A DNA stretch of 48,122 nucleotides from Calothrix anomala FACHB-343 (GTDB taxonomy: Bacteria > Cyanobacteriota > Cyanobacteriia > Cyanobacteriales > Nostocaceae), in NCBI RefSeq assembly GCF_014696435.1, contig NZ_JACJQG010000075.1, forward strand, positions 1 to 48,122, in the 5' to 3' direction. This document shows positions 1 to 48,122 of this stretch, in pieces (positions within the stretch are counted from its first letter, which is position 1; the number at the start of each line of letters is the position of its first letter). The notes under the pieces were generated by a model. That model did no database searches. It worked only from the letters and a program-made list of their open reading frames with translations, and was not told where the DNA came from. Both the position numbers and the translations under genes were made by a program.

Positions 1-271
1 GCAGGGAGAAAAATAAAAATATCTTTTCTCGGAAATTGGATAATTTATTTTCTGGAAGTCGCAAACGCCGAATGCGACTTTGCTTGAGACAAAAAATATT
101 TATGCAAGAGACTCCATGAGCTACGCTCACAAAAAACAATAAAAATCCATTTTCTCTAGTGCCTAGTCCCTATATCCTATCTCCTATTTTTAAGGCAGGT
201 CTAATAGAGACTTGATGTTTTTTGAATGTGAGGAACTGGTTGCAACTTTAGCAATCAAGGCACACATTAAC

Positions 272-313
272 AATTCAAAATTCAAAATTCAAAATTCAAA
301 ATTCAAAATTCAA
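272..313. repeat. Heptanucleotide tandem repeat AATTCAA x6
   Basis: Six perfect head-to-tail copies of AATTCAA. The array belongs to the short tandemly repeated repetitive (STRR) class known from filamentous cyanobacteria. The complementary form (TTTTGAA) recurs at 19011-19038. Confidence 0.9.
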
Positions 314-316
314 GAC

Positions 317-351
317 ATTTTCAGACGGGGTTTAAATCCCCGTCTGAAAAT
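317..351. repeat. Perfect inverted repeat, possible terminator
   Basis: Arms ATTTTCAGACGGGG and CCCCGTCTGAAAAT (14 bp, perfect) surround a 7-nt loop. It lies downstream of the minus-strand PstB-like gene and could end its transcript, but the A/T flanks make it equally readable as an interspersed palindromic repeat. Confidence 0.6.
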
Positions 352-538
352 AATACTACGTATACACGCAGGGGTCTTAAACCCTTGTATTTACGATAAG
401 TAGAACGGCTAAAATAATTCATACTCTGTCATGACCCTAAGTGTAAAGCATTATCTTAACGGCATAGATTTGCTTGGCGCGCAGCTTCTCCCAGAAAAGC
501 CGTGAGCGAAGGGCTAACTACGATGAATAAGAAAGCAC

Positions 539-1324
539 TTAATTCATACGTGGTAAAACGTAATCGCGGGTGCGGTAATCTGAGGGATTAGAAAAGAGTT
601 TATAGGTACTACCAAATTCAACTAGCTTACTAGTTTGATTTTCATTAAGACAAAAGAAAGCTGTAAAATCTGATATGCGAGTAACTTGCCGCATATTGTG
701 GCTAACAATTACAATTGTGTAATAAGAGCGTAGACTTTGAATTAACTCTTCAACTTTCGTACTAGCAATGGGATCGAGGCCAAAACAAGGTTCATCCATT
801 AACAGAACTTTTGGCTTGACGGCTAAAGCACGAGCAATACACAATCTTTGTTGTTGTCCGCCAGAAAGATCCAAAGCTGATTTATGCAGTTTATTTTTGA
901 CTTCATCCCAAAGATTAGCGCTTTTAATAGCCGACTCGATTATTTCATCTAATTCTGCTTTTGGTCGCCATCCTACAAGTTTCACCCCATAAGCAACATT
1001 ATCATATACGCTCATAGGAAAGAGATTTGGTTTTGGCAATACCATACTAATTTGGCGACGTACTCGATTTAAGTTAACACGACGCTCATAAATATTTTGC
1101 CCAAAAAATTCCACTTTACCTTGAATGCGTACTTCTTCTGCTTCTAATTCGTTCATGCGATTAAGAGACTTGAGAAAAGTCGATTTACCACAATTAGTAG
1201 GGCCAATAATTGCAGTGACTCTGTCTTGGTAAATATCTAGCGATATATCTTCAAGTATCTTTTTAGTATCGTAATAAAAACTAAAATTGCTGACTCTTAT
1301 GGCTGGTACTAATTTACTCATCAT
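539..1324 (-). CDS. PstB-like ABC ATPase, divergent paralogue with altered Q-loop
   Basis: This 261-aa protein is clearly of the phosphate-importer ATPase (PstB) family: Walker A GPTNCGKST (residues 41-49), signature LSGGQQQR (153-160), Walker B VLLMDEP (173-179) and switch histidine in VSHN (H209). It departs from the canonical PstB encoded at 4768-5562 at several conserved places. The Q-loop Gln is replaced by Pro (VLPKPN, P97, versus VFQRPN), PSG of the P-loop is PTN, and DEPTSALDP is DEPCFGLDP. It is divergent from pstS, sharing a 387-bp control region with Pho-box-like repeats, so it is probably phosphate-regulated. A second PstB is common in cyanobacteria. Whether this one works as a transporter ATPase, forms a heterodimer with canonical PstB, or has a regulatory role is not decided by the sequence. 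Confidence 0.88.
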   Translation of the reverse strand: MMSKLVPAIRVSNFSFYYDTKKILEDISLDIYQDRVTAIIGPTNCGKSTFLKSLNRMNELEAEEVRIQGKVEFFGQNIYERRVNLNRVRRQISMVLPKPNLFPMSVYDNVAYGVKLVGWRPKAELDEIIESAIKSANLWDEVKNKLHKSALDLSGGQQQRLCIARALAVKPKVLLMDEPCFGLDPIASTKVEELIQSLRSYYTIVIVSHNMRQVTRISDFTAFFCLNENQTSKLVEFGSTYKLFSNPSDYRTRDYVLPRMN

Positions 1325-1711
1325 CGCTAATATTTGATAGCAAAACTGACTGGGCAGAACAGTTACAATTTCTTTCTCTATGAAATTATTTCTACTCTTT
1401 TATTGGCAAAAGATTTGTAAAGTATTTGTAAATTCACAGATGGGTTTATGAGACATCGTTAAATCATTAATGCATTAATTGCATTTAGCACATAAAGAAA
1501 AAATTTAGATTTTAACAAACAATTATTTTACTAACGATTACAACTTACCCTCCATATAACCACTGGTTAACTTTTATATTACCTGAGTAAGTCAAATTTC
1601 AGGCAGTGAACAATTAACAAATATGTTCACAATTTTTTAACTTCAGACAATTATTGTCATTTGATAGCGATTCGACGGCAATCGCAGGTCTGATAAATTA
1701 GGAGCATCCTG
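1325..1711. promoter_or_regulatory. Divergent control region of pst locus
   Basis: AT-rich 387-bp region between the minus-strand PstB-like gene and pstS. It contains two candidate Pho-box-type repeats: 1566-1584 (GTTAACTT-TTA-TATTACCT) and around 1624-1643 (TTCACAAT-TTT-TTAACTTC). Cyanobacterial Pho boxes are direct 8-mers of the CTTAACCT type separated by 3 bp, recognised by the SphR/PhoB response regulator. Both candidates are imperfect. Confidence 0.5.
1566..1584 (+). promoter_or_regulatory. Candidate Pho box upstream of pstS
   Basis: GTTAACTT, 3-bp spacer, TATTACCT. The 8-3-8 spacing is that of cyanobacterial Pho boxes, and the site is 128 bp upstream of the pstS start codon. The match to the consensus is partial, so this is an inference from spacing and location. 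Confidence 0.45.
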
Positions 1712-2725
1712 GTGAACAAGATAAACTCTAAGCTTAACAGCTTGACGGTATTAGGTGTAACTTCAGTAGTAGCTGCCACTTTTGGATTAACAATGTCTGC
1801 GGTTCAATCCCAAGGTGTGAAAACAATTCAAATAGATGGTTCTAGTACTGTTTTTCCGATTACGGAAGCAGTAGCAGAGGATTTTCAAAAAGCTCAAAGC
1901 GGTAGAGTCAGAGTTACTGTAGGTGTTTCTGGTACTGGTGGTGGCTTTAAAAAGTTCTGTCGTGGTGAAACAGATATATCCAATGCTTCCCGTCCTATTC
2001 TGCAAAAAGAAATCAGCGATTGTAAAGCAAATGGCGTTCGTTACGTAGAATTGCCAGTAGCTTATGATGCTTTAACAGTTGTGGTTAACCCGCAAAATAG
2101 CTGGGCGAAGAATTTGTCAGTCGCTGAACTCAAGAAAATTTGGGAGCCTGGTGCGCAAGGTAAGGTGAATAACTGGAGTCAAGTTCGTTCTGGATTCCCC
2201 AATGCACCACTGAAGTTATTTGGCCCTGGGACTAATTCTGGTACCTTTGACTACTTTACTGAAGCGGTGGTTGGTAAAGCTAAATCTAGTCGGGGTGATT
2301 TTACCGCCAGTGAAGATGACAACGTTCTGGTACAGGGCGTTTCTCGTGATAAGAATGCCCTTGGCTATTTTGGTTATGCATATTATGCAGAAAATAGCAA
2401 ACGACTCAAAGCTGTAGCAATTAATGGGGTATTACCATCAGACGCTACAGTCAAAAATGGCAGTTACAGTCCCTTATCTCGCCCTCTGTTTATTTATGTC
2501 AGTTCCAAATCTATTGATAAACCAGAGGTGAAGCAGTTTGTGCAATTTTATTTGCAGAATGCTGCTAAGTTAGCGAAAGAAGTGAGATATGTGGCGTTAC
2601 CAAGTTCAGCTTATACTACAGCGCAAAGCCATTTTAATAAAAAGAGATTTGGTAGTGTATTTGGCGGTCAAGAAGCGGTTGGTTTAAAGATTGACGAACT
2701 ATTGCGTCGTGACGCTAAAGACTAA
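1712..2725 (+). CDS. pstS: Phosphate ABC transporter substrate-binding protein PstS (SphX-type)
   Basis: Periplasmic phosphate receptor of the Pst high-affinity importer, 337 aa. An N-terminal signal sequence ends near the Ala/Ser-rich stretch around residue 33 (AVQSQ). Typical PstS blocks follow: [10 protein letters not shown] (phosphate-binding loop), [16 protein letters not shown] and [13 protein letters not shown]. The start is GTG, supported by AGGAG at 1700-1704, 7 nt upstream. It is the first gene of pstS-pstC-pstA-pstB. The separation of 136 bp from pstC and a hairpin in the gap suggest that pstS is made in excess over the membrane components, as usual for binding proteins. The [17 protein letters not shown] block resembles cyanobacterial SphX. 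Confidence 0.95.
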
Positions 2726-2779
2726 ACAAAGTTTCCCAGGTTCTGAATTTTGAATTGGTTCAAATTCAAGAGTGATTTA

Positions 2780-2799
2780 AGGGAGGTTTTCGCCTCTCT
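2780..2799 (+). terminator. Intercistronic hairpin between pstS and pstC
   Basis: AGGGAGG and CCTCTCT form a 7-bp stem (one G-T pair) with a 6-nt loop, followed by a T-rich run. It could be a partial terminator or a 3'-end stabiliser for the pstS message. There is no long T-tract. Confidence 0.5.
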
Positions 2800-2861
2800 T
2801 TGTCTTATCTCTTGATATTAATTGAAGTTAATTTTTGCAAGAGCGATCGCTATCCTGTAAC

Positions 2862-3776
2862 ATGATTGGTGCTAAACCAACTCGACTTTCTCCCAAGCTA
2901 TTACGTAATCTTCGAGAACGGGCGATTGAGTTTGTCTTATTTCTCGCAGCATTATCTTCTGTGGCGACTACCATAGCGATTGTCGCTATCTTAGTTTACG
3001 AATCGATTTTGTTTTTTCAGAAAGTACCGATTTGGGAATTTCTCACAGATACTCAATGGACGCCTTTGTTTGATGACAAGCACTATGGTATTTGGCCTTT
3101 GGTGTCTGGAACTTTAGTGACTACAGTAGTTGCCTTAATAGTAGCAATCCCACTAGGAACAATTATTGCTATTTATTTGAGCGAATTTGCACCACCGCTA
3201 GTGCGAGAAGTTATCAAACCAGCTTTAGAATTATTGGCGGGAATTCCCACAGTAGTGTATGGCTATTTTGCCTTACTATTTGTGACGCCTTTATTGCAGG
3301 TAATATTCCCCGAATTACCTGGTTTTAATATGTTGAGTGCGGGTTTAGTCATTGGGACGATGATTATTCCCTATGTTAGCTCTTTGAGTGAAGATGCGAT
3401 GCGAGCAGTACCGGCACATCTGCGCGAAGGTTCCTATGCAACTGGTGCTACCCGCTTGCAAACAGCTTTACGAGTTGTAGTCCCAGCATCGATTTCGGGG
3501 ATATCAGCAGCTTATATTTTGGGGATTTCTCGCGCTGTGGGTGAAACGATGATAGTCGCGATCGCAGCTGGCGGTCAACCCAACCTCACCCTGAACCCAA
3601 TGGAACCAGCTGCAACTATGACAGCTTATATTGTCGCCGTTAGTTTAGGCGATTTACCACATGGAAGTTTGGAATACGAAACTATCTTTGCTGTGGGATT
3701 ATCTCTGGTGCTGATGACTTTGGTATTTAATATCATTGGTCATTTTCTGGCAAAGCGTTATCGAGAGATTTATTGA
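2862..3776 (+). CDS. pstC: Phosphate ABC transporter permease PstC
   Basis: Integral membrane subunit of the Pst importer, 304 aa from ATG 2862. An in-frame TTG at 2835 would add nine residues but crosses a HIP1 site and has no better ribosome site, so ATG is preferred. Several hydrophobic segments are seen (for example FVLFLAALSSVATTIAIVAI and LVSGTLVTTVVALIVAIPLG). The coupling loop that contacts PstB reads around SYATGATRLQTALRVVVPASISG, followed by GISRAVGETMIVAIAAGG (EAA-type motif). It pairs with PstA and is energised by PstB. Confidence 0.94.
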   Translation: MIGAKPTRLSPKLLRNLRERAIEFVLFLAALSSVATTIAIVAILVYESILFFQKVPIWEFLTDTQWTPLFDDKHYGIWPLVSGTLVTTVVALIVAIPLGTIIAIYLSEFAPPLVREVIKPALELLAGIPTVVYGYFALLFVTPLLQVIFPELPGFNMLSAGLVIGTMIIPYVSSLSEDAMRAVPAHLREGSYATGATRLQTALRVVVPASISGISAAYILGISRAVGETMIVAIAAGGQPNLTLNPMEPAATMTAYIVAVSLGDLPHGSLEYETIFAVGLSLVLMTLVFNIIGHFLAKRYREIY

Positions 3777-3847
3777 GAGACGCGATGAATCGGTTGTTAG
3801 AGACGCGATGAATCGCGTCTGTACAATAGTTAATTAAGAATTTCGTT
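3777..3847. repeat. Interspersed palindromic repeat in pstC-pstA gap
   Basis: The gap holds AGACGCGAT-ga-ATCGCGTCT (3801-3820) followed by GTACAAT, preceded by an incomplete copy at 3778-3792. The same palindrome family recurs at 21139-21158 and 45759-45778, each time next to GTACAAT or its complement. It resembles REP-type elements placed in intergenic DNA, here inside an operon. Confidence 0.8.
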
Positions 3848-4774
3848 ATGGCGACCACTCAAAATATGCGGTATATCCGCGCTGTTATCAACCGCAATAA
3901 GCTGTCTGAATATATTTTTGGTATTGTTGGTTTGTTGTCAATGTTGGTGGGAATTATTACTCTATTCGCATTAATATTTGACTTATTTAGTGATGGATTG
4001 CCGCGACTTTCTTGGGAATTTTTTACTTCATTCCCTAGTCGGAGGGCAGCAAATGCGGGGATTCTTTCGGCTTGGGTAGGCTCAATTTTAGTCATGCTAG
4101 TGACGGCATCTGCGGCAATTCCTATTGGCATAGCTTCAGGAATTTATTTAGAAGAATATGCCCGCAAAAATTGGGTTGCTGATTTTATCGAAATTAATGT
4201 CACTAATTTAGCTGGCGTTCCTTCAATAATTTACGGTCTTTTGGCTCTGGGTTTATTTGTTTATGGGTTAAATTTAGGCTCTAGTATAGTCACGGCAGGA
4301 TTAACATTAGCACTTTTAGTTTTACCTGTGGTTATTGTTACCACTCGTGAATCTTTACGGGCGATTCCTAATAGTATCCGCGAAGCTGCTTATGCTACTG
4401 GTGCTTCTAAATGGCAAATGATTTGGGATCATGTTTTACCTTATGCCACTGGTAGCATTCTCACAGGAATTATTGTGGCTTTAGCAAGGGCTATTGGGGA
4501 AACTGCACCGCTTGTAACTATTGGCGCACTAAATTTTATTGCCTTTCTGCCAGATTCGCCAATTAAAAGTGAATTTCCGTTTATTTCTTTTGCTTGGTTA
4601 TCATCAGCTTTTACTGTAATCCCAATTCAAATGTTTGATTGGGTATCTCGTCCCCAAGAAGCATTTCAAGCAAATGCTGCTGCTGCGGGGATTGTCTTGA
4701 TAACTATGACTTTGGCTATGAATGCTGTAGCTATTTATCTCCGCTATCGTTTACGCAAAACAATCAAATGGTAG
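3848..4774 (+). CDS. pstA: Phosphate ABC transporter permease PstA
   Basis: Second membrane subunit of the Pst importer, 308 aa. Multiple hydrophobic helices (first near residues 22-45), and the conserved coupling region [20 protein letters not shown] followed by [17 protein letters not shown], which faces PstB. The ATG at 3848 follows the palindromic repeat in the gap. The gene overlaps pstB by 7 nt (4768-4774), so the two are translationally coupled. Confidence 0.94.
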
Positions 4775-5562
4775 AAAAAACATCTTCAACTGTAGAGAAA
4801 CCGATTAAGGCTGCGGTTAATTATCTGAATTTTTACTATGGTGGTAAAGTCCATGCTTTGAAAGATATTAATCTCCCTATTGCTGAGAAACAAGTAACAG
4901 CATTAATTGGCCCTTCTGGATGTGGTAAAACTACTTTGTTACGTTGTTTCAATCGGATGCATGACCTTTATCCGGGAAATCGTTATCGAGGAGAAATTAA
5001 TTTAGCACCGGATGGGATTAATTTGTTAAGTAATAAAGTCGATCCCATTGAAGTGAGAATGCGGATTAGTATGGTCTTTCAAAGACCTAATCCTTTTCCG
5101 AAATCGATTTATGAAAATGTGGCTTACGGTTTGCGGGTAAGAGGTGAAAAAAAACGCCGGGTTATTGATGAGAAGGTTGAAAAGGCTTTGCGCGGTGCTG
5201 CTTTGTGGGATGAAGTTAAAGATAGATTGCGGGATTTAGCTTCTAATCTTTCTGGTGGACAACAACAAAGGCTTTGTATTGCTCGTGCTTTAGCAACTGA
5301 GCCAGAGATTGTTTTATTTGATGAGCCTACATCGGCTTTAGATCCAATCGCCACTTCTAGTATTGAAGAATTAATTGCCCAACTCAAGCAAACAGTGACA
5401 ATTTTAATTGTGACTCACAATATGCAGCAAGCAGCTCGTGTTTCTGACTATACGGCGTTTATGTATTTGGGGGAATTGGTGGAATTTGACAGGACAGAGG
5501 CGATTTTTAATTACCCAGCAAATCAAAAAACCGCAGACTATGTTGGTGGATTATTTGGTTAA
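4768..5562 (+). CDS. pstB: Phosphate ABC transporter ATPase PstB
   Basis: Canonical Pst ATPase, 264 aa from the ATG at 4768, which overlaps the end of pstA (the open frame extends upstream to 4639, but that part is translated pstA in another frame). Walker [11 protein letters not shown]-loop [19 protein letters not shown], signature LSGGQQQR, Walker [14 protein letters not shown] and VTHNMQQ are all intact. It hydrolyses ATP to drive phosphate import through PstCA. It contrasts with the degenerate PstB-like paralogue at 539-1324. No PhoU gene follows. Confidence 0.95.
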
Positions 5563-6166
5563 GTACTGCTTTGCATAAGTTGATAGGTTTTTCAACGCAA
5601 AGGAGCGCGGAGGTTGGCGCAAAGTTTCGCAGAGTATTTCCTAAGTCAATTCGCTATGAATGGATGAAATTGTGTATTGAGGGAAATCGCTACTCCGTTA
5701 AATTTCTGTTAAGTTCAATGTAGCCTAATTTACTTAAAAAATTTACAAATAGATAAACCCAGCAGGGGTCAAATAGTTAGACTACCTGCCAGGGTTGTGT
5801 TTTATATTCTGGCCATGTTTGATCTGGTTAACGCTTATTTGTAATAAATAATGCTTTATCCTTATTTAGGTTAACCAAATTGTGCGGTATTGGCAGTTAA
5901 GAAAAGTAAAGAAATTGGTTAAGTTGTTGTTAAAAAATCTTTTTGCAAGAAAAAATTTTTTCTCGATATTCATGAAATTAATTTTCCGGAGTTTGTAGTC
6001 AGGACAAAATCTGTGGAGAAATTCACCCACTAAAGTGTTGATGGCGAAAACACAAGAGCAAATTGTGTTAAGGCGGGTAATTTTTGGGGAATTATCTTAG
6101 TTAAGGTTGGTGGTGAATTCCAGTCCACACCTATAGCTGGCATAATGAGGAAAAATTTCCCATTTT
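5563..6166. other. Gene-free region after pstB
   Basis: About 600 bp without a credible ORF. Near 5590-5640 there is a repeat-like run of the AACGCAAAGGAGCGCGGAGG type, common between cyanobacterial genes. GTTAAGTT-GTT-GTTAAAAA at 5918-5936 has Pho-box-like 8-3-8 spacing but a poor consensus and no intact gene downstream. Nothing else stands out. Confidence 0.6.
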
Positions 6167-7107
6167 ATGAAGACCCATCCATCATTTAGTAAATTTCGCG
6201 CTTTACCATTACAACTTGTGCTGATTGTTCCCTTTGTGGCGCAAGTGTTTGGTGCAGTGGGGTTAGTGGGATATTTGTCTTTCAAAAATGGAGAAAAAGC
6301 GGTTCAGGAATTAGCAGAACAGTTGATGAAGCGAACCAGCAGTCAGGTAGATAATCATTTAGATGCCTATCTATCGGTTCCCCATAAAGTTAACCAGATT
6401 AATGCTAATGCCATTCGCATGGGGTTGCTGAATGTACGCGATCGCCAAACTGTTGGCAAGTACTTTTGGCAGCAAATGCAGGCTTATGACTTCACCTATA
6501 TTGGTTTGTATCTTCCTAATGGGGAAGGTGCTGGTGCTGCTCGTTTTGATGGCAAAACTGTCACTATCGATGATATTGCCCCGAAAACACCCAGCCTTGA
6601 GAAAAATTGCACAACTTACTTAACGGATAACGATGGTAACCGTACTCAAAATTAATTTTGCAACATCGCCTGAAAGCTAGCCCCAATCATCCCACAATTC
6701 AAATTATCAAAGATTATGGACAACTACCAATGGTGGAATGTTACCCCAGCCAACTCAATCAAGCGATCATGAATCTTCTGAGTAATACCATTGATGCGCT
6801 GGAAGAATCTACCGCTAACACTACACCACAAATTACCATTCGCACCTTTACTAGCAATGATAACTGGATTGCGATCGCGATCGCGGATAATGGCATCGGT
6901 ATCAGTGAAGAAATTCGTTCTCAACTTTTCGATCCCTTCTTCACCACCAAACCCATAGGTAAAGGTACTGGATTAGGATTATCTATCAGCTATCAAATTA
7001 TTACCCAGAAACACAACGGCAAAATTGATTGTTATTCAACTCCTGGGCAAGGGACTGAGTTTGTCGTGCAGATTCCCGTGCGACAAGTAATGTATAAAAT
7101 TGCTTAG
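6167..7107 (+). pseudogene. Sensor histidine kinase remnant with internal deletion
   Basis: Frame 1 (6167-6655) has a short cytoplasmic N-terminus, one membrane helix (LQLVLIVPFVAQVFGAVGLV) and the start of an extracytoplasmic Cache-like sensor ending in TTYLTDNDGNRTQ. Frame 2 (open from 6640, to 7107) is the C-terminal ATP-binding part of a histidine kinase: N box QAIMNLLSNTIDALEE, G1 ADNGIGISEEI, F box LFDPFFTT and G2 GKGTGLGLSISYQI. The remainder of the sensor, the second helix, HAMP/PAS and the HisKA domain with the phospho-accepting His are missing, and the two halves lie in different frames. The simplest reading is an internal deletion with junction near 6640-6655 that left an inactive gene. 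The ATPase half could in principle be translated alone, but its only start would be TTG 6658. Confidence 0.82.
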
Positions 7108-7113
7108 GATCTA

Positions 7114-7258
7114 TATAGCAATCCTATCTGAGTTGTGAAAATATTTTTTTTGATGAACCGCCTTCGCGTAGCGTCTCGCAGAGAAGACGCCAAGTACGCC
7201 AAGGATTATAGAAAAACCGAGAAGTAGCAAATTTCACCAATGATTTAGGATTGCTATA
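7114..7258. mobile_element. MITE-like element, 145 bp
   Basis: Perfect 13-bp terminal inverted repeats TATAGCAATCCTA (7114-7126) and TAGGATTGCTATA (7246-7258) flank a non-coding core. The core includes GATGAACCGCC and GTCTCGCAGAGAAG, also found inside the element at 47821-47986. No transposase is encoded, so it would be a non-autonomous element. Confidence 0.75.
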
Positions 7259-7265
7259 GTCAGTT

Positions 7266-7649
7266 TTATCTACCAATCACTTCTTCTAGGTTTGGTTTAT
7301 TTTCTGCTGAAGATTGTTTATCAAATAAATCTCCCTTTAAATTTTTCTGGCGATTTTGAAACTCACTTAACAATTTGTAGAAAGTATTGAAACCTTCTTG
7401 CTCATTAGCGCAATGGAGCATAATTATTTTTGCCCAAGAATTTGAGGTTGATACCTGATATTTCTTTTGTACCCAAGGTTGAAACTCTCGATAAAAATCC
7501 ATTTCTTCCTTAGTAGCTTCAATTCCTAATTCTCTCAAAGCTGTTTTGAAACCTACTAAGAAATGAAACAAATCGCTAACAGAAGCTTTTCCCAGATACA
7601 TACCTGGTTTGGTGCGAATTTTCTGCAAAATCTCAAATAATTTACTCAT
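7266..7649 (-). CDS. Probable immunity protein for the adjacent papain-fold toxin
   Basis: 127 aa from the ATG at 7649, chosen because AGGTG lies 6 nt upstream. Longer starts (ATG 7655, TTG 7664) are possible. It begins with LFEILQKIRTKPGMYLGK, a pattern I associate with small cytoplasmic immunity-like proteins next to polymorphic toxins. No signal peptide or membrane segment is seen, and the C-terminus is polar. It follows the toxin-like gene on the same strand after about 30 nt, the usual toxin-then-immunity order. Direct evidence of neutralisation is absent, so the role rests on position and on a remembered family resemblance. Confidence 0.6.
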   Translation of the reverse strand: MSKLFEILQKIRTKPGMYLGKASVSDLFHFLVGFKTALRELGIEATKEEMDFYREFQPWVQKKYQVSTSNSWAKIIMLHCANEQEGFNTFYKLLSEFQNRQKNLKGDLFDKQSSAENKPNLEEVIGR

Positions 7650-7680
7650 TTCCATCACCTGCAATGATTATTTATCCTAT

Positions 7681-8034
7681 TTAATCTAAATAATCAATTA
7701 AAAATTCTCCGCTTGGACATTCAAAATCATTAAACCAATCCCTAAAATTTAATCCTGCTATTGAGAGATTATCAAATACTTTATCTTTCACCTCCACACT
7801 ATAATGAATCCCATTTAAGGTAATCGAATCGTTTATTCCCTGTGATTCTAGACGTTTACTAATTATATAATCCTCACCAAAAGCTGTTTGAATTTTAATC
7901 ATCCTTCCTGGAATATCATTTTGTTTTAGCCAATGCATGACAGCATTAGCACATTCATAACATTCATATAACTGAAAATTTGCTACGATTTTACCTACTT
8001 CCTGGTATATTTCCTCATCAGATAACCCACTCAC
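7681..8034 (-). CDS. Papain-fold toxin domain protein (Tox-PL-2-like)
   Basis: 117 aa with the catalytic pattern of the papain-fold toxin 2 family. A Cys lies in YECYECANA (C28; C25 also present), a His in NGIHYSVEV (H77), and the VFDNL block follows (D88/N89). In polymorphic toxin systems this peptidase-like domain sits at the C-terminus of large secreted proteins. Here it stands alone with a GTG start. The frame stays open upstream only to 8049 before a stop (TAA 8052-8050), and no delivery domain or signal sequence precedes it. It is either an orphan cassette left after loss of the N-terminal carrier or an intracellular module. The likely immunity gene follows. Confidence 0.68.
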   Translation of the reverse strand: MSGLSDEEIYQEVGKIVANFQLYECYECANAVMHWLKQNDIPGRMIKIQTAFGEDYIISKRLESQGINDSITLNGIHYSVEVKDKVFDNLSIAGLNFRDWFNDFECPSGEFLIDYLD

Positions 8035-8181
8035 CCACGCACCCTGACCTTAGATATCAATTCGTTTGCCTTAATTCAGCTTAAATGCTTGACGCATCTT
8101 CTGCGGTGTGAAACGGTGAAGAATAGCTAATAATATAAGAGAACGCTTCACAGTTCTTAACTATTCAGCTTTACTAAAACA

Positions 8182-9690
8182 ATGGCGAGAGATTTGCGGG
8201 GATTTATCAAACTTCTGGAAGAAAGAGGGCAATTAAAGCGAATTTCTGCTTTAGTGGACTCAGATTTAGAGATTGCGGAGATTTCTAACCGGATGCTGCA
8301 ACAAGGCGGGCCGGGCTTACTGTTTGAAAACGTCAAAGGTGCATCCTTCCCGGTGGCGGTGAATTTGATGGGAACTGTGGAAAGGATTTGCTGGGCGATG
8401 AATATGCAGCAGCCAGAAGAGTTAGAAACTCTGGGTAAAAAGCTGAGTATGCTGCAACAACCCAAACCACCAAAGAAGATTTCCCAAGCCATCGATTTTG
8501 GTAAGGTGCTGTTTGATGTCCTCAAAGCTAAACCAGGACGCGACTTTTTCCCCGCTTGTCAGCAAGTGGTAATTCAAGGGGACGATTTAGATTTAACTAA
8601 GTTGCCTTTAATACGTCCATATCCCGGTGATGCTAGCAAGATTATCACTCTAGGGCTAGTAATTACCAAGGATTGTGAGACTGGTACGCCTAATGTAGGT
8701 GTGTATCGTTTACAACTGCAATCTAAAAATACCATGACCGTACATTGGTTATCGGTGCGGGGTGGGGCGAGACATTTACGCAAAGCTGCAGAACGGGGTA
8801 AAAAATTAGAAATTGCGATCGCACTTGGTGTAGATCCTTTAATTATTATGGCAGCCGCTACACCCATACCTGTAGATTTATCAGAATGGCTATTTGCTGG
8901 GCTGTATGGCGGTTCTGGGGTGCAGTTGGCTAAATGCAAAACCGTAGATTTGGAAGTTCCCGCCGACTCAGAATTTGTCTTAGAAGGAACAATTACACCA
9001 GGGGAAATGTTACCTGATGGCCCCTTTGGCGATCATATGGGCTATTACGGCGGTGTGGAAGATTCGCCCTTAATTCGCTTTCAATGCATGACACACCGCA
9101 AAAATCCGATTTACTTAACAACATTTAGCGGTCGTCCACCTAAAGAAGAAGCTATGATGGCGATCGCGCTGAATAGAATTTATACCCCAATTCTCCGCCA
9201 ACAAGTCTCAGAAATTGTTGATTTCTTCCTACCAATGGAAGCTTTGAGTTACAAAGCGGCGATTATTTCCATTGATAAAGCATATCCCGGACAAGCACGA
9301 CGCGCTGCTTTGGCGTTTTGGAGTGCTTTACCCCAATTTACTTACACCAAGTTTGTAATTGTGGTTGATAAAGATATAAATATTCGCGATCCCCGTCAAG
9401 TTGTCTGGGCAATTAGTTCTAAAGTTGACCCCACCAGGGATGTATTTATCTTACCAAATACACCCTTTGACACCTTAGATTTTGCCAGCGAGAAAATTGG
9501 TTTAGGCGGACGCATGGGAATTGATGCTACCACGAAAATTCCCCCAGAAACCGACCACGAATGGGGCGCGCCACTAGAATCAGATTCCGATGTCGCCGCG
9601 ATGGTTGATAGACGCTGGGCTGAGTATGGGTTAGCAGATTTGCAATTAGGTGAAGTTGATCCAAATTTGTTTGGCTACGACATGAAGTGA
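8182..9690 (+). CDS. ubiD: UbiD-family decarboxylase
   Basis: 502 aa, full length for UbiD-type (de)carboxylases, which use prenylated FMN made by a UbiX partner. The N-terminus MARDLRGFIKLLEERGQL and the central block DGPFGDHMGYYGG, followed by THRKNPIYLTTFSGRPPKEE, are family hallmarks. In cyanobacteria the homologue is thought to decarboxylate a 4-hydroxy-3-prenylbenzoate intermediate in plastoquinone synthesis. That assignment comes from family knowledge, and the substrate is not visible here. It is a monocistronic + strand gene, convergent with the large exoprotein gene; a strong hairpin separates them. Confidence 0.9.
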   Translation: MARDLRGFIKLLEERGQLKRISALVDSDLEIAEISNRMLQQGGPGLLFENVKGASFPVAVNLMGTVERICWAMNMQQPEELETLGKKLSMLQQPKPPKKISQAIDFGKVLFDVLKAKPGRDFFPACQQVVIQGDDLDLTKLPLIRPYPGDASKIITLGLVITKDCETGTPNVGVYRLQLQSKNTMTVHWLSVRGGARHLRKAAERGKKLEIAIALGVDPLIIMAAATPIPVDLSEWLFAGLYGGSGVQLAKCKTVDLEVPADSEFVLEGTITPGEMLPDGPFGDHMGYYGGVEDSPLIRFQCMTHRKNPIYLTTFSGRPPKEEAMMAIALNRIYTPILRQQVSEIVDFFLPMEALSYKAAIISIDKAYPGQARRAALAFWSALPQFTYTKFVIVVDKDINIRDPRQVVWAISSKVDPTRDVFILPNTPFDTLDFASEKIGLGGRMGIDATTKIPPETDHEWGAPLESDSDVAAMVDRRWAEYGLADLQLGEVDPNLFGYDMK

Positions 9691-9702
9691 TCCGTTTTCG
9701 TA

Positions 9703-9743
9703 GGGGCGGGGAAACCCCGCCCTTGTGTGGGTTTCCCCGCCCC
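9703..9743. terminator. Strong hairpin between convergent genes
   Basis: Perfect 15-bp arms (GGGGCGGGGAAACCC and its complement, 9703-9717 and 9729-9743) with an 11-nt loop, placed between the ends of ubiD and the convergent exoprotein gene. It would act on both strands. The sequence also resembles a widespread cyanobacterial GC-rich palindromic repeat, and no long T-tract follows. Confidence 0.7.
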
Positions 9744-9757
9744 CATAATTACCAACA

Positions 9758-12700
9758 TCACGAACCAGCACAATAGGGTGCAGCCTGTTGAGATGTTACA
9801 TAAGTCACATCAGGCGCTTGTTTAACTAATTCCACCGTACCATTAGCATTAACTATCCACCCTTGCGCCTCAACTATTCTAGTAGCCTTATCATTATTTT
9901 CAGGTAGATTTGCTTTGTTAATTCCCCTGGCTGCTTCTATACCATTATTACCAGCAATTACAGCAAAATTACGTAAATCATGCCAAGAATTTTGACTGTT
10001 GAGGATGTGAGTAGGATTTTGTGGTAATCCATCTCTCCCTGTAATCACAAATTGATTGTCGCGGTTGCGCTTACAACTAGCAACTACTTGCTGAGAAACA
10101 TCAATTAAATCTTGCGGTAATTCTTGGATACTAATTTTATTATCTGCATCTGGGTTAGTTACAGTTACAACCCCATCAACGCCAAATTGCGAACTCGCAT
10201 CAATTTCACTATCGGGAGTTAAAAATATACCATTAGTGGAAATAAAAATATTACCACCATTTCCCAAAACAGCATTAGCGCGGATATCGCTATTATTTGC
10301 ACCGACAACAAACCGGGAATTAATAAAAATATCACCACCACCCCCTGTACTGTCGGTAACGCTACTACTAATTAGGCTATTGTTACGTAATAACAGTAAA
10401 TTACTATTCAGCCTAATTGAACCACCACCCGATTGAGTGGAAGTAGCGATAACTTGACTTTCATCGGTGCGAATTCGGTTAGCATCAATAAAGATATCAC
10501 CAGCTAAACCTGAACCAATACTACTAGTACTAATAAATGCGCCGCTATTTAATTCCAACAAATTAGTATTAGCGCGAATTGTACCGCCATTCGCAGTACC
10601 TCTAGTTTCGGCAGTAATTGCACTACCATTACTAGCCATAATTGACGATTGAATATTCAGTTGAATATTACCACCACCACCTTTCCAAGTTGATGCATTA
10701 ATACTACTGGGGATTTCTGAATTATTATTCAACATTTCTAACCAGATAGCATTAATTTGAATATCCCCTGCTGCACCATCTCCTGGAGAAATACTTTGAT
10801 TACGACTGCGAAAATTACTTGCAGCAATAGTCGCACCATTAGCGATGGTTAATTTTTCAGTATTAATAGTTAATTTACCACCATTTCCCTGACTAATAAC
10901 CTGGCTATTAGCGTTATTACTAGCATTACTAAATATGCCACTACTAGCGCTAGATATAAAACCATCTAAACTAATATCTTTTGCCTGAATAATCAATTCT
11001 CCAGCGTCACCTTTACCAAAAGTGCTAGTGGCAATTTGTCCAGCATCTTTTAAAGATAGAATATCGGTATTAATCGTTAATTTACCACCACTACCCGTAG
11101 CGTTAGTCTGAACATCAGCCGCAATAGCTGTCGGTAATACATTACCTTCTTTACTCTGAATTTCTATATTTTTAGCATCAATATCTATCTGTCCAGCATT
11201 ACCTGAACTGTTAGTTTTAGAAACTATAGCACCACCATCAAATAACTTTAAATTTGCCGTTTCAACTCTTAGCAGTCCACCATTACCTGTGGCATTTTCT
11301 TCAACATTGCTAAATAAGCCACTAGCAAATTTTCCGGCAACTGTGCCGCTAATTTCTATATTGTTAGCAATAACTTCTATTTTACCAGCATTCCCACCCA
11401 GATTAGTATTATTCCCAATCTGCGCCCCATCTTTTACTGCTAAAGTATCAGTTTTTAAATAAATATTACCACCATCTCCATTAGAGTAAGTTGTCGCTAA
11501 TAAAACACTAGCAAATTCATCAAAAGCAGCACCAATTATTTGAGTTTTTTTGGCAGTAATATTAATATCGCCACCCTTACCGCCACCCGGCCAACTAGTA
11601 GTTGAAATTTGTGCGCCATCACTAATTAAAAGATTTTCAGTAACAACATTAACTTTGCCAGCATCGCCACTACCAGAATCAGTATTAGCAAATATCCCAC
11701 TAGGCCCTAAAGGCCCGCCAAAAATTAGTTCTATATCGCTAGCCTGAATATTAACTGTACCGCCAGTTCCAAAGCCAAAGGTATTACTACTAATTTGTCC
11801 GCCATCTGTAGCAATTAATTTGTTAGTAGTAATATCAATGATGCCACCATTGCCTGTTGCGCCTGTAGAAACATCAGTAGAGATAATAGTAGATAATCCT
11901 GAATCAGGATTAAAGCCATTTACCTGTAGCAATTCTCTGGCATTAATCAGAATCGCACCTCCATTTAAACTGCCTTCTGTATTGGCTAAAATTGCCGAAC
12001 CATCAGTTACATTTACGTTTCTACCCATTACTTGAACATTACCACTTCCCTCTCCACTAACATCAATAGAAGCGGCTTTATTTAAGTTAATATCTAAAAA
12101 ACTATTCACACCTGGATAACTTAAAGATAAACCGGAATTTGTGGAATTAATAGTAACTAAACTATCTTTAACAGCAGCAATTTCTACTCTACCTTGAGCG
12201 GCAGTCACATTACCACCCACGAGAGAAACTTCACCACCGACTAATGCTAAAGTTTGCCCAGATGGTACCGCTATTCCTACAGGTCTATTATCTCTAGAAG
12301 TGGCAAAAAATTCATCAATAAATAGTTTATTACCATCTCCATTGACGATAATTCCACCGGGATTTGCGCCATACTGTAAACCTACAGGAGTATTGATAGT
12401 TAATAAAGGTGCTGCTTGGGGATTAACTGCACTATAAATACTGCCATCAGCAAATTTAATACTATCAGCAGTGCTAGCAAAAAAAGAACCACCAATATTT
12501 AAAGCGGCGTTAGCACCAAAAACAATACCATTGGGGTTAATTAAAAATAAATTGGCAGTACCATTAGCCCGAATTAAACCATTAATATCCGAAATAGAAC
12601 CACCAGTAACACGACTAATAATATTAGAGACATCTACATCATTTTTAAACCAAGCTGTGGTGTCTTTGAGGACAGAAAACTGTGAAAAACTATGAAATAA

Positions 12701-12916
12701 GTTACTACCTGATTTGGTTCCGCCAGTAATTTCCGTGGTATTACCGACAGTAGCCGTTGCTGATGGGGAAGAGATTGTATTATCAGGAACAATTTGGGCA
12801 GAGGCTAAGGTTGGAGTTAGATAAACTGAAGATAAAATACAAAATAAAAGAATTTTGAATTTAGGATTGTTTACTATCCATAGATTGTTATTAAAATTTT
12901 CTGCCTGATTATTCAT
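9758..12916 (-). CDS. Two-partner secretion exoprotein (TpsA, filamentous haemagglutinin N-terminal domain)
   Basis: 1052 aa. The N-terminus has a signal peptide (hydrophobic ILLFCILSSVYLTPTL, cleavage near ASA-QIVPD). A TPS secretion domain follows at about residues 42-180, with the diagnostic NPNGIVFGANA motif after ANLFLI. The rest consists of many short repeats of the GNGGxLxIxTxxLxLxDGAxI type, expected to form a right-handed beta-helix. The C-terminus carries a Cys-containing segment (VASCKRNRDNQFVITG) found in cyanobacterial proteins of this class. It should be exported to the periplasm by Sec and across the outer membrane by a TpsB (FhaC-like) porin. No TpsB gene lies in the window. 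A likely role is surface adhesion or filament contact, but no specific target is visible. Confidence 0.9.
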   Translation of the reverse strand: MNNQAENFNNNLWIVNNPKFKILLFCILSSVYLTPTLASAQIVPDNTISSPSATATVGNTTEITGGTKSGSNLFHSFSQFSVLKDTTAWFKNDVDVSNIISRVTGGSISDINGLIRANGTANLFLINPNGIVFGANAALNIGGSFFASTADSIKFADGSIYSAVNPQAAPLLTINTPVGLQYGANPGGIIVNGDGNKLFIDEFFATSRDNRPVGIAVPSGQTLALVGGEVSLVGGNVTAAQGRVEIAAVKDSLVTINSTNSGLSLSYPGVNSFLDINLNKAASIDVSGEGSGNVQVMGRNVNVTDGSAILANTEGSLNGGAILINARELLQVNGFNPDSGLSTIISTDVSTGATGNGGIIDITTNKLIATDGGQISSNTFGFGTGGTVNIQASDIELIFGGPLGPSGIFANTDSGSGDAGKVNVVTENLLISDGAQISTTSWPGGGKGGDINITAKKTQIIGAAFDEFASVLLATTYSNGDGGNIYLKTDTLAVKDGAQIGNNTNLGGNAGKIEVIANNIEISGTVAGKFASGLFSNVEENATGNGGLLRVETANLKLFDGGAIVSKTNSSGNAGQIDIDAKNIEIQSKEGNVLPTAIAADVQTNATGSGGKLTINTDILSLKDAGQIATSTFGKGDAGELIIQAKDISLDGFISSASSGIFSNASNNANSQVISQGNGGKLTINTEKLTIANGATIAASNFRSRNQSISPGDGAAGDIQINAIWLEMLNNNSEIPSSINASTWKGGGGNIQLNIQSSIMASNGSAITAETRGTANGGTIRANTNLLELNSGAFISTSSIGSGLAGDIFIDANRIRTDESQVIATSTQSGGGSIRLNSNLLLLRNNSLISSSVTDSTGGGGDIFINSRFVVGANNSDIRANAVLGNGGNIFISTNGIFLTPDSEIDASSQFGVDGVVTVTNPDADNKISIQELPQDLIDVSQQVVASCKRNRDNQFVITGRDGLPQNPTHILNSQNSWHDLRNFAVIAGNNGIEAARGINKANLPENNDKATRIVEAQGWIVNANGTVELVKQAPDVTYVTSQQAAPYCAGS

Positions 12917-13035
12917 AGATCCTGAATTAAATCTCTTCCCAAGAATGATAGTGTTATAGTGCCCATAACCGATGTTTAAATAACATCCTCATAGGGAAGC
13001 AGGGTTTTTAAATCTTTTAAATGCCATAACCACAA

Positions 13036-13068
13036 ATAACCCCAACTTTTAATCAAAGCTGGGGTTAT
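13036..13068 (-). terminator. Hairpin terminator downstream of PIN-TRAM gene
   Basis: Arms ATAACCCCAACTTT (13036-13049) and AAAGCTGGGGTTAT (13055-13068) pair over 14 bp with one mismatch and a 5-nt loop. It lies between the minus-strand PIN-TRAM gene and the exoprotein gene, so it probably separates their transcripts. Confidence 0.7.
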
Positions 13069-13141
13069 GAATTTAATCAACAATCGGTGCAGATAACCTA
13101 CACCGATGGCTAATACACTTAAATTAAACATTCTATTGTCT

Positions 13142-14218
13142 TTATGCCAATGCTGAAGCCTGTGGTTTTGCAAAAATCATGCGTCCTGCTGTAGTTTGCA
13201 AAGCACTGGTGACTACAACTCGCAGTTCTCCACCTACATAACTACTACCTTCTTCCACGACAACCATTGTGCCATCATCAAGGTAGCCGATTCCTTGGCT
13301 GGGTTCTTTCCCTTCTTTGAGAATTTTCAAATCTAGGTTATCGCCAGGTAAATATGTGGGACGAACGGCGTTAACTAAATCGTTGACATTCAATACGGGG
13401 ACTTTCTGCACGCTAGCAACTTTCGATAAATTGTAATCGTTAGTCAGCAGCGTGGCGTTAATTTCTTGAGCAAATCGTACCAGCTTGGCATCGACTGTGG
13501 AAATATCTTCGTAATCTGCTGGGTTAATGAGAATGCGATCGGGATAAGCTTCTTTAATGCGGTTGAGAATTTCTAATCCTCTTCTTCCCCTTACCCGCTT
13601 TTGGTCTTTACTCGCATCGGCTACTTGTTGCAATTCTTGCAACACAAACTGTGGGACAATAATTTGTCCTTCTAAAAAGCCGGTTTCTAAAAGTGCTTCA
13701 ATCCGACCATCAATAATACAGCTAGTGTCTAAAACTTTCGTATTGGCGGGTTTGAGAGTTCCTTCCGCTACCATAGTTTCTACGGTGTTGGGATTAATAA
13801 ATCGCAACAAACCTCGCCCGTGGGTATCAGCCAAATTCATCCCAGTCACAGACAGGATAATACTGCCGACAACTGCAACTAAAGGCTTAATAAAACTAAA
13901 ATCCGGGGGGATAGGTAGCAAAAATAGCGGGGCTATCATGAGGTTGGCTAATAATAGTCCAATTACCAAACCAATCGCCCGCGTTAGAATTACTTCCAGA
14001 GGCATTTCTTTGACTTGTGCTTCTAAGCGACGGTAGGTAGTTTGGAAACTCAGCCCCACTGCACCGCCAATAATAGCGGCAAAAACGGCAACAACTAAGC
14101 GTAAAGCTTCTATGTTTGTTACTCGGTCTAGCGAACCATTGGGTAGTAGTTCAATGCTATAGAACCCGATCCCCGATGCTGCTAGGATAAATGAGAGAAT
14201 AATAATTGCATCTAGCAT
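13142..14218 (-). CDS. Membrane-anchored PIN and TRAM domain protein (YacL-like)
   Basis: 358 aa. The N-terminal third has four hydrophobic segments (IIILSFILAASGIGFYS; LVVAVFAAIIGGAVGL; AIGLVIGLLLANLMIAPLF; LVAVVGSIILSVTGM). A PIN-type nuclease domain follows, with acidic residues in VLDTSCIIDGR, a Glu in the QELQ helix, and TVDAKLV plus LLTNDYNL. A C-terminal TRAM-like beta-barrel is around GDNLDLKILKEGKEPSQGIGYL. The architecture matches the YacL family of gram-positive bacteria and cyanobacteria, presumed membrane-tethered ribonucleases. It is not a toxin: no antitoxin neighbours it. The target RNA is unknown. Confidence 0.88.
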   Translation of the reverse strand: MLDAIIILSFILAASGIGFYSIELLPNGSLDRVTNIEALRLVVAVFAAIIGGAVGLSFQTTYRRLEAQVKEMPLEVILTRAIGLVIGLLLANLMIAPLFLLPIPPDFSFIKPLVAVVGSIILSVTGMNLADTHGRGLLRFINPNTVETMVAEGTLKPANTKVLDTSCIIDGRIEALLETGFLEGQIIVPQFVLQELQQVADASKDQKRVRGRRGLEILNRIKEAYPDRILINPADYEDISTVDAKLVRFAQEINATLLTNDYNLSKVASVQKVPVLNVNDLVNAVRPTYLPGDNLDLKILKEGKEPSQGIGYLDDGTMVVVEEGSSYVGGELRVVVTSALQTTAGRMIFAKPQASALA

Positions 14219-14470
14219 GGTTTTTTGGTTTTTCCTGCAACTGTATTAACCGAAAGAGTTTAAGTATTTTTTATTTCATCTGCAAATGAGATTGATAAAT
14301 GTTTACTTAACTCTAGGGGTTTAAGCAGGCAATATCTGCAAATATTATAACGAAATAGTTTTACCTTCATATTCTTAATTGTTTTGTTGTAAAACGATAA
14401 AACTCGTAAATAAACTACTAATTTTTATTGTCGGTAATTCTCTGGATGATTAATTTTATTATTTCTCACA

Positions 14471-15652
14471 ATGGATAAAAAACTTAATTTTGATAGCCTT
14501 CCCAGTTCTGCTTACGTGCATATTCCTTTTTGCAGACGGAGGTGCTTTTATTGTGATTTTCCGATATATGTTGTGGGCGATCGCGCTCGTGGAGAAACAT
14601 CTGGTACTATCTCCCAATATGTAGAGCTGCTAATTCAAGAAATCGGCATCACCCAGTCGTTTGGTCAACCCTTAAAGACGATTTTTTTTGGTGGTGGTAC
14701 TCCTTCATTATTGGCGATAGACCAGTTACAGCAAATATTAGCAGCCTTAGACAGGCGTTTTGGTATTTTACCAGGGGCGGAGATTTCAATGGAAATCGAC
14801 CCAGGAACGTTTGATTTAGCACATATAGCTGGTTACCGCAGGTTAGGGGTAAATCGGGTAAGTTTGGGCGTACAGGCGTTTCAAGCAGAGTTGCTGAAAG
14901 TCGCAGGGCGATCGCATACAATTGCAGATATTTTTGCAGCTGTAGAGTTAGTCCGCAAAGTCGAGATACCCGAATTGAGTTTAGACTTAATTTCTGGGTT
15001 ACCGCATCAGTCTTTAGGAGATTGGCAAGATTCATTAACAAAGGCAATTGCGATCGCGCCTACCCACATCTCAATTTATGACCTTACCATAGAGCCAGGT
15101 ACAGCTTTTGGGCGTTACTATCAACCCGGTGCGAGTCCCTTACCCACAGATGAAACCACAGTGCAAATGTACCAAATGGCACAACAAGCTTTAACATCTG
15201 CAGGTTACGAACATTACGAAATCTCTAACTACGCACAATCAGGTCATCAATGCCAACATAATCGAGTGTATTGGGAAAACCGCCCTTATTATGGCTTTGG
15301 GATGGGTGCAGCTAGTTATATTGACGGAAAACGCTTCACTCGTCCCCGTAAAACTAAAGAATATTACCAATGGGTAGAAGCTGGTTGCGTAGTCGATTGT
15401 GAAGTTACACCAGTTAATGAAGTTTTGTTAGAAACTTTTATGTTGGGATTACGTCTACCTGAAGGGATGAGTTTAGCAGCCTTAGCCGTGGCATTTGGAA
15501 ATGAGAAAGTAGAACAGATCTATCAATTTTTACAACCCTATTTTGATAAAGGTTGGGTAGAAATTGTTGATGGCAGATTGCGTTTAAGCGATCCTCAGGG
15601 CTTTTTATTTTCTAACGTAGTTTTAGCAGAATTATTTGCCGAATTTGGTTAA
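14471..15652 (+). CDS. hemW: Radical SAM protein HemW (coproporphyrinogen oxidase-like)
   Basis: 393 aa. The radical SAM cluster motif is C21-x3-C25-x2-C28 in PFCRRRCFYCDF, followed by FFGGGTPSLL, as in the HemN/HemW family. In true oxygen-independent coproporphyrinogen oxidases (HemN) a fourth Cys follows two residues after the third. Here that position is Phe (YCDF), the pattern of HemW, a haem-binding chaperone. The C-terminal HemN-type domain is present (VYWENRPYYGFGMGAASY...RKTKEYYQW). ATG start. It is a single-gene unit with a terminator after it. Confidence 0.88.
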   Translation: MDKKLNFDSLPSSAYVHIPFCRRRCFYCDFPIYVVGDRARGETSGTISQYVELLIQEIGITQSFGQPLKTIFFGGGTPSLLAIDQLQQILAALDRRFGILPGAEISMEIDPGTFDLAHIAGYRRLGVNRVSLGVQAFQAELLKVAGRSHTIADIFAAVELVRKVEIPELSLDLISGLPHQSLGDWQDSLTKAIAIAPTHISIYDLTIEPGTAFGRYYQPGASPLPTDETTVQMYQMAQQALTSAGYEHYEISNYAQSGHQCQHNRVYWENRPYYGFGMGAASYIDGKRFTRPRKTKEYYQWVEAGCVVDCEVTPVNEVLLETFMLGLRLPEGMSLAALAVAFGNEKVEQIYQFLQPYFDKGWVEIVDGRLRLSDPQGFLFSNVVLAELFAEFG

Positions 15653-16033
15653 ATAACAGCGCAGCTCATGAGCAAAATAAACCTCTTAAAAGCTGCCATT
15701 GCATGGGTAAATCTCATTGTTAAAAAGCTCATAACCATAGTCAATATTTAGCTATTTTTTAGTTCGACATATTGCTATTTAATCGACACAATCAGTCGTT
15801 GAATGTAATCATTCAACGGCTATTTTTTATTGCTGATAAACTGCACTGATCTCGCCATTTTTTTTGATATTTTCATGAGAATTTACTCATATTTCCTTCA
15901 TTATATTATCATAAACTCCTGTTTAAAATTAATTTAAGGCGAAGTTAATAAAGATTTCGCGGCCACTTATTTTTACCAGGATGCAAACAAGTCACAAAAA
16001 TTAAATATACCAAATAAGGCATAAATAAAAGCA
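15653..16033. other. hemW to permease intergenic region
   Basis: About 380 bp. Apart from the terminator at 15795-15828 it is AT-rich and holds no credible ORF. The right half presumably carries the promoter of the permease gene, but no clear -35/-10 pair was chosen. Confidence 0.6.
15795..15828 (+). terminator. Rho-independent terminator
   Basis: Stem 15795-15805 / 15810-15820 (11 bp with one G-T pair, CGTTGAATG core), 4-nt loop, then TATTTTTTA. It lies about 140 bp after hemW on the + strand. Confidence 0.8.
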
Positions 16034-17500
16034 ATGAAAATAGATGGCGATGAGCGTAATGGGATCACAATCAAACAGCAATCAGCTAAAATTTTGCAAT
16101 ATTTTCGCCGTGCCAATCCTGGTCAGAAGAAATCACTATTAGCACTGTTTTTAACATCTATATCTAGTGTCATAGTATTTCTCGCTGATGACTTATCTAT
16201 CAAAGGACGGGTGACTATATTTGTATTTCTGCTGACTGTAATTTTGTGGTCAACAACCTCAATTAATGCTGCTTACATAGCCTTAATTTCTGTGCTTTTA
16301 CTGTTGTTAACTGGGTGTATTTCCCAAGAACAATTTTTTGCATCTTTGGGTTCAGACGTTATCTGGTTAATGATAGGTGCATTTATTTTGGGAAGCGCAG
16401 TTAAGCAAACTGGTTTAGCCACCAGACTAACTCAAGCAGTCGCAGCTAAAGCCCACAATATTAGTAGTTTATTTTGGTTGCTAACTACAGTTTTAATTCC
16501 CTTATCTTTTTTGATTCCCTCTACCTCTGGACGTGCTGCTGTCACCCATCCAATTTTTCGCAGCATCGCCAATACCATAGAGGATAGACGTACCCGTCGC
16601 GCTCTAGCATTGTTGATGCCTTCGATTATCTTAGTGTCTACAATTGCTTCCTTAACTGGTGCCGGTTCTCATTTAGTGGCTAAAGATTTATTAGCAGAAA
16701 TTTCTGGAAAAGATATATCTTTTAGCCAGTGGTTAATTTATGGCTTACCCTTTGGAATTGTTGCCAGTTATGCCTCTTGTTGGGTAATCATGGGTTTATT
16801 TCTCGACAAAAAACGCTGTCAACAAAAGTTAAATGTTGAATGTTTACAACCAACACCTCTATCTCTACCCGAACGCAAAACATTATTCATTGTTTTATTC
16901 ATGTTGTTGCTGTGGATTACCGAACAATGGCATGGTTTAGAAATTGCTACCGTCACCATCATCGGAGCCATGATTCTTACCGCACCTAATCTTGGTGTCA
17001 TAAAGTGGAAAGATGCAGTCAAAGATGTTTCTTGGAACCTGATTATTTTTGTCGGTGCAACCTTGGTTTTAGGACGTGCATTAATTAGTTCTGGTGCATC
17101 GGAATGGATTATTGAGCATGTTTTCCGCTTCAGTGAAATCAACAGCGCCAATTCTCAGTTTCTCATTCTGCTACTGCTCACCATCATTAGTCTAACTTCT
17201 CATATCTACATGACTTCCCACACAGCCAGAGCCGCAGCGTTAGTTCCCCCCCTGCTGTACCTCGCTAGCAGTCTCGATATCAATCCTGTTGCTGTCTTAT
17301 TTCTTAGCACCTTAGGAATGGACTATTGTCTCACCTTCCCTGTCAGTTCCAAAGCATTGATGGTTTATCAAGACGCAGACACAGATGGTTTTCAAGCAAC
17401 AGATTTACTCCGGCTAAGTTCAGTGATGATTGTTATTCACCTCGCTTTAGTTCTCTTGTTTTATTACACCTGGTGGCGTTGGGTAGGTTTATCCTTCTAA
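16034..17500 (+). CDS. SLC13 (DASS) family anion permease
   Basis: 488 aa, hydrophobic throughout with some 11-12 predicted membrane segments. It shows the pattern of divalent anion:sodium symporters: GSDVIWLMIGAFILGSAVKQTGLATRL, then PSTSGRAAVTHP in the first half, and a second inverted half with GATLVLGRALISSGASEWI and TSHTARAAALVPPLLY. Family members take up sulfate, dicarboxylates or related anions, and the substrate cannot be read here. It is followed after about 95 bp by glycerate kinase, a possible but unproven functional link through organic acids. Confidence 0.85.
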   Translation: MKIDGDERNGITIKQQSAKILQYFRRANPGQKKSLLALFLTSISSVIVFLADDLSIKGRVTIFVFLLTVILWSTTSINAAYIALISVLLLLLTGCISQEQFFASLGSDVIWLMIGAFILGSAVKQTGLATRLTQAVAAKAHNISSLFWLLTTVLIPLSFLIPSTSGRAAVTHPIFRSIANTIEDRRTRRALALLMPSIILVSTIASLTGAGSHLVAKDLLAEISGKDISFSQWLIYGLPFGIVASYASCWVIMGLFLDKKRCQQKLNVECLQPTPLSLPERKTLFIVLFMLLLWITEQWHGLEIATVTIIGAMILTAPNLGVIKWKDAVKDVSWNLIIFVGATLVLGRALISSGASEWIIEHVFRFSEINSANSQFLILLLLTIISLTSHIYMTSHTARAAALVPPLLYLASSLDINPVAVLFLSTLGMDYCLTFPVSSKALMVYQDADTDGFQATDLLRLSSVMIVIHLALVLLFYYTWWRWVGLSF

Positions 17501-17594
17501 GTCAGCAATTGTGGAATTTTCAATTTTGAATTGCTGACTCTCCACTCCCGATTTAATCACAAAAAAAGCGGCTGGATTGCCGCAGGAAATTATA

Positions 17595-18842
17595 ATGACA
17601 CTAAACATTCTAATCGCTCCTTCTGGATTTAAAGAAAGTCTTGATGCCGAACAAGTAGCTGATTGCATAGCTACAGGTATTGCTAGAGTTTTACCCGATG
17701 TCAATATTTTTAAAGCACCTCTAGTAGATGGCGGTGAAGGCTTTACCAAAACCCTAGTAGCTGCTACAGGCGGGACATTACATCATCTACAAGTAACTGG
17801 CCCTGTGGGACAACAAGTACCATCTCACTTTGGCTTTTTAGGTGGAACCACGAAAAAAACTGCTGTCTTAGAAATGGCTGCTGCGGCTGGGTTACGCCTT
17901 GTACCCGCCGATATGCGCAATCCCATGATGACAACTACCTACGGTGTAGGGGAGTTAATCAAAGCAGCCTTAGATGCTGGTGCAGAACGAATTTTAGTTG
18001 GTTGCGGTGATTCTGGGACTAATGATGGTGGTGCGGGAATGGCTCAAGCCTTAGGTGTCAAGCTGTTGGATGAAAATGGCGACGAGTTAGGTTTGGGTTG
18101 TGGAGAATTAATTAAACTCAAACACATTGATTTTTCTGAGCGCGATTCGCGTTTAAATCAAGTCCAAATAGATGTGGCTTGTAACTGGCATAATGTCCTC
18201 TGTGGTGACAAGGGTGTAGCCAGAGTTTTCGGCCCGCAAAAAGGCGCATCTCCAGCCACAGTAGAAGCAATGGCTTCAGCGCTAGAACATTACGCCGCAG
18301 TCATCAAAACAGATTTAAATATGGATGTGCGACTCATCCCAGGTGGTGGTGCTTCCGGTGGTTTAGGTGCAGGTTTACATGCTTTAATTGGCGCTAATTT
18401 ACACTCACGCTATGATATCGTCATGCAGTATTTGGAATTAGATAATCTGATTCCCAACGCTGATTTAGTCATTACAGCAGAAGGCTGCATTGATTTTCAG
18501 ACCCCACGCGGTAAAATTCCTGCGGAAGTAGCCAAGCGTGCCAAGCGTTATAACTTACCTGTAATTGCCCTAGTGGGAACTATTGGTGATGGTGCAGAAA
18601 TTAATTTCCAACAAGGAATTGATTATTTTAATAGTATTTTGACTCATCCTTGTCAATTGAGTGAAGCCCTTTCTCAAACCGCAACATTGTTAACAAATGC
18701 TGCCGAACAGGTAGGCAGGTTATTGTTAGTTGGTCGGCAAATTAGCAGTTTTAAAAATCCAAAATTCAAGATGCCATACGAGAAACCAGCAACAAAATTC
18801 AAAACTAGAGCTAGTTATCTGGCTAGTTGCAATAATGTGTAA
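17595..18842 (+). CDS. Glycerate kinase (GK-I family)
   Basis: 415 aa from ATG 17595; the TTG at 17577 would add six residues and is less likely. The start LNILIAPSGFKESLDAEQVA, the block PLVDGGEGFT, and GCGDSGTNDGGAGMAQALG identify the GK-I/GlxK-type glycerate kinase, which phosphorylates D-glycerate (usually to 2-phosphoglycerate) using ATP. This would feed photorespiratory or glyoxylate-derived glycerate into central metabolism. After the usual end of the family, around RLLLVGRQ, there is an extra basic tail of about 37 residues. Its DNA contains CCAAAATTCAAG, like the intergenic heptad repeats, so the native stop may have been replaced by repeat sequence. Confidence 0.88.
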   Translation: MTLNILIAPSGFKESLDAEQVADCIATGIARVLPDVNIFKAPLVDGGEGFTKTLVAATGGTLHHLQVTGPVGQQVPSHFGFLGGTTKKTAVLEMAAAAGLRLVPADMRNPMMTTTYGVGELIKAALDAGAERILVGCGDSGTNDGGAGMAQALGVKLLDENGDELGLGCGELIKLKHIDFSERDSRLNQVQIDVACNWHNVLCGDKGVARVFGPQKGASPATVEAMASALEHYAAVIKTDLNMDVRLIPGGGASGGLGAGLHALIGANLHSRYDIVMQYLELDNLIPNADLVITAEGCIDFQTPRGKIPAEVAKRAKRYNLPVIALVGTIGDGAEINFQQGIDYFNSILTHPCQLSEALSQTATLLTNAAEQVGRLLLVGRQISSFKNPKFKMPYEKPATKFKTRASYLASCNNV

Positions 18843-19010
18843 TCAGAAGTTTTAGCAAATTTTATTGGAAAAAGTTAGGTTTAAAACCTCGCCCCTAGTG
18901 GGCGAAAAAATCCTTGTTTCGCAAGGTAGGTAGAAACCCCAACGCCAGTTCTCTCAAGTCGGGACACCCGCCCACGAGACTGGCTCCCCCTTGTGGGTGG
19001 CTGTCTTTAA

Positions 19011-19038
19011 TTTTGAATTTTGAATTTTGAATTTTGAA
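19011..19038. repeat. Heptanucleotide repeat TTTTGAA x4
   Basis: Four perfect copies of TTTTGAA, the complement-type version of the array at 272-313. STRR class. Confidence 0.88.
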
Positions 19039-19090
19039 TTGATTCATTTTCCTTTAAATACACCTGCTTCCAAGTAATCCATATAGGTAG

Positions 19091-19111
19091 GGGCACAATA
19101 ATATTGTGCCC
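19091..19111. repeat. Short palindrome GGGCACAAT-aat-ATTGTGCCC
   Basis: Perfect 9-bp arms with a 3-nt loop, about 85 bp before the aldolase start codon. It resembles short interspersed palindromes of cyanobacteria. A role as operator is possible but unsupported. Confidence 0.6.
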
Positions 19112-19195
19112 TTATAATAATATCTAATCACAAAATTTTCATTGGCTGTAAATTCCTCACAGCTAACAAATGACAAGACCAGCACAGTTAAAATT

Positions 19196-20230
19196 ATGCA
19201 TAATCAGTCAGAACAATTTGCTAGCGATAATAACTCTGGAATTTGCCCGGAAGCTTTAGAATATATGCTGCAAGCAAATCAAGGTAGCGCTCCCGCTTAT
19301 GGTAACGATATTTGGACGCAAAAAGCCAGCGATTATTTTCGCGAACTTTTTGAAATAGATTGCGAAGTATTTTTTGCTTTTAACGGTACAGCAGCCAATT
19401 CTTTATCTTTAGCTGCACTTTGTCAGTCATATCACAGCGTCATCTGTCATGAAACATCCCATATAGAAACAGATGAATGTGGCGCACCGGAATATGCTTC
19501 TAACGGTTCTAAGTTACTACTAGCTAAAGGCGAAAATGGTAAATTAACAGCCGAAGCTATAGCAGGATTAGTCACAAAACGCACAGATATTCATTATCCT
19601 AAACCAAAAGTTATTAGTATTACGCAAGCAACTGAATTAGGGACTTTATATACAATAGATGAACTTTTAGCTATTAAAGAAACTGCAACCAAATATAACT
19701 TAAAAATTCACATGGATGGAGCGCGGTTTGCGAATGCAGTCGCCGCCATGAATCTAAGTCCTGCAGAAATTAGTTGGAAAAGTGGTGTAGATGTCTTGTG
19801 TTTCTGCGGTACCAAAAATGGTATGGCTTTAGGGGAAGCGATTATTTTCTTTAACAAAGCTTTAGCTGAAGATTTTGATTATCGTTGTAAACAAGCTGGT
19901 CAATTAGCTTCTAAAATGCGGTTTATTTCTGCTCCTTGGTTGGGTTTATTAGAAACTGGCGCTTGGCTAAAAAATGCCCGTCACGCCAATCAATGTGCAG
20001 CATATTTGGAGGAGAAATTATTAGGTATAGATGGCGTAGAAATGATGTTTCCTAGAGAAGCTAATGCTGTTTTTGCCAAACTACCAGAACATACAATTCA
20101 AATTCTCAAAGATAAGGGTTGGCAGTTTTACACCTTTATTGGCGTGGGTGGAGTTCGTTTTATGTGTTCTTGGAACACCACACAAACCAGAATTGATGAA
20201 TTAGTGAATGATATCAAAAATGGTCAATAG
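19196..20230 (+). CDS. Threonine aldolase-like PLP enzyme
   Basis: 344 aa from ATG 19196 (a TTG at 19142 would add 18 residues that look like non-family sequence). It is a fold-type I PLP enzyme of the beta-eliminating lyase/threonine aldolase group: SDNNSGICPEALEYM at the N-terminus, GTAANSLSLAAL, HIETDECGAPE, HMDGARFANA (Asp and Arg near PLP) and the Schiff-base Lys in CFCGTKNGMALGEA. It likely cleaves L-threonine or allo-threonine to glycine and acetaldehyde, or a similar beta-hydroxy amino acid. Length fits the family. Confidence 0.87.
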   Translation: MHNQSEQFASDNNSGICPEALEYMLQANQGSAPAYGNDIWTQKASDYFRELFEIDCEVFFAFNGTAANSLSLAALCQSYHSVICHETSHIETDECGAPEYASNGSKLLLAKGENGKLTAEAIAGLVTKRTDIHYPKPKVISITQATELGTLYTIDELLAIKETATKYNLKIHMDGARFANAVAAMNLSPAEISWKSGVDVLCFCGTKNGMALGEAIIFFNKALAEDFDYRCKQAGQLASKMRFISAPWLGLLETGAWLKNARHANQCAAYLEEKLLGIDGVEMMFPREANAVFAKLPEHTIQILKDKGWQFYTFIGVGGVRFMCSWNTTQTRIDELVNDIKNGQ

Positions 20231-20345
20231 TCAATAGTCAATAGTCAATGGTCATTTGTCATTTGTCATTTGTCATTGGTTACTTTTCTCCCTTGTCCCC
20301 CTTGTCTTCCTTGTCCTCCTTGTCCCCCTTGTCCTTCTTCCCCTT
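20224..20345. repeat. STRR and 9-nt tandem repeats
   Basis: Starts within the last codons of the aldolase gene: GTCAATA heptads, then GTCATTT heptads to about 20279, then a pyrimidine-rich series of roughly 9-nt units of the CCCTTGTCC type (20287-20340). The remaining part up to 20473 has a HIP1 site and no gene. Confidence 0.85.
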
Positions 20346-20473
20346 CCCTTAGCTATGGCTGAGGAAATTAGATTTGCTGGCTATAGGGAAGCTGTCCTAT
20401 GCCAAAATGAAAGTAACTAATACCATAAGGTGAGCGATCGCTCTGAAAGCTAGATAAAGGATTGACCTGAGCA

Positions 20474-21127
20474 ATGGCAGACGAAACCAATCACAATCAA
20501 GCGGGAGAGGTAGCTCCCAGCACTGTTGACAAACAGGCCCCTACTGTCGCTGAAGAAAACGCTCCTAGCACTGACGAACCAGTAGCAACCAGCCTTCCTA
20601 CTGCCAACACGCCAGATCCCAAAGCAGCAAACCCAGAAACTAACCCCAATGCTGCTAAAACCACCACTGCACCGAAGCGCGAAAAACCCGCCGCTCAAGC
20701 AGATGGAGAAGAAAAACCAGCCGCCAAAGCCGCAGCTAAAAAAGAAAAAGCTCCCGCCGTGGAAGATAAGCCTTTTGTAGAGTTCATCCAGCAAGAATAC
20801 TTACCTGCTGTACAAAAGGCAATTACTCAGCAAGGCGTGGCAGATTTACAACTATCTGTTGCTAAACAAAAAGTTCCCATCACTGGCTTTGAATCTGGTG
20901 AAGAATGCTGGCAACTTGTAGGTAGTTGGCAAAACGGTTTACGCCAGTTCAACGTTTATTTTCCCGATGAAGATATTCAAGGTAAAAAGGGATTTTCTTG
21001 TAACGAAGGCAAGAAACCTAGCACCTTTGAGTCATTCTTAATTGATGAACGGAAAATCACCCTTGACTTACTGGTATTTGGCTTAGTTCAACGTTTGAAC
21101 GGTCAAAAATGGCTAGGTAGAAATTAA
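20474..21127 (+). CDS. DUF2996-like conserved cyanobacterial protein
   Basis: 217 aa. The first 95 residues are a low-complexity Ala/Pro/Lys/Glu-rich region without fixed structure. The remaining part, from DKPFVEFIQQEYLPAVQKAI to RLNGQKWLGRN, is a compact domain that I recognise as the DUF2996-type family restricted to cyanobacteria and plastids. The function is unknown to me. There is no signal peptide or membrane segment. ATG start. The gene stands alone between repeat-rich spacers. Confidence 0.75.
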   Translation: MADETNHNQAGEVAPSTVDKQAPTVAEENAPSTDEPVATSLPTANTPDPKAANPETNPNAAKTTTAPKREKPAAQADGEEKPAAKAAAKKEKAPAVEDKPFVEFIQQEYLPAVQKAITQQGVADLQLSVAKQKVPITGFESGEECWQLVGSWQNGLRQFNVYFPDEDIQGKKGFSCNEGKKPSTFESFLIDERKITLDLLVFGLVQRLNGQKWLGRN

Positions 21128-21132
21128 TAATT

Positions 21133-21212
21133 TGTTAGAGACGCGATTAATCGCGTCTGTACAATTGTCAGTTGTCAGTTGACCAATGACCAATGACAAA
21201 TGACAAATGACA
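21133..21212. repeat. REP-type palindrome plus STRR heptads
   Basis: A perfect 20-bp palindrome at 21139-21158 (AGACGCGATT and its complement), followed by GTACAATT and then heptads GTCAGTT, GACCAAT and GACAAAT. It is of the same family as 3801-3820 and 45759-45778. It lies between convergent genes and could double as a transcript end. Confidence 0.85.
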
Positions 21213-21213
21213 A

Positions 21214-22194
21214 TTAACTAGATATCTCATGAAAATAATAGGTGACGGCTCCGGTATCGGGGTCGTTATCTATTCTGGCATAACCTGATTTATACATTTC
21301 TTTGAGCGCAGTTTCCACTTCCGCGAAGTTAGCGCCTGTAGCTTTGACACCTTGAGTCACACTTAATCTACCACCATTATTTTCCGCAGCTTCGATCAGT
21401 TTAATCATCAATTGATTACCATTAGGGCGCTGAACTTGAGTGGCGACTACAGGCTGATTTACTGGTACACCGAAAGGTGAGATACCTGCTCTAGATCTCA
21501 GTCTGGCTTCATATTCCTCAACCATACCAGGCATTAAGAAGACATCAACCAACTGACCAACATAAAACAATCCACCAGTACAAAGCCACAACACACCTGT
21601 GGCGAATCTGCCATTGTATAATCGGTGCAGTCCGCCTATGCCTAATAGGCCGAAAGCACACAAAATGTAAGAAGTACTTAGGCGATTATTGTTGAGAGTT
21701 TTAATTTCGTTTGTGAACGAGTCGATAGCGTTAGAGATCTGAGAAGAAGCAGGTTGGTTATAATTTGGGGAACTGTAATTACTAGCGGCACGAGGGTTTC
21801 TGGAAGCAAAAGCTGCGCCCTGGTAATTATCCATCAGTTGTTGTACAAGGTTAGCATAGGCTTCAACATCAGCACGGGTTCCGGAAAACCGACTACCATG
21901 TGCAACCTGCTGACGTAACCTGTTGGCGTTGAGGATACTATTACGTGTTTCTAGGCTCACTCCTCCATACTGTTGCATCAGATCGATCAATTCTTTCCAT
22001 TGCACTTGTTGTTTATCTTGGACTCTGTGGCGAATTTGGGGATCGATAAAATTGTTGTTACTCAACCAATCACGAAAATAGTCTTCTAGCGCGCCGTGAA
22101 AACTGATCAGTGCATAACCGAGTAATTCTGGGTCGTTACCAGCTTTTTGAAATCGCTCCCAGCCTAGTTGCAGCTTATCTGAATGATTACTCAT
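21214..22194 (-). CDS. TM2-domain protein with N-terminal helical and C-terminal winged-helix-like domains
   Basis: 326 aa. Residues 1-120 are an alpha-helical domain beginning KLQLGWERFQKAGNDPELLGYALISFHGALEDYFRDWL, ending in RQQVAHGSRFSGTRADVEAYANLV, which resembles HEPN/DUF4145-type helices. A Ser/Asn/Pro-rich linker follows. A TM2 domain is at about 180-240 (SYILCAFGLLGIGGLHRLYNGRFATGVLWLCTGGLFYVGQLVDVFLMPGMVEEY), giving two membrane helices. A cytoplasmic C-terminal part has LIEAAENNGGRLSVTQGVKATGANFAEVETALKEMYKSGYARI, a pattern of a small winged helix. Function unknown; the layout suggests a membrane protein carrying two soluble sensing or binding domains. Confidence 0.75.
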   Translation of the reverse strand: MSNHSDKLQLGWERFQKAGNDPELLGYALISFHGALEDYFRDWLSNNNFIDPQIRHRVQDKQQVQWKELIDLMQQYGGVSLETRNSILNANRLRQQVAHGSRFSGTRADVEAYANLVQQLMDNYQGAAFASRNPRAASNYSSPNYNQPASSQISNAIDSFTNEIKTLNNNRLSTSYILCAFGLLGIGGLHRLYNGRFATGVLWLCTGGLFYVGQLVDVFLMPGMVEEYEARLRSRAGISPFGVPVNQPVVATQVQRPNGNQLMIKLIEAAENNGGRLSVTQGVKATGANFAEVETALKEMYKSGYARIDNDPDTGAVTYYFHEISS

Positions 22195-22584
22195 TAAAAG
22201 CTCTGTTGCTATCGTGGTTTTACTACAAATTCTAACTAACCTTGTTGCGGAAACAACATCTAGGTTACTTCTGTAGTATCTTGTCTATGCAAATGCGGCT
22301 GGTGCGGATGAACTCCAGCCATAGAGTCAGTAGTGGGGCTGAATCTCATTCCAGAATAGACGCGCAAATCATGACTACCAGTTCCCAATCGCCGTGAGCC
22401 AAATATAAAAATATTGTTGATTGTTGCAACTCTTAACTTTTCTTGTACTTGTTTTGATCCAGCAACTTGGTAGACTGAATTTTATACGAATGGTTTATTG
22501 TCATCTAGAAGCGCCTAATGACAGCCAAAATTCTTGGCTTTGTTGGTGTACTCAAGATAATAAAGACAAAAGAGAAATTAAGAC
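22195..22584. other. Divergent intergenic region upstream of acsF
   Basis: 390 bp between the divergent TM2 gene and acsF. No ORF or repeat array is seen. It must contain the promoters of both genes, but no confident -10/-35 pair was picked. Confidence 0.55.
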
Positions 22585-23661
22585 ATGGTAGATTCCCTCA
22601 AAAAACCAGGCTTTGACGAATTGCGACCAGGGATTAAAGTCCCCGCAAAAGAAACACTTTTAACACCCCGGTTTTACACCACCGACTTTGATGAAATGGC
22701 GCGGATGGACATCTCCGTCAATGAAGACGAATTAATAGCCATTCTCGAAGAGTTTCGTGCAGACTACAACCGCCATCATTTTGTTCGGGATGCCGAGTTT
22801 GAACAATCCTGGGATCATATTGATGGGGAAACTCGCCGTTTGTTCGTGGAATTTCTAGAACGTTCTTGTACAGCCGAGTTCTCTGGCTTTTTGCTGTACA
22901 AAGAACTGGGACGGCGCTTAAAAGATAAAAGCCCAGTTTTAGCTGAATGCTTCAATTTGATGTCACGGGATGAAGCACGCCATGCTGGCTTTTTAAATAA
23001 AGCAATGTCAGACTTTAATCTCTCTTTAGATTTAGGGTTTTTGACAAAAAGTCGCGCTTATACCTTCTTTAAGCCGAAATTTATCTTCTATGCTACTTAT
23101 CTTTCAGAAAAAATTGGTTACTGGCGCTATATCACCATTTATCGCCATTTAGAAGCACATCCAGAAGACCGGATTTACCCAATTTTCCGTTTCTTTGAAA
23201 ACTGGTGTCAGGATGAAAACCGTCATGGTGATTTCTTCGATGCAATCATGAAATCCCAGCCACAAATGCTCAACGATTGGAAGGCTAAACTATGGAGTCG
23301 CTTCTTCCTGTTGTCGGTATTTGTCACCATGTACCTCAATGACATCCAACGCAAAGACTTTTACGCCTCTATTGGCTTGGATGCGCGGGAATATGACATT
23401 TACGTCATCAAAAAAACTAATGAAACTGCAGGAAGAGTCTTCCCGTTGATGTTGGATGTAGATCATCCAGAATTTTATCAACGCTTGGATGATTGTGTAG
23501 AGAAGATGGCAAAATTAAATGCGATCGCTAATTCCAATACTCCCAAATTCCTGCAATTCTTCCAAAAATTACCCCTTTTAACCTCCATTGGTTGGCACAT
23601 GCTCAAGTTATACCTGATTAAACCGATTGACGCGGTTTCTGCTCAAGGTATGGCTCGTTAA
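22585..23661 (+). CDS. acsF: Mg-protoporphyrin IX monomethyl ester oxidative cyclase AcsF
   Basis: 358 aa, the usual length for cyanobacterial AcsF/ChlA. This membrane-associated diiron enzyme makes the fifth (isocyclic) ring of chlorophyll, turning Mg-protoporphyrin monomethyl ester into protochlorophyllide with oxygen. Diiron ligands are visible in [13 protein letters not shown] (E98), [10 protein letters not shown] (E130, H133) and [12 protein letters not shown] (second E and H). Cyanobacteria may carry a second, low-oxygen isoform encoded beside ho2 and hemN. Neither is adjacent here, so this is more likely the aerobic form. It is followed by two terminator hairpins. Confidence 0.95.
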
Positions 23662-23689
23662 TTGATAACGGTTTTGCTAGTTTTTTAGT

Positions 23690-23718
23690 GGTTCTGTGTT
23701 CGCACAGAGCCATTTTTT
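23690..23718 (+). terminator. Rho-independent terminator of acsF
   Basis: GGTTCTGTG, TTCG tetraloop, CACAGAGCC (one G-T pair), then ATTTTTTG. It is 28 nt after the stop codon of acsF. Confidence 0.9.
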
Positions 23719-23721
23719 GTA

Positions 23722-23756
23722 TATATCCCTGATTTATTTGAAAAATCGGGGATATA
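23722..23756 (+). terminator. Second hairpin after acsF
   Basis: 14-bp arms (TATATCCCTGATTT / AAATCGGGGATATA, one G-T pair) with a 7-nt loop and AATTTT following. It could act as a back-up terminator immediately after the first. Confidence 0.7.
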
Positions 23757-23765
23757 AATTTTATA

Positions 23766-23873
23766 GCTGTTGACTATTGACTGTTGACCGTTGACTGTTG
23801 ACTATTGACTGTTGACTATTGACTGTTGACTATTGACTGTTGACTATTCACTGTTGACTATTGACCGTTGACA
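23766..23873. repeat. STRR heptanucleotide array, about 15 units
   Basis: Alternating GACTATT and GACTGTT/GACCGTT heptads in tandem. It is the longest such array in the window. Related units occur at 28113-28155, at 30405-30446 (complement, inside a gene) and at 47765-47796. Confidence 0.92.
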
Positions 23874-24041
23874 GACTTGAAAGGCTTTTATCTTAGCTTA
23901 ATGTCATAAACAATAATTGGCAATTGCTATATCACCCTCAAGGGTACTATTCACATATATGTGAAAATAGTTAACTTAGAAAAAGTATGCAAAATGTAAA
24001 TAATCAACATATTTCATGGTTATCTATATAGATAAAAAACT
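23874..24041. other. AT-rich leader before DUF6174-like gene
   Basis: Nothing beyond AT-rich sequence. A small inverted run CACATATATGTG lies at 23951-23962. Together with the terminators and the STRR array, the acsF to DUF6174-like gap (23662-24041) is accounted for. Confidence 0.5.
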
Positions 24042-24584
24042 ATGTCTAATATCAATAAACCCTATTTACAATGGGCAATAATTATTGGCTTATTATTCAG
24101 TGGTGGGATAGCAATTTTTACTAACCGTGCATTATTCATAAATTCATCTACCCACGAACTAACAGCAGCTAAGAAAAAGTGGGAAGCACAAAATATTAAA
24201 CATTATCAAGCAACTTTCAATTATTCTAGCCACAATTGTCAGCAAGAGGTAGAAATTAAAGATGACAAAATAATTGCTGTCAAGAAAAATACTTGTCAAA
24301 CAATTCCTCTACATACTATTACTAATTTATTTACGGAGATAGAATCGGCGGCTAATGGCGAAAAATGCGGACCTAATGGCTGTGCGTGTGACGGGCCAGT
24401 GCGTATAGATGCAAACTACGATCCTAAATACGGTTATCCAATTCAACTTGACTTTAAATTAAAGCCAGAACAGCGTTGGCAATATTTTGATTACTGGAAA
24501 CATCAATTTTCTGGGAGTTATTGCACATTAATTGGCTTTCTCGGACACAAAGTTGAGGTTAGTAGACTTACAACTATAAGATAA
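24042..24584 (+). CDS. DUF6174-like exported protein
   Basis: 180 aa. One N-terminal hydrophobic segment (WAIIIGLLFSGGIAIFTNRAL) acts as a signal or anchor. The body carries KKWEAQNIKHYQATFNYSS, a Cys pair region (HNCQQEVEIKDDKIIAVKKNTCQTI), HTITNLFTEIESAANG and a final DANYDPKYGYPIQLDF. This sequence of blocks matches my memory of the DUF6174 family, small exported proteins of unknown function. Five further Cys residues (KCGPNGCACDG, SYCTLI) suggest disulfides outside the cytoplasm. Confidence 0.68.
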   Translation: MSNINKPYLQWAIIIGLLFSGGIAIFTNRALFINSSTHELTAAKKKWEAQNIKHYQATFNYSSHNCQQEVEIKDDKIIAVKKNTCQTIPLHTITNLFTEIESAANGEKCGPNGCACDGPVRIDANYDPKYGYPIQLDFKLKPEQRWQYFDYWKHQFSGSYCTLIGFLGHKVEVSRLTTIR

Positions 24585-24646
24585 GCTCAATAGAAACAAT
24601 AAGTAGTAGTATTAATTGCGATCAATCAGCGTAAGGGGGAAAGTCT

Positions 24647-25933
24647 ATGCTCCAAAAAATTGTCATTATTGGAGCAGGCCCGGCTGGACTTTTACTTGCT
24701 CATTATTTGTTACGTCGGGGCAAGTATAATGTCGAAATTTATGAGCAACGTTCCGATCCGCGTTTGATGGATACATCTCCAGAACGTACCTTTCCTATCT
24801 CGCTTCAGGAACGGGGTAGAAAAGCAATCCGCTCTATTGCTGGCTTAGAAGAGGCGATCGCAGCTGCTAGTGTATTTTGTAATGGAACTAAAATTTATCG
24901 TCAGTCAGGTAAAGCTCGTGATATTTCCCGTGCAGTACCAATTATGACTATTGATCGCAATCGTCTGGTGATGATTTTGTTGGAACATTTGACTCAAAGT
25001 TACACCACAGAACAACTCAGAGTAAAATTTGGCTGTCAATGTCTGCAAGTGGATCGGAAAGCGAAAACTGTAATATTGCAGCCAGAACAGGGTGAAGCTT
25101 TTACTCTCACTTACGATCGCTTGGTAGCAGCAGATGGAGCGCGATCGCGGATTCGAGAATATTTAGCCCAAGATGCAGGTTTGCATTGCGAACAAAGCTA
25201 TGTACCTGATGCCTATAAAACAGTAATTCTACCGCGATTCAATCCAGCGCTGGGTTTAGAGTTGGAAGCCGACAAAATCCATGCATGGAATCTCAACAAA
25301 ACCCGGATGATGATGGTACCCCAACCAGGCGATCGCCTTAATGGGATGATTGTTTTTGATGCCCAGCAAAACCCTTTAGCCGGATTATCTAGTAAAGAGG
25401 AGATATTAGCGTTTTTTAAAGATAAATTTCCCCTTATCGGGCAATTAATGTCAGCAGATGAGGCAGAAGCGTTATTACAGCGTCCGGTGGCGCGGTTGGT
25501 AACCGTAAGTTGCGATCGCTTTCATGAGGGCGATAGTATTTTGGTGATTGGTGATGCGGCTCATGCAGTATCGCCGTCAATTGGGCAAGGCTGCAATGCT
25601 TCCTTAGAGGATGTGCTGATTTTTGAGCAGTTTTTGGCACAGTATCAGGATGATTGGGCGCAAGCTTTACCCGCCTTTTCTGCCCACCGAGTTCCTGAAG
25701 CCCATGCATTGAAGGAATTGTCAGATTATTCGTTCCCACCAACAAAGATACTAGCAATTGAGTTTGTCTTGCGGTTGATGACGGGTAAACTCTTGCATAA
25801 ATGGTTCCCGCAATGGGTGAAGCCATTTGTTCTCGATCTACTGCAAGATGAAAATTTGTCTTATTCCCAAATTTTAAGCCTTAGCCAGGGTTGGATTAAC
25901 AAAGTTAAGCGATCGCAGCTGCGTACCTCATGA
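24647..25933 (+). CDS. FAD-dependent monooxygenase (kynurenine 3-monooxygenase-like)
   Basis: 428 aa. N-terminal Rossmann fingerprint GAGPAGLLLAHYLLRRG (residues 8-24), an internal RNRLVMILLEHL helix, DG motif VAADGARSRIREYL and the second FAD motif VLVIGDAAHAVSPSIGQGCNASLED are typical of group A flavoprotein hydroxylases. The N-terminal pattern with YEQRSDPR and FPISLQERGRKAI is closest to kynurenine 3-monooxygenase. No other tryptophan-catabolism gene is present, so the substrate is uncertain. ATG start after a GGGGG-rich ribosome site (AAGGGGGAAA). Confidence 0.85.
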   Translation: MLQKIVIIGAGPAGLLLAHYLLRRGKYNVEIYEQRSDPRLMDTSPERTFPISLQERGRKAIRSIAGLEEAIAAASVFCNGTKIYRQSGKARDISRAVPIMTIDRNRLVMILLEHLTQSYTTEQLRVKFGCQCLQVDRKAKTVILQPEQGEAFTLTYDRLVAADGARSRIREYLAQDAGLHCEQSYVPDAYKTVILPRFNPALGLELEADKIHAWNLNKTRMMMVPQPGDRLNGMIVFDAQQNPLAGLSSKEEILAFFKDKFPLIGQLMSADEAEALLQRPVARLVTVSCDRFHEGDSILVIGDAAHAVSPSIGQGCNASLEDVLIFEQFLAQYQDDWAQALPAFSAHRVPEAHALKELSDYSFPPTKILAIEFVLRLMTGKLLHKWFPQWVKPFVLDLLQDENLSYSQILSLSQGWINKVKRSQLRTS

Positions 25934-25996
25934 CAATTCGCCATTAATCAACCCAGATGCAGCAAAACTTTTTATTGTCAAACAATTGATATTAAC

Positions 25997-26404
25997 ATGA
26001 CCCATGATTATTCAGATAAAGAAATAGAATCATTAGTCATTGGTAAATGGCAATATGAACATAATGGTTTTTCATATTTTGAAGAATTTCAAAAAAATTT
26101 CACCTATCAAATAATGGTGCAGGGAAAAAACTTGATTACCATGTCAGCGATTGGTTTATTAGGTTCAAAGTTTACGGGAAGCTGGTATGTAAAGGATAGT
26201 ACATTACATCTCATAAATGACAATAACCCCAATTCATTATTGAATTTAGATTTGCTAGGCTGGAACTTCTCATTGATGGATATATTCAAGAAATATTCCC
26301 CTAGTTCCAACCTTGTTAAACGGCAGATATTTTCTATCGATCAAAAACATATGTCTCTTCAAGTCAAGAGTAATTCATACATCATTATTTTTCGTAAAAG
26401 TTGA
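25997..26404 (+). CDS. Hypothetical protein, lipocalin-like strand pattern
   Basis: 135 aa, not recognised. It begins with SDKEIESLVIGKWQYEHNG, then an alternating polar/hydrophobic pattern (SYFEEFQKNFTYQIMVQG; FTGSWYVKDSTLHLI; QIFSIDQKHMSLQV). This resembles small lipocalin-like proteins that open with a xxGxW motif and build a beta-barrel. No signal peptide is seen. It stands alone after the FAD monooxygenase. Confidence 0.55.
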   Translation: MTHDYSDKEIESLVIGKWQYEHNGFSYFEEFQKNFTYQIMVQGKNLITMSAIGLLGSKFTGSWYVKDSTLHLINDNNPNSLLNLDLLGWNFSLMDIFKKYSPSSNLVKRQIFSIDQKHMSLQVKSNSYIIIFRKS

Positions 26405-26616
26405 AAGTAATTAAACGAATTTTACTTGCAGGAACACTAAAAAATAAAATCGTAAGTTGTCGATAGGAGGTTTTCCCATCTCTACAAGTTTCAACCCTTG
26501 GTGGATGATGGGGATATATTTTAAGCGATCGCTCCTCATACCAAGCTCATCGGGAGCAAATACACAAAATTAGCGTCATTTATAGCAATAGTGATAAATA
26601 TTTGAGATATATAGAG

Positions 26617-28017
26617 ATGAAGAAGGGTTTATTACATAAGCTGCCATTATTGTTGATATTCTGCCTATTTACTAGCTTATTACCTGCTTCAGGATCGGTT
26701 TTCTGTACTGCATCTGCTCATGACGACTACAGAATAACAGATAGAGATTATGGCACAGATGGTAGTAAAGGTAGCGATGGGCGTTCTGGTAGAAGTGGGC
26801 GCAACGGTGAAAACCAAACTATTGTTGTAGATGGTTCGCCTGTAAATCTCGATTTGTCTGGTCAAAATGGCGAAGATGGAGAAGATGGTGAAAGAGGCGA
26901 TCGCCCTTCCTGTCGTAATCAGCCAGATGATGTATCCCACGATATTCATGCACCAAATGGCGGTGATGGTGGTAGAGGTGGTAGAGGTGGTGATGGAGGA
27001 AATGGTGGTTCCTTGACTGTTTATTACAAGAATTTGGAAGATTTACGCAAAATCTCCATCCGGGCGACTGGTGGTGAAGGCGGACGCGGTGGACGAGGCG
27101 CTAATGGCGCTCAAGGTTGTAATTGTCGCCGTCGCAAATGGGAAGTTAAAACCTGTACGGGAACTCCTGGTAGCCCAGATTATAAGTGTACGGAAAAAAC
27201 TTATCGCTGCCATGACGGTCAAGATGGACGGACTGGTGAGGATGGTAGTGATGGTAACAGAGGTCGCTTAGGCACTTTGAGTATTGTCAAAGGTAAGGAA
27301 TCCTTAGCGGCGGACGTTCCCAGTTTACAAGTAGCAGTTGCGGAATTAGCCGCAAAGCAATTTAACCTTTCCAAAAATAAGTGGAATATCAAGACAGGGG
27401 CGAATGTTTTACTTGCACCTGGTTCCGCGATCGCCGATGAGTACCGCGAATTTGACCAACGCTTAGAAGGAAATTTTCAGCTAGTATGGCAAGATAGACA
27501 ACCAATCAGCAGTTTTGCGGGTCAGGTGGCAACAATAAATTTAAACGATAATAAACAAGTTGAAGTAACTTTTCCTGAAGATTTATGGGTTGATGGTAAC
27601 AGTAAAACTGAGGCGAATTTGACTACTTTTACAGTAAATAATGCAATTGCTAAAAAGGATGTAACACGTTTAGCAGTAGCGGAATTTGCTGGCGCAGAAC
27701 AAAATCTCAATTTAAAAATAGTCGATTTAGCCGCTAAATCTGATGCCCTGCTGACAAAGTTCCGCGTAAAATTCCGGGCACAGGATAATTCTTCCGGCTT
27801 CTCTGATTTCCGCACTGTATATGAAGGCGATCTCCCTGGTGAACTTGTGACTCGCGATTATAATCGTTTTATTCTCGCTTTAGGTAAACTGCCAATTCCC
27901 GCAACCGCCCTTAGTCCTGGCGTTAATGTTGATATTGAAGTCATCGCCACTCGTTCACTAGGAGGACGTTCAGCCAAGCAAAGCATTAATTGGCAAGGTC
28001 AGATTCGCAGAAGGTAA
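26617..28017 (+). CDS. Secreted Gly-rich collagen-like protein
   Basis: 466 aa from ATG 26617 (the TTG at 26602 is less likely). A signal peptide (KLPLLLIFCLFTSLLPASGS, then ASA-H) is followed by interrupted collagen-like G-x-x and GG-rich blocks (DGSKGSDGRSGRSGRNGEN; GEDGEDGERGD; GGDGGRGGRGGDGGNGGS). A Cys-rich insert (NCRRRKWEVKTC...KCTEKTYRC) separates these from another Gly-rich run. The last 250 residues form a non-repetitive domain (LAAKQFNLSKNKWNIKTGANVLLAPGSAIADEYREF). I recall uncharacterised cyanobacterial homologues of the whole layout. It is likely exported to the cell surface or sheath. The stop codon TAA abuts a MITE-like end. Confidence 0.7.
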   Translation: MKKGLLHKLPLLLIFCLFTSLLPASGSVFCTASAHDDYRITDRDYGTDGSKGSDGRSGRSGRNGENQTIVVDGSPVNLDLSGQNGEDGEDGERGDRPSCRNQPDDVSHDIHAPNGGDGGRGGRGGDGGNGGSLTVYYKNLEDLRKISIRATGGEGGRGGRGANGAQGCNCRRRKWEVKTCTGTPGSPDYKCTEKTYRCHDGQDGRTGEDGSDGNRGRLGTLSIVKGKESLAADVPSLQVAVAELAAKQFNLSKNKWNIKTGANVLLAPGSAIADEYREFDQRLEGNFQLVWQDRQPISSFAGQVATINLNDNKQVEVTFPEDLWVDGNSKTEANLTTFTVNNAIAKKDVTRLAVAEFAGAEQNLNLKIVDLAAKSDALLTKFRVKFRAQDNSSGFSDFRTVYEGDLPGELVTRDYNRFILALGKLPIPATALSPGVNVDIEVIATRSLGGRSAKQSINWQGQIRRR

Positions 28018-28103
28018 TACCAATTGAAAATTAAAAATTAAGAATCCAGACAGAACAAGGCGTTGAGGTTATGTATCTATCGCATTATTTTTTCAAATTG
28101 CTA
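28018..28103. mobile_element. Short MITE-like element directly after stop codon
   Basis: Begins TACCAATTGAAAA and ends TTTTTTCAAATTGCTATA, imperfect inverted ends of the TACCAATT / AATTGGTA type. It starts immediately after the TAA of the collagen-like gene, and another member begins directly after a TAA at 42280. It is followed by an STRR array (28113-28155). Confidence 0.5.
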
Positions 28104-28112
28104 TAAGACTTG

Positions 28113-28155
28113 TTCACCGTTGACTATTGACCGTTGACTATTGACTGTTGACTCT
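28113..28155. repeat. STRR heptads
   Basis: GTTGACTATTGACC-type heptads, about six units, just before the promoter region of the ClC gene. Confidence 0.85.
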
Positions 28156-28216
28156 TTAACAAAGATTACCAAATCTAAAATATGATTTTATGTATTAATT
28201 CTTTATTTAGATTTAT

Positions 28217-30859
28217 ATGTCGCTTCCTGTTCTGACTCAGCGCATTCGCAGTCTGTGGCAGCCTAGAAGAGGTTTAGCGATCGCAGAAGCTTCTGTTATT
28301 GGTATTGTTGCTGCTTTATCGGCGGTGTTTCTCAAAGTGGGGTCGGGATGGTTGGGTACTTGGCGAGTTCATAGTACCCAGATTTTACCAGCATGGGTGG
28401 TTTTACCCTTAGTGGGTATGGGTTTTGGGTTTCTCTCTGGCTGGTTAGTGCAGCGTTTAGCCCCAGAAGCCTCCGGAAGTGGGATTCCCCAAGTCAAGGC
28501 GACGCTGGCGAATGTGCCGATGACACTATCTTGGCGCGTGGCGGCTGTGAAGTTAATCAGTGCGATTATTGCGTTGGGTTCGGGGATGACTCTTGGACGA
28601 CAAGGCCCGACTGTTCATGTCGGTGCAGGTTTAGCGGCGGGATTGAGTCGCTGGGTTCCTACTTCCCCAGATCACCGACGACAGATGATTGCTGCGGGTG
28701 CCGGTGCTGGTTTGGCGGCGGCGTTTAATGCACCGATCGCTGGCGTATTGTTTATTGTGGAAGAGTTACTGCAAGATTTATCGGGAATTACTCTCGGAAC
28801 TGCCATTATTGCCTCGTTTATTGGTGGGGTAATCTCTCGGTTGTTGGGTGGTCGCAGTTTGGATTTGAATTTACCTTCCACCGAATACATTAGTCAATTT
28901 TCTCTGCCGGAAATTCCTTTCTTCTTAATTTTGGGTGTCTTAGCAGGGTTATTGGCTGCCTTATTTAATCAAGGTCTAGTATTTAGTATTAAAGCCTACC
29001 GGAGATTGCATGTTAGTTTACCGCTCAGAATTGCTTTAGCTGGTTTTATCTCTGGTTGTGTGGTGGCAATGTTGCCAGCATCTTTCCGCGATAATACTGG
29101 GTTAAGAGAATATTTAATTACAGGACAGTCCAATGCTTTATTAGCTGCGATCGCCTTTGTTGCTCAATTCGTTCTTACCTTAGTAGCCTTTGGTTCTGGC
29201 GCGCCAGGAGGGTTATTTGCGCCCAGTCTCATTTTAGGTTCTTGTTTAGGTCATATTGTCGGTGTATTTGAATCTCAACTTTTAGGCGGCGATTCCCATA
29301 CTACCTACGCCTTAGCGGGAATGGGCGGATTTTTTAGCGCCGTTTCTAAAGTCCCAATCACAGCGATTGTGATTGTGTTTGAAATGACAGCAGATTTTAA
29401 CTTGGTGCTACCGTTAATGATTGTCTCTGTCACCTCTTACTTAGTAGCAGAGAAGGTAGTACCGGGTTCTTTGTATGAAAAACTTTTAAAATTAAAAGGC
29501 ATTACCCTAGCTGCAAACGTCCCTATAGAAGGGATCATGACCAAGTTAACAGCTAAAGAAGTAATGCAACAGCGAGTAGAAACTCTCGATGTCGAGATGA
29601 CTATTGAGGAAGCGCTTCAAGCCTTTTCTCGTTCTCATCATCGGGGTTTTCCCGTAGTCGAAGAAGGTAAATTAGTCGGAATTATTACTCAATCAGATTT
29701 ATTCAAAGTTCGCGATCGCAACTTACCCAACGATACATCGATTGGAGAGGTGATGACATCCAAGCCAATCACAGTCACACCGCAACACAATCTGCGAAAT
29801 GTGCTGTATTTGCTGGATCGCTATCAAATTAGTCGCTTACCGGTAGTTGAAGGGCGCAAACTGATTGGGATTATTACCCGTGCAGATATTATCAGAGCTG
29901 AAGCCGATCATTTAAATTGCGAAAATGCAACTATGGGGCCGCAACCGGAACCATCTTATGTAGTTTATCAAACGCGATCGCCCAATATTGGCAGAGGCAG
30001 ATTATTAGTGACAGTGGCGAATCCCGAAACAGCCGGGACTTTATTACAAATGGCTGCAGCTATAGCCCGCGATCGCCATTATGAGATAGAGTGCGTCCAA
30101 GTTATTTTAGTCTCGCGCCACAGTTCGCCCACAGAAACCCAAGTCAGAACTGCAAAAAGTCGCCGCTTACTTAGACAAGCGGAAGTCTTAGCGAAAAAGT
30201 GGAAAATTCCCCTACATACACAAATTCGCGTAGCTCACGATGTTGCCCAAGCAATTTTAGAAACCATCAGCGAACGCCACATAGATTTAATTTTGATGGG
30301 TTGGAAAGGCAACACATCTACCCCAGGTAGGATTTTTGGCACAGTTGTTGATACCATCATTCGCCAAGCTACCTGCGATGTTGTTTTAGTGAAATTAGGT
30401 AATGGTCAACAGTCAACAGTCAACAGTCAACAGTCAACAGTCAACAATCAGTATAGTTTTAACCGTTGGCTAGTACCAATGGCTGGCGGGCCGAATGCAA
30501 GGATAGCAATTAAATTACTCCCTGCTTTGGTGACATTAGGAAACGATCCGCAAATTCGCCTTACCAGGGTATTCACACCGTCAGAATTAGCACCAGACAT
30601 GACAGTTTTAGAACAAGCCATTCGTCAATTAATTCGCCGTCGGAAGCTATCTAGTACTGTAGTGGCTTCGCCGGTGAAAGCTGATTCTGTTTCTCAAGGT
30701 GTAATTAACCTCGTGAAAACCGAAGGTTATGATGTAGTTGTTTTAGGTGCTTCCAGGGAAGGATTATTACAGCAAGCAATTCAAGGTAATATTCCCGAAG
30801 CGATCGCTTCTGGTGTCGAAAGTACAGTGATTTTGGTCAGAGGTGCAGTTAATAGTTAG
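28217..30859 (+). CDS. ClC chloride transporter with CBS pair and two Usp domains
   Basis: 880 aa. Residues 1-420 are a ClC core: SGSGIPQVKATL (selectivity loop), GRQGPTVHVGAG (127-138) and GAPGGLFAPSLILG. The usual gating glutamate in the GREGP/GKEGP motif is Gln here (Q129), which in studied ClC proteins abolishes proton coupling, so a passive chloride pathway is likely. A CBS pair (about 440-570: IMTKLTAKEVMQQRVETL, SIGEVMTSKPITV) follows. Two universal-stress-protein-like domains come after that (about 590-725 and 750-880), with GxxGxxxxP-type ATP loops weakly visible (LMGWKGNTSTPGRIFG). A heptad repeat array encodes the linker between the Usp domains (730-744). The CBS/Usp parts suggest nucleotide sensing. 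Confidence 0.88.
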   Translation: MSLPVLTQRIRSLWQPRRGLAIAEASVIGIVAALSAVFLKVGSGWLGTWRVHSTQILPAWVVLPLVGMGFGFLSGWLVQRLAPEASGSGIPQVKATLANVPMTLSWRVAAVKLISAIIALGSGMTLGRQGPTVHVGAGLAAGLSRWVPTSPDHRRQMIAAGAGAGLAAAFNAPIAGVLFIVEELLQDLSGITLGTAIIASFIGGVISRLLGGRSLDLNLPSTEYISQFSLPEIPFFLILGVLAGLLAALFNQGLVFSIKAYRRLHVSLPLRIALAGFISGCVVAMLPASFRDNTGLREYLITGQSNALLAAIAFVAQFVLTLVAFGSGAPGGLFAPSLILGSCLGHIVGVFESQLLGGDSHTTYALAGMGGFFSAVSKVPITAIVIVFEMTADFNLVLPLMIVSVTSYLVAEKVVPGSLYEKLLKLKGITLAANVPIEGIMTKLTAKEVMQQRVETLDVEMTIEEALQAFSRSHHRGFPVVEEGKLVGIITQSDLFKVRDRNLPNDTSIGEVMTSKPITVTPQHNLRNVLYLLDRYQISRLPVVEGRKLIGIITRADIIRAEADHLNCENATMGPQPEPSYVVYQTRSPNIGRGRLLVTVANPETAGTLLQMAAAIARDRHYEIECVQVILVSRHSSPTETQVRTAKSRRLLRQAEVLAKKWKIPLHTQIRVAHDVAQAILETISERHIDLILMGWKGNTSTPGRIFGTVVDTIIRQATCDVVLVKLGNGQQSTVNSQQSTVNNQYSFNRWLVPMAGGPNARIAIKLLPALVTLGNDPQIRLTRVFTPSELAPDMTVLEQAIRQLIRRRKLSSTVVASPVKADSVSQGVINLVKTEGYDVVVLGASREGLLQQAIQGNIPEAIASGVESTVILVRGAVNS
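30405..30446. repeat. STRR array GTCAACA x6 inside the ClC gene
   Basis: Six perfect GTCAACA units lie in frame, translated as the QQSTVNS repeat between the two Usp domains. Forty-two nucleotides is a multiple of three, so the array is frame-neutral. Confidence 0.95.
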
Positions 30860-30885
30860 GGTATTGACTATTAAATCGTTATTGC

Positions 30886-30982
30886 TAATCGCACTAGTCT
30901 CAAAAATTCTGCGATCGCTTACAACTATCTCAGCTATAGGGCGATCGCTTACAACTATCTCAAGCTTAGGCGATCGCTCAGT
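30886..30982. repeat. HIP1-rich repeat, copy 1 (left edge of toxin island)
   Basis: Reads ATCGCACTAGTCTCAAAAAT..., then two tandem copies of GCGATCGCTTACAACTATCT and a third GCGATCGCT. The related copy at 33673-33763 starts ATCGCACTAGCCTAAAAAAT, and a shorter copy lies at 32481-32523. Confidence 0.8.
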
Positions 30983-31010
30983 TTTCCCAAATAGCTTGCC
31001 AAGATGTTTT

Positions 31011-31421
31011 CTAAGCGTCAACAGGCAATAGAATAATGGGAATGTGTGTCTGAAAAGTGTAAAAATCATTATCAGTAGTCAGGATGCTGTAGCTTCGACG
31101 ATGAGCAACTGCACAAATCAAAAAATCAGTATTTGAACCCTGGATACCATTGCTGCGGCAAGTATTGAAAAACTCTGCTGCGAGTTCGTAGTCTTCAGCT
31201 ATGAGTTCTAAATCTGGGAAACCTCGCAGGTAATCTCGCAGACGGGTAAACTGTTCAAAATTGCGGATTCCAGAAAGAATTTCTTGGCGAATTGCGCCAA
31301 GCATTGCAACTTGGTCATCAGTGATTAAATTTTGTAATATTGCGACGATAGGGGAAGAATCAGGTGGCGTTCTCCGACGCAGAGCCAGTGACCAAACTGA
31401 AGTATCAACGATCGCACTCAT
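31011..31421 (-). CDS. vapC: VapC-type PIN-domain toxin
   Basis: 136 aa. The PIN ribonuclease fold shows MSAIVDTSVWSLAL with catalytic Asp6, the Glu-containing LGAIRQEILSG, the acidic NTDFLICAVAHRRS and LTTDNDFY. It is predicted to cleave a specific RNA when freed from its antitoxin. The ATG overlaps the stop of the upstream antitoxin gene by 4 nt (ATGA, 31418-31421). The pair is the leftmost cassette of the toxin island. Confidence 0.9.
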   Translation of the reverse strand: MSAIVDTSVWSLALRRRTPPDSSPIVAILQNLITDDQVAMLGAIRQEILSGIRNFEQFTRLRDYLRGFPDLELIAEDYELAAEFFNTCRSNGIQGSNTDFLICAVAHRRSYSILTTDNDFYTFQTHIPIILLPVDA

Positions 31422-31618
31422 GTTTGCTGACGTTGGTGTTTGTAGTCATAGCCTTCGTCATAATCGATAGTACCAAAGAGTTCTAACACTTTTAGCCGTT
31501 TGCGACGTTGAATATATTCGCGCAGTGCTGTTTCCACCAGAGAATCAATGCTCACCTGGTTGTCAAGTGCCAACGCCTCTTGTAGTAAAGCTTCGTTGAT
31601 GTTTAGTGGTGTAGCCAC
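31418..31618 (-). CDS. vapB: VapB-type antitoxin
   Basis: 66 aa: MATPLNINEALLQEALAL, SIDSLVETALREYIQRRKRLKVLELFGTIDYDEGYDYK. A ribbon-helix-helix-like N-terminus is followed by an acidic tail that would wrap the PIN toxin, as in the short VapB family. Translationally coupled to vapC. Confidence 0.85.
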   Translation of the reverse strand: MATPLNINEALLQEALALDNQVSIDSLVETALREYIQRRKRLKVLELFGTIDYDEGYDYKHQRQQT

Positions 31619-31737
31619 AATTAATTCCCATCCAACAACTGTTTAAATTGATAGTAGCGCACTCTGCTAGGAGCGATCGCACCATATTTATAGCAATATT
31701 GTGATAAAGTAGATATAGATTACAAGGCGCGAAAACT

Positions 31738-32151
31738 GTGCCCGAAACAAGAGTTATTTTTTATCAAGATCGAGATGGCGTAGCTCCGGTTCTGGAATGG
31801 CTGAAGATGCTGCTGAAGCAAGATCGTAAAGGCTATGCCAACTGTGTGGCTCGCATTCAACAACTGGCAAGTACAGGTTACGAATTGCGACGACCTGCGG
31901 CAGATTATCTGCGTGACGGAATTTATGAATTACGGGCAAAACATGTCCGGGTGCAGTATCGCATTTTATACTTCTTTTCTGGACAGAATGTAGCGATTTT
32001 AGCTCATGCGATCGCGAAAGATGAGAATCAAGTCCCTGATATGGAACCTGATATGGAAATTGAGCGAGCGATTCAGCGAAAGACTGAATTTGAAGTCAAT
32101 CCAGCAATTCATACCTACACAGAGGAAATAGAAAATGGCTCAGACAAATGA
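31738..32151 (+). CDS. higB: HigB/RelE-like toxin (phage Gp49-type)
   Basis: 137 aa, GTG start at 31738 (AAGG about 11 nt upstream). The core VIFYQDRDGVAPVLEWLKML...ELRRPAADYLRDGIYELRAKHVRVQYRILYFFSGQNVAILAHAIAKDE matches the HigB/Gp49 branch of RelE-like mRNA endonucleases. About 30 residues after AKDE are extra and acidic (MEPDMEIERAIQRK). The end overlaps the next gene by 17 nt. Divergent from vapB with a 119-bp gap that must hold both promoters. Confidence 0.88.
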   Translation: MPETRVIFYQDRDGVAPVLEWLKMLLKQDRKGYANCVARIQQLASTGYELRRPAADYLRDGIYELRAKHVRVQYRILYFFSGQNVAILAHAIAKDENQVPDMEPDMEIERAIQRKTEFEVNPAIHTYTEEIENGSDK

Positions 32152-32464
32152 TGCACTGAAGATTCTGCAACAAATGACTTCTGAAGATCCGGAAATGGCG
32201 GAAATGATCGAGGAATCTTCATTAAATGCAGAACTGGCACAACTTATTTATCATGCTCGGAGGCAAGCAGGATTAACTCAACAGCAACTTGCCGATCGCA
32301 TTGGCACAAAACAGTCGGTGATTGCGCGGCTAGAAGATGCTGAGTATGAGGGACATTCGCTTTCCATGCTGCAAAAAATTGCTTATGCGCTTAATCAAAG
32401 GTTGGAGGTTCATCTGATTCCCATCGCGCCTGATGAAAATCACACTGAACAGCGTAGTGCATAA
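32135..32464 (+). CDS. higA: HigA-like XRE-family antitoxin
   Basis: 109 aa, ATG at 32135 with AGAGGA at 32121-32126. An N-terminal acidic arm (TSEDPEMAEMIEESSLNAELAQLIYHARR) precedes a helix-turn-helix (AGLTQQQLADRIGTKQSVIARLEDAEYEGHSLSMLQKIAYAL). It is typical of the antitoxin encoded after the toxin in HigBA operons. It would repress its own promoter and neutralise the toxin. Confidence 0.9.
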   Translation: MAQTNDALKILQQMTSEDPEMAEMIEESSLNAELAQLIYHARRQAGLTQQQLADRIGTKQSVIARLEDAEYEGHSLSMLQKIAYALNQRLEVHLIPIAPDENHTEQRSA

Positions 32465-32480
32465 ATTGGGAAATGAGTTT

Positions 32481-32553
32481 GTGCGATCGCTTATCCAAAT
32501 CAAGCTTAAACAGCGATCGCTAATTCTGCAATTCGGCGATGCCGTACTCTCGC
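32481..32553. repeat. HIP1-rich repeat copy 2 and 24-bp direct repeat
   Basis: Holds CGCTTATCCAAATCAAGCT (32488-32506) and AATTCGGCGATGCCGTACTC plus TCGC (32530-32553). Both recur on the other side of the HNH cassette, at 33730-33748 and 33623-33646 respectively, in the same orientation. Confidence 0.9.
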
Positions 32554-32683
32554 CGAATTGCGAATTCTACAAGATTGGCGATACCTGCGGTAAGCTACGC
32601 TAACGCAAAACCAATTTAACCCAGAGAATCGGTGAGATGGGCTAAGATCAGGAGTATATTTTGCAAGCTCTGAACGCCATATC

Positions 32684-33037
32684 ATGCAGATTAGAGTTGA
32701 CATTCCCGATGAGTTGGCACTCAGGCTGAGTCCACTACAAGACCAGTTGCCCCAGATTTTAGAATTGGGATTGCGAGAATGGAACGCAATTGGTCAATCT
32801 GGTTTTTCTGGCTTGGCAGAAGTGTTGGAGTTTTTGGCAAATCTTCCCTCTGGGGAGGAAATTTTGGCATTGAAGCCGTCTGAGGCGTTACAACAGCAAA
32901 TTACCAGCTTGTTAGAAAAGAATAGAACGGTGGGATTAACAGACCAAGAACAACAAGCTTGGCAGCAATATGAATATGTTGAACATTTAGTGCGGATGGC
33001 TAAGGCGAAAGCATTGCTGAAGCTCAAGGCGTTGTAA
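32684..33037 (+). CDS. Small protein upstream of HNH nuclease (putative antitoxin-like partner)
   Basis: 117 aa. The N-terminus MQIRVDIPDELALRLSPLQDQLPQILELGLREW has the look of a ribbon-helix-helix or beta-strand/helix DNA-binding antitoxin. The rest is helical (GFSGLAEVLEFLANLPSGEEILALKPSEALQQQI; QQAWQQYEYVEHLVRMAKAKALLKL). I recall homologues widely in cyanobacteria next to HNH genes, but I know of no assigned function. Only 3 nt separate its stop from the HNH start. Confidence 0.65.
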   Translation: MQIRVDIPDELALRLSPLQDQLPQILELGLREWNAIGQSGFSGLAEVLEFLANLPSGEEILALKPSEALQQQITSLLEKNRTVGLTDQEQQAWQQYEYVEHLVRMAKAKALLKLKAL

Positions 33038-33040
33038 CGG

Positions 33041-33466
33041 ATGAGCAAAACATACATCTCAGCAGCGCTCAGACGCTTAGTTTGCGATCGCGCTAATCAT
33101 GCTTGTGAGTATTGCTTAATACCGGAAATTGCGGTTCTTGTGCCTCATGAAGTCGATCATGTAATTGCCGAAAAGCATGGTGGACAAACAGACGAAACTA
33201 ATTTGGCACTGGCCTGTACAATTTGCAATAAGTATAAAGGCAGCGACTTGACATCAATCGATCCCAGCAATGGAGAAATTGTGAGGTTGTATCAGCCGCG
33301 TCACGATCGTTGGTACGACCATTTTCAGTTAAAAGATGGCGAAATTCAGCCGTTGACTGCGATTGGGCGGGTGACGGTGCGATTGTTACAGATGAATCGT
33401 CCGGAACGTGTGGAAGAACGAAAGGTGCTGCTACAAGCAAATGTGCTAATTGTGCCCGACTGTTAA
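33041..33466 (+). CDS. HNH endonuclease-domain protein
   Basis: 141 aa. Zinc-type HNH fold: CEYCLIPE (C..C), VPHEVDHVIAEKHGGQTDETNLALACTICNKYKGSDL with the catalytic His in DHV and the second C..C pair in CTIC. A C-terminal helical part follows (LTAIGRVTVRLLQMNRPERVEERKVLL). It is expected to be a metal-dependent DNA nuclease. Coupled to the 117-aa gene (3-nt gap) and bounded by direct repeats, so it is likely an addiction or defence cassette. Confidence 0.8.
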   Translation: MSKTYISAALRRLVCDRANHACEYCLIPEIAVLVPHEVDHVIAEKHGGQTDETNLALACTICNKYKGSDLTSIDPSNGEIVRLYQPRHDRWYDHFQLKDGEIQPLTAIGRVTVRLLQMNRPERVEERKVLLQANVLIVPDC

Positions 33467-33855
33467 TGAGGGTGATGGCTAAATTGCTTTGCAAGTAATT
33501 GAAATAAGCGATCGCCAATTATGTTGTCCATTGCAAAATTGCTTGAACCTTACGTTACCCAAACGGCGATCGCACTATTGAGATTTGTTGATTAGTTTGC
33601 CCAAATTTAGTAAATAAACCATAATTCGGCGATGCCGTACTCTCGCAGCTAACATAGCCTACAATATTGGCGATCGCACTAGCCTAAAAAATTCAGCGAG
33701 CGCTCATAACTACTCTAGATATGAGCGCTCGCTTATCCAAATCAAGCTAAAAGAGTGATCGCTGATGCGTTATGCTTTTGCTTAAGCGTAACCATGCCCA
33801 CAGGGTTATACGCCTCAAATCACCGATCCCAAACCTCTAATAGGCGAATCTGATA
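33467..33855. repeat. Right flank of island with repeat copy 3
   Basis: Non-coding. Contains HIP1 sites, the 24-bp direct repeat (33623-33646), a decayed copy of the HIP1-rich repeat (33673-33763), and a palindrome AGCGCTC...GAGCGCT in which the octamer GCGATCGC has been replaced by GCGAGCGCTC. No gene seen. Confidence 0.75.
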
Positions 33856-36800
33856 TTACTGAGCAGGTAAGAGTTTTTTAGCTAGTTCTAGTGCAGCTTG
33901 TTTTGGACTTATAAAATTGAAACCTAAGGTCAGATGCTGCGGTTGCCCTTTCATAAACACAACCTCGATAGCCATCATAACACTACCGCCTTGTGTAGCT
34001 TGCAGTGAACCTTCAAACTGTGCAGACTTAACATCCAGCAGTCCCCCTAAGCCAACCTCAGCAATGAATTGACCAACAGTCGCCATCGCTCCAACAGACT
34101 TTTTAATGCCTTCTAACGAAAGGATGGCAACCTGCAATGCACCGGTTGCTGTTTCACGAGCGGTAAACAAACCAACTATCCGAGGATCAGCGTCAATCGG
34201 GAAGGTTTTAGCACCCTCTTCAATGCCCCGCAATGTCAGTTTTGCTAATTCAAGGGCACCATTCGCTGTTTCACGGGCAGTAAACAAACCAATGATACGA
34301 GGATCGGCATCAATGGGAAAAGTTTTGGCTCCTGCTTCGATACCGCGCAACGTTTGTTTAGCGACTTCTAATACTCCATTAGCAGTAGCTTTGGCAGCTT
34401 CAATTCCTCCAATTTTCGTATAAAGAGCTGCGATTTCAGAGCCTTTAGCTGCGGCATAAGCTGAGAACTCTGCCCATCGGTAGGACTGTTGATACCACTT
34501 TGAACTATCGAACCAACGCCTTTTATCTGCAATATCGCGTTCAAGTTGAGAAATACGACTCTTAGTACTATTAATTTCGTTTTGAAGTTTATCAACCTCA
34601 GCTTGGGCACTCCTAACTGCGTTCTGAGCGTCGCGTAACCGTTGCGTATCGCGATTGCGCTCACCCTGGATGGTATTTCTCATATTGTCAATATCACGGT
34701 TGAGCTTATTGACTTCATTCTGAGCTTTGCTGACTTCCGCTTGAGCAGTTTGTAACCGACGAGTATCACGTTCGCGCTCACCTTCAATGATTTTTCGCGT
34801 TTCTGCAATAGTGTTGTTTAGCTTATTGACCTCATTTTGGGCTTTATTGACCTCATTCTGAGCTTTCGTCAGTTCGCGAGTGGCATCATCGGCAGCAGAT
34901 TGAATCGCAGCAGTAGCTTCCTTTCGCAGGTAAGAAAGCAGATCATTTCTCATGCTTGCCTTAACCCAGATACCGCTACTACTCTTAAAGTCTGCACCCT
35001 TCACTTCCAGGTTAGCCTCGAATAGGTTAAATATTTTACCTTGGGTCAAGAAGTAAAAGCCACTATCTGAGAAACTTAACTGGGTTTCGCTGACCAACCC
35101 CAAAAGTTCAACAGCACCCGAGATATCTATCTTAGGAGACACTGTTGGGTTTGGCGACAGTTTGAAGTAAAGGAAGGCGTTCGGTTGTCCACTTGAGCCT
35201 TTCAACTTAAAGATGCCGCCGACGTTAATCGGCTCAACTTCAGCTTTCAGTTCTGTGCCTTCAAGGTAGTCAATCGAGAGGGAAGCTGTCGCCCGTAGCC
35301 CCCAGAAGTTGAGAGTACCACGTAGGTAAAAGCCCTGCTCAAAGGTTAACTCACCAATGCTAGTGGGCTGGGGCACAATGTAAATGTTGACGTTTTCAAA
35401 GCCAATTTTTAGAATCGTACTCGCGACAGAGCTGGGAATAGCCCGTGCCACAGATGCACCACAGAAAGTATTTATCACATCCATCAAGTAGAGGCTGTTG
35501 AAAGCGATCGCCAACATACTCCGACTGGGCATGGCAGAGTCAAATTTAACAGCGACAGCACCTTGGAAGTTTCCTACTTGAAGAGTACCAGCAATGCCGA
35601 TAGTGGGTAGCGGTGGTGGAAAGCTCACCCCTAAATCCAGGGCAACATTGCCGATCATCACACCTTTTGTGCCAAAGGGTTCATTCCATAAGCCGACCAT
35701 TGATGCCTGAAAAACAGCAGCGCGAGGCTGCACCTGCATTCCACCGACAAAAGCCAGAGTACTATTATCAAGGATAGCAGTGACCGCACCCAAGAGCGTC
35801 AACGAAAAATTGCTGGGTGATGGCTGAAGTCGGAACTGAATATCCCCAAAAGCAACACCTTCCGACAGTTTGAACTCACCATCAATTTGCGCTTCCAGCA
35901 AAATGTCGGATGGATTACCCCCAATTGCCGTTTTGACTCGCACTTGCTCAATACCCAGAAGAGCATCAACCCCCAGCCCTTGCATATTCAAATTGGCGAT
36001 AAAGTTAAGACCGCGAATCACCGCTATATCTGATCCAACTTCATCCAGGCTGGTTAGGGTTAATGTCCGGTCATTTGAGGATGAAAGCACCATTGCTGTA
36101 TCTGAAAACCTCAGCCCATCCAACACACTTAATTCCTTTGCAATGGTGGAGAATTTCCAAGAAGTTGGAGGCAAAAAGCCAACAACAAATCCCCAATCAC
36201 TGGCGATTTTCTTGACCAAGAGTTCTACTATCCCTAAGGGAGAGTCAGCTTTAAGTGAGAAAAATTTACTTTGGGGAGCAATCGTAATCGCAATATTTTT
36301 GAAATCAACGGCTAGAACACTTGTCGGTATGGGAATATCGTGCAGGATACTACTGCCACATAGACTCTGCAAAATAGGCGACAATTTTAGGGCAGGCACA
36401 TTGCTAGTTAATACAAACTCGCCAGGGAAGGTGTAATTACCGCGAAATGAACTACCAGCCACTTTAAGTTCGCCACCAATGGCTCCAGTTGCTACTTTTT
36501 TGCCATTTTCAACCAAAGTTCGATTGAGGGTGAGGGTAATGTCATCAAGTTGCAACCCATTAATCCCTACAGGAATGAGCCAGGGTTCCATCGCGGCGGC
36601 ATTGACTTTAAATTCGCCTGTTTTGGGAGTTAGAGTCAGCGCTAGTTCAGTTAAATCTAGATTTGGTACTTCATTGGGTAACGAGATCAAACTCCCCATA
36701 AGTCTATCCACCAGAGCTTTGAGGGAGATACGTTGTCCTGGCGTAATTTCGCCCGCAAAGACTAAGGCGCGATCGCTGCTATAGTTACTGGTTAGGAGTA

Positions 36801-37704
36801 GTTTTGTTCCATTTATATCAACAGCACTATTGAACTTTGCAGTGACTACTTCTCCAACAGAGTCAATCTGACCTTCAATTGCAGTCAGAGCTAAAGTAGC
36901 ACCGCCCAGATCGATATCCCAATCATTCACCAATGTAAAAGCCGCATTGTAGATTTTAGCTTTCGGTTGGGTGACAAGGCGCAGAGTCTGAAGTACACTC
37001 CTCGGCAACTGTGATGGATCTAGCGGTAGGGATGCTAATAAATCAGCAACAGTAAGTTGACTCCCCTCCCTGAGTCCACCTTCGATCACTAGATCTGGCA
37101 ACAGGTTGCAGGTTGTATCTAGCGTGCTTGCACCTAATGTCATTGAACCTGTAGTAATTACTTGAGTTACTTTTTTGTTAAGTAATTCCAATCCAAGTGT
37201 AATTTGCTCGAGTACAGGCAGACTAAGCCCTACAGACTTCAAACTTTCGGTCAGGCTGCCAATACCCATCAGCATAGCTAATTCAGCAAGCTGGGGCATA
37301 TCGTTTGAAGTAACCGTCAGCATTAGAGTACCGCTATTTGGATCTGATAACGAACCTTGTACAGCCAGGCTGCGATTGCCGACTTGGAGATGAAATGCTC
37401 CATCCAAATCTAAAGTTGCACTAAGTTTGTCATCTTTTCCTTGGGTTAGGGTCAATGCAATTTTGTTTACCTCTAAATTGCCTGCTCCATTGGCAGCGAT
37501 AGGGTAAACAAGGGGTTCAGTCATCGACACTCGCAGAGAATCTTCATCGGGCTGAGAAAGTTGAACAGTATCCAGTTTACTCTTGCCCATAACCCCATTA
37601 AGAAATTCAAGAATTGCTGTGGAGTTAACGGAAATTCCTTGTATCGGGTTTACTTGCTGCAACAGGTTGGACTCAATCTTTTTCTTGGTTTCGCTTAGAT
37701 TCAT
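33856..37704 (-). CDS. Giant beta-rich and coiled-coil protein of unknown function
   Basis: 1282 aa, not recognised as any named family. Residues 1-920 are a series of imperfect beta-strand-rich units of about 120-190 residues with recurring features: a Pro-rich turn (IPTSVLAVDFKNIAITIAPQ; IPSSVASTILKIGFENVNIY), a Leu-rich strand pair, and LxLxxx patterns. Residues about 925-1058 form a coiled coil with NEVNKAQNEVNKLNN-type heptads. Then RRWFDSS (about 1059-1065). Two 39-residue tandem repeats plus a partial third follow, each with the core PIDADPRI (about 1111-1207), and a final beta domain GLLDVKSAQFEGSLQATQGG. No signal peptide is seen. I recall a similar C-terminal layout in large uncharacterised bacterial and fungal proteins. 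It is encoded downstream of a small coiled-coil gene sharing its motifs. Confidence 0.6.
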   Translation of the reverse strand: MNLSETKKKIESNLLQQVNPIQGISVNSTAILEFLNGVMGKSKLDTVQLSQPDEDSLRVSMTEPLVYPIAANGAGNLEVNKIALTLTQGKDDKLSATLDLDGAFHLQVGNRSLAVQGSLSDPNSGTLMLTVTSNDMPQLAELAMLMGIGSLTESLKSVGLSLPVLEQITLGLELLNKKVTQVITTGSMTLGASTLDTTCNLLPDLVIEGGLREGSQLTVADLLASLPLDPSQLPRSVLQTLRLVTQPKAKIYNAAFTLVNDWDIDLGGATLALTAIEGQIDSVGEVVTAKFNSAVDINGTKLLLTSNYSSDRALVFAGEITPGQRISLKALVDRLMGSLISLPNEVPNLDLTELALTLTPKTGEFKVNAAAMEPWLIPVGINGLQLDDITLTLNRTLVENGKKVATGAIGGELKVAGSSFRGNYTFPGEFVLTSNVPALKLSPILQSLCGSSILHDIPIPTSVLAVDFKNIAITIAPQSKFFSLKADSPLGIVELLVKKIASDWGFVVGFLPPTSWKFSTIAKELSVLDGLRFSDTAMVLSSSNDRTLTLTSLDEVGSDIAVIRGLNFIANLNMQGLGVDALLGIEQVRVKTAIGGNPSDILLEAQIDGEFKLSEGVAFGDIQFRLQPSPSNFSLTLLGAVTAILDNSTLAFVGGMQVQPRAAVFQASMVGLWNEPFGTKGVMIGNVALDLGVSFPPPLPTIGIAGTLQVGNFQGAVAVKFDSAMPSRSMLAIAFNSLYLMDVINTFCGASVARAIPSSVASTILKIGFENVNIYIVPQPTSIGELTFEQGFYLRGTLNFWGLRATASLSIDYLEGTELKAEVEPINVGGIFKLKGSSGQPNAFLYFKLSPNPTVSPKIDISGAVELLGLVSETQLSFSDSGFYFLTQGKIFNLFEANLEVKGADFKSSSGIWVKASMRNDLLSYLRKEATAAIQSAADDATRELTKAQNEVNKAQNEVNKLNNTIAETRKIIEGERERDTRRLQTAQAEVSKAQNEVNKLNRDIDNMRNTIQGERNRDTQRLRDAQNAVRSAQAEVDKLQNEINSTKSRISQLERDIADKRRWFDSSKWYQQSYRWAEFSAYAAAKGSEIAALYTKIGGIEAAKATANGVLEVAKQTLRGIEAGAKTFPIDADPRIIGLFTARETANGALELAKLTLRGIEEGAKTFPIDADPRIVGLFTARETATGALQVAILSLEGIKKSVGAMATVGQFIAEVGLGGLLDVKSAQFEGSLQATQGGSVMMAIEVVFMKGQPQHLTLGFNFISPKQAALELAKKLLPAQ
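34105..34374 (-). repeat. 117-bp tandem repeat inside the giant gene
   Basis: Period 117 bp (39 codons), two full units (start points about 34141 and 34258) and a partial third. They encode TANGVLEVAKQTLRGIEAGA...PIDADPRIIGLFTARE and its near-identical next copy. DNA identity between units is high but not perfect, so the duplication is not very recent. Confidence 0.85.
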
Positions 37705-37842
37705 CCTGCTTTATCCTCAAATAATTGGTTTACGTCATCTAAAATTTAGAGATGTCTTTACAAACAAATCCGCAAGTCAATTCATCACTTAGAGGTATGT
37801 CTTACTAAGTGTTATGTTCTGGAGTAGGACTGTGAGAAATCC

Positions 37843-38403
37843 TTATAGAGCCTTGGCAATCTCTTCCGCTTGGGCGGCTTTTAGTTCATCTTGAGCTGCC
37901 TGAAGAGCTAATTCAGCTTCAATTAATCGAGGATCTGATTCGATGGGATTGTTATAAACTCCCTCACGAAACGCTTCAAGCTGGATCTTACTTTTCTCTA
38001 AATTTGTGATTGCAGCTAGTTTCTCTTGCTCAAGCTGGCTAATTTTGGCTTCACCTTCAGCAATGGATTGACTTCGCCAATTGATTTCAAAGTCTAACTT
38101 TTCGCGTTCTTGTGATTTTTCTATTTGAGCAATACTGCTATACCACCGCTTCCATTCATCAATTTCATGTTTACGCTGTTTACACTCTTGTTTTTCTCTA
38201 TTAATTTTGTTCTCTACTTTCTCAAGCTGCATTTCTGCTTTCAGAATGTCAGCTTTGATTACATCTTCTGATCCCGGTACATTAGCTCTTTCATCTTCGA
38301 TTTGCAGTCTAAGCTCTGAGAGCACACTAGTCAGAAAAACAACATTTGCATGAGCTGCCTGCACTCGATCTGTAGGAGATGGAGAAGTCGTTTGTTGAGC
38401 CAT
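37843..38403 (-). CDS. Coiled-coil protein sharing motifs with the giant protein
   Basis: 186 aa, mostly helical coiled coil (residues 20-80: SELRLQIEDER...ILKAEMQLEKVENKINREKQECKQRK). It contains KRWYSS (85-90) and PIESDPRLI (153-161), and a helical tail ALQAAQDELKAAQAEE. The first motif and the PI[DE]xDPR[IL] motif are 68 residues apart, exactly as in the giant protein (RRWFDSS to PIDADPRII), and the intervening parts align without gaps. It lies 138 bp upstream of the giant gene on the same strand, so co-transcription is likely. Function unknown; a paralogous partner is the simplest idea. Confidence 0.65.
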   Translation of the reverse strand: MAQQTTSPSPTDRVQAAHANVVFLTSVLSELRLQIEDERANVPGSEDVIKADILKAEMQLEKVENKINREKQECKQRKHEIDEWKRWYSSIAQIEKSQEREKLDFEINWRSQSIAEGEAKISQLEQEKLAAITNLEKSKIQLEAFREGVYNNPIESDPRLIEAELALQAAQDELKAAQAEEIAKAL

Positions 38404-38766
38404 GATTATAATTTGATATCCTCTACGTAAAAATCTTAAAGGCTTATTACATTGCTATCTTCTGAGGATCAACTGCCCTATCCCCTTGTGGGTGGGGTTT
38501 TACGCACGATCAATAAAGTGATAGCTGAAGCTTATATGAGCACCCTTGCTTAATTCTCGTTTCACCACAAACTAGAAGCGCCAATATCTATATCAACAAG
38601 GGCGTACCTTAGAAGTAGGATTCATGATTAAGCATTCAATTCTTGGAGTTGTTTAAAAAACTACCAAAAACTCTGTGATGCTGTCTTTACAGAAAAGTAT
38701 GGAGTTAAAGTATGTAAAGTATGGTTTGATAAAGATTAATACTTAATTATATTTACTTAAAAGCGT
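38404..38766. promoter_or_regulatory. Divergent intergenic region between coiled-coil gene and STAND ATPase
   Basis: 363 bp with no gene. Three copies of AAGTATG begin at 38695, 38708 and 38717, 50-70 bp before the STAND gene start. They could be a small operator, but the evidence is only the repetition. Confidence 0.4.
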
Positions 38767-41700
38767 ATGGAGTTTGCACAGGCACAGGCGATCGCTAACT
38801 CTGCTGTCAATCAAAAGCTCGCTAGAACCCTGACTGAGGTGGAAATTGCTCTGTTGTTCGGTGCTTGTAATAACTTGACCTATGAGGAAATTGCCGATCG
38901 CTCTGGGTATTCTATAAACTACTTACAGCGAGATATCGGCCCTAAGTTCTGGAAGCTTCTCAGTGATATCTTTGGTCGCAAAGTTAACAAAACAAATCTG
39001 CGTGGTATTCTGTCTCAATTTACTCCCCCAATCACAGATAGCCAACCGCAAATTCCCCGTTGCGTAGATTGGGGTGAGGCGATTGATGTTTCTCACTTCT
39101 GCGCTCGTGAAGCAGAAATAGAAAACCTGAGTCAGTGGATAATTGCAGAACGCTGTCGCCTCATAGCCCTGGTGGGAATGGGTGGGATGGGTAAAAGTGC
39201 TTTAGCTGCTAAAATTTCTCAATTGGTACAAACAGATTTTGAATTTGTAATTTGGCGCAGTCTCCGTAACGCCCCACCCTTAGAAACTTTATTAGCTGAA
39301 CTGGTTGCTTTCCTTTCCCAACAGCAAGACAGCCAAGGAAAGTCAGAACGGTTGCTGCACTGGCTGCGAACTCATCGCTGTTTGGTAATTTTGGATAATC
39401 AAGAGACAATCTTACAACCAGGCGATCGCGCTGGCTACTATCAGCCAGATTTCCAAAACTATAGCGATTTGTTGCGATCGCTGGGAGAATCGAGTCATCA
39501 AAGTTGTATTTTACTCACCAGTCGGGAAAAATCTGCGGAAATTGCCATTTTGGAAGATTGGAATGGCGGAGTGCGATCGCTTTCTCTCAAAGGTTCCTGG
39601 GCAAGTTCCCTAAAATTAATTGACTCTAAGCAACTTGTGGGAAGCGAAGCCCAAAAACGCCAACTGTGTGAATTTTATAGTTGCAATCCCCTAGCAGTAA
39701 AAATGATTGCGGCTTCGATTCAGAGTTTGTTTGCTGGGGAAATTAACGCCTTTTTACAGACAGAAACCCTGGTATTTAACGGTATCCGTCGCTTGTTAGA
39801 GCAACAATTTGAGCGTTTATCATCTCTAGAACAGACAATTATGTATTGGTTGGCAATTAATCGCGAATGGACTGCGATCGCTCAACTAGAAGCAGATATT
39901 GTCCCTGCGGTTTCTCGCGCTAGTTTGTTAGAGTCCCTAGAATCGCTCACTTGGCGCAGTTTCATCGAAAGGCGATCGGGTGAATATACCCAACAGCCCG
40001 TGATTATGGAATATGTCACAGATTGTTTAATTCGCCAGCTTGTCAGTGAATTATTAATACTTAAAACATCCTTTTTTAACCATTATCTAATTCTAAAAAC
40101 AACTGTTTTAGACTATATCCGCGAAAGTCAGATTCGCTTAATTATCAATCCAATAATTGAAAAATTAAAAGCGGCATTTCAGCATAATTTTGCACAGTTA
40201 GAGCAGCATTTAAAATCGGTTTTGCTGGCATTACGTAACGATCCAGAATCAACCTTTGGTTATGGAGTAGGAAATTTTATTAACCTGTGTCTGCGCCTAA
40301 AAATTGACCTCACTGGCTATGACTTTTCCCATCTGAAGATTCGCCACGCAGATTTCCGGGGTGTGCGGTTAAAAGATGTTAATTTTCAATTTGCTCATTT
40401 TGCTCAATCTACCTTTACCCAACTCTTTGCAGGTGGAGTATCTGCAAAATTTAGTCCTGATGGGCAGCAATTTGCTGTTGGCGATACCAAAGGAGAACTG
40501 CATATTTTGCAGGTGGAAGGGATGCAGCCATTAATATCGATCCAGGTACATCAAGGCTGGATTATGGGCGCTGATTGGCATCCTGATGGCACAATGTTAG
40601 CTAGCGGTGTCGATGGCGTAGTCAGCCTTTGGGATGCCCGCACAGGTCAAAAACTGCGGGACTTGCACGGCTATAACAGTTCCATTTTGGCATTAGCCTG
40701 GAGTCCCGACGGTAAATATGTAGCCTGTGGCGGGCAACAGTCCTTACTTGTGGTTTGGAATGCTATCACTGGAGAGCATTTGACTGAGCTTGGAAGTAAC
40801 TCTGGCGATCGCAGTTGCTGGATTATGAGTCTGGCATGGTTAGCGGATGGGGCAGTGCTGGCAGGAGGCTATACGGATAGCACGATTAAATTTTGGGATG
40901 TGGTGACTGGCGAGTGTATTCGCGTAATTTCAGACCGTGAAAATTGGGTTTTTTCTGTGGCAATGCATCCCAATGGCAAAATCATCGCCAGTAGTGGGTA
41001 CGATAAAACCGTTAAACTTTGGAATTGGCAAACAGGGGAATGTTTGCAAGCCGTTAACACCCAAGAGCCTTTTTATCAATTAATGTGGAGTCCGGATGGC
41101 GAGAGACTAGCAGGGGGAAGTATGAATGGTTGTGTTGTCAACCTGTGGGATTGCTCTTTGCAATGTCTAAAAGTGTTGCAGGGACATGAAAACTGGGTTT
41201 GGTCAGTTTCTTGGAGTCCGGATGGCAGCATCCTTGCTAGTACATCTTTCGATCAGGTGGTTAAATTGTGGAATACACAAACCTGGCAATGTGTCAAAAC
41301 GTTACGCGGCTACAGTAATTCATCTTGGTGTGTCCGGTGGAGTAACGATGGCATTCGTCTGTTGACCGCTAGCACCAACCATACAGTGCAACTGTGGGAT
41401 GGTCAAACAGGGGAATGTCTGAGAGTTTTTTGCGGGCATAGCAACGAAGTGATGTTTGTTGCCTGGAGTCCAGACGAACGCTTAATGGCAAGTGGCAGTG
41501 GAGATACCACTGTTCGCATTTGGGATGTGCAGACGGGGGAATGCTTACAGGTGTTGCAGGGACATCAAAGTTGGGTAAGGGGAGTCACCTGGTGTCGGGA
41601 TGAAAATTGTCTGATTAGTTGCGCCAGTGATGGAGCGGTAAAACTTTGGGATACTCATTCTGGGCAATGTTTATTAACTCTGTCAGGGCATAGTAGTCTG

Positions 41701-42279
41701 GTAAATTCCGTTGCTTGGTGTTCTGTAGGCAATCAAGTTGCCAGTGGAGGTTTAGATGGAACTGTTCGGTTTTGGGATTTAAGCCGTGGTGTTTGTTCTC
41801 GCGTCATTTCTGTGGGTCGTTTCATCGGTAGCGTTGCCTTTAGTCCAGACGGCAAAACCTTAGCCAGTGGAGACTACGACGGTGTAGTTCAACTTTGGGA
41901 TGTGGCTTCTGGAGAGTGTTTAAAAACCTTCCTGGGGCATACAAATGGGCGGATTTATTCAGTGGACTGGAGTGCCGATAGCAACAAAATTGCAAGTACC
42001 TGTACTGATAAAACAGTGAGAATCTGGAATGTTGACACGGGGGACTGCGAACAGATTATCCAGGGCAAAAATCACGGAATGTCGGTGCATTGGCATCCAG
42101 TCAAGGACTTACTGGCGATCGCATTTTTAGAACAACCAATTCAAATTTACGATCTGCAAATCGGTGAAACTGTGCAAACTTTAAGCAGATATCTTCCCTA
42201 TGAAGGCGTCAATATTAACGGGGTAAAAGGAATTTCTGAGGGGCAAAAAATGAACCTCAAAGCATTAGGAGCTATTTAA
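38767..42279 (+). CDS. STAND (NB-ARC-type) ATPase with N-terminal vMAP-like HTH and 14 WD40 repeats
   Basis: 1170 aa. Residues 20-83 (LTEVEIALLFGACNNLTYEEIADRSGYSINYLQRDIGPKFWKLLSDIFGRKV) resemble the vMAP N-terminal helix-turn-helix region. The NB-ARC domain has Walker A VGMGGMGKSA (136-145) and Walker B CLVILDN (205-211). A helical region, then a short pentapeptide-like bridge (HADFRGVRLKDVNFQFAHF) leads to 14 WD40 repeats (about 556-1150), enough for two seven-bladed propellers. By analogy with NLR/STAND proteins the WD40 half would recognise a ligand and the ATPase would oligomerise. The effector would be external, as no nuclease or peptidase domain is fused. TAA stop abuts a MITE end. 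Confidence 0.85.
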   Translation: MEFAQAQAIANSAVNQKLARTLTEVEIALLFGACNNLTYEEIADRSGYSINYLQRDIGPKFWKLLSDIFGRKVNKTNLRGILSQFTPPITDSQPQIPRCVDWGEAIDVSHFCAREAEIENLSQWIIAERCRLIALVGMGGMGKSALAAKISQLVQTDFEFVIWRSLRNAPPLETLLAELVAFLSQQQDSQGKSERLLHWLRTHRCLVILDNQETILQPGDRAGYYQPDFQNYSDLLRSLGESSHQSCILLTSREKSAEIAILEDWNGGVRSLSLKGSWASSLKLIDSKQLVGSEAQKRQLCEFYSCNPLAVKMIAASIQSLFAGEINAFLQTETLVFNGIRRLLEQQFERLSSLEQTIMYWLAINREWTAIAQLEADIVPAVSRASLLESLESLTWRSFIERRSGEYTQQPVIMEYVTDCLIRQLVSELLILKTSFFNHYLILKTTVLDYIRESQIRLIINPIIEKLKAAFQHNFAQLEQHLKSVLLALRNDPESTFGYGVGNFINLCLRLKIDLTGYDFSHLKIRHADFRGVRLKDVNFQFAHFAQSTFTQLFAGGVSAKFSPDGQQFAVGDTKGELHILQVEGMQPLISIQVHQGWIMGADWHPDGTMLASGVDGVVSLWDARTGQKLRDLHGYNSSILALAWSPDGKYVACGGQQSLLVVWNAITGEHLTELGSNSGDRSCWIMSLAWLADGAVLAGGYTDSTIKFWDVVTGECIRVISDRENWVFSVAMHPNGKIIASSGYDKTVKLWNWQTGECLQAVNTQEPFYQLMWSPDGERLAGGSMNGCVVNLWDCSLQCLKVLQGHENWVWSVSWSPDGSILASTSFDQVVKLWNTQTWQCVKTLRGYSNSSWCVRWSNDGIRLLTASTNHTVQLWDGQTGECLRVFCGHSNEVMFVAWSPDERLMASGSGDTTVRIWDVQTGECLQVLQGHQSWVRGVTWCRDENCLISCASDGAVKLWDTHSGQCLLTLSGHSSLVNSVAWCSVGNQVASGGLDGTVRFWDLSRGVCSRVISVGRFIGSVAFSPDGKTLASGDYDGVVQLWDVASGECLKTFLGHTNGRIYSVDWSADSNKIASTCTDKTVRIWNVDTGDCEQIIQGKNHGMSVHWHPVKDLLAIAFLEQPIQIYDLQIGETVQTLSRYLPYEGVNINGVKGISEGQKMNLKALGAI

Positions 42280-42561
42280 TACCAATTTTCTATGAAGATG
42301 CATATAATTAGCCTGCAAAGGCAGGCTTTGTTTGTTTAGCCCCACCCTTCTAGGGTGAGGGCGTTAATGTGCAGCCTCACATAGAATTTGTATAAGCTTA
42401 CTCAAAATAATTTATCCTATTTGCAATTTACAGCTATTTTCAGGTAAATAGACCACGCTGTAGGGGCACGGCATCAGTAAAATTATTGTATGTACCAAAA
42501 GATTGTGGGTGCCGTGCCCCTACAAAGAATTTATCTTTCGCAAACATTATTTGAATTGGTA
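42280..42561. mobile_element. MITE-like element containing a nested inverted repeat
   Basis: Ends TACCAATT (42280-42287) and AATTGGTA (42554-42561), flanked by TAA on both sides (42277-42279 and 42562-42564), a possible target duplication; the left TAA is the stop codon of the STAND gene. Inside are a hairpin AGCCTGC-aaag-GCAGGCT (42311-42328) and the 66-bp GTAGGGGCACGGCA inverted repeat (42459-42524). No transposase. Confidence 0.6.
42459..42524. repeat. 66-bp inverted repeat, family GTAGGGGCACGGCA, copy 1
   Basis: Perfect 15-bp arms TGTAGGGGCACGGCA (42459-42473) and TGCCGTGCCCCTACA (42510-42524). The loop contains CAGTAAAATTA. A second copy lies at 43234-43294. Confidence 0.9.
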
Positions 42562-42981
42562 TAATTCAGCTTGAGAAGAACGCAGCAAAAATTATTTAAC
42601 TTGGTAAATTAACCGCTTCTCTCACTTTGGCAATAAAAAATAAATTCGGGTTAGGCAGACTATTTTTAAAGCCAACAATTATAATATAAAACTTTAATAT
42701 TTTCGTTTTTTTCTCAAATCAATATACATTGATATCATCTCGGTACTTACGCAAAAATGACGTTAAAACCTTGATTTACCATAGGGGCAATTCATTAATT
42801 TCACTTACATTCCGTACTTGCTGCCTAAGTCATACATATTTTTGTGAAATGGTATTACTTTCACTTTGCTAAAAATTCATGATGCTATCTTTAAGCCAAC
42901 TCAAATAGTATGAAGATATAGCTATTTGCAAAAAATATCGATTAAACTATGAATCAAATATTACTACTTAACTTATAAAAA
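42562..42981. other. AT-rich spacer before 75-aa gene
   Basis: About 420 bp, AT-rich, no ORF or distinct repeat recognised. It probably carries the promoter of the small gene at 42982. Confidence 0.5.
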
Positions 42982-43209
42982 ATGAGTCGCAAAAAAGCTA
43001 ATACATGGTTTATTTTGTTGTCCTTGATATTTATAGGTTTTGGCGATAGCTTCCTCCCCAAACCTTTAAGTACTGCCAGCTTCCAAGCTCGAACAAAAAT
43101 CAACGAATTTATAATTGGCTTGTTTCCCGATTGGGAGCCAAAAACTAACCCTTATTCGCGTACAGAAAGGGCTTTAGAAGAAACTGAAAAAGGTGGTTCC
43201 CGGAGGTAG
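42982..43209 (+). CDS. Small conserved exported or membrane protein
   Basis: 75 aa: MSRKKANTWFILLSLIFIGFGDSFLPKPLS then a polar tail with INEFIIGLFPDWEPKTNPYSRTERALEE. One hydrophobic segment serves as anchor or uncleaved signal. I recall similar short proteins in cyanobacteria (start SRKxANTWF, then IxxFIxGLxPxWxPK), function unknown. The reading frame and composition look genuine, not repeat-derived. Confidence 0.6.
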   Translation: MSRKKANTWFILLSLIFIGFGDSFLPKPLSTASFQARTKINEFIIGLFPDWEPKTNPYSRTERALEETEKGGSRR

Positions 43210-43233
43210 AAAAATTCTGAATTTCGACAACAA

Positions 43234-43294
43234 GCAGGGGCACGGCATTACAGACTTGCAGTAAAATTACCTTTGATGGTGCCGTGCCCCTACA
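43234..43294. repeat. Inverted repeat, family GTAGGGGCACGGCA, copy 2
   Basis: AGGGGCACGGCA (43236-43247) pairs with TGCCGTGCCCCT (43280-43291), and the loop again contains CAGTAAAATTA. It is located between the 75-aa gene and the end of pgi. Confidence 0.88.
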
Positions 43295-43364
43295 ATTTGG
43301 GTATTTTTAATTGGAAATCTTTACGGATAAAAAATTGTTGCATTGGCAACAACCAGGGTATCCA

Positions 43365-44951
43365 TCAGCCGAGAGAAACTTTTAAACTGCTGGGTTGTCC
43401 CAGATTACCATGCAACACCACACCTCGCTGATTGGCGTACAGGTGACGCAGAATTATGTAAATTGCCTCAATTTTTTCGGTTGCGCCTGCTTTTTCGGCA
43501 ATTTCTGCTAAAGTCAAGGGAGATTTTTCTGTTTGCAGCACTTCAATGACGCTTTTTTGTAAATCAAGAATAGCAGCTGCGGCTTTTTTACCAGCTTCTA
43601 CCCCTGGTTGGTGGTAAGCGTTGATGTTGACTAAGCTAGCATACAATCCAACAGCACGCTCGTATAAAGCAATCAAAGCGCCAACAGTACGCGGATTAAC
43701 TTGAGGAATAGTAACTGTGATGGAATCGCGGTGATTTTCGTAAAGTGCTTGTCTGGTTCCTTGGAGAAAACCAGAGAGATAATCGCCTGATGTTACTCCC
43801 GGATCGATTTCTGGAGATGGACTTTGACGATCTTCTAAAACTTCAATTAAGGTAGCAAAGAAATTGGGTACGCCTTCGCGTAACTGCTGTACGTAAGCAT
43901 GTTGATCTGTTGAGCCTTTGTTACCATAAACAGCGATACCTTGATATACGGTATTACCATCTAAGTCTTTTTCTTTACCCAAAGATTCCATTACCAGCTG
44001 TTGCAGATAACGGCTGAATAATAGCAGGCTGTCCTTGTAGGGAAGCACAACCATATCTTTTTCACCCTTACCATTGCCAGCATAGTACCAAGACAAAGCG
44101 AGTAGGGCGGCTGGGTTATTTTTGATATCTGCTACACGGGTAGCATCATCCATTTCTTTTGCGCCTTCTAGAATGGCGCGAATGTCAATGCCTTGCAAGG
44201 CGGCTGGTACTAAGCCAACTGTAGACATTTCAGAAGTGCGTCCTCCTACCCAGTCATACATGGGGAATCTCGCTAACCAGCCTTCAGCTTTGGCGATTTT
44301 ATCTAAGTTGCTATCAACGCTGGTAATAGCTACTGCATATTGAGAAAATTCTAAATTTTGCCCAGCGTAGGCTTTTTTAACTTCAATCATGCCATTGCGC
44401 GGTTCGGGTGTGCCGCCAGATTTGGAAATTACCAAAACTAAGGTGCTGGCGAGACTGTTGCGCAATTGGGTGAGAATGCGATCGATTCCTGCGGGATCGG
44501 TGTTGTCAATAAAGTGAATTTTTAGCGGTGGAAAATCGGGAGACAGGGCTTCAGCAACAAATTGGGGGCCTAAAGCAGAACCACCAATGCCAATGGAGAT
44601 AATATCAGTAAAGCGATTAGCTCTAGGAGGATGAATAGCACCTGTTTGGATTTTTTCGGCAAAGGCTTCGATTTGTTCTAAGGTTTGGGCAATTTCTTGG
44701 GTAAGTTCTGGAGTTGGGGCTAAATCGGGATTTCGCAGCCAGTAATGTCCAACCATGCGATTTTCGTCCGGATTAGCGATCGCACCCTTTTCCAGTGCTA
44801 CCATATCCGCAAACGCCTGATCAAACTTCGGCTGCAACGAATCTACAAAGGTATCATCAAACCGCATCCGACTCACATCAAGATACAGCCCTAATCCCTC
44901 GTGGAAATATAACCAATTTTGGTATCGTTGCCAAAGTGCTTTAGCATCCAT
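43365..44951 (-). CDS. pgi: Glucose-6-phosphate isomerase
   Basis: 528 aa, ATG start, full length for cyanobacterial Pgi. It interconverts glucose-6-phosphate and fructose-6-phosphate in glycolysis, the oxidative pentose phosphate path and glycogen turnover. Seen in sequence: [17 protein letters not shown] (sugar-phosphate binding), [28 protein letters not shown], and the signature [15 protein letters not shown] followed by the catalytic-loop region [14 protein letters not shown]. Upstream is a short gap to the toxin pair. Transcribed alone. Confidence 0.95.
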
Positions 44952-45059
44952 AAGGGAAATCTCAACTTTAAAGTGTTTTTCAAAAACCAGTTTAATGTAA
45001 GGTTACAGCGATCCCTGCTTTGCCTTATACAGTTTTAAGTGTTGATCTAAGCTCTACCG

Positions 45060-45317
45060 TTAGACATCCGGCATAGGTATGACACATAAAAATTTCACAA
45101 TTTCACCTCTGACTTCTATCCCAATTAAATAATTATCAACCGTGAAGCGGTGAAATATACCATCATTATCAAGTTGCCGCAGTTGGGGAAGAGTACGCAT
45201 TTGCCAGTGGTGCGGAAACTCGTAAAATATAAAATTATACACCTGCTCATAAGCAGATGTTTCTAAACTCTTCAGGTCGTGTAAAAAAGACCTAGTATAA
45301 CGCACTTCTACAATCAC
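45060..45317 (-). CDS. RelE-like toxin
   Basis: 85 aa, GTG start overlapping the stop of the preceding gene by 1 nt (TAGTG). MIVEVRYTRSFLHDLKSLE...RQLDNDGIFHRFTVDNYLIGIEVRGEIVKFLCVIPMPDV has the RelE/YoeB-like strand-helix-strand arrangement with a basic-aromatic C-terminal core. A translation-dependent mRNA endonuclease is expected. Key catalytic residues are not firmly located, hence moderate confidence. Confidence 0.7.
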   Translation of the reverse strand: MIVEVRYTRSFLHDLKSLETSAYEQVYNFIFYEFPHHWQMRTLPQLRQLDNDGIFHRFTVDNYLIGIEVRGEIVKFLCVIPMPDV

Positions 45318-45544
45318 TAAGTTTCACTTCCCCAATACATTAACTGTCGAATTGCCTCATCCTGAGTTAAGATGTCCCACGGTTGCTGCGATCGCTTGGT
45401 TTCTTCTATAGCCTTGAGCATAGAAAAGTCACAATAGAGATTGTGGACAACTTCCCAAGTGGTTGGTACATCCTCATCCGCCAATTGATCGATTAAGTGA
45501 TGAATTCTCGTTCGTAATAAATTCATAAATTTAACCTTTGTCAT
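45317..45544 (-). CDS. Antitoxin partner of RelE-like toxin
   Basis: 75 aa, ATG start: LLRTRIHHLIDQLADEDVPTTWEVVHNLYCDFSMLKAIEETKRSQQPWDILTQDEAIRQL. A helical N-terminus and acidic tail fit a small antitoxin. The coupled 1-nt overlap with the downstream toxin supports the pairing. The start codon lies within an STRR heptad (GTCATTT) array (45537-45568), so the promoter is embedded in repeat DNA. Confidence 0.65.
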   Translation of the reverse strand: MTKVKFMNLLRTRIHHLIDQLADEDVPTTWEVVHNLYCDFSMLKAIEETKRSQQPWDILTQDEAIRQLMYWGSET

Positions 45545-45816
45545 TTGTCATTCGTCATTCGTCATTTGTTGTTCTCTGTGTCGCTGCGTCTCACCCTCAG
45601 CTTGTCTCCCCTAAGCTAATCCAAAAATAGTATGCCCATAAATTAGGCGATCGTTAACCGTAAGATGGCACGATGCCTTACAATCTGGGGCTAGGGTAGG
45701 GACTAGGGGCTAGGGACTAGGGAAGGAAGATAAGGAGAATAACAAATGACAATTGTACAGACGCGATTAATCGCGTCTCTACTGACTAATGACTAATGAC
45801 TAATGACTAATGACAT
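45545..45816. repeat. Repeat-rich spacer before ABC permease
   Basis: GTCATTT/GTCATTC heptads (to 45568), a purine-rich GGGACTAGG-type run (45696-45722), the REP palindrome at 45759-45778 with adjacent TGTACA, and four to five TGACTAA heptads (45782-45812) ending directly at the permease start codon. No gene. Confidence 0.85.
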
Positions 45817-46950
45817 ATGTTTGAATATTTAATTTTTTTAGCGATTTCTACAGCCACCTTTGCCCTGTTCAGTTTGGGACTAAACTTGCAATGGGGTTTC
45901 ACGGGGTTAATTAACTTTGGTCATATTGCTTTTATGACCTTGGGAGCCTACACAACGGTATTGTTGACCTTAAAGGGCGTTCCCATCTTATTATCGGCAA
46001 TTGTCGGCGCTATTGTTGCCGCTTTGTTAGGCTTGGTAATTGGTTTTGCTACTCTCCGTCTGCGAGAAGATTACCTGGGGATTGTCACCATCGGCGTGGG
46101 TGAACTAATTCGCTTGGTGGTGAATAACCAAGATTTACCTGTGGGTAATACCTGGATTTCCGGCGCTTTTGGTGTGCAAAGTTACCCGATACCTTTTGCA
46201 ACTACGCCGAATATATTTTTCAGATTTGTGATGATGGGTTTACTGACAGGACTTTTGGGCGTTACAGTTTTCTCATTGTGGCGCTGGATAAATACTACTA
46301 GAGTATCTAGCGGTACTGAGACTTTAACGAAGAAAACTAGTAAACAAGAATTCGCATCTCGGCTGAGTGTGGGGCTTGTGTTGGGACTGTTGGCGGTAAT
46401 TGTTTATATTTCTGGCATCGTCACCCTATATAACTACATCCCCAAAGCGGGGTTAATGGTGGTAGCCTTGTTAGTCTTAGCTTTTGTTTTCTGGCGGTTG
46501 GAAATGTTAGTGCGATCGCCTTGGGGTAGAGTTCTTAAAGCCATCCGCGAAGATGAGGAAATTCCCAAAGCTTTAGGTAAAAACGTCTTTTGGTATAAAC
46601 TGCAATCATTGATGTTAGGCGGTGCGATCGCGGGAATAGCAGGTGCATTCTTTGCTTGGCAACTTAGCGCCGTTTATCCCGATAATTTCCAGCCACAGCT
46701 AACTTTTGACGCTTGGATCATGGTAATTTTGGGCGGTTCCGGGAATAACATCGGCACAATTTTGGGTGCGGTGATTTACTTTGCCTATGATGCCATTACC
46801 CGCGAACTCTTACCGAAAATTATTCCCTTAGATGAGGCGCGGTTGGGTGCATTTCGCATCATGGTAATCGGGTTAATTTTGATGGTACTCATGATTTGGC
46901 GTCCACAAGGTATCTTAGGGAAAAAGGAGGAACTTACCCTTGGGAAATAA
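45817..46950 (+). CDS. livM: Branched-chain/neutral amino acid ABC transporter permease (LivM-like)
   Basis: 377 aa, strongly hydrophobic with some nine to ten helices. The opening LFSLGLNLQWGFTGLINFGHIAFMTLGAYTTV and later GRVLKAIREDEEIPKALGKNVFWYKL (ATPase-contact loop) are characteristic of LivM family membrane subunits. In Anabaena-type cyanobacteria the equivalent belongs to the N-I neutral amino acid system (Nat), a likely identity here but not decided. A heptad array lies directly before the ATG, leaving no room for a classical ribosome-binding site. It overlaps the ATPase gene by 11 nt. Confidence 0.88.
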   Translation: MFEYLIFLAISTATFALFSLGLNLQWGFTGLINFGHIAFMTLGAYTTVLLTLKGVPILLSAIVGAIVAALLGLVIGFATLRLREDYLGIVTIGVGELIRLVVNNQDLPVGNTWISGAFGVQSYPIPFATTPNIFFRFVMMGLLTGLLGVTVFSLWRWINTTRVSSGTETLTKKTSKQEFASRLSVGLVLGLLAVIVYISGIVTLYNYIPKAGLMVVALLVLAFVFWRLEMLVRSPWGRVLKAIREDEEIPKALGKNVFWYKLQSLMLGGAIAGIAGAFFAWQLSAVYPDNFQPQLTFDAWIMVILGGSGNNIGTILGAVIYFAYDAITRELLPKIIPLDEARLGAFRIMVIGLILMVLMIWRPQGILGKKEELTLGK

Positions 46951-47722
46951 CCAGTCACCCCAACTTCCCTTACTGGCGGCTACTGGACTGTCTAAAAGCT
47001 TTGGTGGGATTAAAGCCGTCAATGATGCCAGCATTGAGGTAGCTAAAGGTAGCATCACAGGTTTAATTGGCCCTAATGGTGCTGGTAAAACTACCTTTTT
47101 TAACTTACTTTCTAATTTCATTCGTCCAGATAAAGGGCGCGTGATTTTTGATGGGGAACCGATTCATCACCTCCAACCACACCAAATTGCCCAACAAGGC
47201 GTAGTCAGAACCTTTCAGGTAGCCCGGACTCTTTCACGGTTGTCGGTGCTAGAAAACATGCTGCTAGCGGCGCAAAAGCAAACTGGCGAGAATTTTTGGC
47301 AGGTACAATTCCAACCGCATATAGTAGCGAAGGAAGAAAAGCAGCTCAAAGAACAAGCAATGTTCTTGTTAGAGTCAGTGGGTTTGGCAAAAAAAGCCCA
47401 CGATTACGCCGGTGGTTTATCTGGGGGACAACGCAAGCTGCTAGAAATGGGGCGGGCGCTGATGACGAATCCCAAGTTAATTTTGTTGGATGAACCCGCA
47501 GCCGGGGTAAATCCGCGATTAATTGATGATATTTGCGATCGCATTCTTCACTGGAACCGCCAAGACGGCATGACTTTTCTGATTATCGAACACAATATGG
47601 ACGTAATTATGTCCTTGTGCGATCGCGTTTGGGTATTAGCTGAAGGTAAAAACCTCGCTGACGGTACACCCGCAGAAATTCAAACTAATCCCCAGGTTTT
47701 AGAAGCTTACTTAGGGACTTAA
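46940..47722 (+). CDS. livG: Branched-chain/neutral amino acid ABC transporter ATPase (LivG-like)
   Basis: 260 aa. TTG start at 46940, decided by AGGAGG at 46925-46930 with 9-nt spacing. Walker A GPNGAGKTT, Q-loop VVRTFQ, signature LSGGQRK, Walker B LILLDEPAAGVNP and H-loop IIEHNMDVIM are intact. It has the LivG/UrtD-like form with a longer helical insert (ENFWQVQFQPHIVAKEEK). It energises import through the permease encoded upstream. The binding protein and second ATPase of the system are not in the window. Confidence 0.92.
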   Translation: MGNNQSPQLPLLAATGLSKSFGGIKAVNDASIEVAKGSITGLIGPNGAGKTTFFNLLSNFIRPDKGRVIFDGEPIHHLQPHQIAQQGVVRTFQVARTLSRLSVLENMLLAAQKQTGENFWQVQFQPHIVAKEEKQLKEQAMFLLESVGLAKKAHDYAGGLSGGQRKLLEMGRALMTNPKLILLDEPAAGVNPRLIDDICDRILHWNRQDGMTFLIIEHNMDVIMSLCDRVWVLAEGKNLADGTPAEIQTNPQVLEAYLGT

Positions 47723-48031
47723 TTCAGCTATTCTGCTTTTAAGTTCCACAATTCATTGCGAGGGCTGTTGACAGTTAACCGTTGACAGTTAACAGCCTTG
47801 ATTAATAGTTATGCAATTTATACCGATTCTCTATAAACTTGCACTAAATAATTAAAATCTCTCTTCTTGCTTTTTTCTTGGCGTTCTTCTCTTCGAGACG
47901 CTAACGCGTTGGCGGAAGCCTCTCGCAGAGAAGGCGTTCTTGGCGGTTCATAAAAAAATAAAGTGCATCGTCACGGAGAATTGGTATTAGATGCGCATTA
48001 GCTTAAAACTCCACCTTTGACACTCCCCGCC
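47723..48031. other. Right-hand intergenic region with STRR and MITE
   Basis: Holds the array near 47765-47796 (GTTGACA-GTTAACC type), a MITE-like element (47821-47986), and then the hairpin belonging to the TnpB-like element end. No other gene is seen. Confidence 0.7.
47821..47986. mobile_element. MITE-like element, 166 bp
   Basis: Imperfect inverted ends (TACCGATTCTC... and ...GAGAATTGGTA, 18 of 25 terminal positions matching) with a TTA on each flank. The core contains GTCTCGCAGAGAAGGCG and GGCGGTTCAT, reverse-complementary in part to the core of the element at 7114-7258. Non-coding. Confidence 0.6.
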
Positions 48032-48121
48032 CTAAAGGGTCGGGGATTCTACATTCACCCTAGTTACTTGCTCTACCAGGGTTTCCCCAAGCAGAGTAGA
48101 GGTTACTAGTCCTGTAGCGTT
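48021..48121 (-). mobile_element. 3' end of TnpB-type transposase gene and terminal hairpin (partial)
   Basis: On the minus strand the frame from 48121 to stop TAG at 48034-48032 reads NATGLVTSTLLGETLVEQ then VTRVNVESPTL, like the C-terminal tail of cyanobacterial IS200/IS605-type TnpB proteins. The stop lies within a hairpin CCCCG-ACCCTTTAGGG-CGGGG (48024-48044), the kind of structure found at the right end of these elements and at the end of the omega RNA scaffold. Only 30 codons are inside the window, so intactness cannot be judged. Confidence 0.6.
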
Positions 48122-48122
48122 A

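Follow-up and report, generated by a model that had tools for sequence, protein, structure and literature searches.

Genes and features at the locus

The window, that is the whole stretch of Calothrix anomala FACHB-343 DNA analysed (48,122 nucleotides), contained a gene for a very large protein, here called the giant, and a gene for a small coiled-coil protein (Table 1). The small gene was located upstream of the giant gene, both on the minus strand and 138 bp apart. A consensus scan of the gap detected neither a terminator-like nor a minus-strand promoter-like site, and its RNA folding was no better than that of shuffled sequences (z 0.06). The common strand and a 138-bp gap free of terminator-like sites are compatible with a single transcript.

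The giant holds the second of the two motifs shared with the small protein twice (residues 1130 and 1169), in a 39-residue tandem repeat whose copies are alike at 34 of 39 amino acids and 88 of 117 nucleotides. This tandem copy and the beta cap that follows the coiled coil were both absent from the sequence-only reading that preceded this analysis. Conserved positions of the core include W673, P676, G678, G703, D722, P778 and G829. No internal repeats were found in the first 930 residues by self-comparison of a 12-row profile (none above 0.7% probability). By a simple count, the 19-residue hydropathy maxima were 1.57 for the giant and 0.96 for the small protein, none exceeding 1.6. Elsewhere in the window (31738-32464), a Gp49-like (DUF891) gene overlapped a second small gene resembling an HTH protein; we take these two to be a likely toxin-antitoxin pair.

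Table 1. Features of the locus (positions of the window; residue numbers refer to the respective protein)
Feature	Position	Strand	Remarks
Giant protein gene, 1282 aa	33856..37704	-	N-terminal part, conserved beta-rich core, coiled-coil hairpin domain, C-terminal beta cap
C-terminal beta cap, giant residues 1217-1282	33859..34056	-	kept in related giants; model strands of low confidence
Coiled-coil hairpin domain, giant residues 921-1216	34057..34944	-	model helices 921-1066, 1070-1125, 1135-1165, 1174-1216
Giant PIDADPRIV (1169-1177)	34174..34200	-	additional tandem copy of the second turn with a period of 39 residues
Giant PIDADPRII (1130-1138)	34291..34317	-	second hairpin turn, 1126-1134; PIDADP also in related giants
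Giant RRWFDSS (1062-1068)	34501..34521	-	first hairpin turn, 1067-1069
Conserved core, giant residues 560-890	35035..36027	-	common to relatives in other phyla and RTX giants
Intergenic gap, 138 bp	37705..37842	.	between small gene and giant gene
Small protein gene, 186 aa	37843..38403	-	four helices predicted: 10-40, 46-90, 93-151, 158-185
Small protein PIESDPRLI (153-161)	37921..37947	-	turn at 152-157
Small protein KRWYSS (85-90)	38134..38151	-	immediately ahead of turn 91-92
NTPase-WD40 gene	38767..42279	+	divergent neighbour

Sequence similarity of the two proteins

BLASTP aligned residues 56-178 of the small protein with residues 1033-1155 of the giant, without gaps over 123 residues and at 27.6% identity. 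The distance between the motifs was 68 residues in both proteins (RRWFDSS at 1062 to PIDADPRII at 1130; KRWYSS at 85 to PIESDPRLI at 153). The identical spacing and the gapless alignment at low identity claimed in the sequence-only reading were thus borne out. Its view of the small protein as a relative of the giant's coiled-coil part also stood, homology being backed by the alignment, the shuffles described below and the turn motifs. In the window's own genome (9.2 Mb, 144 contigs), the small protein at E ≤ 0.001 matched only itself and the giant (E 7.6e-9), and no relatives of it were found among the genome contigs or plasmids searched.

The Smith-Waterman score of the small protein against the giant was 148, compared with a best of 78 in 1000 plain shuffles and of 94 in 1000 heptad-class shuffles. 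An unrelated 515-aa coiled-coil frame (L006), picked up as a weak match among 195 genomes, served as a control, and its score of 115 exceeded the maximum of its 500 shuffles, 98. Another control (L013) scored 78, which one of 500 shuffles equalled or exceeded. Since the first control also beat its shuffles, coiled-coil likeness cannot by itself serve as a diagnostic. For residues 85-186, the half of the small protein that bears the motifs, the score was 86 and the highest of 1000 shuffles 63; the first half (1-84) scored 65, which 7 of 1000 equalled or exceeded. Together, the controls and the half-by-half shuffles indicate that the turn motifs carry the case for homology. With identity to its homologue down to 24-27%, the 186-codon frame has stayed open, an indication that the small gene may be under selection.

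Predicted structures

The AlphaFold model of the small protein (mean pLDDT 87.5, pTM 0.59) had turns at residues 41-45, 91-92 and 152-157. The giant was modelled over residues 490-1282, from an alignment with a Kangiellaceae protein as the second row and without the small protein. Its mean pLDDT was 40.8 over the whole model, in which the beta part was poorly predicted; the 10-residue means were 60-89 at residues ~940-1149 and 46-57 at ~1150-1209. With residue 1062 of the giant set on residue 85 of the small protein, the giant's turns at 1067-1069 and 1126-1134 fell on residues 90-92 and 149-157. The shared fold, proposed earlier as a check, was therefore found at the local level, both motifs lying at helix turns and at matching positions in the two predictions.

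According to the models, the shared motifs mark both ends of one helix in either protein. The 68-residue spacing would then be identical because the two motif turns bracket one helix of fixed length, which gives a striking coincidence a structural reason. The predicted structures favour a view of the small protein as the antiparallel coiled-coil hairpin of the giant in free-standing form, and we regard homology together with this reading of the turns as very probable.

Comparison of the small protein model with the PDB gave many, generic matches. Likenesses to Rad50, SMC, dynein, a Tc toxin chain and others were rejected as those of generic helical hairpins. Sequence and profile searches for a solved structure resembling the giant's beta part gave weak matches, nearly all to the coiled coil.

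Relatives of the giant

The C-terminal 221 residues of the giant, searched against 218 genomes from the same family, matched seven (the window's own, G533, G534, G538, G591, G671 and G435); the eight same-genus genomes listed gave no match. A profile search of the order matched 6 of 388 genomes (the window's own, G435, G591, the new G763, G091 and G771), the matches in G091 and G771 being weak and interrupted by stops. Three related giants were 1825 aa (L074), 1830 aa (L075) and 1829 aa (L078) long, each with a LamG-type lectin domain, and two were shorter (L076, 858 aa; L077, 856 aa). The giant of L065 was cut off by the contig end, and that of G763 (L087:5840-8478) occupied a pair of overlapping frames, through disruption of the gene or a sequencing mistake.

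A similar C-terminus was present in all seven related giants and a coiled coil ahead of it in the six uncut ones. The turn PI-x-x-DP-[RE] occurred in all seven (L065, L074-L078, L087). Columns P130-P135 and 27 more were invariant across the seven sequences of alignment A9; the eighth sequence, L087, reads PIELDP. At the position of RRWFDSS, the five aligned full-length relatives carry a two-cysteine loop, as L087 does by eye. Profile A3, built on the small protein and the giant, matched 16 of 386 genomes, including the window's own and G435. The turn motif was absent from the other 14 matched loci (L049-L062), which test it little because 13 of the 14 matches stop before its place in the profile.

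The conserved core was also found in Haur_5003 of Herpetosiphon aurantiacus plasmid pHAU01, in plasmid proteins of Hymenobacter tibetensis and Mycetohabitans rhizoxinica, and in the protein of a Kangiellaceae metagenome-assembled genome, with E values ranging from 4e-17 to 3e-28 over the four. A coiled coil is also present in the Kangiellaceae protein, which aligns to the C-terminus of the window giant but lacks PIDADP. Where the PIDADP hairpins would be, this protein (L025:8339-12226) has tandem helical units of ~19 residues by eye. The three plasmid proteins differ from the giant in having helical tails of another kind, again by eye. No similar small gene was found next to these four relatives in the stretches examined. 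In Hymenobacter (L028:9656-17929), genes for a glycosyl hydrolase 108 and a SLOG/SLATT protein came after that of the core protein, and a GH108 gene was also located near the Mycetohabitans relative.

Proteins of ~816-933 aa from further genomes within the same taxonomic family (L033, L034, L037) contained the core as well, and it was found inside very large RTX-repeat proteins (L030, L031 and L019, the last also with DUF4347 and Ig-like domains). The accompanying RTX repeats suggest that the core would work extracellularly in proteins of the latter type. A viral origin was rejected, as scans of viral contigs and a phage search with the giant revealed no relative.

The giant belongs to a bacterial family without a name and of patchy distribution, with a beta core, a coiled-coil hairpin and a beta cap, to which its PIDADP turn and conserved cap assign it. 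A family of large proteins spanning several phyla, for which no Pfam or NCBIfam model was found, has thereby been brought to light.

Conservation of the gene pair

Adjacency of the two genes in other genomes had been put forward as a check on the sequence-only reading. A similar small gene on the 5' side of the giant was found at none of the seven judgeable loci (L025, L074, L075, L076, L077, L078 and L087; L065 was left out, its contig ending inside the giant), and a conserved two-gene unit was rejected on this count. As far as sampled, the genes were never adjacent elsewhere, an outcome that the sequence-only reading had named as counting against it.

At E ≤ 0.01, the small protein had no match in the seven other giant-bearing genomes or the eight same-genus genomes, in a search of limited sensitivity. 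The negative outcome is weak because the giants' own coiled coils in these genomes went unreported too. In contrast, tblastn on the fetched giant stretches does recover the giants' coiled coils (E 2e-5 to 0.046). With the small protein as the query, tblastn on the seven stretches returned the giant itself or nothing, save for one piece in L077 (E 0.049). This piece lies inside a 242-aa coiled-coil ORF (9943-10671) located directly upstream of the L077 giant on the same strand. The ORF lacks the motifs, and compared with the small protein it scored 60, a value that 89 of 500 shuffles equalled or exceeded. The gene preceding this ORF is presumably ParA-like.

The sole match in the 16 genomes searched (eight same-genus, seven giant-bearing and G131) was a fragment in G131, a genome of another family of the same order. 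The fragment (L016:7977-8414, minus strand) reads KRWPSS followed by PLGEDPRL at a spacing of 47, three heptads shorter.

Neighbouring NTPase-WD40 genes

We take the NTPase-WD40 neighbour to be of the STAND class; similar plasmid proteins are annotated NB-ARC. Its best 10 of 367 plasmid records were headed by Nostoc and showed 39-45% identity, and all genera among these ten are, we assume, cyanobacteria. NTPase-WD40 genes were located ≤2 kb from the giant at five of eight loci (the window, L065 as a split frame, L074, L076 and L077), and no WD40 gene was read from the ORFs within 2 kb of the giant in L075, L078 or L087. NTPase-WD40 genes are common, with first-look candidates numbering 28 to 119 each in seven genomes, and the proximity exceeds what their density predicts: the probability by density was 6.7e-5 for 5/8, 8e-4 for 4/7 (G538 and G591 merged) and 3.6e-3 for 3/5 (more merging), with a mean density assumed for G763 and with the 2-kb distance and the count picked after the loci had been seen. 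Orientation and NTPase type differed among the giant loci. Because of this variation and the after-the-fact nature of the test, the proximity is treated as a lead only. That the giants are effectors under the control of an adjacent STAND-type NTPase-WD40 protein, the hairpin having been freed in this lineage as an assembly-gating subunit, appears improbable.

The stretches L065:5605-10083 and L074:1-4677 contained the same neighbours beside giants with differing ends. These included a 68%-identical NTPase-WD40 gene, present as two frames in L065, and a gene that we take to be pyridoxamine-oxidase-like.

Origin and possible role of the small protein

We propose that the small protein is a stand-alone homologue of the hairpin between the giant's beta core and beta cap. 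The hairpin would be the docking or oligomerization arm of the giant, docking being its likeliest function, and the small protein would pack its matching hairpin against that arm. There it could serve as an accessory subunit, or it could compete and so restrict the number of giants assembled. If the small protein does bind the hairpin, it would provide a simple handle on the function of the giants. As a whole, this explanation, comprising the homologue, the spacing of the turns and the docking on the giant's arm, comes close to an even chance but stays below it; docking by way of the hairpin, judged as a mechanism of its own, is rather doubtful. The sequence-only reading had gone on to suggest a mixed-length assembly, and no evidence was found for a filament, scaffold or tube.

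Alternatively, the small protein could belong to an old, independent coiled-coil lineage that acts alone, its adjacency to the giant being a relic of descent or transfer without any joint function of the two proteins. We consider this tenable, though only tentatively. The single close relative found is the G131 fragment, which scored 115 with the small protein, compared with 54 for the window giant, 39-72 for six other giants and 51 for an unrelated coiled-coil ORF. G131 was not among the 10 of 195 genomes matching the giant (a same-size draw from the same order, whose non-matching genomes were not all named), and the giants elsewhere lack a small neighbour. However, the small protein scored 148 with the window giant and 71-88 with the seven other giants, it shares the [KR]RW[FY]-SS turn with the window giant where five relatives have the cysteine loop, and its gene lies just upstream on the giant's strand.

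Since the G131 fragment resembles the small protein more closely than it resembles any giant compared, the small gene probably represents an old side lineage and a recent local copy is unlikely; judged by sequence, a separate lineage of small proteins probably exists. The small protein looks like a rare side branch of the giant's protein family. A recent partial duplication of the giant's coiled-coil segment, now drifting towards loss, is accordingly hard to credit. It would account for an intact small gene found in the window's genome only, for the eight same-genus genomes without a match to the small protein or the giant's C-terminal part, and for the decayed appearance of the G131 piece. 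Against it stand an identity of just 24-27%, an open frame and retained turns; the closeness of the G131 fragment to the small protein, moreover, probably places the split between small protein and giant before the window's genome. Convergence of two unrelated coiled coils, which the score of control L006 and the generic PDB matches could favour, is disfavoured as very improbable by two motifs at the same spacing, helix ends that agree between two models and a second turn motif that recurs in seven other giants. The stand-alone hairpin homologue remains our preferred reading.

Comparison with known families and systems

The lack of a recognizable family name, noted earlier from the sequence, was upheld: neither protein had a match over the curated cut-off among the Pfam and NCBIfam matches listed. 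Among known anti-phage defence systems, PADLOC gave no families at E ≤ 1e-5 for either protein, and the NTPase-WD40 neighbour matched one PADLOC model at residues 872-1008, inside its WD40 part. In the literature search, no paper on DUF6603 was found, nor anything on the giant family among the matches listed.

DUF6603 (PF20248) proteins resemble the giant in being large and occurring in genomes of the same order, for example as a 1531-aa frame in G094, a short stretch of which matches giant residues 199-335 at 27% identity. DUF6603 was rejected as the giant's family, as it did not appear among the best 25 of the 30 Pfam rows, which puts its E at 0.6 or higher, had no matches in G000 and reached a probability of 0.1% in profile comparison. 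Also rejected were SMC/Rad50 (SMC_prok_B, 28.4 bits against a cut-off of 567, the match being confined to the coiled coil) and the Bacillus alpha-helical proteins of HBL type (on the giant, Pfam HBL reached 18.4 bits with a cut-off of 29.1, and it was unlisted for the small protein). The small protein's match to AsmA, at 18.5 bits below the cut-off of 29.8, was read as a chance coiled-coil match. For the CT398/HP0958 hairpin proteins, Z was inside the range given for chance matches of helical bundles, and the CT398-like hairpin model PF24481 gave the giant 16 bits, its cut-off being 27, and was unlisted for the small protein. An AsmA/VPS13-like lipid-transfer groove for the giant's beta part is a conjecture from pattern that was set aside.

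The orientation and the NTPase type vary among the giant loci, in contrast with the HET-S/NWD2 effector-STAND pairs of fungi. Such a pair (PMC3321046) consists of a gene beside a STAND ATPase gene, an arrangement like that of the window locus, and is defined by a motif common to both partners.
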